DNA of 64,000 nt from Muribaculaceae bacterium (lineage in GTDB: Bacteria; Bacteroidota; Bacteroidia; Bacteroidales; Muribaculaceae). The DNA is taken from positions 62,001-126,000 of the forward strand of contig JAFLUA010000002.1 of the NCBI GenBank assembly GCA_022508985.1, written 5' to 3'. The translations under genes were made by a program, and so were the position numbers. The stretch's first letter is position 1; each line of letters starts with the position of its first letter. This document shows, in pieces, positions 1 to 64,000 of the stretch. Under the pieces are notes generated by a model. It made no database searches. It was not told the DNA's origin and worked only from the letters and a program-made list of their open reading frames with translations.

Positions 1-181
1 AAGTAAATGTATTAACCGGCAACGATGGTATCGCCGGCAATATCGACCTCACCGACGCAGCGACAGGCAAGTCGGCCTCTACCGTCCGTTCTACTGTGAT
101 TTCCGTACTAAGGTCTTCGGCGTAGCTATTTAAGCTCAACGACGAGGCGAAAATGACAAAAAGGAGAATTTTATGATTCAT
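1..181 (-). CDS. N-terminus of an exported protein, truncated by window edge (possible outer-membrane protein)
   Basis: Reverse-strand ATG at 179-181 reads MNHKILLFVIFASSLSLNSYAEDLSTEITVERTVEADLP... with signal peptide, open to window edge; directly downstream of the TPR gene on the same strand. Confidence 0.6.
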   Translation of the reverse strand, partial: MNHKILLFVIFASSLSLNSYAEDLSTEITVERTVEADLPVAASVRSILPAIPSLPVNTFT

Positions 182-188
182 TTGTTTC

Positions 189-3179
189 TTATTTATCGTC
201 TGACAATCGACTTTCAATCATCATAAATATATCGGCTTCGCTACCGGGATAGTTTTCTTTCAGGGCTTCAAGATATTCGCGAGCCTCAAACGTTTTCCCT
301 TGGGCTGTGTATATATCGCTAATCAGAATAAAACCGCGTGCCACCCAGTAACGGTGAGGTGAGCCCGACTTGACAAACTTTTGCGCCACATCCAGGGCCT
401 GCTTATTTTTACCTTCATCGTAAAGGGTTTGAGCAGCTCCGTAAGCGCTCTTGGCGCCGAAAAGATCGGATGTATCCGACGACATTTCCAACCATAGCGC
501 CACGGCGTCGTCGGTTTCGCCGCGGGCATCAAGCGACAATGCTTTGGTATATTTTGCCTCCGACAATGCCGAAGCACTTGCCGACGATGCCATAATGGCA
601 TCGGCCGCGGTGCCGGCTATTTCATAATTACCCATATCGCGAGCCGTGCGCATAACTCCAAGGCGCGCTATCGTTGCCGTTTCTGTGTCGGAGGCTTTTT
701 TTTCAAGGTTTTGATACGTCTCCATAGCCGCGGGCAAATCACCGGCAGAATACGATTGCTTTGCCATAACGGCCAAGGCGCCTTCTGCTGCTCGGCTATC
801 GGGATATCTACTCATAATTTTTTCTGCCAAAGCCGACATTTCATCTTCGTTACCCGCATTTTCCGCATCTTTTAGAAGCAACGACAAGGCCGACGCTGCG
901 CGCGTCGATTCTGGGTAGTTAACCACAAAAGCCTCTAACTGACTCTTGTCGTTGCGGTTTTGATATGCATTCCGGGCCGATGTAAAGGCAAGCTCTTCAG
1001 CCTCTCCGGGGTCTATTTTTGGCGCATTGTCTACACCCGACATGAACGCGAAGAATTCTTCGGCGCGGCCATTGTCGGCATATAAAGTTTTTAGCAAAGA
1101 CGAGGCCTGCGATGCTTCATCCGAGGTCGGATACAATGCAATGACGGAGCGATAGGCCTCTGCCGCCTGGTCTACTTCTCCCATATCTAACAATGTCATA
1201 GCCATTTGCAAATAGCCACGGCGACCTTGCGACGTCTGAGGGTAATCGGAGATGAGCGTGCGGTAGGTATTTACAGCAGCTGCATTACGACCGAGACTGA
1301 TCTGAGCCTGGGTAGTCTCGAGAAGGGCTTCGGGCATAAGAGCAGACGTGGGGAACTCGCGACGGAAAGTATTCAGCGACCCTAATTTACCTTCATAGTC
1401 GCGCATATAACCTTTCATCCGGGCAACACACAGTGCGGCATAATCGCCTGCCGATGGGTTAGCATCGTATGCTTGCGAATAGCACTTCTCGGCTGCTCCA
1501 AAATCGGCACACGCAAATTTAATGTCGCCCAATCTGTTGAGTATATCCGCCTTAGCCTCAGGGGCCGACATTAGCGGAAGTGCCTGATTAAAATATGTTT
1601 CAGCACGGCCGGCATCTTTCATGTTATAATACGAATACGCAATGCCATATAATGCCACGTCGCGGTTTGCCGATGTCTTTGCCGCGGCCGACTGCAAGAA
1701 TGTCTGATACTTAACCACAGCCTCGGCATTGTTTCCTTTCATCCTCTGCAAATGAGCCTGCGAGAGCGATGTTTCAGCGGCTATTTCGGCGCCGTAGCGA
1801 GAGAGCGATTCTGCTTGGCTAAGATAGCTTTCGGCTTCTGATAGAGCATTTTCCGACAGGCACCTCGTGCCAAGGGCATATAGTACTCGTTGCTTTGCCT
1901 CGAGCATCTTTGGGGAGGGGTTGTTAATGCTATTGAGACGCGCCAACGCACGTTCATAATCGTTGTCGGCCATATAGCCCGTGGCAAGATATGCCGACAC
2001 GCGATCGGAATAGGGACCCGACGGATATAGGCTCAGAAACTCTTCAAAGACCTCTGCCGACGAGGCAAACGGCACCGAGGCTCCGGCAAACTTGGCCGAC
2101 GCATAGTTGTAGAAGGCAGCTTCGCGAACCGACGTATCGTCGGTAGCCTTTGCCGCCTTATCGAAAGCAAGTATTGCCGACGACGTATCGCCTTGCTCAA
2201 GCAAACATTGCCCTGCATAAAGATATGCCGACTGACGCAACGCGCCATCGCCATTCTCGGTTACCGGCTGAAAATATTCAAGTGCTTTTGAGTAATTGCC
2301 ATGTTCAAACTCGTCAAGACCAAGTATATAGAGCGCCGATGGTTGCGGCTCATCAACTGCTGTCGCATATTTCCGGAGATACTCAACAGCATCATATCGC
2401 TGTCCTTCTCTATACAATGACTCACCGGCGATACGGTTCAACTCTGCTTCAACATCGGGGCTCAGACCTTGCTTTCGCAACAATTGTCGCGCCGTCGAAA
2501 GAGCCTTGCCATAATTACCCTCTATAAAATCTATCGACGCTATGTAAAAATCGGATAGATTACCCGGAGCTGTTGACGATGTCGAGGATGCAAATCGTTG
2601 TCGAGCCGACTTATAATCGCCATTTTCGAAGTCGATATAAGCGAGATAAAATAGCGACGCCATACGCATATCAGGGTCTTTCAAAGACTTCTCAAAGCAC
2701 GCGCCAGCATACTCTTTGTCGCCGTTTTCTATTGCACAGACTCCTCGACGATAAGATAGTTCGGCCGCTTCGCTCGATGCAAGACCGTTTTCATTGACAC
2801 CTGCATACACCTCGGCGGCTTCGGCATATTTCTTCTCGGCGAGGAAACAATCGCCTATACCTTTGCGAGCGACTTCTCTATCTACCGAAAATGGATATTT
2901 CGCTAAGTAGCTGTTATACAATTCTCGAGCCGTCTCATACCTGCCTGCAGCATAAGTGTAGTTGGCCTTCAGCATATCGGCTTTGCTACATTCTTCTCCC
3001 GACATAGCCTCATAATTTAGAAGCTTTATTTGGTCGAGAGCACCAAGATAATTATTTTGACGAGCCATCGACTCGGCTCTACTTATCAGGCCCTCATTCT
3101 CCGGAGCGTTTATCTGAGCCACAGATGTCAGCGCCGTTATAAGGGTTATACTCGCGAATATTATTCTTTTCATTAGCAT
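189..3179 (-). CDS. Large exported tetratricopeptide-repeat protein
   Basis: 996 aa ORF, signal peptide, many TPR-like units (e.g. AEAAEVYAGV, AVNTYRTLISDYPQTSQGRRGYLQMA). Confidence 0.85.
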   Translation of the reverse strand: MLMKRIIFASITLITALTSVAQINAPENEGLISRAESMARQNNYLGALDQIKLLNYEAMSGEECSKADMLKANYTYAAGRYETARELYNSYLAKYPFSVDREVARKGIGDCFLAEKKYAEAAEVYAGVNENGLASSEAAELSYRRGVCAIENGDKEYAGACFEKSLKDPDMRMASLFYLAYIDFENGDYKSARQRFASSTSSTAPGNLSDFYIASIDFIEGNYGKALSTARQLLRKQGLSPDVEAELNRIAGESLYREGQRYDAVEYLRKYATAVDEPQPSALYILGLDEFEHGNYSKALEYFQPVTENGDGALRQSAYLYAGQCLLEQGDTSSAILAFDKAAKATDDTSVREAAFYNYASAKFAGASVPFASSAEVFEEFLSLYPSGPYSDRVSAYLATGYMADNDYERALARLNSINNPSPKMLEAKQRVLYALGTRCLSENALSEAESYLSQAESLSRYGAEIAAETSLSQAHLQRMKGNNAEAVVKYQTFLQSAAAKTSANRDVALYGIAYSYYNMKDAGRAETYFNQALPLMSAPEAKADILNRLGDIKFACADFGAAEKCYSQAYDANPSAGDYAALCVARMKGYMRDYEGKLGSLNTFRREFPTSALMPEALLETTQAQISLGRNAAAVNTYRTLISDYPQTSQGRRGYLQMAMTLLDMGEVDQAAEAYRSVIALYPTSDEASQASSLLKTLYADNGRAEEFFAFMSGVDNAPKIDPGEAEELAFTSARNAYQNRNDKSQLEAFVVNYPESTRAASALSLLLKDAENAGNEDEMSALAEKIMSRYPDSRAAEGALAVMAKQSYSAGDLPAAMETYQNLEKKASDTETATIARLGVMRTARDMGNYEIAGTAADAIMASSASASALSEAKYTKALSLDARGETDDAVALWLEMSSDTSDLFGAKSAYGAAQTLYDEGKNKQALDVAQKFVKSGSPHRYWVARGFILISDIYTAQGKTFEAREYLEALKENYPGSEADIFMMIESRLSDDK

Positions 3180-3202
3180 ACTATTTTGAATCGCAAAGTT
3201 AA

Positions 3203-3928
3203 CTAAAAAACCGGGAATCGAAAAGACTTAACACGAGCTATATACTCTGTCTCCCGGCCGCGGCAATAGCGGTTGCATAAGCGATGAAAAGCCGCCGAAT
3301 GGTTCATCTCGCTAAGGTGTGCCAGTTCATGATAGATAATATAGTCGCGCAATTCCTCCGGAAGGAAAATGAGCCGCGGAGAAAGTGTTATAACTCGTGA
3401 CGAGGAGCATGAGCCAAGACGTGTTTTCGCATCCTTCACCTTCCATTCGACCGGAGACACACCCACCTCCTCGGCAAGTCGGCGTGCTATTGGCAACACA
3501 AAGGCTGTCGTTGCATGTCGCGCTGCTATGAGCACATTACGATTAATGAAATCTTGCACCGGAGCATTATCTATGCCGGCCGTGGTTATTTCGTTACGTA
3601 TGTAAATAGTATAGTTTGCCGACTTCCCTCGCAAAACATTCTGCGTTCGCACATCAATACGAGCGTCGCGCGATATATCTGTCGAAACAGCTATCGTAAA
3701 ATCGGCCAGAGGACCATCGATTATATGCCCAATGGCGTGCATCGGCGCAGGGCGTAGCGAAAGCAACTTGTCTTTAGCCCTATCAAGAAATCGATTATAC
3801 TCGGCTTCCAACAAGCCTTTGGGCATAGTCACCCACAACTCCTGCCCCACCCAACGAGCACTTATCCGATGCGTAGTGCCGTGCTCTTTGATGCGTACAT
3901 ATCCGAATACCGGATGTAATACTTTCAT
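3203..3928 (-). CDS. YgjP/DUF45-family zinc metallopeptidase
   Basis: HELAHLSEMNHSAAFH zinc-protease motif; likely start MKVLHP at 3928, ATGA overlap with nadK stop. Confidence 0.85.
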   Translation of the reverse strand: MKVLHPVFGYVRIKEHGTTHRISARWVGQELWVTMPKGLLEAEYNRFLDRAKDKLLSLRPAPMHAIGHIIDGPLADFTIAVSTDISRDARIDVRTQNVLRGKSANYTIYIRNEITTAGIDNAPVQDFINRNVLIAARHATTAFVLPIARRLAEEVGVSPVEWKVKDAKTRLGSCSSSRVITLSPRLIFLPEELRDYIIYHELAHLSEMNHSAAFHRLCNRYCRGRETEYIARVKSFRFPVF

Positions 3929-4791
3929 TTCTCGCCCCAATGCAGTTTCTGCCTCAGCGTAGCCGCAAAGGTATGCTCGGCAACTTGCATTACCAATACT
4001 TTGAATGGTGCTTGCCCTACAACAACAGGTGTGCCGGTGTCGACTAATGTAGAGCGGCCGTCAAGAGCAAGCCTGATATGGGCCGTGCGTGCTTGGGGCA
4101 CTATTGTAATGGGTGTATCAGCACCTACGACAAGAGGACGCATCGACAGGGAGTGTGCTGCAACCGGGGATATAACATTCACATCTAAGGTCGGTTGTAC
4201 TATAGGGCCGCCTACCGACAAATTGTAGGCCGTGCTACCCGTTGGTGTACATATTACAAGACCGTCGGCTTTATATTCAGCCAATGGTGTCGGACCAAGA
4301 CTTACCGAGGCCTGTATCATCGACGACGTTTCTTCTTTCGAAACAGCAATATCGTTAAGAGCATAGCGACCAACGTGTTGTGGCAGGTCCGGCGACAATA
4401 TTTCAAGCACACTGCGGCGCTCTATCCTCAAATAATCATCGGCAATAAGTTTTGGCAATTCCGGCAATTGATTCACTGTCAATGCTGCCAAATATCCCAA
4501 ATGACCCGTATTGACTCCCACGATAGGTATTTCTTTCTCGCCAACCCATGCTGCCGTCCGCAAAAAAGTGCCATCACCCCCGAGGCTAACTGCGAGGTCG
4601 GCCGTAAATTCACACCCGTCAACCACGCTCGTTACCGTCTTTAACTCTTCCGGTATATACTCGAGTAAATGAACGTATAACTTACGATGCATCATCACCT
4701 TATCGCCTCGTTCTGCCAATACGTTCAGAAATTTGGCTACATATTCAACAGCATCGTTTTGACGCCGACTGCCATAGATTGCGATTGTCAT
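3925..4791 (-). CDS. nadK: NAD kinase
   Basis: GGDGTFLRTA and NTGHLGYLA motifs, 288 aa. Confidence 0.95.
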   Translation of the reverse strand: MTIAIYGSRRQNDAVEYVAKFLNVLAERGDKVMMHRKLYVHLLEYIPEELKTVTSVVDGCEFTADLAVSLGGDGTFLRTAAWVGEKEIPIVGVNTGHLGYLAALTVNQLPELPKLIADDYLRIERRSVLEILSPDLPQHVGRYALNDIAVSKEETSSMIQASVSLGPTPLAEYKADGLVICTPTGSTAYNLSVGGPIVQPTLDVNVISPVAAHSLSMRPLVVGADTPITIVPQARTAHIRLALDGRSTLVDTGTPVVVGQAPFKVLVMQVAEHTFAATLRQKLHWGEK

Positions 4792-5183
4792 ATTTCGAGA
4801 TATTTTAGTAAGTGTTCAACACGCTGCCGCGCCGTATCGTCATCGCTAACGGCACTATCTTGCACGTCGATAACAGTATATCCGTAACGCTCTAATGAAC
4901 GACTGACACGGGCCGTATTGCTATGATTTATCCGCAAATCAAAAACCACCGGAAATGTCGACTCCGACACACCATATTCTGCGTCTACTTCATCTCCTAC
5001 CATATTCCCTCCGATATTCGTCACGTTTAGGTTGAGCAGGTGCGCATCACAATCTTCAACGGCACGCGCTATGCGCGACGCTGAATAATCTTCTGTTTTA
5101 CACCCCACAAGGAGGCGCGAACTCTCCATCACTGCCGGGAACAGATAGTCGTTTTCGGGAAACTTGTTGTTATTTACTGACAA
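4788..5183 (-). CDS. Small ACT-like-domain protein (resembles the C-terminal part of the CBS-domain protein usually beside nadK in Bacteroidetes)
   Basis: 131 aa ORF overlapping nadK start by 4 nt; no CBS repeats present. Confidence 0.5.
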   Translation of the reverse strand: MSVNNNKFPENDYLFPAVMESSRLLVGCKTEDYSASRIARAVEDCDAHLLNLNVTNIGGNMVGDEVDAEYGVSESTFPVVFDLRINHSNTARVSRSLERYGYTVIDVQDSAVSDDDTARQRVEHLLKYLEI

Positions 5184-5210
5184 AATCTATACTCAATTAA
5201 AATTTTCTGA

Positions 5211-5273
5211 CTATTTTTGCAGTATCAAATTTTGTGCCAAAATGTCATTTGCTTAACGCAGGCACAAATGTAC
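5211..5273. promoter_or_regulatory. Divergent Bacteroidetes-type -7 elements between the ACT-like gene and pdxJ
   Basis: TATTTTTG on + near 5211-5218 and TACATTTG on - (CAAATGTA near 5266-5273). Confidence 0.5.
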
Positions 5274-5298
5274 AAAATTTTTGCGTATTACTCTATAA

Positions 5299-6015
5299 AT
5301 GATAAACCTCAGCGTTAATATTAACAAAGTAGCAACTCTGCGCAATGCCCGCGGAGAGAATCGACCCGATGTCGAAGCCGTAGCACTCGACATTGAATCG
5401 TTCGGTGCCAACGGCATTACTGTGCACCCGCGTCCCGACGAAAGACACATCAAAAAAAGCGACGTCTATAGCTTGAGACCCAACCTCAGATGCGAATTCA
5501 ATATCGAAGGTTATCCAAGCGACGATTTTGTCGACCTCGTCATCAAAGTGCGGCCAACACAGGTTACTCTCGTGCCCGACGCCCCCGATGCCATTACGTC
5601 ATCGGCCGGCTGGGATGTTAGCGCCAATTCCGACTTCTTATCATCGCTCGTTGAGCGCTTTAAGGACGCAGGCATACGCACTTCTATTTTTATCAACGCC
5701 GATTTAGACTCCGTCAGAGCGGCGGCTAAAACAGGTGCCGAGCGTGTAGAACTTTACACGAAGCCTTATGCCGATGCTTTTACAAAAGACCCTAAAGCGG
5801 CAATAGCTCCGTTTATCGAGGCCGCGACTGAGGCTAAAAAACTCGGCCTCGGTGTTAACGCCGGGCACGATCTTAACCTTGACAATCTGGCGTTTTTCGC
5901 TTCCAACATTCCTTTTCTGAGAGAGGTCTCAATCGGACACGCTTTGATATGCGATGCGCTATATTTTGGCCTCGAAGAAACGGTGAAGCGATACAAAAAC
6001 GCTCTTAAAGTATAA
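5299..6015 (+). CDS. pdxJ: Pyridoxine 5'-phosphate synthase
   Basis: 238 aa, [23 protein letters not shown] motifs. Confidence 0.95.
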
Positions 6016-6043
6016 TTACAAACTCTCAACATAAGAAAAAACT

Positions 6044-6658
6044 ATGTCGCTTTGGGATTTATGCCTTCAGGGTGGTTGGACAATGATACCATTGGCCGCT
6101 CTTTTACTTATTTGTATCTATGTTTTTACAGAACGTACGATTGTAGTTTCGCGTGCAAGCCATGAAGATGAAAACTTCATGCAACGCATACGCGGTTATA
6201 TACACGAAGGAGAGACGGAAAGCGCCCTCAATCTTTGCCGGGCCACCGACACGCCATACGCAAGATTGATTGCTAAAGGCATATCGCGTATCGGGAGGCC
6301 TATGAACGATGTCCTCGTTGCTATTGAAAATACCGGCAACCTCGAAATAGCTTCTTTAAGCCGTGGGCTGCCGTGGCTCGCTACCATTGCTGCCGGCGCT
6401 CCTATGCTGGGTTTCCTCGGTACTGTCATTGGCATGGTTCAAGCATTTTATTCCATAGCTCAAGCCGGCTCATCGGCTTCTATCGACTCTTTTGCCTCGG
6501 GCATCTACGCCGCACTGGTAACAACTGTTGCAGGCCTTATTGTCGGCATTATAGCTCTTTTCGCTTACAACTATCTCGTTGCAAGCATCAATAAAATTAT
6601 GAACCGTCTTGAAGCCCGCACAATGGACTTCATGGACCTCCTTAACGAACCGGCTTAA
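6044..6658 (+). CDS. MotA/TolQ/ExbB proton channel family protein
   Basis: 204 aa, GLPWLATIAAGAPMLGFLGTVIGMVQAF and ALVTTVAGLIVGI. Confidence 0.9.
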   Translation: MSLWDLCLQGGWTMIPLAALLLICIYVFTERTIVVSRASHEDENFMQRIRGYIHEGETESALNLCRATDTPYARLIAKGISRIGRPMNDVLVAIENTGNLEIASLSRGLPWLATIAAGAPMLGFLGTVIGMVQAFYSIAQAGSSASIDSFASGIYAALVTTVAGLIVGIIALFAYNYLVASINKIMNRLEARTMDFMDLLNEPA

Positions 6659-6663
6659 TAACT

Positions 6664-7125
6664 ATGGCACTGAAACGCCAACAGGAAATGCTGGCCACAT
6701 TCTCGATGGCCTCTATGACCGACGTAGTTTTCTTACTACTCGTGTTCTTCATGGTCACTTCGACCTTCGTATTTCCGACAGCTCTCGAAATAGATTTGCC
6801 CCAAAGTTCGCAACAGACGCCTCTTAAGCCCGACACTCGTGTTTTCATCGACAGCGAAGGTGCTTATTACGTTGCCGCACCCGATGCCGAAGGCCCTATA
6901 GCTGTGGCACCCGACTCGCTCATAATAGCCCTTCAATCGATAGCTCCGGCCGACTCTCTTGGCGCTGTCGCAGTATATGCCGACGCCGAAGTGGCCTACG
7001 GGAAAGTCGTTGAAGTGCTTAACGCCGGTGCCGCTAACTCTATTAAAATGGTATTGGCAACAAAACCGGCATCGCCGCAAGCACCGGCAGTCGACACCGA
7101 GTTCCAAACAACAAGCACGCAATGA
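6664..7125 (+). CDS. ExbD/TolR family biopolymer transport protein
   Basis: 153 aa, single TM, SMASMTDVVFLLLVFFMVTS. Confidence 0.9.
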   Translation: MALKRQQEMLATFSMASMTDVVFLLLVFFMVTSTFVFPTALEIDLPQSSQQTPLKPDTRVFIDSEGAYYVAAPDAEGPIAVAPDSLIIALQSIAPADSLGAVAVYADAEVAYGKVVEVLNAGAANSIKMVLATKPASPQAPAVDTEFQTTSTQ

Positions 7126-7916
7126 AACGACCGAGCACCGCTGCAGCCATATTAACGACAGTAGCCGCCGTGCTCATTTTACTGCTTCTTTTTATAGGGA
7201 AGCTGACGCTTACCGCACCTACATGGCCGCCTTCGCCTCATAACACCACCGAACTCGTGGATATCGACGATGAATTTGTTGATTTATTCGACCCTTCGAC
7301 CTCGGCAAACCCTTCACCCGCTTATAACGATAACGATGCCGACAATATGTCTACACCGGCTGAAGCCGACGGTAGCGATATAGTCGATGCCGGAGTGGCG
7401 GCGGCTCCGGCTCAGGTGATTACTTCTAAACGACAGTCTCCGACGAAACGCGTCGAAAAAGAGCAGCCAAAGAAAGTGGGCGCCGATAAAACATTGGCAG
7501 AAGAGGAAGAGGCACGTCGGCGAGCTCGGGCAGGTGTCTCGAATGCTTTCAAGCCAAACGATGAAATTGCCGACAACACCTCATCTAATGCTTCGGAAAA
7601 GGGTGACAGCGGCAAAACCGACGGCACGGCCAGCGACTTAAATGGCACGAGCCAAGGCACTGTCGGCGGGGGATGGATTATGCCTCATTACGCGAAAGTA
7701 AAATCTTATCAGACAGGCAGCATCGAGCTTCGGGCTATCGTCGCACAAGATGGCACCGTTAAATCGGTAGACCTAATAGGCGGTAAAGCACCGGCTTCGG
7801 GCGACCCCGCTTTGGTTGAAAAATGTAAGGCCGAAGTGCGGAGACATAAATTCACGCGCAACGACAACAATGCCCCCGAGAGTGCCACTGCGCGTATAAT
7901 ATACACTTTCCGTTAA
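7122..7916 (+). CDS. TonB-like energy transducer
   Basis: 264 aa, N-terminal TM, long low-complexity spacer, TonB-like C-terminus; operon with ExbBD. Confidence 0.75.
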   Translation: MKRPSTAAAILTTVAAVLILLLLFIGKLTLTAPTWPPSPHNTTELVDIDDEFVDLFDPSTSANPSPAYNDNDADNMSTPAEADGSDIVDAGVAAAPAQVITSKRQSPTKRVEKEQPKKVGADKTLAEEEEARRRARAGVSNAFKPNDEIADNTSSNASEKGDSGKTDGTASDLNGTSQGTVGGGWIMPHYAKVKSYQTGSIELRAIVAQDGTVKSVDLIGGKAPASGDPALVEKCKAEVRRHKFTRNDNNAPESATARIIYTFR

Positions 7917-7928
7917 CAACTTTGCGAT

Positions 7929-9332
7929 ATGCAAATAGAGCTGCCGGCCAATTTTATTAGCATGATTAGGAGTTTCGGTGATGAATACGCCGAAGGTCTG
8001 TTGGCGGCGCTATCCACGACACCATCAGTTAGCGTGCGCGCTAATATTCTTAAAGGATGCAGTCCCAAAGCCGATGCCGATATCGTATCATGGTGCAAAC
8101 AAGGTTTTTATCTCAATGAAAGGCCTTTATTCGCGGCCGACCCGGCATGGCACCAAGGCTTGTATTACGTCCAAGATGCTTCGTCGATGGTTTATGGCGA
8201 GGTCGTTAAACATATTTCCGACAATTTTTTCAGCGGGCGCGGGGGCATCCGCTATTTAGATGCTTGCGCCGCTCCCGGCGGAAAGACTATCGCGGCTATA
8301 GAAGCACTTCCCAACGATGCTCTCATTGTAGCTAATGAGTACGACCGTCATAGGGCTAATATTTTGCTCGAAAACATTGCCAAGGAGGGAGCTGCTAACG
8401 TCGTAGTGTCGCGGGGCGACGCTACCTGCTACCTCAAGCACAAAAGCTCTTTCGATATTATCGCCGTTGATGCGCCGTGCTCCGGCGAAGGTATGATGCG
8501 TAAAGAGCCGGAAGCAATACGACAATGGTCGGAGGCCCTTATCAAAGACTGTGCTAAAACTCAGCAAAACATCATCAACGCGCTGTGGGCGGCTCTTAAG
8601 CCCGGGGGTGTTATGATTTATAGCACATGCACCTTTAATCGCTCCGAAAACGAAGAACAGCTGAAATATATTGCCGATGCCTTAGGCGGTGAAAGCATCA
8701 ACCTCGGACTTGACAAATACGAGGGTGTGTGTCGTGGCTTCGATACAGCGCTGCACTGCTATCGTTTTGCTCCGGGACACGTGCGCGGCGAAGGCTTGTT
8801 TATAGGAGCCATGATGAAGCCGGGTGCCTGCGAGACGAAGCCGGCGCGCATTCCGGCCAAGCAACTGTCGCCGTTCTCTCAACAACACATACTTAAACCA
8901 GAACTTTTTACCGAAATATGCACCGACGATAAACTGGTGTTGCGGTCTGCCGTTCACTCTGCTTTTATCGCCGATTTGTGTAAAACTATAGATATAATCC
9001 GCTCAGGCCTTACTGTTGCTACAATTAAAGGGCGCGACTACATTCCCTCGCACGATTTAGCTCTTAGCTCTACTCTCGTCGCCGAATCGTTTCCGCACAT
9101 CAATCTCGATTATGCCGGCGCTATATCATATCTGCGCGGCGAAAGTTTGAGCGAACTACCATGCGACTCGCCCATAGGCTATATCATTGCACAATATCAA
9201 AACCGGCCTCTCGGTTTTTTGAAAAATATAGGTCGCAGGGCCAATAATAACTATCCCGATTTTTTACGTTTACGTCTCGACTCCAGAGCATTACCCGTCG
9301 AGGCTCCGATTCCGTTAATAGTTTTGTCATGA
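7929..9332 (+). CDS. RsmF/NOL1-NOP2-sun family RNA cytosine-C5 methyltransferase
   Basis: YLDACAAPGGKT and DAPCSGEGMMRK motifs, C-terminal RsmF-like extension. Confidence 0.9.
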   Translation: MQIELPANFISMIRSFGDEYAEGLLAALSTTPSVSVRANILKGCSPKADADIVSWCKQGFYLNERPLFAADPAWHQGLYYVQDASSMVYGEVVKHISDNFFSGRGGIRYLDACAAPGGKTIAAIEALPNDALIVANEYDRHRANILLENIAKEGAANVVVSRGDATCYLKHKSSFDIIAVDAPCSGEGMMRKEPEAIRQWSEALIKDCAKTQQNIINALWAALKPGGVMIYSTCTFNRSENEEQLKYIADALGGESINLGLDKYEGVCRGFDTALHCYRFAPGHVRGEGLFIGAMMKPGACETKPARIPAKQLSPFSQQHILKPELFTEICTDDKLVLRSAVHSAFIADLCKTIDIIRSGLTVATIKGRDYIPSHDLALSSTLVAESFPHINLDYAGAISYLRGESLSELPCDSPIGYIIAQYQNRPLGFLKNIGRRANNNYPDFLRLRLDSRALPVEAPIPLIVLS

Positions 9333-11179
9333 AAGGCTTTTTTTCAATATTGAAGCGTTTTGTCCCGCCTTACAAAAAATACCTGTTTCTCAATATATTC
9401 TTCAATATATTGACAGCGTTTCTCACCCTGTTTTCTTTTGCCCTCATCATACCTATTCTTGAAATGTTGTTCAAGATACGAGAGGCAAACTACACTTTCA
9501 TGCATTTAGGCGACGGTTCGCTCAAAGATGTTGCTTTCAACAACTTCTACTACTACACTCAAGAGCTCATCAATAATTACGGCTCGGTGGCTACCCTCGC
9601 TATCCTTGCTATTGCCCTCGTTATCCTTACGGCATTCAAAACAGGAACGGCATTTCTTAGTTCTTATTACATTATACCTATGCGCTCGGGCATCGTACGC
9701 GATATCCGCAATTATGTATATCAAAAAATAACGGCTCTACCTATCGGCTTTTTTACCCGCGAACGCAAAGGCGATGTTATGGCTCGTATGAGTGGAGACG
9801 TGGCCGAGATTGAAAACTCAATAATGGCATCGCTCGACATGATGTTCAAAAATCCGGTGATGATTGTCGTATGCCTAACCATGATGATTTTCATATCGTG
9901 GCAACTTACCATCTTCGTTTTCATCCTACTACCAATAGCCGGAGGCGTGATGGGAAATGTGGGAAAACGGCTCAGACGCACTTCGCTCGAAGGCCAAACA
10001 CAGTGGGGTATCCTTATGTCGACAATAGAAGAGACACTCGGCGGCCTACGCATTATAAAAGCTTTTACTGCCGAGAAAAAGATGAACTACCGTTTTGAAA
10101 ACGAAAATCAAGTCTTTTATCGTATATCGAACAAAGTGGCCCGACGACAATCGTTGGCTCACCCAATGAGCGAATTTTTAGGCACCACGGCCATTGCTAT
10201 TATTTTATGGTTTGGTGGCAGCCTTATCTTATCGGGCGTATCAAGCCTTAATGCGGCCGATTTCATCTATTATATGGTCATTTTCTATAGCATCATTAAT
10301 CCGGCAAAAGATTTGTCGAAAGCCGGATATGCCATACAGAAAGGTCTGGCAGCTATGGAACGCGTCGATAAAATTCTCAATGCCGTCAATCCCATCACAG
10401 AGCCTGTGGAGCCGAAAAAATTGCCGACAAACTCTTCATCGGCTATTGGTGTTACCTTCGAAAATGTCTCTTTCAGCTACGACGGTTGCGTCGATGTGCT
10501 TCACAATATAAATCTCGACATTAAACCGGGTACTACGGTGGCTTTAGTTGGGCAATCAGGCTCGGGTAAATCAACATTGGCCGATCTCATTCCTCGATTC
10601 TATGACCCGCAAAGCGGTGTCGTTAAAGTCGGTGGAATTGACGTTAAAGAATTAAGCATTCGTTCTTTGCGAGCGCTTATGGGAAATGTTAACCAAGAAG
10701 CGATTTTATTTAACGACACAATCTTCAACAACATAGCCTTTGGCGTTGAAGGCGCCACCCTCGACCAGGTGCGAGCAGCCGCTCAAATTGCAAATGCCGA
10801 CGAGTTTATCATGGCAACAGAGTCGGGATACGACACTGTTATAGGCGACCGCGGTTGCCGTCTATCGGGTGGACAACGCCAACGCATCTCAATCGCGCGA
10901 GCTATCCTCAAAAATCCTGCCATCCTCATTCTCGATGAGGCTACTTCGGCGCTCGATAGTGAAAGCGAGGCGCTCGTTCAGCAAGCGCTCGACCGTCTGA
11001 TGCAAAACCGCACCACCCTCATTATTGCACACCGACTATCTACTATCAGGCGAGCCGACATTATATGTGTTATCCACGATGGGGCTATCGTCGAAGCTGG
11101 CACACACGAGCAATTACTACAGCCTGACGCGGTCGGATACTACCGCCGACTTGTTGAAATGCAGTCGCTCGGCGAATAA
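9329..11179 (+). CDS. MsbA-like ABC transporter, fused TM and ATPase
   Basis: 616 aa; Walker A GQSGSGKST, signature LSGGQRQR; ATGA overlap with upstream gene. Confidence 0.92.
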   Translation: MKGFFSILKRFVPPYKKYLFLNIFFNILTAFLTLFSFALIIPILEMLFKIREANYTFMHLGDGSLKDVAFNNFYYYTQELINNYGSVATLAILAIALVILTAFKTGTAFLSSYYIIPMRSGIVRDIRNYVYQKITALPIGFFTRERKGDVMARMSGDVAEIENSIMASLDMMFKNPVMIVVCLTMMIFISWQLTIFVFILLPIAGGVMGNVGKRLRRTSLEGQTQWGILMSTIEETLGGLRIIKAFTAEKKMNYRFENENQVFYRISNKVARRQSLAHPMSEFLGTTAIAIILWFGGSLILSGVSSLNAADFIYYMVIFYSIINPAKDLSKAGYAIQKGLAAMERVDKILNAVNPITEPVEPKKLPTNSSSAIGVTFENVSFSYDGCVDVLHNINLDIKPGTTVALVGQSGSGKSTLADLIPRFYDPQSGVVKVGGIDVKELSIRSLRALMGNVNQEAILFNDTIFNNIAFGVEGATLDQVRAAAQIANADEFIMATESGYDTVIGDRGCRLSGGQRQRISIARAILKNPAILILDEATSALDSESEALVQQALDRLMQNRTTLIIAHRLSTIRRADIICVIHDGAIVEAGTHEQLLQPDAVGYYRRLVEMQSLGE

Positions 11180-11208
11180 TGAAATATTTAACCGCGGTTA
11201 ATACAAAC

Positions 11209-11239
11209 GAAAAAGCGCACCTAATCGATGCGCTTTTTT
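11209..11239 (+). terminator. Rho-independent terminator
   Basis: AAAAGCGC ... GCGCTTTT followed by T-run. Confidence 0.7.
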
Positions 11240-11241
11240 CG

Positions 11242-11313
11242 TACCCCGGAGCAGAATCGAACTGCTATCTAAGGTTTAGGAAACCTCTATTCTATCCGTT
11301 GAACTACCGGGGC
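11242..11313 (-). tRNA. tRNA-Arg (CCT)
   Basis: Cloverleaf by eye: acceptor GCCCCGG/CCGGGGT, anticodon stem GAGGT-TTCCTAA-ACCTT. Confidence 0.85.
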
Positions 11314-11382
11314 GGCTCTTCAAACAAAAGAATGAGAAACGAAATCCGAAGATTAACATTTCTCATTCTCCTCTCTCCTCTG

Positions 11383-11456
11383 CGGTGCGGACGGGACTCG
11401 AACCCGCGACCTCCGGCGTGACAGGCCGGCATTCTAACCGACTGAACTACCGCACC
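11383..11456 (-). tRNA. tRNA-Asp (GTC)
   Basis: Acceptor GGTGCGG/CCGCACC, anticodon loop CTGTCAC, T arm GCGGGTTCGAGTCCCGT. Confidence 0.92.
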
Positions 11457-11541
11457 ATTCCTCTGTGCCTCAGGGCTTTTCACCCTTATTGCCACTCTTG
11501 CTTTTGCTTCAAAGCCTTGGGCCTTTTCCGCTTTAGCGTTG

Positions 11542-11573
11542 CAAAGTTACTACCACTTTTTCATTTCACCAAA
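11542..11573 (-). promoter_or_regulatory. Promoter for tRNA-Asp/tRNA-Arg
   Basis: Reverse strand TTTG - 20 nt - TAACTTTG (plus strand CAAAGTTA 11542-11549, CAAA 11570-11573). Confidence 0.7.
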
Positions 11574-11648
11574 TTTTTAGCAAAAAAAATATCCTTTTTT
11601 TGAAAAATAAGAACAAACAGCCAACATAATGGAATAAAAGGCCGATTT

Positions 11649-12374
11649 CTATATTTCGCGAAGGATATCAAGGCTTTTTATTGATGCTAACGAGGCGAGG
11701 TGGATAGTGTAATATTGCATTATATAATCGAGCACTCGATTTCGCACAGTGCGATTAAACGGCAGCATCGACGCCGTGGCATAAGACGAACGACTGAGAG
11801 CCATTAATGCCACACACTCTTTACCCTGCAGAAAATCCTGATGCAAAGGCGCCGAATTACGAAATCGACCATCGCGTATATCGAAAATAGAACCTCGATG
11901 CCAACCCTCGAGTTGTGGCCCTATTCCCGCATAATGTGTGAGCTGATACAAAAATATCAAGTGAAACGCAGCTATCGCTTTCTGGTCGGTCTCTTTTGCA
12001 AATACCCTAACTGAGTCAAACAAGAAATCCGACAATCGAGCATCGGCTTCACTACGTTTTAATAGTATGTCAAGGACTTCTGCCAGAAAAATTGCCGTAA
12101 AAGTCTTTAGCATAGAGCTTGTTAAAGCGAGAGAGTCGGGGGCGGCCTTGAGGTCGCGTATCGATAGGATTTCTCTATCCGGCTTCACATCGCACTCTCC
12201 TTCAAAGACACACATAGGAGCGGTAAGAGCCATACGCCGCCGTGCTTCACGACCAGTGCCCGCAGGCATCGAAAAAGTAACGCGCCCCAATTGTCGGCTC
12301 CATGCCGATAGCAGGTTTTTGCTATCGCTCACCTTAACTGTCCTTAGCGCTATGCAATCCAGATGCGTATACAT
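11649..12374 (-). CDS. recO: DNA repair protein RecO
   Basis: 241 aa, RecO-like N-terminal OB fold and helical C-terminus. Confidence 0.85.
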   Translation of the reverse strand: MYTHLDCIALRTVKVSDSKNLLSAWSRQLGRVTFSMPAGTGREARRRMALTAPMCVFEGECDVKPDREILSIRDLKAAPDSLALTSSMLKTFTAIFLAEVLDILLKRSEADARLSDFLFDSVRVFAKETDQKAIAAFHLIFLYQLTHYAGIGPQLEGWHRGSIFDIRDGRFRNSAPLHQDFLQGKECVALMALSRSSYATASMLPFNRTVRNRVLDYIMQYYTIHLASLASIKSLDILREI

Positions 12375-12377
12375 AAA

Positions 12378-14795
12378 TCAGAATTCTATCGACAACCGCA
12401 CATTTAGCTGTCGGCGTGTCAAGTAGTTAGGCACTGCATATTGTATTTCGTTGACATCTGTAACCCAATAATAGCTGCTAACATTGCTAATATCTAAGAG
12501 GTTGAAAGCATCTACACCAAGCCAAATGCTCTTGAAATGCTTGGCAAAACCGCCACGACGCTCGCCTTCTTTAAGTGGCGACAACAAAGCATAGGCTAAG
12601 CCTACATCGAGTCGCTTATATGCCGGTGCGCGAAAATAACCCTTGTCGCGACTGCCTCGAGGTGCCGTCATCGGCAATCCATCAGAGAAAATACCGCGAA
12701 GATTAAACTTCAATTTGGGAAATTTGGGGAAGAAATCGGTAAAAAACAAGGCAAAACTATAACGTTGATCGGTCGGACGCGGCACTTTTACACCATTCAA
12801 CGTCTCTTGCGTCTTCATCAAAGAGAAACTAATCCATGAATCCGTTCCGGGCACAAACTGCCCGAAGAGTTTCATATCGAGCCCGCACGCGTAGCCGTTA
12901 GTGAGATTTTGACCCGTATACACAATTTTCAGATTGTCTATCTCGTAAGGGATAAGATTGCCAAGGGCCTTGTAGTATGCCTCTCCCGACAATTTGAACG
13001 GGCGACCAACGGCACGGAAGGTATAATCGGCACCTAATATCACCTGGAATGAGCGTTGACTCTTGATAGCCTTATTTAACTCTACTACGATATTACCATC
13101 GGCATCTTCAACGGGCATGCGAAACTCCTTGTAGAAAGGCGACTGATAGTATAGACCGGTGGCCAAACGCAACGACAGCCTTTGATTCTTGTGTGGCACA
13201 AAACCAACACTCGCACGAGGGCTGACGAGGAATTCGTTGTTATAATCCCAATATGAGAGTCTAACTCCCCCGTTAATATTAAAGTAGCCGGCACTATTTT
13301 CGAGCCTGTAAGTATCCATTGCATAAATAGCCATGCGATTCGACGATATATCATGCCGCGAATCGAGGTTATATATAACCTTCACAGCCTCGGGGTCGAA
13401 GGGCAAGGAATAACCGGCCGAGTCGCGTAGCTCCCACTCTCGTGCCCGATCGTAGACATTCTCGTGGTTAAACGTAATGCCATACGACAAGTTATGCCTA
13501 TTTATGCCCGTTGCTCCTTTAAGGCCTACTGTCAACACCGACGCCTTGAAGCGGTTGCGGGCGTGTTCGTGATAACGGCCCACTCCCAACTCGCCACCGA
13601 TAGCCTCACTTTCATTGTTGCCGCCCGTTCCGGCCTGGTCGAGCCAATATTCACCTGAGATATCATACGACACAAGCTCGTTGGTGAAATAGCCTGAGGC
13701 CTGCAACGAAAATTCATTACCCTTATTCGGCTTAAATGTTATCGTACCGGCACCGAAATATGTTTCAAATCGGTCTTTTTCTTGTCCGTCGAAATAGACG
13801 GTAAACTCTTTCGCATCGGTCGATGTTCCAAACTTAGTTGTCCGATTATGAGGGATAAACTTGTAATTATTAACGGCCACATTACCCAACAACGACACTT
13901 TCCATTTAGGCGATGCAGTGTAAATCATACTGGTCTGATAGTCGAAAAAACGTGGGTCATACTCCCCTTTTTCATCTAAGGAACCCAAGAGCGATGTATT
14001 CTGCTTATAACGCACACCGTGTAGCTGCGAAAAATGCCTGTTATTCGAGCCTATTGCCACAGAGGCGCCCATCAGCGAGGCCGATACGGCACCCTCAAAC
14101 GATTCTGGCTCTCGATAGCTTATATCAAGCACCGAACTCATTTTATCGCTATACTGCGCCGAGAAGCCTCCCGTTGAGAAGCCTATTGAGCCCACCATAT
14201 CAGGATTAACGATACTGAGGCCTTCTTGTTGACCCGACGACACTAACTGTGGACGGTAAACTTCTATTCCATTGATATATACGCTATTCTCGTCGTACGA
14301 GCCGCCACGCACGCTATATTGGCTCGACATCTCATTATTGGAATTCACGCCCGCCATGGTTGTTAGTAACGACTCTACCGAGCCGCCCGACACATCTGGT
14401 GTGAGCTTGAGGCCTTCGCCGTCAATTTTCTGCATGCCGCCCATCTGTTTCTGGTAGTCGGTAACCTCTATTCCGCCCAGCGCGTACGAGGCCGTCGACA
14501 TTTTCACGTTGACAGTCACCTCGCCCGACGCATCAACAAGTCGACGCATCGACTCTTCATAACCTATACAGCTGAATACTACTCGTATGGTATCGGCTTC
14601 GGGAGCCGTTAAGGCATATTTACCGTCAAGGCCACTTGTCGTTCCGATAGCAGTGCCGGCAATCCTGACTGTAACAAACTCCAAGGGCTCGTTTTCTTCG
14701 CCCGTGATAAGACCCGATATTTTCACAGGGCCCTTTGCCACTGCACACACACTGCACAGCAACAGCAAATACGTTATAAGGCGAATCTTTTTCAT
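12378..14795 (-). CDS. TonB-dependent receptor with carboxypeptidase-like N-terminal domain
   Basis: 805 aa, signal peptide, plug domain YSVRGGSYDENSVYINGIEVYRP, C-terminal beta-barrel ending in F. Confidence 0.92.
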   Translation of the reverse strand: MKKIRLITYLLLLCSVCAVAKGPVKISGLITGEENEPLEFVTVRIAGTAIGTTSGLDGKYALTAPEADTIRVVFSCIGYEESMRRLVDASGEVTVNVKMSTASYALGGIEVTDYQKQMGGMQKIDGEGLKLTPDVSGGSVESLLTTMAGVNSNNEMSSQYSVRGGSYDENSVYINGIEVYRPQLVSSGQQEGLSIVNPDMVGSIGFSTGGFSAQYSDKMSSVLDISYREPESFEGAVSASLMGASVAIGSNNRHFSQLHGVRYKQNTSLLGSLDEKGEYDPRFFDYQTSMIYTASPKWKVSLLGNVAVNNYKFIPHNRTTKFGTSTDAKEFTVYFDGQEKDRFETYFGAGTITFKPNKGNEFSLQASGYFTNELVSYDISGEYWLDQAGTGGNNESEAIGGELGVGRYHEHARNRFKASVLTVGLKGATGINRHNLSYGITFNHENVYDRAREWELRDSAGYSLPFDPEAVKVIYNLDSRHDISSNRMAIYAMDTYRLENSAGYFNINGGVRLSYWDYNNEFLVSPRASVGFVPHKNQRLSLRLATGLYYQSPFYKEFRMPVEDADGNIVVELNKAIKSQRSFQVILGADYTFRAVGRPFKLSGEAYYKALGNLIPYEIDNLKIVYTGQNLTNGYACGLDMKLFGQFVPGTDSWISFSLMKTQETLNGVKVPRPTDQRYSFALFFTDFFPKFPKLKFNLRGIFSDGLPMTAPRGSRDKGYFRAPAYKRLDVGLAYALLSPLKEGERRGGFAKHFKSIWLGVDAFNLLDISNVSSYYWVTDVNEIQYAVPNYLTRRQLNVRLSIEF

Positions 14796-14879
14796 ATAGT
14801 TGTATAACGCAGACTTTGCTGAAAAATTGTCTTTAACACCTGCACAATATCGAGATAATTTCTCCGTTAATACTTTATC

Positions 14880-16304
14880 ATGAAACTTTTATTGAAATTT
14901 TCAATAATCATCATCGCCTTAATAGGTGTCGTTGCTTGTATCGAAGACGGATTTAGCGATTCGCCCTCCGACCAGCCGATTTTCTCTGTCGACACTCTAA
15001 ACCTTGGCACTGTATTCACCGACGAGCCAACACCGACGAGCCGTTTTGTTGTACACAACAGGCATCCAAAATCGCTCCTTATCAGCGACATCAGCCTCTC
15101 TGGCGCTAACGCCGATTGCTTCCGACTAAATGTCGATGGTATGAGCGGGAAAAATTTCTCGGCTGTCGAAATTCGCTCTAACGATTCTATCTTCATCCTC
15201 GTCGAAGCCACCCTACCTGTGGCCGATGGCATTTCTGCCGATTATGAAGCGAGCCTCGATTTTATTACTAACGGGGTAAAACGCTCTGTTGCCATCGTAG
15301 CTCACGGACAGAATGTTGAACGCCTACATAGCGTTATTATTGACAAAGACACTCATTTCAGCGCCGAAAAGCCTTATCAGATATACGACTCTCTCGTCGT
15401 GGCTAAAGGAGCAACGCTTACTCTCGATGCCGGAACAACGCTATGCTTCCACGATAAATCGATGCTGATTGTGCGAGGCAAACTGATATCCAACGGCACG
15501 CCTGAAAATCCGGTAAATATGTCAGGCGACCGAACAGGTAATGTTGTAGGCGATATCTCGTTCGACATAATGTCGCGCCAGTGGATTGGTGTTTTCTTCA
15601 CCTTAACATCAAAGGGCAACGTCCTGAAAAACACAATTATACGCAACACATCCCAAGCACTCACTATCGAAGGCACGCCCTACGAAGATTACTCCAAAAC
15701 CCCTCAACTCTATATGCTCAACTGCCGCCTACGCAACTCTGGCGACCTCGTTTTGGAGGCTTATCACAGTAATATTCGTGCCATAGGGTGCGAATTTGCC
15801 GAAGCTTCTACAGGCCTTGTTTATCTGCAGGGCGGAAGCCATAATTTCAACCACTGCACATTTGCCAACTATTACCTTTTCACAGTGATAAGCGGCCCCG
15901 CAATACAATTTGCGCACATCAGCGACGATGCCGAGACAGGGCTCGACGACACTTCGGGATATCCATACCTGGAGGCGTCTTTTTCCAACTGTATAATATA
16001 CGGTCTTGGCAATGATGTCTCTCACGGCGACCTCACCGGCACAAATGTCTTTTTCAATCGATGTCTTCTCAAAGGCGAAGGCGAAAACGACGACAACTTT
16101 ATCGATTGTCTTTTCGATGAAGATCCTCTTTATTATACCGTTCGCGACGATTACTATTTCGACTATCGTCTCAAACCCGAGTCTCCGGCCATTGGCGCGG
16201 CTAATCCATCGCTAACGCTCCCCGATGCCGCTACCGACGGTTACGGCCTGGCGCGCGGCGAGACTCCCGATCTGGGCGCTTACGTGTTCAACTCTCAAGA
16301 ATAA
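14880..16304 (+). CDS. Putative lipoprotein with right-handed beta-helix repeats
   Basis: 474 aa, lipobox-like GVVAC, parallel-helix-like repeats (NTIIRNTSQALTIEGTPY...). Confidence 0.65.
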   Translation: MKLLLKFSIIIIALIGVVACIEDGFSDSPSDQPIFSVDTLNLGTVFTDEPTPTSRFVVHNRHPKSLLISDISLSGANADCFRLNVDGMSGKNFSAVEIRSNDSIFILVEATLPVADGISADYEASLDFITNGVKRSVAIVAHGQNVERLHSVIIDKDTHFSAEKPYQIYDSLVVAKGATLTLDAGTTLCFHDKSMLIVRGKLISNGTPENPVNMSGDRTGNVVGDISFDIMSRQWIGVFFTLTSKGNVLKNTIIRNTSQALTIEGTPYEDYSKTPQLYMLNCRLRNSGDLVLEAYHSNIRAIGCEFAEASTGLVYLQGGSHNFNHCTFANYYLFTVISGPAIQFAHISDDAETGLDDTSGYPYLEASFSNCIIYGLGNDVSHGDLTGTNVFFNRCLLKGEGENDDNFIDCLFDEDPLYYTVRDDYYFDYRLKPESPAIGAANPSLTLPDAATDGYGLARGETPDLGAYVFNSQE

Positions 16305-16313
16305 TAGCAGCGA

Positions 16314-17225
16314 CTACCTCGACGACTTATTTCGCGGGTGGTGAAGCAAAATCTCCTCACGCAATCGCGTATTGTCGAGGTGGAGATAGATTTCTGTTGT
16401 TGCTATAGACTCATGCCCAAGCATCTGCTGTATCGCTCGCAGGTTTGCGCCCCCTTCAAGCAAATGCGTTGCAAACGAATGTCGTAGTGTGTGCGGCGAT
16501 ATTGTCTTTTTTATCCCGGCGGCTTCGGCCAAATCGCGCACGATATAAAAAACCATTACTCGTGTTAAGTGCGCACCTCTATTGTTTAGGAAGAGATAAT
16601 CTTCTTCTCCGGGCTTGATGACATCGCCGCGACGCCATCGCTCGTCAAGATACAATGAAATCTGCTCTATGGCAGCCTCGCTCATGGGCACCATTCTCTC
16701 TTTCGAGCCCTTACCGGTAACAATGAGATAGCCTTCGTCGGCAACAACGCGACGCCGCTCAAGCAAACACAATTCACTCACCCGAAGGCCGGAGCCATAA
16801 AGCACCTCTATAATTGCTCTGTTGCGCAGCCCATGACGCGAATTTATATCGATAGCTTCTATCATCGACTCTACTTCATCTATCGATAATACTTCGGGTA
16901 GATATCGCCCTATCTTCGGGCCCTCGACAAGCTCCGACGGGTTATCTTCACGGATGCCGTCGATCTGAAGATAGCGATAAAAAGAACGTATTCCCGACAC
17001 TATGCGGGCTTGCGAACGCGAGGCAATACCAAGGTCGTGAAGATCAAAGATAAAAGCATGAAGCTGCTCTACAGTTGCCTCAGCAGGATTTATACCCCCC
17101 TCCTCCATCCATTGGGCAAGGCGGTCGGCATCGGCAAGATAACCAACGCGCGTATTTTCGCTCAAACCGCGCTCCAGCAGAAGAAAAGCCTCGTAGTGGG
17201 GTCGGAGTTCCTTATAGCTCGTCAT
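16314..17225 (-). CDS. xerD: Tyrosine recombinase XerD/XerC family
   Basis: 303 aa; HTLRHSFATHLLEGGANLRAIQQMLGHESIATTEIYLHL. Confidence 0.93.
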   Translation of the reverse strand: MTSYKELRPHYEAFLLLERGLSENTRVGYLADADRLAQWMEEGGINPAEATVEQLHAFIFDLHDLGIASRSQARIVSGIRSFYRYLQIDGIREDNPSELVEGPKIGRYLPEVLSIDEVESMIEAIDINSRHGLRNRAIIEVLYGSGLRVSELCLLERRRVVADEGYLIVTGKGSKERMVPMSEAAIEQISLYLDERWRRGDVIKPGEEDYLFLNNRGAHLTRVMVFYIVRDLAEAAGIKKTISPHTLRHSFATHLLEGGANLRAIQQMLGHESIATTEIYLHLDNTRLREEILLHHPRNKSSR

Positions 17226-17869
17226 AGTGTTCCCTGTTCTACACAGCGCGCTATTCGGTCGAGCGTAGCATCACTGCTGTCTTTTTTAGGATTGTAATTA
17301 CTCTTAAGGCTAACGCCGAAGAGTTTTCCAAAGCTCTGCCAGAATGATGCGCGGAAGGTGCCAAGAAACGCTCTAACTATCTCATAGCTCGACTGATGCG
17401 TTTCTCTCTGAATAAGTTTGATAAGCACTTTTGCTTGCCGTTTCGAGAAACGTCTCAAGGCCGGTTTATATTGGTTGAATAAACTTTTCTCCATATCTTT
17501 CAGATAATCTTCGCGCTCTTTCTGCGTTGGAAACGTCTCGATATACTCATAAGTTTCCACCAGCGTTTCCGCTATCAGTTTAGCATACGGGAGCGTGAGT
17601 TTAACATCGCGCACCGTCTGCCAATAAAATTCTTCATCCTTTTTGCTTTTGAATTTCAAGGGCGGATAGACTGTTAAATCGCGTAGGAATATCACCATCA
17701 CAGTGTCGCCCTCTTCATCAACACGCCACGAGTAGCCGCGATAAGGGTTCCGCTTTATCGTAGGCACATCCTCGGCCGCTATACGCGCACTCTCTGGCTG
17801 CGCCTTACGAGCATCGACACTCATAGAGCCTATCAGCAAGAGGAGTATAGTGAGTAGATATTTAATCAT
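17222..17869 (-). CDS. Exported protein, DUF4294-like
   Basis: 215 aa, signal peptide, conserved Bacteroidetes family upstream of xerD. Confidence 0.6.
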   Translation of the reverse strand: MIKYLLTILLLLIGSMSVDARKAQPESARIAAEDVPTIKRNPYRGYSWRVDEEGDTVMVIFLRDLTVYPPLKFKSKKDEEFYWQTVRDVKLTLPYAKLIAETLVETYEYIETFPTQKEREDYLKDMEKSLFNQYKPALRRFSKRQAKVLIKLIQRETHQSSYEIVRAFLGTFRASFWQSFGKLFGVSLKSNYNPKKDSSDATLDRIARCVEQGTL

Positions 17870-17924
17870 AAATGTAACTTCTATACCAAAAAGAGCACCG
17901 AGAAGTCTCTGCGATGCTCTTTTG

Positions 17925-17998
17925 TGACTCCTACAGGATTCAAACCTGTAACCTTCTGATCCGTAGTCAGATGCTCTATTCAGTTGAGCTAAGGAGCC
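17925..17998 (-). tRNA. tRNA-Arg (ACG), copy 1
   Basis: 74-nt cloverleaf, anticodon stem-loop TCTGA-CTACGGA-TCAGA. Confidence 0.92.
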
Positions 17999-18044
17999 GT
18001 CAATAAACTACTAAAATAATTATGAAATGAAACCAAAAAATCCG

Positions 18045-18118
18045 TGACTCCTACAGGATTCAAACCTGTAACCTTCTGATCCGTAGTCAGATGCTCTATT
18101 CAGTTGAGCTAAGGAGCC
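18045..18118 (-). tRNA. tRNA-Arg (ACG), copy 2, identical to copy 1
   Basis: Same 74-nt sequence as 17925-17998. Confidence 0.92.
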
Positions 18119-18142
18119 CTAAGGCATTTGCCTAATGCGGTG

Positions 18143-18173
18143 CAAAGTTACAACTTTACACATTATTAGCAAA
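18143..18173 (-). promoter_or_regulatory. Promoter of tandem tRNA-Arg
   Basis: Reverse strand TTTG - 19 nt - TAACTTTG. Confidence 0.6.
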
Positions 18174-18187
18174 ATTTTTAACACCAG

Positions 18188-19999
18188 TTAACTACTGAGA
18201 AGCCCTTCTGCTATAATTTTGGCTTTGGCAGGTCCTACGACGGCGGCTATTTCGCTTTGGGCGGCCTCACGCAGCCGCTTCACACTCTTAAAGTGGCTCA
18301 ACAGGGCCTCTGCCGTCTTGGGCCCAATCCCCTTTATGCTATCAAGCTCACTCACTAAAGCGCTCTTGCTACGACGATTGCGGTGATGTGTAATGCCGAA
18401 ACGGTGTGCTTCGTCGCGTAGATGCTGAACGACACGCAGCGTTTCCGAGTTTTTATCGATATACAGAGGCACGCTATCTCCCGGAAAATATATTTCTTCC
18501 AATCGTTTTGCTATGCCTACCACTGCTATCGTGCCTCGCAAACCCATTTCGTCGAGGGCCTCGACAGCCGAACTCAACTGCCCCTTACCGCCATCGACTA
18601 CTATCAACTGCGGAAGGCCTTGTCCTTCTTGCATCAGGCGAGTATAGCGACGTGTCAACACCTCTTTCATCGAGGCGAAATCGTCGGGACCAACAACTGT
18701 TTTAATGTTAAAATGACGATAATCGCGCTTTGCCGGTTTCCCATCGCGGAACACCACACACGACGCAACAGGATTTGTGCCTTGTATATTTGAATTGTCG
18801 AAGCACTCAATATGGTGTGGCAATTCCGATAGTCGGAAATCGGCCTTCATCCTTTCGAGCAATCTCGACGTACGCTCTTCCGGCTTGTGCCGCTCGAGAT
18901 ATTTGAGGTCATCGACACGATTTTGACGCGCATTCTTCTCCGACACTTCAAGTAGCTTGGCCTTATCGCCGCGTCGCGGTATTGTGAAAGAGACTCCCGT
19001 TAGCTCTACTTCCGGGGCCTCGGCTACTATTATCTCATCGTAGTCGACATCGAAGCTTGCTCGTATCTCCTCCATAGCATAGCCCAAAATCTGAGCGCGC
19101 GATTCCTCAAGAGCGCGCTTATAGCGCAACGTAACACTACGCACCACAGCTCCGCGCCTCACGTGCATATAATTCACGTAGACGTCGTTGGAGCCATCGT
19201 CGTCAAATCCGAATACATCGACATCACCGGTCGTCTGGCTGACAATCACACTCTTCGAGCGATAATTTTCAAGGAGACGATACGACTGCTTTAACTCCTG
19301 AGCTTCTTCAAAGCGCAGCTCTTGCGACAACCGCGCCATTTCATCTCTTAGATACGCCATTAGCTCCTGCGTTTCACCGCGCAATATCTGGCGTATTCTG
19401 TCGATATATCCGTTGTAACTCGTCTCATCTATTTCGCCCGTACAACACCCTCGGCACTTTTTTATATGATACTGCAGGCATAAGCGCCCCTTACCTTTCT
19501 TTATGTAATCGGGTGTTATAGCGATGCGGCATGTTCGCACCGGATAAAGCTCGCTTATGAGGTCGAGCACAGTGCGTGCAACAGAAATGTTAGTATATGG
19601 GCCGTAATATTTCGATCCGTCTTTGATGCGCTGCCGAGTGAGAAACACTCGCGGATACATCTCGTTTGTCACAACAATCCAAGGATACGATTTGTCATCT
19701 TTAAGGAGCACATTATATCGCGGCTTATACTCCTTAATCATCGAATTTTCAAGGTTTAACGCATCTTGCTCGGTAGGTACGACGATATATTTCACATCGG
19801 CTATATTACGTACCAACACGTTAGTGCGAAGCACCTCGTGTGTGCGATTAAAATACGACGATACGCGACGCTTGAGATTTTTAGCCTTGCCTACGTAAAT
19901 AACCGTGCCGGAGGAGTCGTAGTACATATATACTCCAGGGGAATCCGGCATTATGGCTATCTTTTCCCTCAGCTCGGGTGTTTTATCGTAGTGCGACAT
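18188..19999 (-). CDS. uvrC: Excinuclease ABC subunit C
   Basis: 603 aa; GIY-YIG PGVYMYYDSSGTVIYVGKAKNLKRRVSSYF; C-terminal HhH. Confidence 0.97.
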   Translation of the reverse strand: MSHYDKTPELREKIAIMPDSPGVYMYYDSSGTVIYVGKAKNLKRRVSSYFNRTHEVLRTNVLVRNIADVKYIVVPTEQDALNLENSMIKEYKPRYNVLLKDDKSYPWIVVTNEMYPRVFLTRQRIKDGSKYYGPYTNISVARTVLDLISELYPVRTCRIAITPDYIKKGKGRLCLQYHIKKCRGCCTGEIDETSYNGYIDRIRQILRGETQELMAYLRDEMARLSQELRFEEAQELKQSYRLLENYRSKSVIVSQTTGDVDVFGFDDDGSNDVYVNYMHVRRGAVVRSVTLRYKRALEESRAQILGYAMEEIRASFDVDYDEIIVAEAPEVELTGVSFTIPRRGDKAKLLEVSEKNARQNRVDDLKYLERHKPEERTSRLLERMKADFRLSELPHHIECFDNSNIQGTNPVASCVVFRDGKPAKRDYRHFNIKTVVGPDDFASMKEVLTRRYTRLMQEGQGLPQLIVVDGGKGQLSSAVEALDEMGLRGTIAVVGIAKRLEEIYFPGDSVPLYIDKNSETLRVVQHLRDEAHRFGITHHRNRRSKSALVSELDSIKGIGPKTAEALLSHFKSVKRLREAAQSEIAAVVGPAKAKIIAEGLLSS

Positions 20000-20016
20000 T
20001 TTGTGCTGCTAAATTA

Positions 20017-21042
20017 TCAGCTAAAGAGACCGAAGTCATCCGCGCGATTCTCACCCAAGTGTTTATAGGCAAGAGCCGTAACCTCGCGGCCACGCGGCGT
20101 GCGCTTGATAAACCCTTCTTTGATGAGGAATGGCTCATATACCTCTTCTATCGTGCCGGGGTCCTCTCCGAGCGCCGTCGCTATTGTCGATAGTCCAACC
20201 GGGCCGCCTTTGAACTTGCGTATAATAGTACCCAGTATCTTATTGTCAATCTCATCGAGGCCATAGCGGTCGATATTCAAGGCCTCAAGAGCATAGCGCG
20301 CTATTTTGAGGTCGATTTCTCCAGTACCTCTCACCTGAGCGAAATCGCGTACACGACGCAACAACGCATTGGCAATACGTGGCGTGCCACGACTGCGCAT
20401 CGATATTTCTGTGGCCGCTTCTTTAGTGCAAGGCACTCGCAAGAGAGCCGCTGAACGCAGCACGATACGCTCCAACACTGCATGGTCGTAGTACTCAAGG
20501 TGGCACTTAATGCCGAAACGAGCTCGCAGCGGTGAGGTGAGCAGGCCGCTACGTGTTGTCGCTCCCACAAGGGTAAACGGATTGAGCGAAAGTTGCACGC
20601 TTCGAGCACCTGGGCCTTTATCTATCATTATATCAATACGATAGTCTTCCATCGCAGAATATAGATACTCCTCGACGACAGGGCTAAGGCGGTGTATCTC
20701 GTCGATAAACAGCACATCGTTTTCCTCAAGCGACGTGAGGATTCCCGCCAGGTCGCCCGGCTTGTCCAAGACGGGGCCCGACGTTATTTTTATGCCGACA
20801 CCCAACTCGTTGGCTACAATACCCGCCAACGTGGTCTTACCAAGTCCGGGAGGACCGAATAGTAGTATATGGTCGAGGGCCTCGGTGCGCATTTTGGCTG
20901 CCTCAACGAAAACTCGCAGATTGTCGATAATCTTCTCCTGTCCGTTAAACGACTCAAAGCGCCCGGGCCTCAGAGCCTTCTCTATATCGGCATCGGAGGA
21001 GGATGATGCCTGTCGCCGTATGTCAAAGTCTTCCTGCTCCAT
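20017..21042 (-). CDS. ruvB: Holliday junction branch migration DNA helicase RuvB
   Basis: 341 aa; [27 protein letters not shown]. Confidence 0.97.
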
Positions 21043-21217
21043 TTCCTATGTTATAAGTGCGGCTCCACTATGCCGCTCGTTTTACTTGCTGTTTTCTATC
21101 TACAAAAATAGACATAAAAACGCATACACCAAAAGATAAGCGCACCAAAATTAAAAATCAAGTCCTTCCGGAAGGATTTCGGAAGGACTTGGAAGAATTT
21201 CAAGCTGCCAACAGATA

Positions 21218-23539
21218 CTATCGCAACTCTACCTTAAACGACTTATTATCAATAGCTACTATGTAAAAGCCTTGGCCGGCAATGTCAAGGTCGAGCGACT
21301 CCGACACACTTATAAGCTTCTTTATTACCCTACCATTTGCTTCTATTACCTCTATTGTGGCTCCAACGTTGACACCGCTTATTTTGATGCGATTATCCAC
21401 AACAGCTACCGACGGACCTATCTTTTCGATGTCGGTCAATCTGCTGGTGCCAATCTGCGTCGACTGCGTTTTATTTACCAAGATATCGCCGGTAGCAGTA
21501 ACGACAGTCCCTTCCGGTAGTTCTACGGTGTAGCTCTTGCCGCTTTTTATTTCCAGCGCTCCGAAGTCGGCTGTCAAAATCCAGTCAGAGCCCGCCTGTT
21601 TAAGAGTAGGCTGTGCCTCATATTTTTCGCTGCCACGTCGGTCGGTCTCATATAGCACCATCATTTTCTCGGGCAAAAGATTCAACGGCATATCGAAATA
21701 AAGGCTCACCTCGTTTATTGTCGTGGTGCTTTCTTCGTTCAAACTACAACGATAATAAGCGGGATGCTTCAATTCTTTGGTATAAGCGCCTAAGAATGTA
21801 AGCGACTGCTCATCATTTGTAATATCTTCGCGATACAGCGCACAAACGCTGCCGGCAGGTAGTGTGAGGGTATATTCAACCCCGTCTTCAAAGTGTATCG
21901 ACTCGCCAAAATCGACTCCGGCGTATCCGAAATCCACATCCCGGCTTGTGTCGCAGGCTTGGCGCCGCACCTCAACTCCGTTTCGATACAAAACAGCCTC
22001 GCCTCCATCGGCTGCTACTACTTCCGTTTTATACCTGAAGCCTATGCTTGTGGCAAGTTTGATTGCCGAACCATTGCTAATCGTAGGCGTTGCCTCCCCT
22101 ATCGTAGCAGGGACTTCAAACTCAACCGCCAACTCATCATTGCACACTGTCGGCTGGCCATTTTTATAAATTGCGCCGTCCGGTATCATGAGCCTATATG
22201 TGTTACCCTTGGGTAGCCGCAATGCCGGGTCGAAAGAAACTATGGCAGTACCCTGCACCGACTTGGCACCAACGTAATTGGTAGCCGTCAGTTTTCCCGT
22301 CGCGAGAGCCTCATCGCCAAGATAGATGGTAGCAACAGCAGCATCATCTACTTTGATAATAGCATCAAAGTCATAGCTTATTGCCTCTACCGGATAATAG
22401 ACGGGCTTGTCTCCTATCGCGCAACGCAGGGGCATAAGTTTTTCTGAATTAGAAGCGTTCAAATCGATTTCATCTCGTGCGTTTACTCTAATTTCGCCGG
22501 ACGCCGAAACAAGACTACCTTCTGCCAATATGATTAAATATTTCTTTTGAGGTTGCAAAGTCGAGCCTCCAAAATCGGCCGACACCACCCATTGCGTTCC
22601 TTCTTCACGCAGTGTAGGCACAACATCTTTCACAACCGCATTATCGGTCGCGTCATAGAGTTGAACCGAGGGCGTGCCGATAAGTTCTACGGCCTGATTG
22701 TAGTAGTACGACACACTATTAAGCACATCTCCTTTGCCACAATCGATAAAATTACGCACATACTCGACTGCAGGCAATGGGGTGTCGCAACCTCCGACAA
22801 AATCAATAACAACTTCTTTATTAACTATGTCGGTGCGATATGCCGACACACTGCCGGCCGGAAGAACTATCCTGTAATTTACTCCTTTTTCGAAACGGAT
22901 AACCCCTCCGAAAAAGAGGTATGCCGTTCCCAGATCCCAATCCCATGAAACCGATGCCGGGTAGTTGCGGATAAACACGCCTTCGCGATAGAATTCCCAT
23001 TCGGGATTACCTACTGCGCGTGTCTCATACGACCAGAAACAGCTAAAGCCCGACGTCATTTCTACCACGTTACCATTAATACCCAATTGGTAATAAGCAT
23101 CGCCAAGATCTGCGGGAACTTCGAAAGGCATCGTGTACTCTTCATTAGTCGCCTCGTCGTCATCGATAAATTTCAAACTTTTCTCGGCAAGATGAAAGGT
23201 ATATTTTTCTCCTTTCGGCAGACATTCGTCATTGAAAGTGATAGTAAGCACTCCCTGCGTTCTTCGTGTTGAGGTGACATTACTAACACTAAAAGATGTC
23301 GTGCTTGCAACTTCGTCTTTACCAAAGGTAACAAACGCTCTTGCCTTTTCTGTTATCTCAATAGCGCCATCATACGAAAGCTGCACATATTTAAGAGGCT
23401 TATCTAAGGGACGTTCGCCAACAGTACAATACTCCGGCATGTGCTCTGCTGCATAACTCACCATCGGTGATAATGCCAACAAAACAATCTGTATAAATAA
23501 CGGTCTTATCTTCTTATCTTGTAAACGTAAGTGTCTCAT
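21218..23539 (-). CDS. Exported multi-domain repeat protein with sorting-like C-terminus
   Basis: Likely start MRHLRLQ; signal peptide; two copies of a three-module block; C-terminal IEVIEANGRVIKKL...GFYIVAIDNKSFKVELR. Confidence 0.6.
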   Translation of the reverse strand: MRHLRLQDKKIRPLFIQIVLLALSPMVSYAAEHMPEYCTVGERPLDKPLKYVQLSYDGAIEITEKARAFVTFGKDEVASTTSFSVSNVTSTRRTQGVLTITFNDECLPKGEKYTFHLAEKSLKFIDDDEATNEEYTMPFEVPADLGDAYYQLGINGNVVEMTSGFSCFWSYETRAVGNPEWEFYREGVFIRNYPASVSWDWDLGTAYLFFGGVIRFEKGVNYRIVLPAGSVSAYRTDIVNKEVVIDFVGGCDTPLPAVEYVRNFIDCGKGDVLNSVSYYYNQAVELIGTPSVQLYDATDNAVVKDVVPTLREEGTQWVVSADFGGSTLQPQKKYLIILAEGSLVSASGEIRVNARDEIDLNASNSEKLMPLRCAIGDKPVYYPVEAISYDFDAIIKVDDAAVATIYLGDEALATGKLTATNYVGAKSVQGTAIVSFDPALRLPKGNTYRLMIPDGAIYKNGQPTVCNDELAVEFEVPATIGEATPTISNGSAIKLATSIGFRYKTEVVAADGGEAVLYRNGVEVRRQACDTSRDVDFGYAGVDFGESIHFEDGVEYTLTLPAGSVCALYREDITNDEQSLTFLGAYTKELKHPAYYRCSLNEESTTTINEVSLYFDMPLNLLPEKMMVLYETDRRGSEKYEAQPTLKQAGSDWILTADFGALEIKSGKSYTVELPEGTVVTATGDILVNKTQSTQIGTSRLTDIEKIGPSVAVVDNRIKISGVNVGATIEVIEANGRVIKKLISVSESLDLDIAGQGFYIVAIDNKSFKVELR

Positions 23540-23713
23540 AGCAGTGTAAGCCTTTAAATTATGAAATAAAATAACTGTGGCCAAATTTAATACAATAAAT
23601 TAATAAAATTGTTTTTTTGTTGTTAAAAATTGTAAACAACACTCGCGCAAAAGCTTATTATTTACGTTGTTGCCGTTATTACAAGTGCGGTTAGATAGGC
23701 TTTTTTAAAAATA

Positions 23714-23745
23714 TTTGCATCAAAAGAAAAAAAACGCTAACTTTG
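23714..23745 (+). promoter_or_regulatory. Promoter of rplS
   Basis: TTTG 23714-23717, 20 nt, TAACTTTG 23738-23745. Confidence 0.75.
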
Positions 23746-23754
23746 CGGGCGATT

Positions 23755-23795
23755 TCGCAATCTCTGGCAGGACATGCAGCCTGCGTATATTGCGA
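23755..23795 (+). ncRNA. Structured rplS leader hairpin, candidate L19 autoregulatory leader
   Basis: TCGCAAT/ATTGCGA 7-bp stem plus inner GCAGG/CCTGC 5-bp stem near the predicted TSS. Confidence 0.5.
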
Positions 23796-23825
23796 GTAAT
23801 GTTAACATTCTAAATCATTTATTCA

Positions 23826-24182
23826 ATGGATTTGATTAAAATTGCCGAAGAAGCATTTGCTACCGGCAAGCAACACCCCGAATTCGGCCCCGGCGACACT
23901 ATCACCGTGGACTACCGAATTAAAGAAGGTAACAAAGAGCGTATCCAGCAGTATCGCGGTGTCGTTATCCGCATCTCTGGCGAAGGCGCAAAGAAACGTT
24001 TCACCGTTCGCAAAATTAGCGATAACGTTGGTGTTGAACGTATTTTCCCCATCGAATCTCCCTTTATTGATTCGATTACCGTTAACAAATACGGTAAGGT
24101 TCGCCGCGCTAAACTTTACTATCTGCGCAAACTCACAGGCAAAAAAGCCCGTATTAAAGAGCGCCGCGTAGTGAAGAAATAA
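23826..24182 (+). CDS. rplS: 50S ribosomal protein L19
   Basis: 118 aa, ribosomal L19 sequence. Confidence 0.97.
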
Positions 24183-24206
24183 CTTACGACTCTTGACAAC
24201 TTATCG

Positions 24207-24240
24207 AAGGTGTGCCCGTTAAAGGCGCGCCTTTGTTTTT
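24207..24240 (+). terminator. rplS terminator
   Basis: AAGGTGTGCC-CGTTAAA-GGCGCGCCTT then TGTTTTTTT. Confidence 0.7.
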
Positions 24241-24303
24241 TAGTAATCCGAGGGAAAGCCGGAAATATCGTTGCACCGCAGCCATGGCCCAGCAAGGGGC
24301 CGC

Positions 24304-24353
24304 AAAAAAAGCTGTCGACCGATTGCGATTTGCATCACGTTTCAGTCGACAGC
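24304..24353 (-). terminator. Serpin gene terminator
   Basis: Reverse strand GCTGTCGAC ... GTCGACAGC followed by TTTTTTT. Confidence 0.65.
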
Positions 24354-24394
24354 CTAAAAAATATCGCCAATATAAGAGACGGCGCGGAATTTTT

Positions 24395-25645
24395 CTACAA
24401 CTTCACAACCTTACCGGCAAAAAGCATAGCGCCGGTATTCGTTTCATTGATAAAGAACATAAACGGCCGGTTAAAGTTTACAATCGGACGGCGCGACACA
24501 GCATCGGAGTCGAAACTCGACGAGCCACAGAGATCCCATGTTACAGATGCTCCTTCAGCTCCTTCTTCAGTAAACTCTATTACGCTTTTCTGTCTCACGT
24601 TGATTGTAGATGTAACTTCTTGCGTGAAAATAGAATATTGGTTCGACGCCATTATCATCTCAACACCGATATCGGCCAACACTTTGTTAAGACCCATTTC
24701 TTTTGGCTCAAGCTTAAACTTGGGGAAGAGGAGATCTATCGACTGGTCGGTATATGCCATTTTGTTTAGCGAATATAGCGCATCCGACTCTAATATTTCG
24801 TCCAGCGACACATTCTCTTTTGGCAATAGCATGAGGGCCTCAAATGCACCTTCCCCAAATTCCATCTTAACTAACTCAAATTGCTCCATAGAGCGGTAGT
24901 GCTGATAGCCGGAATGGCACATCATATCAACAGTTGCAACACCGTCAATGCCATAGAAATCTTTCTCTTCTGTTTCGTCGGCATCAAATGGATTTGCCCA
25001 CGCGCCTTTGAAATATATAGCATTGATTAAAATCGAAACCGTTCCGTATGGTATCGAATCTATTATTTTATCGATAAGACTTTCTGTGTTGTCACTAACC
25101 CATCCGTTAATTTCTTGTACTACGCCAGAATTATTCGTTTGAAGCTGCCGCGGAAACAACTCCGTATCGAAATACTCTCCGAGAATCTTTTCAAAACTGG
25201 GGTTGAGGCTATAATCTCGCTGATACCATAACGAGTTGGCAAAACTCATGGTCGTAGACTCATCTATCACCGGCAGCAGCGTAAGGTATTTATAGCTAAG
25301 GCCGTTAAGAGCATCTCGGTCGGAGCAACCGAGAACTTCTGCTATTTCAGCGGCGGCCTCTTCTGTGGCGGCATTGGCCAACATCGACAAATACACAGAG
25401 GCACTCAACGGCGACACTAACACATTTTCATCCTCTCGCGTCACCTTATTAGCAGCGCGGAAGAAATCGATATTAAAATTTTGCACTTGCGCAGCAAGCT
25501 CGCTATCGCTCTCCGAAAATTCAACTATATCTTCTGCGGCGTTTCCATCTCCTGCAATATCATCAGGGTTCGCCGGCCCATCGTTACAGCCAATCAATGG
25601 CATGAAACCGAGCAATAAATATGGAAATAATCTTTTCATAGGCAT
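24395..25645 (-). CDS. Serpin-family protease inhibitor, predicted lipoprotein
   Basis: 416 aa; lipobox PLIGC; serpin fold and EFTEEGAEGASVT hinge, FNRPFMFFI signature. Confidence 0.92.
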   Translation of the reverse strand: MPMKRLFPYLLLGFMPLIGCNDGPANPDDIAGDGNAAEDIVEFSESDSELAAQVQNFNIDFFRAANKVTREDENVLVSPLSASVYLSMLANAATEEAAAEIAEVLGCSDRDALNGLSYKYLTLLPVIDESTTMSFANSLWYQRDYSLNPSFEKILGEYFDTELFPRQLQTNNSGVVQEINGWVSDNTESLIDKIIDSIPYGTVSILINAIYFKGAWANPFDADETEEKDFYGIDGVATVDMMCHSGYQHYRSMEQFELVKMEFGEGAFEALMLLPKENVSLDEILESDALYSLNKMAYTDQSIDLLFPKFKLEPKEMGLNKVLADIGVEMIMASNQYSIFTQEVTSTINVRQKSVIEFTEEGAEGASVTWDLCGSSSFDSDAVSRRPIVNFNRPFMFFINETNTGAMLFAGKVVKL

Positions 25646-25676
25646 TTTTAGTTCTACTATTTACTCGTAATTTTCG

Positions 25677-25708
25677 CAAAGATAGCTATTTATCACCACC
25701 TAAACAAG
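25677..25708 (-). promoter_or_regulatory. Serpin promoter
   Basis: Reverse strand TTG - 20 nt - TATCTTTG. Confidence 0.55.
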
Positions 25709-25892
25709 CGTTAAGTTTTTTTTTACATTTATTATCTTTTGGAAAGAACTATACGACTATTTAACATACAGAATTAAAGTCGGATTAAATTACTACCAAA
25801 CGCACTAAAAATGGCCTATATTTTTACACCTAATAATTACATCACAAATTTTGCGGTGGCAAAAGGCTGCAGAACAAAGTAAGCATCTAAGC

Positions 25893-25926
25893 AAAAGCCG
25901 GAAATGTCGCTGCGACACCTCCGGCT
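25893..25926 (-). terminator. Hairpin downstream of GH9 gene
   Basis: AGCCGGA aa TGTCGC t GCGACA cc TCCGGCT nested palindrome. Confidence 0.55.
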
Positions 25927-25949
25927 CTATGGTTATACTCTGCTACGAT

Positions 25950-27746
25950 TTATTTCTTGCGGCAGAGGCGGGCGAGCATATACGACAACGCTGCCGTGCC
26001 GTCCATCGTTGGTTCGTTGGTTGAATAATCGCTGTAGTCGTCGTGGTAAACTACGAGAGGATTCTGGAAGGGTGCAAAGCGGTCTTCGTGGCGCAATGTA
26101 ACACCTTGGAGAGAGTTGAAGATGTTGGTATAGACAGGACCGTCGACAAGGCCGCCGATGAGGAAATCGCGACCGGGGCGATCGCCTATCATGAGGTTGC
26201 TCATAGCCGAGTGGCAATCTTGCGGCGACGACTTAACCATGCCGTTAGGCATAACAATCATCGTTTGTCCCCACGGGTTTACACCGAAGAGCCAGTCGCG
26301 AGCCGATGTTTCGAGTTCGACAAATGAGTCATCGCCTGTCATTTCACGATATAGCATAGCCTGCATCACAAGTGCTGTGGTGAAGTTGTTGGAGCACCAT
26401 ACAAAAGGAACGCCGAAGAGATATACATTGTCGGCGCCACGCGCTGCTACTCTTGAGAGGCCTTCGCGGTAGTATGAAGCGAATTCGCCTTTTTTATCGC
26501 CCACAGAGGCTTCGTAATGGCCTATGTTGATAAATGGATACCACTGGTAGTGGTTGGCTGTATCGGCTCCCATCCAGGGTGTGTAGCGCTCGGCCGAACC
26601 GAAGGCGCGAGCCTTGGCGAAGTCGGAGTCTTTACCATTAAGACGATAGAGAGCTGCTGCAGCGAGTTCAACGTCGTCGACCCAGTTGTCTTCTTCATAG
26701 AAATAAGGCGACACGGTCGATGCTGTCTGAGCGGCACCGGGATGTGCAAGAGCATATTCGAATGCTTTCTCGGCACGTGCTGCCAGGTCGGCGGCAAAAG
26801 CGGCGTCGATATCGGCAAATACGCTGCTGCCGAGGGCAAACGACGACGCGAATTTTGCTACCGACGATGCTTCGCCGTTGCTGCGGTTGCGATATTTGCT
26901 TAGGCCGTAGGGCTTGCCACATACGGGATATACAGGACGGGCACCACCTTCGCCCCAGCCATAGTCGACGTTATCTTTCTGAGGCACACCGGCATAGCGG
27001 TGGTCGCGGTCGTCGGCTATCTGGTTGAAATAGATGCCGTCGCGAGGATTCATTTTCTGCATCCATTCCAAGCCCCAACGTGCTTCGTCGAGAATGTCGG
27101 GTATGCCATTGGCGCCCTTATGTCCGCGAGCGTCGTACTCGTCGGCCCACACTTCGGGAGCTTCGCGATAGGCAAACAGGAGTTGGAACACGGTATGAGC
27201 CGATGTGGGAAGGTACTGCAAGTAGTCCGACGCATCATGCCATCCGCCTGTAACATCGAAGTGCACGCCTTCGAGGCTGTCCGACAATACCACATAGCCA
27301 TCGTGTACGTGGCAGTTTGCTTCATGGATAGGGTTATAACCGCATCTTTGCTGACGCAAATAATGCAGTGGCAATTCATTAACGCTATAGCGGCTATAAG
27401 CGTCATCGCCGATATAGAATTCGGCTTTGTCTACCACCTTGCCCGTCTTAGCGTTTTTCGCTGTAAGAGTGTAAACACCTTGTGTCGTTGCCGAGGTAAA
27501 ATACACACGGGCCGATGCCTTGAAGGGTGCCCATGCATTATAAGCAACAACACTGTCGACAGCAACCGTCGCTGCGCTCGGTAGCGTCAATTCAAATTTG
27601 AGGTCTTTAGCCTCTTTGTCGCCCATATAAACAGCGGCCTTGATATCCTCGGGGAGGTAGCCTATCTGATTAACGCGAATAACGTTCTGGGCTTGTCCGG
27701 CCATTGCTATGCTGGCCATTGCAATCAATAATACTTTAGTTTTCAA
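25950..27746 (-). CDS. Exported glycoside hydrolase family 9 (endoglucanase-like) with N-terminal Ig-like domain
   Basis: GGWHDASDYLQYLPTSAHTVFQLLFAY, GVNPWGQTMIV; likely TTG start at 27746 (LKTKVLLIAMASIAMAGQAQ) rather than the longer ORF. Confidence 0.88.
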   Translation of the reverse strand: MKTKVLLIAMASIAMAGQAQNVIRVNQIGYLPEDIKAAVYMGDKEAKDLKFELTLPSAATVAVDSVVAYNAWAPFKASARVYFTSATTQGVYTLTAKNAKTGKVVDKAEFYIGDDAYSRYSVNELPLHYLRQQRCGYNPIHEANCHVHDGYVVLSDSLEGVHFDVTGGWHDASDYLQYLPTSAHTVFQLLFAYREAPEVWADEYDARGHKGANGIPDILDEARWGLEWMQKMNPRDGIYFNQIADDRDHRYAGVPQKDNVDYGWGEGGARPVYPVCGKPYGLSKYRNRSNGEASSVAKFASSFALGSSVFADIDAAFAADLAARAEKAFEYALAHPGAAQTASTVSPYFYEEDNWVDDVELAAAALYRLNGKDSDFAKARAFGSAERYTPWMGADTANHYQWYPFINIGHYEASVGDKKGEFASYYREGLSRVAARGADNVYLFGVPFVWCSNNFTTALVMQAMLYREMTGDDSFVELETSARDWLFGVNPWGQTMIVMPNGMVKSSPQDCHSAMSNLMIGDRPGRDFLIGGLVDGPVYTNIFNSLQGVTLRHEDRFAPFQNPLVVYHDDYSDYSTNEPTMDGTAALSYMLARLCRKK

Positions 27747-27769
27747 AATAATTGTTTTTAAGATAATTA

Positions 27770-28282
27770 TTATAATAATTTTTGTAACAATATCGCATCG
27801 GCATACTCGCCACCTCTGCAGAGCCATTCTTTCAGCGTAGCTGTCTGCTTGAAGCCGGCCGAAGAAAAAAGCTTCAATGAGGCCTCGTTATCGACAGCGG
27901 CTATGGCAACGAGCTGTTTCATTGCTAATGTGTTGCGCGCGTAGTCGCACAATAGTTGCAGAGCCCGGCCGGCATAGCCGCGACGTCGATACTTTTCATC
28001 GACCACAACGCCTACGAAACCACGACGATGGCGGGCATCGAAATCGCTGATGTCTATTGCGCCCACAGCGATGCCGGCGGCTGTTATCACGAGCCGCAAT
28101 TGCTTGGCGGCATAGATATCGGCGTTGTAGCTATCGATATACTCCCAGATGAGCTGGCGGCTCACAGGGCCCGTCGAGAAGCCATAGTCGGCAGTGCCCT
28201 CGGCGCTTTCAAGTATAAACAGGAAGTCGAGGTCAGTAGGCTCAACGGCCCGCAGGCTCACTATGTTATTATTCAACTCCAT
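27770..28282 (-). CDS. GNAT family N-acetyltransferase (SpeG/RimJ-like)
   Basis: 170 aa, GVVVDEKYRRRGYAGRALQLLCDYA. Confidence 0.88.
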   Translation of the reverse strand: MELNNNIVSLRAVEPTDLDFLFILESAEGTADYGFSTGPVSRQLIWEYIDSYNADIYAAKQLRLVITAAGIAVGAIDISDFDARHRRGFVGVVVDEKYRRRGYAGRALQLLCDYARNTLAMKQLVAIAAVDNEASLKLFSSAGFKQTATLKEWLCRGGEYADAILLQKLL

Positions 28283-28284
28283 GT

Positions 28285-28902
28285 TTACAACTCGAATGGG
28301 GTTCGTGCCACTATTGAGCGCGCAAGTGTTGCTTCGTCGGTATACTCTATTTCATTACCCACCGACACTCCGCGGGCGAGCTGTGTTATTTTCACACCGG
28401 GCGCTCGACGCGACAGGAGTCGGTAGATATAGAAGTTTGTCGTATCGGCCTCTACGGTGGCTCCGGTGGCTAATATCACCTCATCTACCCCACCGGCGGC
28501 GACACGCTCGGCAAGCGATTCTATCTCGAGTAAATCAGGACCGATGCCGTCGATAGGTGAGATGAGACCGCCGAGCACATGATAGCGACCGTTATATTGG
28601 CGTGTATTCTCGATACTCATCACGTCTCTGACATTCTCAACGACGCATACCGTCGTCGATTGGCGCAGAGGCGAAGCACATATAGGGCATAGCTCTTCCT
28701 CACTTATGTTGTGACATTCACGACAATATTTTATTTCCTTTCGGAGATTTATTATCGCTTCTCCTATGCCTACAGCCTCGTCGGCAGGACGTCGCAGCAA
28801 GTGCAGCGCAAACCGCAATGCCGTTTTACGTCCCACGCCCGGGAGCTTCGACAACGATGTTACCGCATTTTCAAGTAAGGTTGATGAGAATTCCTGATCC
28901 AC
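28285..28902 (-). CDS. recR: Recombination protein RecR
   Basis: 205 aa; [17 protein letters not shown], zinc finger C..C..C..C, Toprim. Confidence 0.96.
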
Positions 28903-28925
28903 GCTTTCGATACTTCGCTATACTC

Positions 28926-29459
28926 TTACACCAGCTCCATGCCTTTGCGCAATGCCTGCTCGTTGAGAGGAAGCAAATGGTGGTGGCGCTCGGGTAGGGT
29001 TTTCTTAAGGCCTCGCAACACAGCGTCGATTTCTACTATAGGACGACATTTCAGCAATGCGCCCAGCAAAATCATATTATATGTCTTTGAATTCTTAAGT
29101 TCAATCGAAGCACCCATTGCGTCGACCGAAACGACGCGTATGTCGCTACGCTCGGGCAAACGGTGTATTCCCGAGGGGTCGTAGATGAGTGTGCCGCCGG
29201 GCTTTACTTTCGGCTCGAATTTATCGAGACTCTGCTGGTTGAGCACAACGGCTGTGTCGTAGGTATCGAGCACGGGAGAACTGATGGGTGTATCCGACAA
29301 TATTACGGTTACGTTGGCTGTTCCGCCGCGTTGCTCCGGCCCGTACGATGGCATCCACGTCACTTCGAGATTGTCCATAAGGCCTGCGTATGCAAGTATT
29401 TTGCCCATCGACAGCACGCCTTGGCCACCGAAACCGGCTATTACTATTTCTTCTTTCAT
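28926..29459 (-). CDS. 2-oxoacid:ferredoxin oxidoreductase gamma subunit
   Basis: 177 aa, GFGGQGVLSMGKILAYAG. Confidence 0.92.
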   Translation of the reverse strand: MKEEIVIAGFGGQGVLSMGKILAYAGLMDNLEVTWMPSYGPEQRGGTANVTVILSDTPISSPVLDTYDTAVVLNQQSLDKFEPKVKPGGTLIYDPSGIHRLPERSDIRVVSVDAMGASIELKNSKTYNMILLGALLKCRPIVEIDAVLRGLKKTLPERHHHLLPLNEQALRKGMELV

Positions 29460-29480
29460 AGTTGGTAGGTGTTTAAGGTT

Positions 29481-30254
29481 TCAGTTTTGCGGCTCTACGT
29501 TTTTGAGGTCGCCCAGAGGATATTTTTCAAACATATTCTGCACCATCCAGTCATTAGCCTGTGCCGGTGTCATTTTCCAGCCCGAGTTACATGTCGACAC
29601 TATTTCGACAATCGAGGTGCCTCGTTTGGCCATGGCGTTTTGGAATGCTTTCTTGATAGCAGCCTTCGTTTTACGCACAGCGGCAGGGGTGTGAACGGCC
29701 TGACGTGTAACGTAGCACGTGCCATCGAGTTGCGCCAACAGGTTGGTGATAGCCAAGGGATAGCCGTTGAGGTCGGCGCGACGGCCGTAAGGCGTCGTTG
29801 CCGTTTTCATACCTAACAAGGTAGTGGGAGCCATTTGGCCACCTGTCATGCCATAGATGGCGTTGTTGATGAATATGATGGCTATATTTTCACCGCGATT
29901 GGCCGCATGTATGGTCTCGGCAGTGCCTATGGCCGACAAGTCGCCGTCGCCTTGATAGGTAAACACGAGGTTGTCGGGGTTAAGACGCGATGCTGCCGTA
30001 GCAAGTGCGGGAGCGCGACCATGGGCAGCCTCTACCCAGTCAACATCGATATAGTTATATGCAAACACTGCACAGCCCACAGGAGCTATGCCTATTGCTT
30101 TATCGGCAACGCCCATTTCATCGAGCAATTCAGCGATGACACGATGCACCACACCATGGCTACAGCCGGGGCAATAGTGCGTGTGATTTTCGGTAAGGAG
30201 CCTCGGACGTGAATAAACTTTATTCTCGGGGCGAATGATATCTTCGGGTTTCAT
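29481..30254 (-). CDS. 2-oxoacid:ferredoxin oxidoreductase beta (TPP-binding) subunit
   Basis: 257 aa, HYCPGCSHG, GDGDLSAIG, NNAIYGMTGGQMAPTT. Confidence 0.94.
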   Translation of the reverse strand: MKPEDIIRPENKVYSRPRLLTENHTHYCPGCSHGVVHRVIAELLDEMGVADKAIGIAPVGCAVFAYNYIDVDWVEAAHGRAPALATAASRLNPDNLVFTYQGDGDLSAIGTAETIHAANRGENIAIIFINNAIYGMTGGQMAPTTLLGMKTATTPYGRRADLNGYPLAITNLLAQLDGTCYVTRQAVHTPAAVRKTKAAIKKAFQNAMAKRGTSIVEIVSTCNSGWKMTPAQANDWMVQNMFEKYPLGDLKNVEPQN

Positions 30255-30267
30255 TGTTGCGACTCTT

Positions 30268-31356
30268 TTATAGTTCTACATTGAAGTGTTCGCGGAGCGC
30301 TCCTATAACCTCTCCGGGGTTGGGCACGATGCCGCCCATCCTACCGAAATGACGCACAGGCGCAGCGCCATTGGCTGCCAGACGCACGTCTTCAACCATT
30401 TGGCCGGCGTTAAGCTCTACCGTGAGGATACCTTTCACCTGTTTTGCCAAGCGCTCTATCTCCTTATAAGGGAAGGGCCAAAGTGTAATCGGGCGTAGCA
30501 TGCCTATCTTGAGGCCTGCCGCTCTGGCATCTTCTATAGTCTTGAGGCATATACGGGCCACCGACCCGAAAGCCACAATGAGGTATTCTGCATCTTCGGT
30601 GTAATATTCTTGGAAACGAACCTCGTTTTCCTCTATCAGGCGATACGTGCGCTGGAAACGCAGGTTGTTTTCTTCCATTTTGGCAGAATCTAACTCGAGC
30701 GACGTTACAACATTGCGATGGTCGCGCCCGTTACGGCCCGACGCTGCCCAGGGGCATTGCTTCAAGAGTTCTTCTTGCGTACGGCGGGGACGTTGCGGCG
30801 GGAGCACCACTTTTTCCATCATTTGGCCCACCACGCCGTCGGCCAAAATCATCGACGGAGTGCGGTATTTGAACGCCAGGTCAAAACCCAAGGCCACGAA
30901 ATCGGTCATTTCCTGCACTGTTGCCGGCGCAAGCACTATAACGTGATAGTCGCCGTGGCCGCCACCCTTTGTGGCCTGGAAATAATCGGCCTGCGAGGGC
31001 TGTATCGTGCCCAGACCGGGGCCGCCTCGCATCACGTTGACGATGAGTGCCGGGAGCTCCGACGCTGCAAGATAGCTTATGCCCTCCTGCTTTAAGCTGA
31101 CACCCGGCGACGACGACGAGGTCATAACGGCTTTGCCTGTCGCCGCGCCTCCATATACCATATTTATCGCGGCCACTTCACTTTCGGCCTGCAATACAAC
31201 CATACCCGTCGTTTCCCACGGGCGAAGCTCGGCGAGGGTCTCAAGGACCTCCGACTGTGGCGTGATGGGATAACCGAAATAGCCATCGGCTCCGTAACGG
31301 ATGGCTGCATGTGCTATAGCCTCGTTACCCTTCATCAATTTTACTTCTTCTTCCAT
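30268..31356 (-). CDS. 2-oxoacid:ferredoxin oxidoreductase alpha subunit (KorA/VorB-like)
   Basis: 362 aa, GNEAIAHAAIRYGADGYFGYPITPQSEV. Confidence 0.94.
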   Translation of the reverse strand: MEEEVKLMKGNEAIAHAAIRYGADGYFGYPITPQSEVLETLAELRPWETTGMVVLQAESEVAAINMVYGGAATGKAVMTSSSSPGVSLKQEGISYLAASELPALIVNVMRGGPGLGTIQPSQADYFQATKGGGHGDYHVIVLAPATVQEMTDFVALGFDLAFKYRTPSMILADGVVGQMMEKVVLPPQRPRRTQEELLKQCPWAASGRNGRDHRNVVTSLELDSAKMEENNLRFQRTYRLIEENEVRFQEYYTEDAEYLIVAFGSVARICLKTIEDARAAGLKIGMLRPITLWPFPYKEIERLAKQVKGILTVELNAGQMVEDVRLAANGAAPVRHFGRMGGIVPNPGEVIGALREHFNVEL

Positions 31357-31377
31357 AGTGTTTAGTTTTTCACGGGT

Positions 31378-31614
31378 TTAATTATCGCGCTCTACACAGC
31401 GATAAACTTCGATACATGCATCGGGGCACACTGTTGCACAGGCGGCGCAACCGATACATGCCTCCGCATTGGCGGAAAACGCATAGTGATACCCACGGTC
31501 GTTAACTTCCTTGGGCTGTAGCTGCAGCACATCGGCAGGACAAGCTACCACGCAGAGATTACACCCCTTGCAGCGCACGCTGTCTACCGTAACAGCACCA
31601 TATACTTTTGCCAT
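31378..31614 (-). CDS. 2x[4Fe-4S] ferredoxin subunit of the oxidoreductase
   Basis: 78 aa, CKGCNLCVVACP and CIGCAACATVCP. Confidence 0.94.
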   Translation of the reverse strand: MAKVYGAVTVDSVRCKGCNLCVVACPADVLQLQPKEVNDRGYHYAFSANAEACIGCAACATVCPDACIEVYRCVERDN

Positions 31615-31783
31615 AACATCTGTTTTTAAGGTTTATATGGCAAAAATAACAAATATTCTTTTAATTACAAAAACTACTTGGCAATAATTTTTAGCCCCCT
31701 AAGTTAATTTTACTTTTCTTACCAAAAACGCGGATTCGACTACCATTTTCAACGATTTATTGCATTAATATTCCGGCATTGAT

Positions 31784-31791
31784 TATATTTG
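31784..31791 (+). promoter_or_regulatory. -7 element of the AraC-family gene, almost abutting its start codon
   Basis: TATATTTG at 31784-31791; TTG about 21 nt upstream; ATG at 31796. Confidence 0.55.
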
Positions 31792-31795
31792 CACC

Positions 31796-32689
31796 ATGGA
31801 CAAAGTATATATCGATTCTATCGGCTCTTATAACAGGCTTTACGGTCTTACTACGAAGCATCCGCTTGTAGCGGCAGTTGATCTTCGTGAGTGTAGCCAT
31901 TATGCTAACAACATCGAAATCAAGAGCGACCTTTACGGCCTTTTCCTTAAAAATACGCCATACTGCTCACTGAAATATGGGCGTAAAAATTACGATTTTC
32001 AAGCCGGAACCGTTGTCAGCATGTCTCCCGGCCAGGTTGTTGCCATGAACATTGCCCCCGATGAGATTTCGCTTGATGTGTTCGGCATAGTTTTTCATCC
32101 CGATTTGATTTATGGAACTACCCTTGCCGATACTATCGACCAATTCAATTTCTTTTCCTACTCCGAACTCGAATCACTACATCTCTCCGAAAAGGAAAGA
32201 GAGAAATTCCTCTTTTATTTCAACATTATCAGAGAAGAGTTGGAAAGCCCCATCGACTCTCACTCGGCAGCGCTTATTGCCACAAACATCCAGATCTTGC
32301 TGGAACATCTTCAACGATTCTACGACCGACAATTTACAACCAGGCACAAAGCTAATGCCGGCATCGTTGGCGACTTTGAGAACAATTTGAAGCAATACTT
32401 TTCAGCAGAAAACCTTTCAGCGACGCCAACCGTGGCTATGTTTGCCGAAAGGGCCTCTCTTTCTGTTGGTTATTTCAGCGATTTAATAAAGAAAGAAACA
32501 GGCTCAACGCCAAAAGATATAATAGACCTCTTTTTGATTTCTGAAGCAAAAAAGCGCCTTCGCGCCACCAACGACGACGTAAGCATTATTGCCTACAGCC
32601 TTGGTTTTGATTACCCCGCTCATTTCACGCGTCTTTTCAAGCGTGTGGAAGGCATCACGCCAACAGAATACAGAACAAAACTTAATTAA
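31796..32689 (+). CDS. AraC-family transcriptional regulator
   Basis: 297 aa, C-terminal HTH ...SIIAYSLGFDYPAHFTRLFKRVEGITPTEYR. Confidence 0.92.
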   Translation: MDKVYIDSIGSYNRLYGLTTKHPLVAAVDLRECSHYANNIEIKSDLYGLFLKNTPYCSLKYGRKNYDFQAGTVVSMSPGQVVAMNIAPDEISLDVFGIVFHPDLIYGTTLADTIDQFNFFSYSELESLHLSEKEREKFLFYFNIIREELESPIDSHSAALIATNIQILLEHLQRFYDRQFTTRHKANAGIVGDFENNLKQYFSAENLSATPTVAMFAERASLSVGYFSDLIKKETGSTPKDIIDLFLISEAKKRLRATNDDVSIIAYSLGFDYPAHFTRLFKRVEGITPTEYRTKLN

Positions 32690-32695
32690 ACCTAT

Positions 32696-33247
32696 ATGCG
32701 ACGGTTTATTCTAATCCTATCATTTCTATGGTTGACTATTATGGCTAATGCTCAGACTAAAATTGAAATCACAATCGACAACAACACCATGTGCGCCACT
32801 TTGGCCGAAAATGGAGCCACTAAAGCTCTCATCGAAAAACTATCTTCCGGCCCTATTACAATCACGATGGACAACTATGGCGGATTTGAGAAAGTTGGGG
32901 CTCTGCCTTGGTCGCTCCCTGCATCCGATACGCGCATCACTACCAAACCGGGCGATATAATGCTTTATACAAGTAATAACATCGTAATATTTTATGGCAC
33001 AAATACATGGTCGTACACTCCTCTCGGAGTTCTCGATTCAACGATATCTTCTGAAATAAGTGCCTTTGTAGGATCCGGCACCAAAAAAGTGACAATATCG
33101 TTGGTGGAATCGGCCGGAATAGAAGTCGTTGATAAGGACGTGGCTGCCACTAAACGCGTTTACAGCTTAGACGGGAAAAGCGTCGCTCAACGGCCATTAA
33201 AAGCCGGCGTCTACATCATCGACAACAAAAAAGTAATAGTTAAATAA
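32696..33247 (+). CDS. Exported cyclophilin-like-fold protein with sorting-like C-terminal tail
   Basis: 183 aa; signal peptide; cyclophilin-like core; C-terminal RVYSLDGKSVAQRPLKAGVYIIDNKKVIVK. Confidence 0.65.
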   Translation: MRRFILILSFLWLTIMANAQTKIEITIDNNTMCATLAENGATKALIEKLSSGPITITMDNYGGFEKVGALPWSLPASDTRITTKPGDIMLYTSNNIVIFYGTNTWSYTPLGVLDSTISSEISAFVGSGTKKVTISLVESAGIEVVDKDVAATKRVYSLDGKSVAQRPLKAGVYIIDNKKVIVK

Positions 33248-33254
33248 CTTTGAT

Positions 33255-34349
33255 ATGAGGAAACTTATTTTCTCCTTTGTTGTGCTCACGTCAACCTTAA
33301 TAATAACCGCTCAAGATATGACCAATCCAAACTCCAACACAACGCTTGCCGAAAAAGAAAATCTTCAGCTGACGCAAGAATGGGATAAAGTTTTTGATAA
33401 AAGCGATAAGGTAAACCACAAAAAGATTACATTTGTAACACGTTATGGTATTACTCTTGCCGCAGACATGTACACCCCCAAAAACGCCACTGACAGACTC
33501 GCTGCTATTGCCATCTGCGGACCGTTCGGCGCTGTCAAAGAGCAATCGAGCGGCCTTTACGCCCAGCAACTTGCCGAGCGCGGTTTCCTGACGATAGCTT
33601 TCGACCCATCTTTTACCGGTGAGAGCGGTGGAATGCCCCGCAGAATAGCTTCACCGGATATTAACACTGAAGACTTCGAGGCTGCCGTCGATTTTCTTTC
33701 CACGCAACCGAATGTCGACCCCCATAGAATAGGCATTCTCGGCATTTGCGGCTGGGGAGGCATGGCTATCAGTGCTGCAGCTAACGACCCTCGCATAAAA
33801 GCTACCGTTGCATGCACCATGTATAATATGAGCCGCGTAACCGCTAACGGATACAACGATGTCGATGACAATGCCGAGGCCCGTTATGCTCAACTTCAAG
33901 CTATGTCGGCTCAACGCAGCATCGACTACAAAAATGGATATTATAAGCGCGCAGGTGGTGTCGTTGACCCACTTCCCGATGACGCGCCACTTTTCGTCAA
34001 AGAATACTTTGCTTACTATAAAACACCTCGTGGCTATCATGTTAGAAGCGGCAACTCTAACGACGGCTGGAACGCCACCTCCTTCCTCCCTTTCATCAAT
34101 TTCTCTATAGGGCAAAGGGCCGCCGAAATCAAAAATGCTGTCATGCTTGTACACGGCGACAAGGCCCACTCGCTTTATTTCAGCCAAGACACTTTCAAAG
34201 ATTTAATTGGCGACAATAAAGAATTTTTAATTGTAGCCGACGCCAACCACGTTGACCTATATGATAATCTCGACAAAATACCTTTTGAACAAATAGCGGC
34301 ATTCTTCCGTAGCCGGATGCCAAAAAAAATAACATTTTATGAAAACTAA
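33255..34349 (+). CDS. Exported alpha/beta hydrolase
   Basis: 364 aa; signal peptide; GILGICGWGGMAIS nucleophile-elbow region. Confidence 0.85.
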   Translation: MRKLIFSFVVLTSTLIITAQDMTNPNSNTTLAEKENLQLTQEWDKVFDKSDKVNHKKITFVTRYGITLAADMYTPKNATDRLAAIAICGPFGAVKEQSSGLYAQQLAERGFLTIAFDPSFTGESGGMPRRIASPDINTEDFEAAVDFLSTQPNVDPHRIGILGICGWGGMAISAAANDPRIKATVACTMYNMSRVTANGYNDVDDNAEARYAQLQAMSAQRSIDYKNGYYKRAGGVVDPLPDDAPLFVKEYFAYYKTPRGYHVRSGNSNDGWNATSFLPFINFSIGQRAAEIKNAVMLVHGDKAHSLYFSQDTFKDLIGDNKEFLIVADANHVDLYDNLDKIPFEQIAAFFRSRMPKKITFYEN

Positions 34350-35163
34350 ATTAATCATATCAGCCCTCATAATTTTTTCAGCATCAAATCTCATGGCACA
34401 AAATAAAGTAATTCAGACAGCAGGCCGCGAACAGCTCGGCACCTTCGCGCCGGAATTTGCACATCTAAACGACGACATTCTTTTTGGAGAAGTATGGAGC
34501 CGCACCGACAAGCTCTCGCTCCGCGATCGCAGCCTCGTTACATTAACATCTCTTATCTCGCAAGGCATTACCGACAGTTCGCTCACCTACCATCTTCAAG
34601 AAGCTAAAAAGAACGGCATTTCGCGACAAGAAGCCTCCGAGATTATAACACACATAGCTTTCTATGCCGGGTGGCCTAAAGCATGGGCTGCCTTCCGTCT
34701 GGCGAAAGACGTCTGGAGCGACGACATTGTCGAAAACGATGCTAAAGCAACGCATCAACGTAGCATGATTTTCCCTATTGGCCAACCAAATGATGCATTT
34801 GCCAAATATTTCAGCGGAAATAGTTACCTTGCCCCTCTTTCAAACGAACAACTTACATTTTTCAATGTTACTTTCGAGCCCGGTGTCCGCAACAACTGGC
34901 ACATTCACAAGGCTGAAAACGGAGGTGGGCAACTGTTGGTAGGCGTCGGCGGGCGCGGCTGGTATCAAGAAGAAGGCAAGCCAGCCGTCGAAATCCTTCC
35001 CGGAACAGTTATACACATTCCTGCAAATGTTAAGCATTGGCACGGCGCTCAAGATAATTGTTGGTTTTCTCATCTGGCTTTTGAAATCGAAGGCAAGAAC
35101 ACATCTAACGTGTGGCTCGAACCCGTCGACGATAACGCTTACAACGCTTTAGGCAAAAAGTAA
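34339..35163 (+). CDS. Exported carboxymuconolactone decarboxylase-like/cupin fusion
   Basis: 274 aa; signal peptide; CMD-like helical domain then cupin NNWHIHKAENGGGQLL...HIPANVKHWHGA. Confidence 0.85.
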   Translation: MKTKLIISALIIFSASNLMAQNKVIQTAGREQLGTFAPEFAHLNDDILFGEVWSRTDKLSLRDRSLVTLTSLISQGITDSSLTYHLQEAKKNGISRQEASEIITHIAFYAGWPKAWAAFRLAKDVWSDDIVENDAKATHQRSMIFPIGQPNDAFAKYFSGNSYLAPLSNEQLTFFNVTFEPGVRNNWHIHKAENGGGQLLVGVGGRGWYQEEGKPAVEILPGTVIHIPANVKHWHGAQDNCWFSHLAFEIEGKNTSNVWLEPVDDNAYNALGKK

Positions 35164-35188
35164 ACGCTACACTCTCTACAAATCATAA

Positions 35189-35221
35189 AAGCGGGAGCCC
35201 CTATCTCGAAGGCTCCCGCTT
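35189..35221. terminator. Bidirectional terminator between convergent genes
   Basis: AAGCGGGAGCC-cctatctcgaa-GGCTCCCGCTT, perfect 11-bp stem. Confidence 0.8.
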
Positions 35222-35273
35222 ATTCTGTTTACTCGCACACCGCAATAAGTGCGAGGTTCCGTCGTTCCCTGAT

Positions 35274-35780
35274 TTAACGATAGTCTTTGAAGCGTTCTTG
35301 CAATTTTTTGCGTGCGGCAAAGATGCGGCTCTTAACAGTGCCTACCGGCAAGCCCATCTGCTCTGCTATCTCTTCATATTTATATCCGGCTATGTGCATC
35401 GAAAAAGGCTTGCGATATTCTTCGCCAAACTCTTTGATTGCCGCCATGATTTCGGTTGCCGTATAGCTGTCTTCGGGGCTCTCGATGCCGCTATCTTGGC
35501 TTAAGTTAAGCTGATAGAGATTGTCGCTCGTGTCAATCACAGTTGCCGAGCGAACGCCGCGTCGGTAGTTGTTGATGAAGATGTTGCGCATAATAGTGAA
35601 CACCCAGCCCTTAAAGTTTGTACCGGCCTCGTATTTATCTTCATTATCGAGGGCCTTAAGGGTTGTATCCTGCAACAAATCATAGGCGTCGTCGCGGTTG
35701 GAAGTGAGCATGTAAGCAAAATTCAGAAGGTTGCTCTGGAGGCTGAGGAGATTGCTTTGGAATGTAGTGTTCGTTGCCAT
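35274..35780 (-). CDS. ECF-type RNA polymerase sigma factor
   Basis: 168 aa, sigma-70 region 2 and 4 (YEEIAEQMGLPVGTVKSRIFAARKKLQ). Confidence 0.92.
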   Translation of the reverse strand: MATNTTFQSNLLSLQSNLLNFAYMLTSNRDDAYDLLQDTTLKALDNEDKYEAGTNFKGWVFTIMRNIFINNYRRGVRSATVIDTSDNLYQLNLSQDSGIESPEDSYTATEIMAAIKEFGEEYRKPFSMHIAGYKYEEIAEQMGLPVGTVKSRIFAARKKLQERFKDYR

Positions 35781-36088
35781 TTTAGTTATAATTTATGCGG
35801 TTATTTTTGGTGATGTTTTTAGTATCGTTTTTTTGTTTGACGGCTCAAAATTACGGCGAAATTTTGCCATGCAAGAATTTTAATGTGAACAAATGTTAAC
35901 GCGGAAATTTATTTACTTTTAGCTCAGTAAAGCACTGCTATTCAGGTATATAAATTTAATACAAAATGTTACAAAATTGTTACACAAGCGCAAAACATCA
36001 ATTTTATTGTCAATTTACCCCTTTTTTTGATTCAGTAAAAAAACTACTTCACGCACCACACTACTCTTCCACACTTCCAAAATACCAT

Positions 36089-36120
36089 TTTGAAAGAATT
36101 CAAAAAAAAACGTAACTTTG
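36089..36120 (+). promoter_or_regulatory. Canonical Bacteroidetes promoter upstream of structured RNA and XRE-like gene
   Basis: TTTG 36089-36092, exactly 20 nt, TAACTTTG 36113-36120. Confidence 0.8.
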
Positions 36121-36126
36121 CAAAAA

Positions 36127-36334
36127 CATAAAGTATATCAATCGATAATACTCATATCTGAGCTTACAGCTCTTATTCTCCTACTGGAAACCGCCAATAT
36201 TCCAACGACAATGAGAATAAGCAGAGAAGTAGGTTCGGCTCGAATATGAGCTGAATTATTTTGTGCTTTCTTATTGTCACGGCGCTTGGCGGTGCCCCAG
36301 TAGAAGTTGGTACATTTTAATTCAGCTCTTTTGT
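36127..36334 (+). ncRNA. Structured leader RNA or sRNA with two competing folds
   Basis: Rod: CTACTGG/CCAGTAG (36181-36187/36297-36303), ACCGCCAA/TTGGCGGT (36190-36197/36286-36293), GACAATGAGA+AAGCA/TGCTT+TCTTATTGTC (36207-36223/36264-36278), GGTTCGGCTC/GAGCTGAATT (36232-36241/36248-36257). Competing pairings described in findings. Confidence 0.6.
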
Positions 36335-36559
36335 ATGATACATATTGGCAAAATTATCCATGCAGAACTCCTGAGACAGGAGAGGACTCCTACTTGGCTT
36401 GCCAAAAAAATCAATTGCGAACGTCCTAACATCTATTATATCATCAAGCAACCCTCTATTAATACCGAAATGCTTGAACGAATATCTAAAGCCTTGGATA
36501 TTGACTTCTTCAAAATTTATTCCGACCAACTAAACAATGATTCCAACAAAATAACGTAA
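36335..36559 (+). CDS. Small XRE-like helix-turn-helix regulator
   Basis: 74 aa from ATG 36335: MIHIGKIIHAELLRQERTPTWLAKKINCERPNIYYIIKQPSINTEMLERISKALDIDFFKIYSDQ. Confidence 0.8.
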   Translation: MIHIGKIIHAELLRQERTPTWLAKKINCERPNIYYIIKQPSINTEMLERISKALDIDFFKIYSDQLNNDSNKIT

Positions 36560-36667
36560 AATAATTTTACTAATACGTAAAACACACATACTATTAACCA
36601 TATCAAGAAGCAAGGGGAAGCGTCTAAATTTGCGCCACAAAAAAATCATTAACTCAAAACAAAAAAC

Positions 36668-36961
36668 ATGAAAAAATTATTGTTAGCTGCATTTGTTCTT
36701 TTAGGTGGATTGGGCGCTTTCATCACTCCAACATATGCAGAACCAGCACACCAAGTATGCGCCCCTGATAGCCCCTGCCTATACACCGGCTATGCAAAAT
36801 GCGACAATTTCAAGATTTACATCACTGTGAAAATGGATAAAAACGGACAACCAATTGCTTCTTTCAGAGACAACAACAAGGATTATACCGTTTACGTGTT
36901 TATCGACAACAATGGATATTATGTAAATCATGATGGTAGAAAATACTATTTTAACATGTAA
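36668..36961 (+). CDS. Small exported protein, unknown function (paralogue 1)
   Basis: 97 aa, signal peptide, C-terminus YYVNHDGRKYYFNM. Confidence 0.7.
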   Translation: MKKLLLAAFVLLGGLGAFITPTYAEPAHQVCAPDSPCLYTGYAKCDNFKIYITVKMDKNGQPIASFRDNNKDYTVYVFIDNNGYYVNHDGRKYYFNM

Positions 36962-36982
36962 TAACACCAATCAAAAACTGAT

Positions 36983-37315
36983 ATGAAAAAATTTCTTATA
37001 GCCATTGTCTTCGCAATGATGTGCCAACTTTCTTCTTGGGCATACACCTTAAGTTCTGACATGGTTTTTGCTGCCGATGGAGTAACGCTACAAATGAATA
37101 GCAATGGCACATGCAGAATAATATCTCGCGAAACAGGAAATCTCTACGGAACTTATGATATAGATCCAACAAGGCAAGTTGAACCAGGTTGTTCTCATGT
37201 GAAGATTGTTTTCAATTTTAATGGTATCATAACATATGGAACATTCGCATGGCCACTACAAGACAACCTAATATGTTTCTTTGAGAACGTTCTCCTAAAG
37301 AAAGTTGAAAGCTAA
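36983..37315 (+). CDS. Small exported protein, unknown function
   Basis: 110 aa, signal peptide, beta-rich; same operon spacing. Confidence 0.65.
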   Translation: MKKFLIAIVFAMMCQLSSWAYTLSSDMVFAADGVTLQMNSNGTCRIISRETGNLYGTYDIDPTRQVEPGCSHVKIVFNFNGIITYGTFAWPLQDNLICFFENVLLKKVES

Positions 37316-37363
37316 TTTTTGCATCCAAGCTGAATTTTATCTAATTTATAACTAAATACTTTC

Positions 37364-37663
37364 ATGAAAAAGTTTTTTATCATCTCTGCTTTAGCAGCCT
37401 TCCTATTGGTAGGCCCGGCAGTCGTATCAACCTCCATTGTTCCAAGTGCACATGCAATAAGCGTTCGGAATCTTTCTAAAACTGCGTACAATGCAGCAGG
37501 CCAATCAAGAAAGATAACAGTAAACTATGACAGAGAAGGAAATCCTAAAAATGTCAACGGCAAGTTCGATGTTTACTATTTTGGAGGGACTGCCCCTAAT
37601 GGTCAATATTACAGCTACTATTTCAAAGACCAAAATGACGTTATATGGTATTTCAACCTATAA
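37364..37663 (+). CDS. Small exported protein, unknown function (paralogue 2)
   Basis: 99 aa, signal peptide, C-terminus YYFKDQNDVIWYFNL. Confidence 0.7.
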   Translation: MKKFFIISALAAFLLVGPAVVSTSIVPSAHAISVRNLSKTAYNAAGQSRKITVNYDREGNPKNVNGKFDVYYFGGTAPNGQYYSYYFKDQNDVIWYFNL

Positions 37664-37720
37664 AAACCATATAAAATATTCATTCCATTTTTCAAACATA
37701 AAATACAAAACATTCCAAAT

Positions 37721-37978
37721 ATGAATAAAGTAAAAAAAATCTCATTTGCCCTCATTGCAATATCGCTCTGCATGGGAATTTTTACAGCTTGCGACCCAGA
37801 TGATATAGACGCTTTCGCATCAGGATACAGAGACGGTTATTACGGCTCAAGTCGCGGCTTGGTTGTTGAAGGCGAAAGCCAAGCTACAGAACAAGACTCT
37901 TCAGTAAGTATCGCTGTGGCCGAAGAAACAAGCGAAACCGAAAGCTTGGCAACATCTGATTCTGAGGTTATTGAATAA
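37721..37978 (+). CDS. Small predicted lipoprotein with acidic Ser/Thr-rich tail
   Basis: 85 aa, lipobox GIFTAC, GYRDGYYGSSRG, tail rich in E/S/T. Confidence 0.65.
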   Translation: MNKVKKISFALIAISLCMGIFTACDPDDIDAFASGYRDGYYGSSRGLVVEGESQATEQDSSVSIAVAEETSETESLATSDSEVIE

Positions 37979-38039
37979 GCTATACAAAAACATCCAATAC
38001 CGGTGCTATTTTGAAATAAGCAGTTGGTAAAAATTACAT

Positions 38040-38082
38040 AGAACCCGAAGATTGCAACAACAATTTTTGGGTTCTTTATTTT
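38040..38082 (+). terminator. Terminator of the small exported protein cluster
   Basis: AGAACCC ... GGGTTCT followed by TTATTTT. Confidence 0.65.
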
Positions 38083-38205
38083 GTAATGGAGGCCAATTGT
38101 TATCGCTGCAAAACAAGGCAGGAGAATATTTATCGGCAGAAAAAGGTGCTTTTGTCGGTAATATTGGCCAAAATGTCGGAAAAAGGGAATATATAGTATA
38201 AAATG

Positions 38206-38237
38206 CTTGAAAGTAGCGGAACAAATTGCTAACTTTG
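38206..38237 (+). promoter_or_regulatory. Promoter of RND efflux operon
   Basis: CTTG 38206-38209, 20 nt, TAACTTTG 38230-38237. Confidence 0.7.
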
Positions 38238-38280
38238 CAGGCTGAAAAAATAACCTACAATCACGCACAATTATTTTTCT

Positions 38281-39684
38281 ATGAAATTAAGATTATTAAG
38301 CGGGTTTGCCTTGTTCACTATGCTTTCGCTGAATGCTATGTCGCAGTCGACGCCTGTGCTAAGCCTTGACGATTGCCTGAGGATTGCGCTTAGCGAAAAT
38401 CCTACAGTAAAAGTCGCCGACATGGAGGTGCAACGCATGGATTATTCGCGCAAGGAAGTAATAGGACAATTATTTCCCAACATCGATTTTAGTGGCACCT
38501 ACAGCCGTATGGTAGCCAAGCAAGTAATGTATTTGAACATGAGTGGCCTCGGCGGTGGCGCTGCGGCAGGAGAAGGTGGGGGCGAGTCATCGGCTTCGAG
38601 CGGCTCCAACTCTTCGGGCATAAAAATGGGTCTCGATAACTCCTACTCGGTAGGCTTTCAAGGGTCGATGCCCCTTATTGCACCTCAGCTATGGAAAAGC
38701 ATATCGATAAGCGATAGCCAGATTTTGCGAAGCCTCGAAGCATCGCGCCAAAGCAAGCAAAATCTCGTAAACCAGGTGAAAAGCGCCTACTACGCCATGC
38801 TATTGGCCGAAGACTCTAAAGAAGTGATTCAAGAGAGCTACGATATGGCCAAACTAACATACGAGACCTACACCAAACTTTATAGCGCCGGTGCCGCTTC
38901 CGACTACGATGTGCTCCGCACCTCTGTTGCTATGAAGAACGTAGAACCCGAGTTGCTTCAAGCCGATATCGCTATCAAGCAGACACGCCTGCAGCTTTTG
39001 ATTCTGATGGGTGTTGACTCTGCTTTCGAGTTCACCGTTAGCGATCGACTGAGCAACTACGAAGGCACCATGTATGAGAATACTATCGCGGCCCTCAACA
39101 ACGACTACAGCGAGAACGCCGACCTTAAGCTACTCGACATCGACGCCTCTATTCTAAAAAAGAACCTCACCATACAGAAATTAGCCTATGCTCCTACCCT
39201 TGCATTGGCGGCTAATTACAACTGGACTTCGATGAGCAACGGATCGCCGTTCAAAAACTTCCGTTGGAACCCATATTCGACAGTTTCGTTGTCACTCTCC
39301 GTGCCCATCTTTAGCAGCGGTCAACGCTGGCACAAAGTGAAAGAAACACAACTGCAAGTTGAAGAATTAAATCTGCAGCGCAACTATCTCGAACGCAGCG
39401 TTGCTATGCAAGTCGACCTCGCTATCGACAATATCAAACGCAATGTGAAGCAGATAGCATCGTCGAGCGAAAGTGTCAAACAAGCCGAACGCGCTCACGA
39501 CATCATGGCGCGCAGCTTCGAAATTGGCGCCGCCAACTACCTCGATCTTCGCAATAGCGAGCTCGCTCTAACACAAGCACGCCTTGCTTACTATCAGGCG
39601 ATTTACAATTACCTCATAGCAGGAAGCTCGCTCGAACTCCTGCAGGGCACAGCGCCTATCGACCAATATACCAACAATCAGTAA
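38281..39684 (+). CDS. TolC-family outer-membrane efflux protein
   Basis: 467 aa, signal peptide, OEP repeats. Confidence 0.92.
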   Translation: MKLRLLSGFALFTMLSLNAMSQSTPVLSLDDCLRIALSENPTVKVADMEVQRMDYSRKEVIGQLFPNIDFSGTYSRMVAKQVMYLNMSGLGGGAAAGEGGGESSASSGSNSSGIKMGLDNSYSVGFQGSMPLIAPQLWKSISISDSQILRSLEASRQSKQNLVNQVKSAYYAMLLAEDSKEVIQESYDMAKLTYETYTKLYSAGAASDYDVLRTSVAMKNVEPELLQADIAIKQTRLQLLILMGVDSAFEFTVSDRLSNYEGTMYENTIAALNNDYSENADLKLLDIDASILKKNLTIQKLAYAPTLALAANYNWTSMSNGSPFKNFRWNPYSTVSLSLSVPIFSSGQRWHKVKETQLQVEELNLQRNYLERSVAMQVDLAIDNIKRNVKQIASSSESVKQAERAHDIMARSFEIGAANYLDLRNSELALTQARLAYYQAIYNYLIAGSSLELLQGTAPIDQYTNNQ

Positions 39685-39702
39685 TCTCATATTTACAGCA
39701 TA

Positions 39703-40719
39703 ATGAAAAGTATTTATCATATTCTCGCCTTCGCTGTTGTCGCTTCGCTTGCTTCGTGCGGCAACAAGGAAAACACTACCACCGTTGATGTAGTTGAAGA
39801 ACTTCCTATTGTAACTGTCGACGTAGCACACCGCCTCGACGTGCCTCAGTCGAAAGTATATACTGCTAATGTCGAAGCCGAAAACCTTAACAACATAGCA
39901 CCTTCGACTCCTAATCGTATCAAAAAAATCAATGTTGAAGTGGGCGACCGCGTTCGCGCCGGACAGGAACTCGTCTTACTCGACTCTTCCAATATCGACC
40001 AATTGCGCATCAACCTCGAGCAGATTGAGCGCGAATACAACCGCGCCGTCGAGCTCCTCGAAATAGGCGCCGGCACACAGCAAGCTGTCGACCAACTAAA
40101 GTCGCAACTCGACGCCGCAAAGACACAATATGCCAACCTGCTCGAAAACACAGTGTTGCGCTCGCCTATCAGCGGTGTTGTAACATCTCGCAACTACGAC
40201 CCGGGCGATATGACGGGTGCCCTCCCCGTGCTCACAGTCGGACAGCTCGCTCCCGTGGTTAAAGTGATATTAAACGTAAGTGAGAACGACCTCACTGCCA
40301 TAAAAGCCGGGATGCCCGTCGACGTTACTTTCGACGCATATCCAGGCGAATCATTCTCAGGTAAGGTGCAACGCATTTATCCTACTATCGACGTTGCCAC
40401 CCGCACATTCGAGGTTGAAGTGCGCATCGCCAATGCCAACGAGCGAATCAAGCCCGGCATGTTTGCACGCGTATCGGTCGACCTTGGTGTTCTGCAAAAC
40501 GTTGTCGTTCCCGACCGTGCTGTTGTTAAGCAGAGCGGCTCAGGCAACAAATATGTATATGTGCTCAAAAACAAGCACGTAACATACACACGCGTTGAAC
40601 TCGGGCAGCGCTTCGGCACAAGCTACGAGCTTCTCAGCGGCATTGCCGACGGCGACACCATTGTTATCACCGGCCAGTCGCGCTTAGCCGACGGCGTCGA
40701 AGTCGAAGTGCAGAAATAA
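39703..40719 (+). CDS. RND efflux periplasmic adaptor (HlyD/AcrA-like)
   Basis: 338 aa, lipobox LASCG, VLRSPISGVVTSRNYDPGDM. Confidence 0.94.
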   Translation: MKSIYHILAFAVVASLASCGNKENTTTVDVVEELPIVTVDVAHRLDVPQSKVYTANVEAENLNNIAPSTPNRIKKINVEVGDRVRAGQELVLLDSSNIDQLRINLEQIEREYNRAVELLEIGAGTQQAVDQLKSQLDAAKTQYANLLENTVLRSPISGVVTSRNYDPGDMTGALPVLTVGQLAPVVKVILNVSENDLTAIKAGMPVDVTFDAYPGESFSGKVQRIYPTIDVATRTFEVEVRIANANERIKPGMFARVSVDLGVLQNVVVPDRAVVKQSGSGNKYVYVLKNKHVTYTRVELGQRFGTSYELLSGIADGDTIVITGQSRLADGVEVEVQK

Positions 40720-40771
40720 AATACTCGAGAATATTAACTACGACATTAAAACCCTTTAATCTCCCAATATA

Positions 40772-43700
40772 ATGAGTTTATATGGCAGTGCAGTGAAACG
40801 TCCGATTATGACCACTTTATGCTTCGTGGCTGTGGTTATTTTGGGTCTATTCTCACTAAAACAACTACCTGTCGACCTCTATCCCGACATCGAGACAAAC
40901 ACCATCATGGTAATGACTTCGTATGCCGGTGCCAGCGCACAGGATATAGAACAGAATGTAACGCGACCGCTTGAGAACGTGCTCAACGCTGTCAGCGACC
41001 TTAAACACATATCTTCGAAATCTCGCGAAAACGTGTCGTTGATAACTCTCGAGTTTGAATATGGCAAAGATATCGACGTCTTAACCAACGATGTGCGAGA
41101 CAAGCTCGACATGGTGAAATCGGCACTCCCCGACGATGCCGAAAACCCCATCATCTTCAAGTTCTCGAGCGACATGGTGCCCATCATCCTTCTCTCCGTA
41201 AGAGCCTCGGAGAGTATGCCGGGCCTTTATAAAATCCTCGACGACGCTATCGCCAACCCGCTGGCACGTATCAGCGGCGTGGGATCGGTGTCGATATCGG
41301 GTGCCGCCAAACGCGAAATACACGTTTACGTCGACCCCAACAGGCTCGAAGCTTATAACCTCACCGTCGAGCAGATTGGTAGTGTGATAGGCGCTGAAAA
41401 CCGCAACATACCGGGCGGTACTTTCGACGTGGGCTCCGACACCTATGCCTTGCGTGTTCAAGGAGAGTTTAAGTCGGCCGACGAAATGAACGACATCGTT
41501 GTCGGCTCTCACAACAACCGCACCATATATCTACGCGACGTAGCTCGCGTTGAAGACTCGCTCGAAGAACGCTCACAAGAGACCTACAACAACGGCGAAC
41601 TCGGTGCTATGATTGTTATCCAGAAACAGAGCGGTGCCAACTCGGTGGAAATATCAAACAAGGTGCTCAAAATGTTGCCCTCGTTGCAGAAACGACTCCC
41701 GACCGACGTAAAAGTAGGTGTCATCGTCGATACCTCCGACAATATCCGCAACACCATTGCTTCGCTTGTCGAAACAGTGCTGTATGCATTGCTTTTCGTT
41801 GTCCTCGTCGTATTCTTCTTCCTCGGCCGCTGGAGAGCCACCGTTATTATCACGATAACGATTCCTATTTCGCTTATAGCATCGTTTATCTACCTTTTCG
41901 GCACAGGCAACTCGCTTAACATCATATCGCTATCGGCGCTATCCATCTCTATTGGTATGGTGGTTGACGACGCTATTGTGGTACTCGAAAACGTCACCAC
42001 GCACATCGAGCGCGGGTCCGATCCCAAGCAGGCTGCCGTGCACGGTACCAACGAGGTGGCCATATCGGTTATAGCGTCTACACTCACCCTTATCGCCGTG
42101 TTCTTCCCGCTAACACTCGTTACGGGTATGACAGGTGTCCTCTTCAAGCAGTTGGGTTGGATGGTAACCATCATGATGATAATATCGACAGTGTGCGCCC
42201 TCTCGCTCACACCAATGCTCTGCTCACTGCTGCTACGCCGCAACACAAATCATGGCAAACTCTATACCTTGCTGTTCACTCCCGTAAACAAAGGTCTCGA
42301 CGCCTTCGACCGCGCCTACGGCCGATTGTTGAAATGGGTGGTAGGTCACAAGCTCGTCACCTTCTTGGTATGTATGGGCATATTTATCAGCTCGCTGTTC
42401 CTATTGCGACAGGTAGGCACCGAGTTCTTCCCCACTGCCGACGATGCACGTATGCGTGTCAGCCTACAGCTTCCTATCGGCACACGTGTTGAGATATCGC
42501 GAGAAAGTGCTATGCGTCTCACAAACCTCTGGAAAGAGAAATATCCCGAGATGCAAACAATAAACTTTACTACCGGTTCGGCGTCGAGCAACAACACATT
42601 TGCATCGCTTAGCGAAAACGGCCCGCACATTATTTCGATGAACATACGTCTTAGCGACCCCGGCGAACGCGAGCGCACCAGCACTCAGATTGCCGCCATG
42701 ATGCGCGAAGACCTCAAGCAATTCCCCGAGTTCAAGAAAGCGCAAGTATCGGTTGGCGGTATGGGCATGGGTGGCCAATCGACTATCAACTACGAGATTT
42801 ACGGCTATGACTTCAACGAGACCGACTCTGTGGCCAATATGTTGCAAGCCGAGCTACGCAAGATACCCGGTGCTGCCGACGTGTTGATATCGCGTGCCGA
42901 CTATCAGCCCGAATATCAAGTCGATTTCGACCGCGAAAAACTCGCCATCTACGGCTTGAATCTCTCAACGGCGGCCACATATTTGCGCAACCGTATTAAC
43001 GGACAATTGGCATCACAATTCCGCGAAGACGGTGAAGAATATGATATCAAAGTGATGTATGCGCCAGAAAACCGTACTTCGATAGAAGATATTGAAAACA
43101 TACTCATCTACAGCAGTACGGGGCAGGCAGTACGTGTGCGCGACGTAGGCAAAGTAGTAGAACGCTTCACACCGCCCACCATCGAGCGTAAAGACCGCGA
43201 ACGTATCGTCACCGTGAGCACTACCGTGCAAGATGTGCCTATGAGCCAAGTTGTGGAAGCATCGCAGATTGCAATTGACAAGATGGACATTCCTCAAGGC
43301 ATATCTATCCAGTTATCAGGTAGCTACGAAAACCAACAGGATTCGTTCCGCGACCTTCTCACTCTTGGTGTCCTCATCGTCTTGCTCGTCTACATTGTAA
43401 TGGCGGCGCAGTTTGAAAGCTACACCTACCCGGGCATCATCATGACATCGCTCATGTTTGCATTCTCAGGCGTATTTATCATCTTGTGGCTCACAGGGCA
43501 CACTCTCAACGTTATGTCGATGATTGGCGCCATCATGCTTATCGGTATCGTTGTGAAAAATGGTATCGTGCTAATCGACTACATATCGCTCAACCGCGAG
43601 CGCGGCATGTCGATACGCCGTGCCGTTATTGATGGTGGCGAATCGCGCTTGCGCCCCGTAGTAATGACAACATTAACCACCATCCTCGGTATGGTGCCGA

Positions 43701-43894
43701 TGGCTGTCGGCACAGGCCAAGGAGCCGAAATGTGGCGCCCGATGGGTACTGCCGTTATTGGTGGTCTTACTTTCTCGACAATACTAACCCTGTTGTTCGT
43801 GCCCGTGCTTTATTGCGTATTTGCTTCGCGTGGCGTTAAAAACGCTCGCCGCAAAATACGCAAAGCACTCATGGCAGCAAAAAAACAAGATTAA
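40772..43894 (+). CDS. RND efflux permease (AcrB/HAE family)
   Basis: 1040 aa, 12-TM RND protein, MVVDDAIVVLENV. Confidence 0.97.
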   Translation: MSLYGSAVKRPIMTTLCFVAVVILGLFSLKQLPVDLYPDIETNTIMVMTSYAGASAQDIEQNVTRPLENVLNAVSDLKHISSKSRENVSLITLEFEYGKDIDVLTNDVRDKLDMVKSALPDDAENPIIFKFSSDMVPIILLSVRASESMPGLYKILDDAIANPLARISGVGSVSISGAAKREIHVYVDPNRLEAYNLTVEQIGSVIGAENRNIPGGTFDVGSDTYALRVQGEFKSADEMNDIVVGSHNNRTIYLRDVARVEDSLEERSQETYNNGELGAMIVIQKQSGANSVEISNKVLKMLPSLQKRLPTDVKVGVIVDTSDNIRNTIASLVETVLYALLFVVLVVFFFLGRWRATVIITITIPISLIASFIYLFGTGNSLNIISLSALSISIGMVVDDAIVVLENVTTHIERGSDPKQAAVHGTNEVAISVIASTLTLIAVFFPLTLVTGMTGVLFKQLGWMVTIMMIISTVCALSLTPMLCSLLLRRNTNHGKLYTLLFTPVNKGLDAFDRAYGRLLKWVVGHKLVTFLVCMGIFISSLFLLRQVGTEFFPTADDARMRVSLQLPIGTRVEISRESAMRLTNLWKEKYPEMQTINFTTGSASSNNTFASLSENGPHIISMNIRLSDPGERERTSTQIAAMMREDLKQFPEFKKAQVSVGGMGMGGQSTINYEIYGYDFNETDSVANMLQAELRKIPGAADVLISRADYQPEYQVDFDREKLAIYGLNLSTAATYLRNRINGQLASQFREDGEEYDIKVMYAPENRTSIEDIENILIYSSTGQAVRVRDVGKVVERFTPPTIERKDRERIVTVSTTVQDVPMSQVVEASQIAIDKMDIPQGISIQLSGSYENQQDSFRDLLTLGVLIVLLVYIVMAAQFESYTYPGIIMTSLMFAFSGVFIILWLTGHTLNVMSMIGAIMLIGIVVKNGIVLIDYISLNRERGMSIRRAVIDGGESRLRPVVMTTLTTILGMVPMAVGTGQGAEMWRPMGTAVIGGLTFSTILTLLFVPVLYCVFASRGVKNARRKIRKALMAAKKQD

Positions 43895-43898
43895 AATT

Positions 43899-44192
43899 AT
43901 GAAATCGATATTCATAGCATTCGACCAGGCACACTACGAGCGTATTGTTGACATGCTCGAGCACTCTAATTGTCGCGGTTTTACGGCATGGGATCTTGTT
44001 AAAGGCCGTGGCAGCGTCGACGGGGAACCTCACTATGGCTCCCACGCGTGGCCATCTATGGCCTCGGCTATAATAACTATCGTTGAAGACAGCAAAGTCG
44101 ATTCCATTTTGGCTAAACTTCGCCAATTCAACGAAGATCGCCCCAAACTGGGACTCAGAGCTTTCGTTTGGAATATAGAGAATCAGATCTAA
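43899..44192 (+). CDS. PII-like protein
   Basis: 97 aa from ATG 43899: MKSIFIAFDQAHYERIVDMLEHSNCRGFTAWDLVKGRG...; 4 nt after the RND permease. Confidence 0.65.
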   Translation: MKSIFIAFDQAHYERIVDMLEHSNCRGFTAWDLVKGRGSVDGEPHYGSHAWPSMASAIITIVEDSKVDSILAKLRQFNEDRPKLGLRAFVWNIENQI

Positions 44193-44214
44193 ACATATTA
44201 ACGATAGAACTCAT

Positions 44215-44248
44215 AGAATGCCGGCATCACAGTCGGCATTCTTTTTTT
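44215..44248 (+). terminator. Terminator of RND operon
   Basis: AGAATGCCG ... CGGCATTCT followed by TTTTTTT. Confidence 0.85.
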
Positions 44249-44256
44249 AATAAAAA

Positions 44257-44288
44257 TTTGGAGGAATACAAAAATGTCTGTACTTTTG
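44257..44288 (+). promoter_or_regulatory. Promoter of TetR/ABC efflux operon
   Basis: TTTG 44257-44260, 20 nt, TACTTTTG 44281-44288. Confidence 0.75.
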
Positions 44289-44291
44289 TGC

Positions 44292-44322
44292 TAACAATTT
44301 TGTTAAATAAATTTGTTAACAA
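44292..44322. promoter_or_regulatory. Candidate TetR operators
   Basis: TAACAATTTTGTTA (44292-44305) and TTGTTAACAA (44313-44322), both perfect palindromes between promoter and tetR ATG. Confidence 0.6.
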
Positions 44323-44984
44323 TGAAAAACACTTCGGATGAACAGATAAAACAGTGCCAGGGACAGCCTGAAAAACAGACTAAAGAGCAAGCTATATTGC
44401 TGGCTGCCGAGCAGGAGTTTTTGTCGAAGGGTTACGACGGTGCGCGGACAACATCGATAGCCGATGCCGCTGGCGTTACCCACGCGATGCTGCACTACTA
44501 TTTCCGCACCAAAGAGCAGCTTTTCGAGCGCATACTCAACGAGAAGATGGCGCTGATGGCCTCTTCGATGGTCGCCGTGATGGGCAACCCAGCATTGCCG
44601 CTTGTCGAACGCATCGGACAAGGCATCGGACAGCATTTCGATTTTTTTATAGCCAATTCCGAACTGCCTCGATTCATCATCAACGAGGTGGCGACGCATC
44701 CCGACCGCCTGCGTATTATGCAGGAGAATATCGTCAGGATTGCGGGTGTGCTGTTTGCGCAGTTGCAGCAGGAGATAGATGCTGCAGCCGAGCGCGGCGA
44801 GGTGGAGCGGATGGATGTGCGTATGCTGATAATGGATATGTTGTCGCTTAATATTCTACCGTTTCTGATATATCCTGTGGTTGAAAATGTATTCAGCGAT
44901 ATGACTGCCGACCGCGAGGCATTTTTCGAGGCACGCAAAGCCGAGTCGATAGAGACCGTAATGCGAAGAATAAAAAAACAATAA
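44322..44984 (+). CDS. TetR/AcrR-family transcriptional regulator
   Basis: HTH ...ARTTSIADAAGVTHAMLHYYFRTKEQLF; ATG at 44322. Confidence 0.93.
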   Translation: MKNTSDEQIKQCQGQPEKQTKEQAILLAAEQEFLSKGYDGARTTSIADAAGVTHAMLHYYFRTKEQLFERILNEKMALMASSMVAVMGNPALPLVERIGQGIGQHFDFFIANSELPRFIINEVATHPDRLRIMQENIVRIAGVLFAQLQQEIDAAAERGEVERMDVRMLIMDMLSLNILPFLIYPVVENVFSDMTADREAFFEARKAESIETVMRRIKKQ

Positions 44985-44985
44985 T

Positions 44986-46281
44986 ATGAGACATAGTAGA
45001 TTACAACTATTTGCGCTCGCCGCATTGCTGACCGTTTCAGGGTTAGTGCGGGTGCAGGCACAGACGCTCGACGAGTGCCGCCGTATGGCGAGGGAACACT
45101 ATCCCGAAATTCGGCAGTACGAACTTATCTCGCAGACCGAGCAGTTCAATTTGTCAAACGCCGCCCGCACATGGATTCCGCAGGTGGTGGTGTCGGCACA
45201 GGCGACTTACCAATCGGCGACGCCAACCTATCCCGACGTGCTGGCGAATATGCTTGCCGCGCAGGGTATCGAGATGGCAGGGCTGCGCAAAGACCAGTAT
45301 AAGGTTGCGCTCGACGTGAGTCAGCATATCTGGGACGGCGGGCAGTCGAAAGCGGCACGCGCGGCGACCCAAGCCGAAGCCATCGAGCAGCGTCGGGCTG
45401 TCGATGTCGATATATATGCTTTGGAGGAGCGGGTCGAGGATATTTACTTCGGCATTCTGTTGCTGGACGAGCGCATAGCGCAGACGGAGGCTAAAATAGG
45501 TCTGTTGCAGAGTTCGTTCGACAAGGTGTGCACCTACTGCCGCAACGGCGTGGCTATGCAGGCCGATGCCGATGCTGTGGAGGCCGAACTGCTGACGGCG
45601 CGTCAGGCATTGCAGCAGGCGCAAGTGTCGCAGTCGAACTTTCGCCGTATGCTGGAAATCTTTATCGGTCAGCCGCTTGCCGACGAACGATTGCCCAGAC
45701 CTGCGATGTGCGACTTGCAGAGCCGCGAATCGGCACGTCCCGAGCTGGAACTATTCGATGCGCGGTTAGATCTGCTGTCGGCACGCGAAAAGTCGGTCGT
45801 ATCGTCCGTGATGCCGCGTTTCAGTGCATTTGCGCAGGGATTCTACGGCTATCCTGGATTGGATATGTTCAAGGGGATGATGTCGTCGGACTGGACACTG
45901 AACGGCATTGTAGGCGTGCGTATGTCGTGGAATATCGGGGCGTTCTGGACGAAGAAAAACTCTTTGCAGACCCTCCGCACCGCCCGTGAACAGGTCGAGG
46001 TACAGCGTGATATCTTCCTGTTCAACACGCAGTTGCGCACGACGCAGGAGGAGGGCGAGATTGCCCGTCTGCGCGATGCTGTTGCCGATGATGAACGTAT
46101 TGCCGAGCTGCGCCGTTCGGTTCGGATGGCTGCCGAGTCGCAGCTGGCTAATGGCGTGATAGACACCACCGACCTGCTGCGCAAGATTACGGACGAAACG
46201 ACTGCCGTGCTGAACAAGAACACGCACGAAATAGAGTTGTTGCAGGCGGCGTACAAGATAAAACATACATTGAATCAATAA
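44986..46281 (+). CDS. TolC-family outer-membrane protein
   Basis: 431 aa, signal peptide, OEP-like helices. Confidence 0.88.
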   Translation: MRHSRLQLFALAALLTVSGLVRVQAQTLDECRRMAREHYPEIRQYELISQTEQFNLSNAARTWIPQVVVSAQATYQSATPTYPDVLANMLAAQGIEMAGLRKDQYKVALDVSQHIWDGGQSKAARAATQAEAIEQRRAVDVDIYALEERVEDIYFGILLLDERIAQTEAKIGLLQSSFDKVCTYCRNGVAMQADADAVEAELLTARQALQQAQVSQSNFRRMLEIFIGQPLADERLPRPAMCDLQSRESARPELELFDARLDLLSAREKSVVSSVMPRFSAFAQGFYGYPGLDMFKGMMSSDWTLNGIVGVRMSWNIGAFWTKKNSLQTLRTAREQVEVQRDIFLFNTQLRTTQEEGEIARLRDAVADDERIAELRRSVRMAAESQLANGVIDTTDLLRKITDETTAVLNKNTHEIELLQAAYKIKHTLNQ

Positions 46282-46293
46282 AAAGGGAAAAAT

Positions 46294-47184
46294 ATGAAAC
46301 GGATATTTGTTTATGCTGCGGCTGTTGTCGGACTGGCGGCGTGCGGCGAGAAAAACGATTTCGACGCTTCGGGAACATTCGAGGCAACGGAGATTACGGT
46401 CTCGGCAGAGGCTGTTGGGCGAATCCTCGCATTCGACGCAGAGGAGGGAATGCCCGTCGCGGCGGGGGCTGTCGTGGGCGAAATTGACAGTCTGCAACTG
46501 CACCTGCAACGCCAACAGCTCAAAGCACAGCAGGCGGCACTTTTGAAGAGCCGTCCCGATGTCGGGACACAGGTATCATCGCTGCGCGAACAGATTGCCA
46601 AACAGAAGACCGAGTTACAGCGCGTGAACAATATGTTGCGTGCCGGTGCCGCGACGCAAAAACAGGCAGACGACATCGAGGCGCAGATTCGCGTTTTGGA
46701 GAGCCAACTCTCGGCGACCCTCTCGACACTTGGAAACAATACGGCGACCATCAACGAGAATGCCGCTGCGTTGGATGCGCAGATTGCCGCGCTGGACGAC
46801 CGTATTGCCAAATGCCGCATCGTGTCGCCCGTGTCGGGTACGGTGTTGGTGAAGTATGCCGAGGCGGGCGAGATGGCTGCCGCAGGGAGGCCGCTATTCA
46901 AGGTCGCCGACCTCGACAATGTTTATCTGCGGGCCTATTTCACCTCCGACCAATTGGCGTCGCTGCGTCTCGGCGACACGGTTACGGTTACGGCAGACTT
47001 CGGTGGCGATGAGCGTTTCGACTATGAGGGGCGTATTGTGTGTATTTCATCCGAAAGCGAGTTCACACCCAAAACGGTGCAGACAAAGAACTCGCGTGCC
47101 AATCTGGTCTATGCTGTTAAGATTGCTGTGCGAAATGACGGACGGCTCAAAATAGGTCTTTACGGCGAGGTGAAAATCAGATAA
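46294..47184 (+). CDS. HlyD-family membrane fusion protein (YbhG-like)
   Basis: 296 aa, lipobox LAACG, CRIVSPVSGTVLVKYAEAGEM. Confidence 0.9.
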   Translation: MKRIFVYAAAVVGLAACGEKNDFDASGTFEATEITVSAEAVGRILAFDAEEGMPVAAGAVVGEIDSLQLHLQRQQLKAQQAALLKSRPDVGTQVSSLREQIAKQKTELQRVNNMLRAGAATQKQADDIEAQIRVLESQLSATLSTLGNNTATINENAAALDAQIAALDDRIAKCRIVSPVSGTVLVKYAEAGEMAAAGRPLFKVADLDNVYLRAYFTSDQLASLRLGDTVTVTADFGGDERFDYEGRIVCISSESEFTPKTVQTKNSRANLVYAVKIAVRNDGRLKIGLYGEVKIR

Positions 47185-47220
47185 TAGTTAATATATATAT
47201 TATAGATAATAGATATATAA

Positions 47221-48129
47221 TTGAAAAACGTAATCGAAATAAACAATCTGTCGAAAGCCTACGGCAATGTGCAGGCGCTAGACTCGGTGTCGTTCTCGGT
47301 GGCACGCGGAGAACTGTTCGGGCTGATAGGGCCTGATGGAGCGGGCAAAACAACGCTGTTCCGACTGCTAACGACCCTTATCCGCCCTGACGACGGCATG
47401 GCAACGGTCGAAGGGCTGGATATCGTGCACGACTATCGCGCTATCCGCGAACAGGTGGGCTATATGCCGGGGCGGTTCTCGCTCTATCCCGATTTGACGG
47501 TCGAGGAGAATCTGAATTTCTTTGCGGCGCTGTTCGGCACACGAGTCGAGGAGTCTTACGACCTTGTCGCTCCGATTTATCGGCAGATAGAGCCCTTCAA
47601 AAAACGCCGTGCGGGCAAACTTTCGGGCGGCATGAAACAGAAACTCGCGCTGTCGTGTGCATTGATCCACCGTCCGTCAGTGCTGTTTCTCGACGAGCCG
47701 ACAACGGGCGTGGATGCCGTTTCGCGCAGCGAGTTCTGGGATATGCTCTCAGAACTGAAAACCAAAGGGATAACCATACTCGTCTCGACCCCTTATATGG
47801 ACGAAGCGCGGCGCTGTGACCGCATCGCACTCTGCAACGAGGGTCGTATTATGCACATCGATACGCCGCAAAATATCGTAGGCGGTTTCGGAGGCAAACT
47901 CTATGCCGTTGCCGCCAACAATATGTTTGCGCTGTTGCAGGCGGCACGGTCGGCGACGGGCGTGGCGGAGTGCTATCCGTTCGGCGACACGCACCACCTT
48001 GTTGCCGTAGAGGGCTTTTCGGCCGAACTATTTGTTTCGGAGATGCAGGGCCAAATGATTAAAAATCTGCACATCGAGCGGTGCGAGCCGACAATCGAAG
48101 ATGTATTCATAAAGCTGATGCAACGATGA
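47221..48129 (+). CDS. ABC transporter ATPase (YbhF N-half-like), TTG start
   Basis: 302 aa, Walker A GPDGAGKTT, LSGGMKQK. Confidence 0.92.
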   Translation: MKNVIEINNLSKAYGNVQALDSVSFSVARGELFGLIGPDGAGKTTLFRLLTTLIRPDDGMATVEGLDIVHDYRAIREQVGYMPGRFSLYPDLTVEENLNFFAALFGTRVEESYDLVAPIYRQIEPFKKRRAGKLSGGMKQKLALSCALIHRPSVLFLDEPTTGVDAVSRSEFWDMLSELKTKGITILVSTPYMDEARRCDRIALCNEGRIMHIDTPQNIVGGFGGKLYAVAANNMFALLQAARSATGVAECYPFGDTHHLVAVEGFSAELFVSEMQGQMIKNLHIERCEPTIEDVFIKLMQR

Positions 48130-48866
48130 AAGAGAATGTCATATCCGTCCGTGAACTGACCAAGCGTTTCGGCGACTTTACCGCCGTCGACCGCATTACG
48201 TTCGATGTCCGTCGCGGAGAGATTTTCGGATTCCTCGGAGCCAACGGCGCAGGCAAGACCACCGCTATGCGTATGTTGTGCGGATTGAGTTTCCCCACTT
48301 CGGGCAGCGGCACGGTCGCGGGTTTCGACATTATGCGCGAGGGCGAAAAAATCAAGCGGCGCATAGGATATATGAGCCAGCGTTTTTCACTATACGATGA
48401 TTTGACCGTCTGGGAGAATATCCGTCTGTTTGCAGGCATCTACGGACTTACGCCTTACAGAACAAAGCGTCGTGCCGTCGAACTACTGTCGCGTCTCGAT
48501 TTCCGCAGCGAACGCAATACGCTTGTAGGGTCACTGCCGCTCGGCTGGAAACAGAAACTCGCCTTCTCGATTGCCACGCTACACAATCCTGAAATCGTCT
48601 TTTTAGACGAGCCGACTGGCGGTGTCGACCCCATCACGCGCCGTCAGTTCTGGGAGTTGATATACGAGGCAGCCGACCGGGGCACGACCGTATTCGTCAC
48701 GACGCATTATATGGACGAGGCAGAGTACTGTACGCGCGTCTCAATAATGGTCGACGGAGAAGTCCGCGCACTCGACACTCCTGCCGCACTGAAACGACAA
48801 TTTGCCGCCGAGTCGATGGACGAAGTGTTCCGCACGCTCGCACGCGGCGCAAAACGAGCCGAATAG
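48126..48866 (+). CDS. ABC transporter ATPase (YbhF C-half-like)
   Basis: ATG at 48126 overlaps previous stop (ATGA); VRELTKRFGDFTAVDRITFDVRRGEIFGFLGANGAGKTT. Confidence 0.92.
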   Translation: MKENVISVRELTKRFGDFTAVDRITFDVRRGEIFGFLGANGAGKTTAMRMLCGLSFPTSGSGTVAGFDIMREGEKIKRRIGYMSQRFSLYDDLTVWENIRLFAGIYGLTPYRTKRRAVELLSRLDFRSERNTLVGSLPLGWKQKLAFSIATLHNPEIVFLDEPTGGVDPITRRQFWELIYEAADRGTTVFVTTHYMDEAEYCTRVSIMVDGEVRALDTPAALKRQFAAESMDEVFRTLARGAKRAE

Positions 48867-48868
48867 AT

Positions 48869-49963
48869 ATGAAGACCGATTTTTTGAAATTCGTCCGAAA
48901 GGAGTTTTTGCACATTCTACGAGACAAGCGCACGCTGTTGATAGTGCTGTTGCAGCCCGCCGTAATGCTGCTGCTCTTCGGGTTCGCCATATCGACCGAA
49001 GTGAACGACGTGCGAGTGGTGGTCGTTGCGCCGAATCTTACGGACGGCGTAAAAGATGCCGTAAACCGTGTGGCTGCCAATCCTAATTTTTCATTCTGCG
49101 GCTATATCTCCCAAAATGAGGTTGATGATGTATTGCGTGGTGGCGATGTTGCGGCGGTGGTCGTCTTTGCCGCCGACTATGACCGGCGTATGATGCAGAC
49201 GGCACTTGGCGAACCCGCAGCGACGCCCGTGCAGATAGTCGTCGATGCCTCGAATACCAACATAGCCAGCTCAGCCTCGGCCTATCTGCAAAACATTATC
49301 GCGGGCACGGCATCGGCGCAGTCGATGTTCGAGACACACCTGCTCTACAATCCGCAGATGAAGAGTGCCTACAACTTCGTGCCGGGCATTATGGGCGTAA
49401 TCTTCATTCTTGTCTGCGCAATGATGACTTCGGTGTCGATTGTCCGCGAAAAGGAGGTCGGAACGATGGAGGTGCTACTCGTATCACCCGTGCGCCCGAT
49501 GCGAATCATTGTCGCCAAGATGATTCCCTATTTCGCTATCTCGTGCGTGACACTCGCCATCATTCTGCTACTGTCGCGCTATGTACTCGATGTGCCGATG
49601 AGCGGCGGTGTGGGCGGCATCGTCGGCCTGTCGATGCTCTATCTCGCTTTAGCACTCGCTTTCGGACTGCTTATATCCACCTTTGCCAGCACACAGGTCG
49701 CCGCGTGGTTGGTCTCGGCGGTGGTTATGCTTATGCCGATGGTGATGCTGTCGGGTATGCTCTTCCCCATAGAAAACCTGCCGCTAGTATTGCAGGGCGT
49801 GTCGTGCATCATTCCGGCACGCTGGTATATCGCCGCCGTGCGCAAGATGATGATCGAAGGGCTGCCGTTCAGTGCCGTGTTGCACGAATTTGCCGTTCTG
49901 TGCACGATGCTCGTCGCATTGGTGGGGCTGTCGCTCAAGAAGTTTAACGACAAACTCGAATAA
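48869..49963 (+). CDS. ABC-2 type permease (YbhS-like)
   Basis: 364 aa, ABC-2 topology, VREKEVGTMEVLLVSPVRP. Confidence 0.92.
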   Translation: MKTDFLKFVRKEFLHILRDKRTLLIVLLQPAVMLLLFGFAISTEVNDVRVVVVAPNLTDGVKDAVNRVAANPNFSFCGYISQNEVDDVLRGGDVAAVVVFAADYDRRMMQTALGEPAATPVQIVVDASNTNIASSASAYLQNIIAGTASAQSMFETHLLYNPQMKSAYNFVPGIMGVIFILVCAMMTSVSIVREKEVGTMEVLLVSPVRPMRIIVAKMIPYFAISCVTLAIILLLSRYVLDVPMSGGVGGIVGLSMLYLALALAFGLLISTFASTQVAAWLVSAVVMLMPMVMLSGMLFPIENLPLVLQGVSCIIPARWYIAAVRKMMIEGLPFSAVLHEFAVLCTMLVALVGLSLKKFNDKLE

Positions 49964-49968
49964 CTGCT

Positions 49969-51075
49969 ATGCGTACACTTCTGATACTGATACAAAAGGA
50001 GTTTCTGCAAATACGCCGCAATTCGTTCCTGCCGCGACTTATCGTCGCTTTCCCGATATTGATTATGCTCATTATGCCGTGGATTACGACGATGGACGTC
50101 CGCCACGTCGGGGTCGCTGTCATCGACAACGACCGCTCTTCGGTCTCGCGGCGCATCATCTCGCATATCGGTGCAACGGAGTGGTTTACGCTCCGTGATG
50201 GCGCGCCGGACTATGCAACGGCTCTGCGGCAACTGGAACAGGGAGAGGTAGATGTTATAGTCGAGATTCCGCACCACTTCGAGCGCGATATGATCCTCGC
50301 CACGCCACAGCCCATAAACATCTCCGCAAACTCGGTGAATGCGACCAAAGGCTCGCTCGGTATGCAGTATGTTCTGCAAACCATTGCCCGAACACTCCGC
50401 GAGTTGCAGACGGAACGGGGCATCACGACATCGGTCGCGGAGTTGGCCGTCGTGCAGAACCGCTACAATCCGACGCTCAACTATCGGCACTATATGATTC
50501 CCGCGTTGATGATTATGCTCCTCATTCTGATATGCTGTTTTCTGCCAACGCTCAATATCGTGGGCGAGAAAGAGACGGGAACTATCGAGCAGATAAACGT
50601 CACGCCACTCAGCAAACTCACCTTCACACTCGGAAAACTGATTCCATACTGGATAATCGGGTTGTTCGTGCTTACGGTGGCGATATTGGTTGCCCGGCTG
50701 GTCTATGGTTTGTGGCCCGCCGGGTCGTTCGGCACAATCTATCTGGCGGCAATGCTATTCATCTTCACGATGTCGGGATTCAGTGTCGTATTGGCCAATA
50801 TATCCGACACTATGCAGCAGGCTGTGTTCGTGATGTTCTTTTTCGTGATGATATTCGTGCTGATGAGCGGACTGATGACGCCCATCGAGTCGATGCCCCG
50901 CTGGTCGCAGACGGTAACGATGTTCCTGCCGCCGCGATACTTCATAGAGGTTATGCGCGCGGTCTACCTGAAAGGCACGACGATGGCGGAACTTTGGCAC
51001 AACTTTGCCGCACTCTGTGCCTTTGCCATGCTATTCAATCTTCTCGCCGCCGCAACTTATAAGAAGCAGGCGTAA
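49969..51075 (+). CDS. ABC-2 type permease (YbhR-like)
   Basis: 368 aa, VGEKETGTIEQINVTPLSK. Confidence 0.92.
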   Translation: MRTLLILIQKEFLQIRRNSFLPRLIVAFPILIMLIMPWITTMDVRHVGVAVIDNDRSSVSRRIISHIGATEWFTLRDGAPDYATALRQLEQGEVDVIVEIPHHFERDMILATPQPINISANSVNATKGSLGMQYVLQTIARTLRELQTERGITTSVAELAVVQNRYNPTLNYRHYMIPALMIMLLILICCFLPTLNIVGEKETGTIEQINVTPLSKLTFTLGKLIPYWIIGLFVLTVAILVARLVYGLWPAGSFGTIYLAAMLFIFTMSGFSVVLANISDTMQQAVFVMFFFVMIFVLMSGLMTPIESMPRWSQTVTMFLPPRYFIEVMRAVYLKGTTMAELWHNFAALCAFAMLFNLLAAATYKKQA

Positions 51076-51160
51076 TAAAGAACTTTGTTTTAGTCATTTC
51101 TCATAGTCATAACTGTCCTTTCACTAAAATTTGTTATCTTTGCAGAAAGGATTTCTGACT

Positions 51161-53215
51161 ATGATAAGAATACAACGACATATACTATTTGTCTTTGCAT
51201 TTATTGCCTCCGTATTTTGCGGCGAGGCACAAGTCAATACCGACCAAGTGCTGCGAATAGGACAAAATGCCTTGTATTTTGAAGATTATATGCTGTCGAT
51301 ACAGTATTTCAATCAGGCAATACAAGCCAAGCCATATCTGGCTCAGCCCTATTTCTTTAGAGCTATAGCCAAACTCAATCTCGAAGACTACAGTGGTGCC
51401 GAAGCCGATGCATCGACGGCATTGTCGCTTAACCCTTATCTCACCGACGCGTGGGAAGTGCGCGGGGTCGCAAGGCAAAACCTCGGGTTAAACCGTCAGG
51501 CTATCGAAGACTACTCCGAAGCGTTGAAACTATTGCCGCGAAATCGTCAGTTGCTATTCAACAAAGCACTTGCGCTAAACGAAATCAAAGACTATGGCGC
51601 AGCGGCCGAAACATTTGAAGAACTCATCCGCTACTACCCTGGATTTGAAAACGCTTATCTGGGCCGCGCTCGTGTAGAACTGGCTCAAGCCGATACGACA
51701 GCCGCGCTAAACGACATTGAGAAAGCATTAAAAATCAATGCGAACACACTCAATGCATATATCATGCGCGCCGATATTGCCATTAGCAGCGAAGGCGACT
51801 TCCAACAAGCCCTTTCCGACATCGACCATGCCATACGCTTGCAACCGCGCCTCGCCGGGCTCTATATCAACCGCGCCTTTCTGCGCTATAAACTCGACTC
51901 CTACAGCGGAGCTATGGCCGACTACGACTATGCCCTCACCCTCGACCCGCTAAATGCCATAGCGCTATTCAACCGCGGATTGCTGTTGGCGGAGGTCAAT
52001 GCCAACGACCTTGCTCTCGACGACTTTAATCGCGTGCTCGAACTCGATCCCGACGACTATCGCGCATTGTACAACCGCGCTATAATACACAGGGCAAAAG
52101 GCAATTACGACCAAGCTGTTGCCGACATATCGCGTGTGGCCCAACAATTTCCCGACTTTCCGGGCGCTTTCTATCTTCGTGCTTCTATTTATCGTGAGCA
52201 AGGGCGCCTTGCCAAAGCCGAAGACGACTATAAAAAAGCAAACGCGCTATCGAAAGCCCTCACACCGGCCGTTGCCGAAAAATATGAGAGCATTACAGCT
52301 ACAGCGCCTTCGGTTGGAGATAGCAACGAAGACGATGCGCCTGAAACGCCGAGCGAAGGAGAAGTGTCTCGCCGTTTTGCCACCCTCCTCACAGTTGACG
52401 ACAATGCCGATTTTCGCGAAGAATACAACAACAGTGCCATTCGCGGCCGCATACAAGACCGCAACATCAATGTAGAAGTCGAAGGCATGATGTTGTTGTC
52501 GTTCTATTCATCGCCCACAGAGCTACGGCGCAACACTTACTATGTGCGCGAAGTCGACGACTTGAATGCCACGCGCATGTTGCGTTTTGTCCTGATTGTT
52601 ACCAACGATGTGCCCACTATCGACGAAGCGTCAGCGGCACGCCATTTTCAATCAATCGACTACTATAATTCATATCTATCAACTCATCAAGCCAGACCTA
52701 TCGATTACATAGGCCGCGCCCTCGATTTTCTCACCGTACGCGATTATGTAAACGCCGAGAAAGATGCCGAGCGTGCAATAGCGCTCACGCCCGACCTCGT
52801 GTTGGCATATATGGTGAAGGCACAGGCTGCATACGGCCGCTATATCCTCGAGAAAAACACAACAAAGGGTGGCGACTCCTCTAAACTCGATGCGCTAACA
52901 CGCGCATCTCTCGCTCGTAAGGCGCTCGAAGATATCCTTGCCGACTACAATAAAATTATCGAGTTGTCGCCTCGCATGAATATAGCATGGTTTAACAAGG
53001 GTAATATCTTACTAGAGATGGAAGACTATAATGGAGCCGCTCAAGCTTATACACAAGCCATAGAACTAAAACCCGACTTCGGCGAAGCCTACTACAACCG
53101 TGGTTATATAGCACTCCGTGCCGGCCTCCAAAATGAAGGCGTGGCCGACCTCGGCAAAGCCGGCGAACTGGGCGTAATCCCAGCCTACAACCTCATAAAG
53201 AGGATGACACGATAA
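51161..53215 (+). CDS. Exported tetratricopeptide-repeat protein
   Basis: ATG 51161 MIRIQRHILFVFAFIASVFCGEAQ; two blocks of TPRs; TATCTTTG -7 element at 51135-51142. Confidence 0.88.
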   Translation: MIRIQRHILFVFAFIASVFCGEAQVNTDQVLRIGQNALYFEDYMLSIQYFNQAIQAKPYLAQPYFFRAIAKLNLEDYSGAEADASTALSLNPYLTDAWEVRGVARQNLGLNRQAIEDYSEALKLLPRNRQLLFNKALALNEIKDYGAAAETFEELIRYYPGFENAYLGRARVELAQADTTAALNDIEKALKINANTLNAYIMRADIAISSEGDFQQALSDIDHAIRLQPRLAGLYINRAFLRYKLDSYSGAMADYDYALTLDPLNAIALFNRGLLLAEVNANDLALDDFNRVLELDPDDYRALYNRAIIHRAKGNYDQAVADISRVAQQFPDFPGAFYLRASIYREQGRLAKAEDDYKKANALSKALTPAVAEKYESITATAPSVGDSNEDDAPETPSEGEVSRRFATLLTVDDNADFREEYNNSAIRGRIQDRNINVEVEGMMLLSFYSSPTELRRNTYYVREVDDLNATRMLRFVLIVTNDVPTIDEASAARHFQSIDYYNSYLSTHQARPIDYIGRALDFLTVRDYVNAEKDAERAIALTPDLVLAYMVKAQAAYGRYILEKNTTKGGDSSKLDALTRASLARKALEDILADYNKIIELSPRMNIAWFNKGNILLEMEDYNGAAQAYTQAIELKPDFGEAYYNRGYIALRAGLQNEGVADLGKAGELGVIPAYNLIKRMTR

Positions 53216-53232
53216 AAAGTATTTGCAAATTT

Positions 53233-54474
53233 TTATTTTACGATTTTGCCACGTAGATATATGCTACCTATCCAGGGAGTGGTGTATGCGTAAGGTATGA
53301 ACGCAAGCGACGGCATCGGTTTGGTAATAATGAACGACGCCCGTCGCCCCGGTGTAATGGCTCCGACAACATCTGAAAGCCCCATTGCAGCCGCACCGTT
53401 GATAGTACATGCCGCAAGCGCTTCTGCAGGCGTCAATTTCATTTTGATACAAGCCAAAGCCCATACCATGCGCATATCGCCCGACGGAGAAGAGCCCGGG
53501 TTGTAATCTGAAGCGAGAGCCACCGTAAGACCGGCATCTATGGCCTGCCGCGCCGGAGCGTATGGCATCCCGAGGAAGAACGACGCTCCGGGCAACATCG
53601 TAGCTACAGTGTTGCTCGTGCGCAAAACGTCAATTTCATCTTTACCCATTCTCTCAAGGTGGTCAACCGACAGAGCGTTGTGTTTCACTCCTATCTGCAC
53701 CCCACCCGAGCAATCGAGTTCGTTAGCGTGAATTTTAGGCAACATACCATATTTCGCTGCCGCCTCGAGAATGCGGTCGGTTTCATCGACAGTAAAGAAG
53801 CCTTTGTCACAGAACACGTCGACATATTCGGCAAGGCCATCTGCCGCAACAGCAGGCAGCATTTCTGAAATAAGCATATCAACGTAGTCTGTCTGCCGGC
53901 CCACAAAGGCACGGCCCACAGCATGAGCTCCAAGGAATGTTATTTTTACGTCGGCGGGTATGCTTTCACGAATTCGGGCAGCCACACGCAGCATTTTCAA
54001 TTCGTCGGCGGTATTAAGACCGTAGCCGCTTTTTATCTCCAAGGCTCCGGTCCCTTTAGCCATCATCTCACGTGCACGTTCGAGCGACTGGCGAAATAGT
54101 TCATCTTCTGATGTGTCGTGCAGACGGTCGGCCGAATTAAGTATTCCGCCTCCACGTTTTGCTATTTCCTCATAACTCAATCCGTTTATTTTATCGAGGA
54201 ATTCGCCATCGCGAGTGCCTGAGTAGACAATATGTGTATGCGAATCGCAAAATGCAGGCAAAACATAGCCACCACGAGCATCAATTATCTCATGTTGCGA
54301 CGATAGCGAAAAATCAAACGACACCATCGGCCCTATTTGTTCGATAGTGCCATCGGCCGACACCGAAAGCCACGCATCGCTTATCGTAGCGGCCGTCGCC
54401 ATATCGTGCCCCGAGAGGCGCGTCACATCTTGCGGCAAGCAGATGTGAAGTTGCCCTATGTTTATAACGTACAT
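53233..54474 (-). CDS. hutI: Imidazolonepropionase
   Basis: 413 aa, CDSHTHIVYSGTRDGEF. Confidence 0.96.
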   Translation of the reverse strand: MYVINIGQLHICLPQDVTRLSGHDMATAATISDAWLSVSADGTIEQIGPMVSFDFSLSSQHEIIDARGGYVLPAFCDSHTHIVYSGTRDGEFLDKINGLSYEEIAKRGGGILNSADRLHDTSEDELFRQSLERAREMMAKGTGALEIKSGYGLNTADELKMLRVAARIRESIPADVKITFLGAHAVGRAFVGRQTDYVDMLISEMLPAVAADGLAEYVDVFCDKGFFTVDETDRILEAAAKYGMLPKIHANELDCSGGVQIGVKHNALSVDHLERMGKDEIDVLRTSNTVATMLPGASFFLGMPYAPARQAIDAGLTVALASDYNPGSSPSGDMRMVWALACIKMKLTPAEALAACTINGAAAMGLSDVVGAITPGRRASFIITKPMPSLAFIPYAYTTPWIGSIYLRGKIVK

Positions 54475-55958
54475 TCTTCTACAAATTTAACGGCACGCTC
54501 AATGAGTGGCGACATCACAGTATCGACATCGATAAAGGGAACAATCTTACGGAAATCGCTATAAAGAGTTTCTACCGTTGCCGATGATTTTGTCGGACGC
54601 CTGAACTCAAGCGCCTGAGCCGCCGTAAACAACTCTATAGCTATCACTCGCGTGGTATTATTGACAACGCGGAGCAGCTTTGTAGCGGCGTTAGAGCCCA
54701 TCGACACATGGTCTTCCTGGCCTTGCGACGACGGGATGGAATCGCAAGAGGCAGGCCAACAAAGGCCCTTGCTTTGGCTGACAATAGAGGCGGCCGCATA
54801 CTGCGCTATCATAAAGCCGCTGTTGAGGCCCGGCTTGGCTACAAGGAACGAGGGCAAGCCTCGAGTGCCACCAATGAGTTTATAAATTCTACGCTCGGAG
54901 ATATTAGACAATTCGGTAAGGGCAACAGCAAGGAAATCCATTGGCAACGCGATAGGCTCGCCGTGGAAATTTCCTGCCGATACAATAATATCTTCGTCGG
55001 GGAATATTGTAGGATTATCGGTAGGGCTATTTATCTCATTTTCGAGGATAGAACCTGCGTAGTTAATCGTGTCGAGAACAGCTCCATGAACTTGCGGTAT
55101 GCAACGAAAAGAATATGGGTCTTGCACATGCTCTTTATGACGTGCTATCATTGCACTACCATCAAGAAGGCCACGCATGATTTCGGCCACGCTAATTTGT
55201 CCGGCCTGATGCCGCACACCATTAACCTGGTGCCCAAACGGCTCGATGCGACCATCGAAGGCGTCGAGCGACATAGCAGCCACAGCATTGGCCACGTTAA
55301 AAAGTTTACGAGCACGATATACGGCCCACACACCATGAGCCGACATAAATTGCGTGCCATTGAGCAATGCCAAGCCTTCTTTCGACATCAGGTGCACCGC
55401 ATCCCACCCTTTTTCTGCGAGGACACGCGCTGCCGGTTGTATTTCGCCCTCGTACTCTACTTCTCCGAGGCCAAGCAGTGGCAAGCACATATTGGCCAAG
55501 GGCGCGAGGTCGCCTGAGGCGCCGAGAGAGCCTTGTTGATATACTACCGGAATAACATCATTGTTGAAAAAGTCGACTAAACGCTCTACTGTCGACAACT
55601 GCACACCTGAGTTACCATAGCTTAGCGACTGTATCTTCAACAATAGCATCATTTTAACTACCTTAGAGTCGACCCTCTCGCCCACGCCGCAAGCGTGCGA
55701 CATCACCAAGTTGCTTTGTAGCTGCGACAGGTCGTCGGCACTGATAGATATATTGCACAACGAACCAAAACCCGTTGTTATACCATAAACAGGTTCGCTG
55801 CAATTAGCTATTTTATTATCGAGATATTCGCGGCAACGAACAATGCGGTTGCGAGCATCGTCGCTGAGAGCTAATTTGACGTTGTTTTCTACTATCCGAC
55901 AAGCGTCGTCGATAGTTAAATGATCTGATGATATATAATGAATATTATTCATTTTCAA
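54462..55958 (-). CDS. hutH: Histidine ammonia-lyase
   Basis: 498 aa, QGSLGASGDLAPLA MIO motif. Confidence 0.97.
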   Translation of the reverse strand: MKMNNIHYISSDHLTIDDACRIVENNVKLALSDDARNRIVRCREYLDNKIANCSEPVYGITTGFGSLCNISISADDLSQLQSNLVMSHACGVGERVDSKVVKMMLLLKIQSLSYGNSGVQLSTVERLVDFFNNDVIPVVYQQGSLGASGDLAPLANMCLPLLGLGEVEYEGEIQPAARVLAEKGWDAVHLMSKEGLALLNGTQFMSAHGVWAVYRARKLFNVANAVAAMSLDAFDGRIEPFGHQVNGVRHQAGQISVAEIMRGLLDGSAMIARHKEHVQDPYSFRCIPQVHGAVLDTINYAGSILENEINSPTDNPTIFPDEDIIVSAGNFHGEPIALPMDFLAVALTELSNISERRIYKLIGGTRGLPSFLVAKPGLNSGFMIAQYAAASIVSQSKGLCWPASCDSIPSSQGQEDHVSMGSNAATKLLRVVNNTTRVIAIELFTAAQALEFRRPTKSSATVETLYSDFRKIVPFIDVDTVMSPLIERAVKFVEECTL

Positions 55959-57963
55959 GAGCTTTATCTATTATCGAATCCGAGGCATAATTAGGCATGG
56001 TAACAACCAGACCGGGTGTGCGTTCCATTTCGCGACGTATTGCATCGTTAGCACCTTTATTGCGTGCCCACGAACGACGAGCAATGCCATTGTTTACATC
56101 CCAAAGGAGCATCGAACGTATGCGGGCCTCAGCCTCGGACGAGCCATCGATTACCATGCCAAAGCCACCATTTATAACTTCGCCCCATCCAACACCACCG
56201 CCATTGTGAATCGACACCCATGTTGCGCCGCGGAAGGAGTCGCCTATAACATTTTGCACAGCCATATCGGCAGTGTAGCGCGACCCGTCGTAGATGTTAG
56301 ATGTCTCACGATAAGGCGAGTCGGTTCCCGATACGTCGTGGTGGTCACGACCCAGCACTATAGGTGCCGTTATTTCGCCACGTGCAATAGCTTCGTTGAA
56401 AGCAAGAGCTATCTTAGTGCGTCCCTCGGCATCGGCATACAAGATACGGGCCTGCGAACCTACTACGAGCTTGTTAGGCCCTGCTTCTTTAATCCAGTGA
56501 ATGTTGTCGTCGAGTTGACCTTTAATGTCGTCGGGGGCAGTGGCGCGTATTTGTTCAAGGACCTCGGCGGCTATACGGTCGGTGGCAGCAAGGTCGGAAG
56601 ACTCGCACGAAGTACATACCCAGCGGAAGGGTCCAAAGCCATAATCAAAGAAGAGCGGACCCATAATATCCTCAACATAGGACGGATAGCGGAAACGACC
56701 GTTTTCGCCCATGATATCGGCACCGGCCCTTGAGGCTTCGAGCATGAACGCATTGCCATAATCGAAGAAATACATACCACGCGCTGTTAGTTTATTTATG
56801 GCAGCCACCTGCCGACGGAGCGACTCGCGCACCTTTTCTTTGAATTCTTCGGGGCGGTCGGCCATCATCACCTTTGCTTCATCAAAACTTATACCCACGG
56901 GATAGTAGCCACCGGCCCATGGATTATGGAGAGACGTTTGGTCGGAACCAAGGTCGATATCAATGTCGTCTTCGGCAAGACGCTCCCACAAGTCGACTAC
57001 ATTGCCCAGATAAGCCAACGAAACGGCTTCTTTGGCGTCACGCGCCCGTCGCGCCCTGGCGAGTAACTCGTCGAGCGAAGTATACACCTCGTCGACCCAT
57101 CCTTGCGAGCGACGAGTCTCAACGGCTTTAGGATTAATCTCGGCGACGATTGTCACAACTCCGGAAATGTTACCGGCTTTAGGCTGGGCGCCCGACATGC
57201 CGCCAAGACCGGCGGTAACAAATATCATACCGCCCAATCCGTTTTGACCGTGTTTCAGTTTGCGACGCCCGGCGTTCATAACAGTTATCGTAGTGCCATG
57301 AACAATGCCCTGGGAGCCGATATACATATACGAGCCCGCCGTCATCTGGCCATATTGGCTAACGCCCATGGCGTTGAATCGCTCCCAATCGTCGGGTTTT
57401 GAGTAATTTGGGATAACCATACCATTTGTAACGACAACACGCGGTGCACCCTGGTGTGATGGAAAGAGGCCCAGTGGGTGGCCTGAGTACATCACTAAGG
57501 TCTGATTATCGGTCATTTCGCTCAAATACTTCATCGTAATGAGATATTGAGCCCAATTCTGGAAGACTGCCCCGTTGCCTCCATAAGTGATAAGCTCGTG
57601 CGGATGCTGAGCCACAGCCTTGTCGAGGTTGTTCTGTATCATCATCATTATAGCGGCGGCCTGACGTGAGCGTGCAGGATAGTCGTCGATATGGCGAGCA
57701 TGCATATCATAGTCGGGGCGGAAACGATACATATAGATTCGCCCATAGCGACGTAGCTCCTCGGCAAACTCGGGAGCGAGCACGGCGTGGTGCTTCTCCG
57801 GAAAATAACGCAATGCATTTTTTAATGCGAGACGCTCTTCGTCGGGTGTGAGTATTTTTTTACGTCGCGGCGCATGATTTACCGTCGCATCATAGGGCTT
57901 AGGCTCGGGCAGGATATCAGGGATACCTGCCGTTATCGCGTTTTGAAACTGCTCTTTTGTCAT
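55945..57963 (-). CDS. hutU: Urocanate hydratase
   Basis: 672 aa, TAGLGGMSGAQPKAGNISG. Confidence 0.96.
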   Translation of the reverse strand: MTKEQFQNAITAGIPDILPEPKPYDATVNHAPRRKKILTPDEERLALKNALRYFPEKHHAVLAPEFAEELRRYGRIYMYRFRPDYDMHARHIDDYPARSRQAAAIMMMIQNNLDKAVAQHPHELITYGGNGAVFQNWAQYLITMKYLSEMTDNQTLVMYSGHPLGLFPSHQGAPRVVVTNGMVIPNYSKPDDWERFNAMGVSQYGQMTAGSYMYIGSQGIVHGTTITVMNAGRRKLKHGQNGLGGMIFVTAGLGGMSGAQPKAGNISGVVTIVAEINPKAVETRRSQGWVDEVYTSLDELLARARRARDAKEAVSLAYLGNVVDLWERLAEDDIDIDLGSDQTSLHNPWAGGYYPVGISFDEAKVMMADRPEEFKEKVRESLRRQVAAINKLTARGMYFFDYGNAFMLEASRAGADIMGENGRFRYPSYVEDIMGPLFFDYGFGPFRWVCTSCESSDLAATDRIAAEVLEQIRATAPDDIKGQLDDNIHWIKEAGPNKLVVGSQARILYADAEGRTKIALAFNEAIARGEITAPIVLGRDHHDVSGTDSPYRETSNIYDGSRYTADMAVQNVIGDSFRGATWVSIHNGGGVGWGEVINGGFGMVIDGSSEAEARIRSMLLWDVNNGIARRSWARNKGANDAIRREMERTPGLVVTMPNYASDSIIDKALENE

Positions 57964-59669
57964 ACCGATTCTATTTTGCTGTCTACAATAGCGAGTATCT
58001 TCTCTTCGGCTTGCTTTGCTTTTTCAGTAGCGGCCTTGCCTTCTTCAATGAGTGCGCGAGCCCGCTCTTTATCGTTGAGCCCGGCAGCATTGATACGGAC
58101 GTTGAGGAAGGCACCGCGAACAGCCGCTCTTGCCGCCAATACGCCCACACCGGCGTCGCTCACAGATGCCGGATTGCCTTTTTGTGCTACGGCTTCGAGC
58201 AAATCAAAGGTGCGCAATGCCGTTTTCACAGTTTTAAGCGGCACTTTACATGCGTATAAAGTTGCGGCCTCGAGGGCTTCGGCACGTGCTTTCTTTTCAT
58301 CGTCCGTGCCCTTCGGCATAGCGAAAACGGCCATGATGCGGTTGAATGCCTCAGTGTCTTCATCGACCAGGTGCAGAAGCTGTTCCATAATATTTTGGCC
58401 CTCTTCAGCGATGTCGGAGAACTCTTCCCAACGGTCATCCCAACCGGCCTTGTGAGCCGATAGGTTAGCTACCATCGTGCCAAGAGCAGCAGCAAGAGCG
58501 CCCATATAAGCCGAAATAGAGCCACCACCGGGAGCTGGCGATTCCGACGCTGTTTCTTGAGCAAATCCGCGACATGTTAGGTCGACGAGTTTCTTTTCAT
58601 CTGTTTTATCAGCTTCGAGGAGATATTCAATAACTTTTTCTGATGGATTGTAAGGCCGTAGCTCATCGAGCCCCATCGATTTTACAGCGATGCGCACAAT
58701 CTCGCTTTCGGGGATGCCGAGCGACCGTTGTTGCTTACGCAGGAAATATTTACCGGCCTCGACGAGGGCTTTCTTTGGAACAAGCCCTACTATTTCTGTT
58801 CCGGTAACACGTATGCCACGCTGAGCAGCGGCGCGACACACCTCATCGAAAGCAACATGCAGCGGTGTTGCGGCAGTGTCGGTGATGTTCATCGATACTT
58901 GAGCAATGCCATATTCATCGATAAACCAACCAATAGCCTTGGTGCCCTTAAGAGTACCGGGAATCATTATGGTTTTTCCGTTTTCATCTTTTAGCGGTTT
59001 GCCAGTAACCTTACCCCCTTCGCGAGCCGGACGGCCTTTTTCACGAACATCGAAGGCTATGGCGTTAGCACGACGCGTCGATGTTGTATTCAGGTTGAAG
59101 TTTACGGCAATGAGGAAATCGCGAGCGCCAACAGTTGTAGCACCTGTTCGGGCTACCCCTTCATCATATGGACGGTCGCCAAAATCGGGAGCTTTTGTGG
59201 GGTGATTCATTTTTTTGGGCAAAGCCTCATATTCACCTGCACGACACGTGGCAAGATTCTTGCGTTCAGGCTTAAAGGCCGACGCCTCGTAGCAATATGT
59301 CGGCACCAGTAGCTCGTCGGCTATCCTTTTAGCTAAATTACGAGCCAACTCGGCGCACTCTTCGAGGGTAACGCCGGCAACCGGAATCAAGGGGCACACA
59401 TCGGTAGCGCCCATACGCGGGTGCGCACCGTGGTGATGCCTCATATCAATGAGTTCGGCAGCACGTTTAACGCCTCTAAAGGCAGCTTCGACGACGGCAT
59501 CGGGGTCGCCCACAAAGGTAACCACAGTGCGGTTTGTGGCCACACCTGGATCAACATCGAGTAATTTAACGCCCTCAACACTTTCGATGGCGTCTGTTAT
59601 ACTTTTGATAGTGTCCATATTCCGGCCTTCGCTGAAATTGGGAACACACTCTATGATACGCTTTTCCAT
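57960..59669 (-). CDS. ftcD: Bifunctional glutamate formimidoyltransferase / formimidoyltetrahydrofolate cyclodeaminase
   Basis: Start MEKRIIECVPNFSEGRN at 59669; C-terminal cyclodeaminase domain ESPAPGGGSISAYMGALAAAL. Confidence 0.94.
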   Translation of the reverse strand: MEKRIIECVPNFSEGRNMDTIKSITDAIESVEGVKLLDVDPGVATNRTVVTFVGDPDAVVEAAFRGVKRAAELIDMRHHHGAHPRMGATDVCPLIPVAGVTLEECAELARNLAKRIADELLVPTYCYEASAFKPERKNLATCRAGEYEALPKKMNHPTKAPDFGDRPYDEGVARTGATTVGARDFLIAVNFNLNTTSTRRANAIAFDVREKGRPAREGGKVTGKPLKDENGKTIMIPGTLKGTKAIGWFIDEYGIAQVSMNITDTAATPLHVAFDEVCRAAAQRGIRVTGTEIVGLVPKKALVEAGKYFLRKQQRSLGIPESEIVRIAVKSMGLDELRPYNPSEKVIEYLLEADKTDEKKLVDLTCRGFAQETASESPAPGGGSISAYMGALAAALGTMVANLSAHKAGWDDRWEEFSDIAEEGQNIMEQLLHLVDEDTEAFNRIMAVFAMPKGTDDEKKARAEALEAATLYACKVPLKTVKTALRTFDLLEAVAQKGNPASVSDAGVGVLAARAAVRGAFLNVRINAAGLNDKERARALIEEGKAATEKAKQAEEKILAIVDSKIESV

Positions 59670-59887
59670 AATTTGATGTGATATGGTAGAGATAAAAGGT
59701 TTTTGTTTTGCAAAAATAATAATAATTAAGCAACAAATCAACACCGACGACATCGTATTTTTGTTTACCGCACCAAGCCTAATCAAAAATATTTCTCTAA
59801 CTTTGCGGTACCATAAAAAAACGCTTGTAGAAAGCTGTTTTACTGATTTTTCAATTTTATCTCTATTTTTGTAAAAGAATTAAACCG

Positions 59888-60610
59888 ATGAGTAAAAACG
59901 TTGCCATAATATTTGCAGGAGGGTCGGGACGCAGAATGAATACCAAAAGTCGGCCTAAACAGTTCCTGGAATTCCGCGGAAAACCCGTCATCATATACAC
60001 CCTCGAATTATTTGATAATCATCCCGATATCGACGGCATTGTCGTTTCGTGTCTGGAAGACTGGATTCCTTATTTAGAAAAGATGCTGCGCAAGTTTGAA
60101 ATCACCAAAGTGCGCGCAATAGTTCCGGGCGGAGCCACCGGGCAAGATTCTATTCGCGCCGGTTTGGAGGCTGCCGAGGGTCTTTATCCGTCGGACAGCA
60201 TTGTTCTAATCCACGACGGTGTAAGGCCTCTAATAACCGAAGAGACAATCAGCGACAACATTGCGTGTGTCAAAGAATCGGGGTCGTGCATTACTTGCGT
60301 GCCTGCCATCGAAACCTTTATCGTATCGCGCGAAGACGGATGCCTCGACATACCGTCTCGCACCAATTGTCGCATAGCTCGCGCGCCTCAAAGTTTTCGT
60401 TTGGGCGATATCCTCAAGGCGCATCGTCGCGCCATATCGGAGGGCAAACACGATTTTATCGACTGTTGCTCCATGATGAATTATTACGGGCATAAACTAC
60501 ACACCGTTGATGGCCCGTCGGAAAATATTAAAATAACAACGCCGACCGATTTCTTCATCTTCAAGGCAATGGTCGATGTGCACGAAAATCAGCAGATTTT
60601 CGGTTTCTAA
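59888..60610 (+). CDS. IspD/TarI-family cytidylyltransferase
   Basis: 240 aa, AGGSGRRMNTKSRPKQFLEFRGKPVI; TarI-like C-terminus. Confidence 0.88.
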   Translation: MSKNVAIIFAGGSGRRMNTKSRPKQFLEFRGKPVIIYTLELFDNHPDIDGIVVSCLEDWIPYLEKMLRKFEITKVRAIVPGGATGQDSIRAGLEAAEGLYPSDSIVLIHDGVRPLITEETISDNIACVKESGSCITCVPAIETFIVSREDGCLDIPSRTNCRIARAPQSFRLGDILKAHRRAISEGKHDFIDCCSMMNYYGHKLHTVDGPSENIKITTPTDFFIFKAMVDVHENQQIFGF

Positions 60611-60624
60611 AGCAATTTAGCAAT

Positions 60625-61650
60625 ATGTCCAACAAGCAGATTCTGGCAGAAGACTTAAAATTTTTCGTTGAGCACTTTCCATTCCTCGAAGAGGTGAAAG
60701 GAAAAACATTTATGGTTAGCGGTGCCACCGGCCTTATCGGGTCGGTATTTATAAAATGTCTGCTACAGCTCAACGAGACACTACACACCGATATCAAAAT
60801 AATAGCTATAGCTCGAAATAAAGCTAAGGCCGAAAGTATTTTCGGGGCTGCCGATATCCAATGGATTTTCCGGGATTTGCTTGAGTTGACATCAATAGCC
60901 GACTACAAGGTTAACTATATTGTACATTGCGCCAGCGCCACGTCATCGCGTTTTTTTATAGAGCAACCTGTAGAAACATTGTTGACGGCATTTCAAGGCA
61001 CCGATTTACTACTGCGATATGCCCGTGATAATAAAGTCGACAGCATGGTATATTTATCCTCACTTGAAAGCTATGGCACCGTGCTCGAAGAGAGGGAGAT
61101 ATCTGAAGACGATTGCGGATATATCAAATCAACCGACGTGCGAAGCTGTTACTCTCTGGGCAAGCGGTCGGTTGAGTGTTTGTGCCACTCGTATAGCAAA
61201 GAATATGGTGTACCGGTAAAAATAGCACGCCTGACACAAGTTTTTGGAGCCGGCGTATCACCCGACGACAACAGGGTCTTTGCACAATTTGCAAAAAGCA
61301 TTTTACGCAAAGAGAATATAACGCTACATACAACGGGCGAATCTTCCAAGCCTTATTGTTATACAATCGACGCCGTTTTAGCTCTTTTACATCTACTCAT
61401 AAAGGGCGAGTCAGGCGAGGCTTACAACGTGGCAAATGCCGATTCATACATATCTATCCACGGCATGGCCGAAATGCTTGCCGCGACATTCAGCCACGAC
61501 ACAAAAGTTATAATAGACCTTCGCGACGATATGGGTTACGCGCCGTCAACGAAGTTAAAGCTAAACACATCTAAGTTGGAAGCCTTAGGTTGGCAAGCGC
61601 ACTTCTCGCTCGAAGAAATGTTTGAACGCCTGTTGGCTTATTTTTCATAA
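60625..61650 (+). CDS. NAD-dependent epimerase/dehydratase (extended SDR)
   Basis: 341 aa, VSGATGLIGSVFIKCL, YxxxK CYSLGKR. Confidence 0.9.
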   Translation: MSNKQILAEDLKFFVEHFPFLEEVKGKTFMVSGATGLIGSVFIKCLLQLNETLHTDIKIIAIARNKAKAESIFGAADIQWIFRDLLELTSIADYKVNYIVHCASATSSRFFIEQPVETLLTAFQGTDLLLRYARDNKVDSMVYLSSLESYGTVLEEREISEDDCGYIKSTDVRSCYSLGKRSVECLCHSYSKEYGVPVKIARLTQVFGAGVSPDDNRVFAQFAKSILRKENITLHTTGESSKPYCYTIDAVLALLHLLIKGESGEAYNVANADSYISIHGMAEMLAATFSHDTKVIIDLRDDMGYAPSTKLKLNTSKLEALGWQAHFSLEEMFERLLAYFS

Positions 61651-61717
61651 AAAGGCTGATAGCGTGTAATATTTCTAACAAACATGCGTCAAATAGATAA
61701 TTAAACCAATATGCAAT

Positions 61718-62665
61718 ATGGATTACATATTAAGCGCTGAACATATAACAAAAGACTTCACCAAGCATCGTGCTCTCGACGACGTGTCGATAGCCGTGCC
61801 TCGTGGGAAAGTCTATGGGCTCCTCGGGCCGAATGGTGCCGGCAAAACGACACTGATACGTATCATCAACCATATAACCGCCCCCGACAAAGGGTGTGTC
61901 GTTTTTAACGGGCACCAACTAACAGCCGATGATATTGTCAACATAGGCTATCTACCAGAGGAACGCGGCTTGTACAAGAAGATGAAAGTTGGCGACCAAG
62001 CATTATTTTTTGCACGTCTCAAAGGCTTGGACAAACGCGATGCCGAGCGCTCGCTCCGCCAATGGTTTGAACACCTTGAGATATCGGAGTGGTGGGACAA
62101 AAAGGTTGAAGAACTATCGAAGGGTATGGCACAAAAGGTGCAGTTTATTGTAACTGTCCTTCATCGGCCGCAATTGCTGATATTCGACGAGCCTTTCTCG
62201 GGCTTCGATCCTATAAACGCCGGCATACTCAAACGCGAGATACTACGACTACGTGACGAAGGTGCCACTGTAATATTCTCGACGCACAACATGGGCAGCG
62301 TGGAGGAGCTCTGCGATGAAATAAGCCTCATCAACAGGTCGCGAAACATATTGTCGGGCCCTGTGCACGACCTACGCGAGCAATTCTCCGACAACAGATA
62401 TTCACTCGCATTCATAGGCAACCCCACCGAACTTCAAAGCGCCGTCGCCAATATGTGCAACTCATTCGACCTTGGCGGCATCGACACCGACGGCAATGCC
62501 ACGGCAACGGTATCGCTTACGAGCCCCGACGCCCTCAAGCCTTTTATCGCGGCTGCCAACGAGGCTATAACTATAAACTCATTCCGACGCCTACTGCCGT
62601 CGATGGACGAGATTTTTGTGTCGGCAGTAGAGAATTATAATCAAAAACACACCAGCGACCAATGA
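61718..62665 (+). CDS. ABC transporter ATPase (NatA-like)
   Basis: 315 aa, GLLGPNGAGKTTLIRI, DEPFSGFDPIN. Confidence 0.93.
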   Translation: MDYILSAEHITKDFTKHRALDDVSIAVPRGKVYGLLGPNGAGKTTLIRIINHITAPDKGCVVFNGHQLTADDIVNIGYLPEERGLYKKMKVGDQALFFARLKGLDKRDAERSLRQWFEHLEISEWWDKKVEELSKGMAQKVQFIVTVLHRPQLLIFDEPFSGFDPINAGILKREILRLRDEGATVIFSTHNMGSVEELCDEISLINRSRNILSGPVHDLREQFSDNRYSLAFIGNPTELQSAVANMCNSFDLGGIDTDGNATATVSLTSPDALKPFIAAANEAITINSFRRLLPSMDEIFVSAVENYNQKHTSDQ

Positions 62666-63924
62666 AATCGGCATTAGGTATTATAATAGCACGCGAATAT
62701 CTCGAACGCGTAAAACGCAAGAGTTTTATTATCACGACACTGCTTACGCCAATACTTATGATAGCCCTCATGATAGCACCTGCTGCCATCATGTTGTTTA
62801 ACACACCCGAAAGCATGAGTGTGGCCGTAATCGACGATTCGGGCGTGCTGTCGCAACGTCTGAAAAGCAGCGATGAAATAACATTTGTCGACTATAAAGA
62901 GAGTGTGGAAAGTGCACGTGCCGATAGCGAAATCGAAGCTATCCTCGTAATCGGCCCTAAAGTTATTGAAAACCCCAACAGCTCTATCACCGTATACTTC
63001 CGCGGAGCGCCGGCTATCACTACCGACGCATATATCTCGGGGCAACTGAAAAATGCAATTGAAGATATACGCCTCGAAGCATACAACATACAAGATCTGC
63101 GAAAAATACTCGATGAAGTAGAGGTTGACCTTTCCTATCCTACAATACGCATCGATAAAGACGAAGAAAGCACCGTATCGTCGGCATTGTCGTATTTTAT
63201 AGCCCTGATAATGGATATGATGCTGTATATGTTTATCCTTATCTATGGCTCGATGGTAATGAACAGTATCATCGAAGAGAAGAATAACCGTGTGTTAGAG
63301 ATTGTTGTCTCATCTGTTAAGCCCTCGTCGTTGATGCTCGGCAAGATCGCCGGCATAGGCCTTGTGGCTATTACACAGATTCTAATCTGGGCCGTATTGT
63401 TGGGGGCATGCTCAGCTTGGTTAATGCCGCTATTCGGCAATATGCCAGCCGCACAAGAAGATGCCGAAATAATGGGGGCATTGTCACAACTTAGCGACAC
63501 GGGCTTTGTGGTATCGCTCTTTGCGTATATGATACTGTTCTTTGTAGGCGGTTACCTGTTTTATTCGGCGATGTACGCCGCTATCGGGTCAGCTGTCGAC
63601 AATGCACAGGACGCCTCACAGCTGTCGACGATAGCCACCATGCCTGTGATACTTGGTATCGTAGCATCGATGTCGGCAATACAGAATCCCAATTCGGCAA
63701 TGTCGTTTTGGGTATCGATATTGCCCTTCACCTCGCCTATGGCCATGATGAGCCGCCTGCCCTTTGGTGTACCATTCTGGCAGATTGCCTTATCGCTTGT
63801 CTTGCTTTACGTAAGTTTCCTCTTCTTGATATGGCTGTGCGCAAAAATATATCGTGTGGGCATATTTATGTATGGCAAGAAACCCACTTTCGTGGAAATA
63901 CTGCGTTGGGCTCGATATAAATAG
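62662..63924 (+). CDS. ABC-2 type permease (NatB-like)
   Basis: 420 aa, ATGA overlap with ATPase gene, IIEEKNNRVLEIVVSSVKP. Confidence 0.92.
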   Translation: MKSALGIIIAREYLERVKRKSFIITTLLTPILMIALMIAPAAIMLFNTPESMSVAVIDDSGVLSQRLKSSDEITFVDYKESVESARADSEIEAILVIGPKVIENPNSSITVYFRGAPAITTDAYISGQLKNAIEDIRLEAYNIQDLRKILDEVEVDLSYPTIRIDKDEESTVSSALSYFIALIMDMMLYMFILIYGSMVMNSIIEEKNNRVLEIVVSSVKPSSLMLGKIAGIGLVAITQILIWAVLLGACSAWLMPLFGNMPAAQEDAEIMGALSQLSDTGFVVSLFAYMILFFVGGYLFYSAMYAAIGSAVDNAQDASQLSTIATMPVILGIVASMSAIQNPNSAMSFWVSILPFTSPMAMMSRLPFGVPFWQIALSLVLLYVSFLFLIWLCAKIYRVGIFMYGKKPTFVEILRWARYK

Positions 63925-63949
63925 CTATTGTAAGTTGAGATTTTTTTTA

Positions 63950-63989
63950 TAACTTTGCACCGCAATCGGCAGCAACCGCATTGCGGTGC
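63950..63989 (+). promoter_or_regulatory. Promoter -7 element and 5'-terminal leader hairpin of a gene beyond the window
   Basis: TAACTTTG 63950-63957; GCACCGCAAT/ATTGCGGTGC 10-bp stem 63957-63966/63980-63989. Confidence 0.5.
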
Positions 63990-64000
63990 TTCATATTGTT

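Follow-up and report, generated by a model that had tools for sequence, protein, structure and literature searches.

Within the 64,000-nucleotide stretch of DNA that was analyzed (the window), a candidate structured RNA lies directly upstream of a small gene of the XRE type. This putatively regulated gene (36335..36559, plus strand) encodes a 74-aa helix-turn-helix protein, as judged by its orthologues and by a match to Pfam HTH_26 (E 0.0016) that falls short of the cut-off. Three genes for small signal-peptide proteins (97, 110, and 99 aa) follow on the same strand (36668..37663), and the arrangement of an XRE gene followed by secreted proteins of a similar kind recurs in relatives. Just 3′ of the XRE gene is a palindrome, ACGTAAAATAATTTTAC (36554-36570). 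At L033, a similar site (GCGTATAATGTGTTTAC) likewise follows the XRE gene, and L035 has, by eye, palindromes of this type; the palindrome of the window is a possible XRE operator for the secreted-protein genes. Divergent from the RNA, a gene on the minus strand (35274-35780) encodes an ECF-type sigma factor with Sigma70_r2 and r4_2 domains. By eye, the RNA copy of L284 also stands 5′ of a sigma-factor-like ORF.

The promoter of the RNA, read directly from the sequence, is of the Bacteroidota type (36089..36120, plus strand) and consists of a −33 element TTTG (36089-36092), a 20-nt spacer, and the −7 element TAACTTTG (36113-36120), from which we infer a transcription start near 36126. All further coordinates of the RNA refer to the plus strand, and the order of its strands from 5′ to 3′ is a, P1, P2, b, d, e, c, P2′, P1′, g, f. 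Immediately 5′ of strand a, a hairpin GAGCT-tac-AGCTC (36160..36172) is part of the minimum free energy (MFE) fold; close relatives have a similar hairpin at the equivalent place and distant ones have AAGC..GCUU. In fold B, a long rod, P1 (CUACUGG, 36181..36187) pairs with P1′ (36297..36303; 7 bp), P2 (ACCGCCAA, 36190..36197) pairs with P2′ (UUGGCGGU, 36286-36293; 8 bp), the entire strand b with its extension (GACAAUGAGAAUAAGCA, 36207..36223) pairs with positions 36264-36278 of strand c (36263..36278), and strand d (36233..36241), the 5′ half of the apical hairpin, pairs with strand e (36248..36258). In fold A, strand a (CTTATTCTC, as RNA CUUAUUCUC; 36172..36180) pairs in 9/9 positions with the core of strand b (GAGAATAAG, as RNA GAGAAUAAG; 36213..36221), and strand e (GAGCTGAATTA, as RNA GAGCUGAAUUA) pairs in 11/11 positions with strand f (TAATTCAGCTC, as RNA UAAUUCAGCUC; 36318-36328). 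Strand f and the following UUUU (36329-36332) form the 3′ arm (36318..36332) of a terminator-like stem that ends 6 nt 5′ of the ATG. Fold A further contains a short hairpin GGC-[P2′ loop]-GCC (36281..36296), the loop of which is the 3′ strand of P2, and a pairing of c with g that can form in relatives, is weak in the window RNA itself, and is poor in its subgroup. Folds A and B are mutually exclusive, since b takes either a or c and e takes either d or f.

The segment 36126-36345 has an MFE of −74.2 kcal/mol (z −6.15), a value to which none of 200 dinucleotide shuffles descended (−46.2 ± 4.6 kcal/mol), and its MFE structure is the rod. The promoter, the strand, and the pairing coordinates given by the initial annotation were all found in place. 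One pairing that it had assigned to fold A, a 14-nt helix (36151-36164/36237-36250), does pair in 13/14 positions if G-U is counted; it is probably a chance pairing because no counterpart was seen in the orthologues that were read. A 12-codon ORF within the window RNA was considered as a leader peptide and rejected, its ATG being absent, by eye, from most relatives.

Relatives of the RNA and the genes that follow them

A DNA search turned up versions of the RNA, 71-77% identical, in three genomes of the same genus, and a search with the XRE protein led to orthologues at the same places. When the 74-aa protein was used to scan the GTDB genomes, 45 loci were obtained, almost all of them from Bacteroidales, and XRE orthologues of 60-71% identity were present in 27 named GTDB genomes. 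The DNA 5′ of the XRE starts holds a homologous RNA directly upstream in most close loci and the same layout, strongly diverged, in others. In L040, L058, L060, and L061, diverged structured leaders are followed by an XRE gene and then by large GCKDYDDDI surface lipoproteins that look DUF4988-like by eye. A covariance model (R1) built from the RNAs preceding orthologous small XRE genes matched in 236/397 family-level, 105/295 order-level, and 44/396 phylum-level genomes, the phylum-level search having been run with filters that lose weak matches. Some of the model matches lie on the reverse strand because the rod is near-palindromic in shape; they were taken out of the scripted analyses but are still contained in alignment A2 (see below). 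A model of fold A alone (R2) recovered 38/41 of the loci supplied, most of them diverged. Across Bacteroidota, members of the RNA class are ~165 to 220 nt long, with about 180 nt being typical.

The genome of the window (G000) has three further matches, L157 (C14:2316-2491), L158 (C16:91057-91255), and the weak L159 (C2:13114-13273; E 0.0017), which precede the genes for a secreted 116-aa protein and a 104-aa membrane protein and an unidentified ORF, respectively. Other genomes hold up to 26 copies (G074). L220, L221, and L216, from the high-copy genomes G074 and G568, are tandem duplications of leader plus gene, in two-gene units; the duplicates are 1.4 to 1.9 kb apart, and between neighboring leaders P1, P2, and P3 have changed in a compensated manner. 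Integron-like cassettes had been suggested by positions at contig ends and by close pairs in the high-copy genomes, and were set aside, the contigs showing leader-plus-gene duplications and not arrays of att sites. An exact search for the core pattern found 42 stretches of viral contigs, at least two of which (L232 and L259) are chance matches in coding sequence; in most, the RNA is complete and genes of the lipoprotein or restriction type come after it. In these Bacteroidales-type contigs (L230-L271), the RNA was seen 5′ of small lipoproteins and of HSDR_N, Mrr, and GmrSD-like genes, and it may mark the cargo-gene region of phages or prophages. A plasmid search and a search of annotated phages gave one unannotated match each.

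The longest ORF adjoining the RNA is co-directional in 90/98 copies, and in 4 of the other 8 the XRE gene is in place; the next gene lies on the strand of the RNA in at least 94/98. In 44/98 copies, the ATG sits right where the terminator stem ends. The gene kinds seen 3′ of the RNA are XRE regulators (with secreted proteins behind them), genes for lipoproteins, for BspA-type repeats, and for BACON proteins, and restriction-modification genes (EcoRI-type and N6 methylases, HSDR_N, Mrr, and GmrSD); these are listed as occurrences, and no common function is claimed for them. In class-level relatives (L224-L229, L274-L279, and L293), the RNA begins shortly after a TAnnTTTG-like box, and a gene for a SusC/RagA receptor follows in most. 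As to a link with a single metabolite, which would be the mark of a riboswitch, the genes after the RNA are diverse (XRE, secreted proteins, SusC/RagA, and restriction genes). The window RNA had been described as the leader of an XRE-like gene. Indeed, homologous RNAs precede the XRE orthologues, but the class is not XRE specific, and an XRE-specific autoregulation was rejected as the general function because many copies stand before other genes.

Covariation, promoters, and terminators in the relatives

Both folds were evaluated on alignment A1, which comprises 30 sequences aligned with MAFFT and was fitted to neither fold. On A1, 95.9% of the cells are paired in fold B, with double (compensatory) changes in 18/37 pairs; in fold A, 92.8% are paired, with double changes in 18/31 pairs. 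For both folds, 0/500 shuffles reached the observed value of any measure, and pairing fell to 33 to 51% when the partner was shifted by 1 to 3 columns. Hence, the two alternative folds proposed for the window are both conserved and covarying in homologous upstream regions. The rod has double changes in 35/37 pairs in A2 (a count that includes 14 reverse-strand rows) and in 35/37 in the phylum-level A4, and fold A has them in 27/31 pairs in A5, but these sets were fitted to the fold counted and their counts therefore lean toward that fold, whereas A1 does not. For the rod on A4, RNAalifold gave 28/30 such pairs.

Among the helices of the rod, P1 has double changes in 6/7 pairs in A1 and in 7/7 in A2 and A4. 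P2 is nearly invariant among close relatives and is swapped with full compensation in distant ones (CCUGAGAA/UUCUCAGG, UCUGGAAA/UUUCCAGA, CGUGGAAA/UUUCCACG, and ACUGGUA/UACCAGU). Such wholesale replacement between subgroups is not what would be expected of a simple conserved pocket for a small molecule. The apical helix d-e is paired in 94.6% of the cells, with 4/10 pairs doubly changed in A1 and 10/10 in A2 and A4. Two helices of fold A, those of 9 and 11 bp, also proved to be real. In a-b, 96.3% of the cells are paired and 4/9 pairs are doubly changed in A1. Both pairings of strand b, with a and with c, are backed by compensatory changes. The phylum-level set supports a-b more weakly, and an alignment-free duplex test was weak (43/98 and 8/26 copies), making a-b the least certain helix outside the XRE-type copies. 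In e-f, 92.8% of the cells are paired and 7/12 pairs are doubly changed in A1, and the alignment-free test gave a P value of ≤0.05 versus shuffles in 88/98 and 25/26 copies (window z, −4.7). The GG/CC hairpin around P2′ has double changes in 2/3 pairs in A1 and in 3/3 in A5. G-U pairs are common inside the helices.

A conserved core lies near P2, with AAAA and AAUUU on one strand and GG and CC on the other. Of the core residues outside helices, G265 and C282 (A2 columns) are invariant in 76 nonredundant copies, A49 is conserved in 99%, and A47 in 91%, figures to be read with the search model favoring that core and with the helix between the core residues being replaced among subgroups. The outer G and C of the 36281..36296 hairpin are invariant in 76 nonredundant copies.

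Promoters of the sigma-ABfr type (TTG-N18-23-TAnnTTTG) are enriched in the 200 nt upstream of the relatives, with 39/97 on the coding strand compared to 5/97 on the other strand and 1.1 expected from shuffles, which agrees with the promoter-driven leader postulated for the window. A U-tract (at least 6 T in 8) is present at the 3′ end of 76/98 copies compared to 14% at control sites. It is scarcer where the ATG abuts the stem (27/44) than elsewhere (49/54), and in the window and its nearest relatives it is TTTTG or weaker, with the ATG a few nucleotides past the stem. Since TTTT comes right after the e-f stem, and since most relatives have a full U-tract there, it appears to be primarily a terminator stem. 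The initial annotation had assigned to it the occlusion of translation initiation. In the family as a whole, it would chiefly be an intrinsic terminator; in the subgroup of the window, the weak U-tract and the stem ending 6 nt from the ATG make occlusion of the start codon plausible. Compared to what defines an attenuator, a terminator stem and a U-tract stand before the coding region across the copies, though degraded in the subgroup of the window, and a mutually exclusive antiterminator that shares a strand with the terminator is conserved (e with d or f, b with a or c).

A proposed switch between two folds and its alternatives

The computations show that the copies are homologous, that they run in the direction of the next gene, that promoters are enriched, that both folds covary, and that a terminator signature is present. 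Our reading of the RNA, to which we give a probability of about three in four, is that of a Bacteroidota-wide, bistable, cis-acting leader that would set expression of the next gene by the choice of fold, with the rod as the ON state and the two-hairpin form as the OFF state. In this model, a would pair with b first in the nascent RNA (transient hairpin 1). During undisturbed synthesis, c, P2′, and P1′ would then capture b, P2, and P1; the rod would form, e would be held in the apical hairpin, and f would be left free, so that RNA polymerase would read through. If the rod were blocked or hairpin 1 stabilized, e and f would form the intrinsic terminator, topped by c-g and the GG/CC hairpin. In the subgroup of the window, the OFF fold would probably act largely by hiding the start codon.

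This order of pairing during transcription is suggested by stepwise partition functions, in which a-b reaches 0.84 to 0.96 in the nascent RNA and is displaced by c, followed by P2 at 0.94 to 0.99; at full length, f is unpaired with e in 3/3 members tested. Blocking the 5′ strand of P1/P2 in silico led to e-f pairing in one of the three members only. The direction of the switch (rod ON) we infer from thermodynamics only: on average, the rod gains ~9 kcal/mol over the constrained fold A, a value in which a P2-P2′ kissing contact in fold A is left uncounted. With such a difference, undisturbed folding would read through, and the OFF state would need an active trigger that blocks the rod. The most likely sensing site is the conserved core around P2 (AAAA/AAUUU and GG/CC), and the leader may be of the riboswitch, protein-responsive, or antisense-responsive kind. 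More speculatively, it is imaginable that the RNA is a new phylum-wide class of sensor, riboswitch-like or protein-responsive, whose double three-strand exchange would control, on chromosomes and mobile elements as well as in phages, the genes for surface, secreted, and transporter proteins and for restriction, perhaps triggered by a shared signal of the envelope or of invasion; we regard this wider reading as possible but tentative.

A different function would be that of a trans-acting small RNA, a terminated product of ~180 to 210 nt that regulates other mRNAs and whose position before a gene is incidental or autoregulatory. The RNA has its own promoter and terminator and several paralogues per genome, as in the FopS family of Bacteroides thetaiotaomicron (PMC11697453). 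However, the next gene is nearly always co-directional and close, often with its ATG at the end of the terminator stem (44/98); conservation resides in the paired strands of both alternative folds and not in a single-stranded seed; and the paralogues share no unpaired stretch of seed length. A role in trans is therefore unlikely. We also consider it improbable that the leader is a self-recognizing or antisense-responsive attenuator after the model of plasmid copy-number leaders, in which P2/P2′ (and P1/P1′) would pair with another copy or an antisense transcript and RNA dosage or antisense RNA would set the fold. In fold A, P2 and P2′ would be accessible as loops, and the complete but compensated change of P1, P2, and P3 between subgroups, and even between neighboring paralogues (L221), fits orthogonal pairing specificities. 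Yet ordinary helices are equally expected to change in this manner, P2 is invariant among close XRE-type copies, and unsystematic inspection brought no conserved antisense promoter to notice.

The initial annotation had named a 6S-like RNA as the main competitor. In RNAs of this sort, a long rod passes for an open promoter and is bound by RNA polymerase. The window RNA is similar to 6S RNA (RF00013) and 6S-Flavo (RF01685) in its rod shape, its length of ~180 nt, and its own promoter. In contrast to 6S RNA, it belongs to a class with many diverged paralogues per genome, always 5′ of a gene, and with an alternative fold coupled to a terminator, and a 6S function would leave the alternative fold and the co-directional gene unexplained. 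Furthermore, RF00013 had no match over the cut-off in G000 and 20 relatives, with a control positive in 5/14 genomes, and 6S was absent among the cmscan matches of the window region; RF01685 did not match either, but neither did any control, so that this result is uninformative alone. The 6S explanation can practically be dismissed. Just as hard to credit is a mobile or recombination element (an attC-like site, a MITE, or a phage element) in which the folded DNA strand and not the RNA is selected: copies do occur in viral contigs, beside serine recombinases (L145 and L147), and near contig ends in high-copy genomes, but G-U pairs are common in the helices, the U-tract and upstream promoter are strand specific, and the place before the orthologous XRE gene is kept over long divergence.

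To our knowledge, few cis-acting RNA switches have been described in Bacteroidota. The RNA recurs across this phylum in up to 26 copies per genome, and covariation fixes its two alternative structures ahead of experiment. It precedes genes with which the cell meets its surroundings, such as those for outer-membrane transporters, surface repeats, lipoproteins, and restriction systems, and the trigger of the proposed bistable leader, once identified, would open up a regulon that is now without a known regulator. With two covarying folds, the RNA would be a clean model for co-transcriptional RNA switching.

Comparison with known RNAs

Searching the window and 60 further loci with the 4227 families of Rfam 15 gave only tRNA and 5S rRNA at the gathering score, and the best sub-threshold match over the window RNA was a microRNA model (E 1.1). 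Membership in a known Rfam family was thus rejected, the sub-threshold microRNA matches in L185 falling outside the RNA, and the earlier view that it belongs to no known riboswitch class still holds.

No description of this RNA was found in the literature searched, although a set of 3161 candidate structured RNAs of human microbiomes might contain fragments of it (Fremin and Bhatt 2021; PMC8040213). In that study, HTH-XRE is among the two most frequent neighbors (100 candidates) and several Bacteroidetes candidates are terminator-like palindromes, and some of the candidates may be pieces of our RNA; compared by description, the main-text passages present no two-fold class of this kind. Rfp18 of Flavobacterium psychrophilum was set aside by its description as a trans-acting sRNA (PMC9723704). 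Closer at first sight are FopS and GibS of Bacteroides, multicopy, structured RNAs of Bacteroidales with sigma-ABfr promoters (PMC11697453). The RNA described here has these traits in common with them, but FopS of B. thetaiotaomicron is ~65 to 70 nt long, acts in trans through a shared 5′ seed, and is located in intergenic, antisense, or 3′ UTR positions (PMC11697453), whereas our RNA is ~180 nt long and stands directly before genes. It is these differences in length and position that set it apart from the FopS/GibS group.

The closest resemblance is to terminator-type riboswitch platforms and attenuators, with which the RNA shares its position as a leader, a strand common to the antiterminator and a terminator with a U-tract, and a putative conserved unpaired core. 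It differs from attenuators generally in that it has no Rfam match, the antiterminator lies within a rod of ~130 nt and comes after a second three-strand exchange (a-b versus b-c), and the core helix is replaced wholesale between subgroups. In sum, the mechanism that we propose is a variant of the known terminator/antiterminator kind of leader, and the RNA class itself appears to be new.
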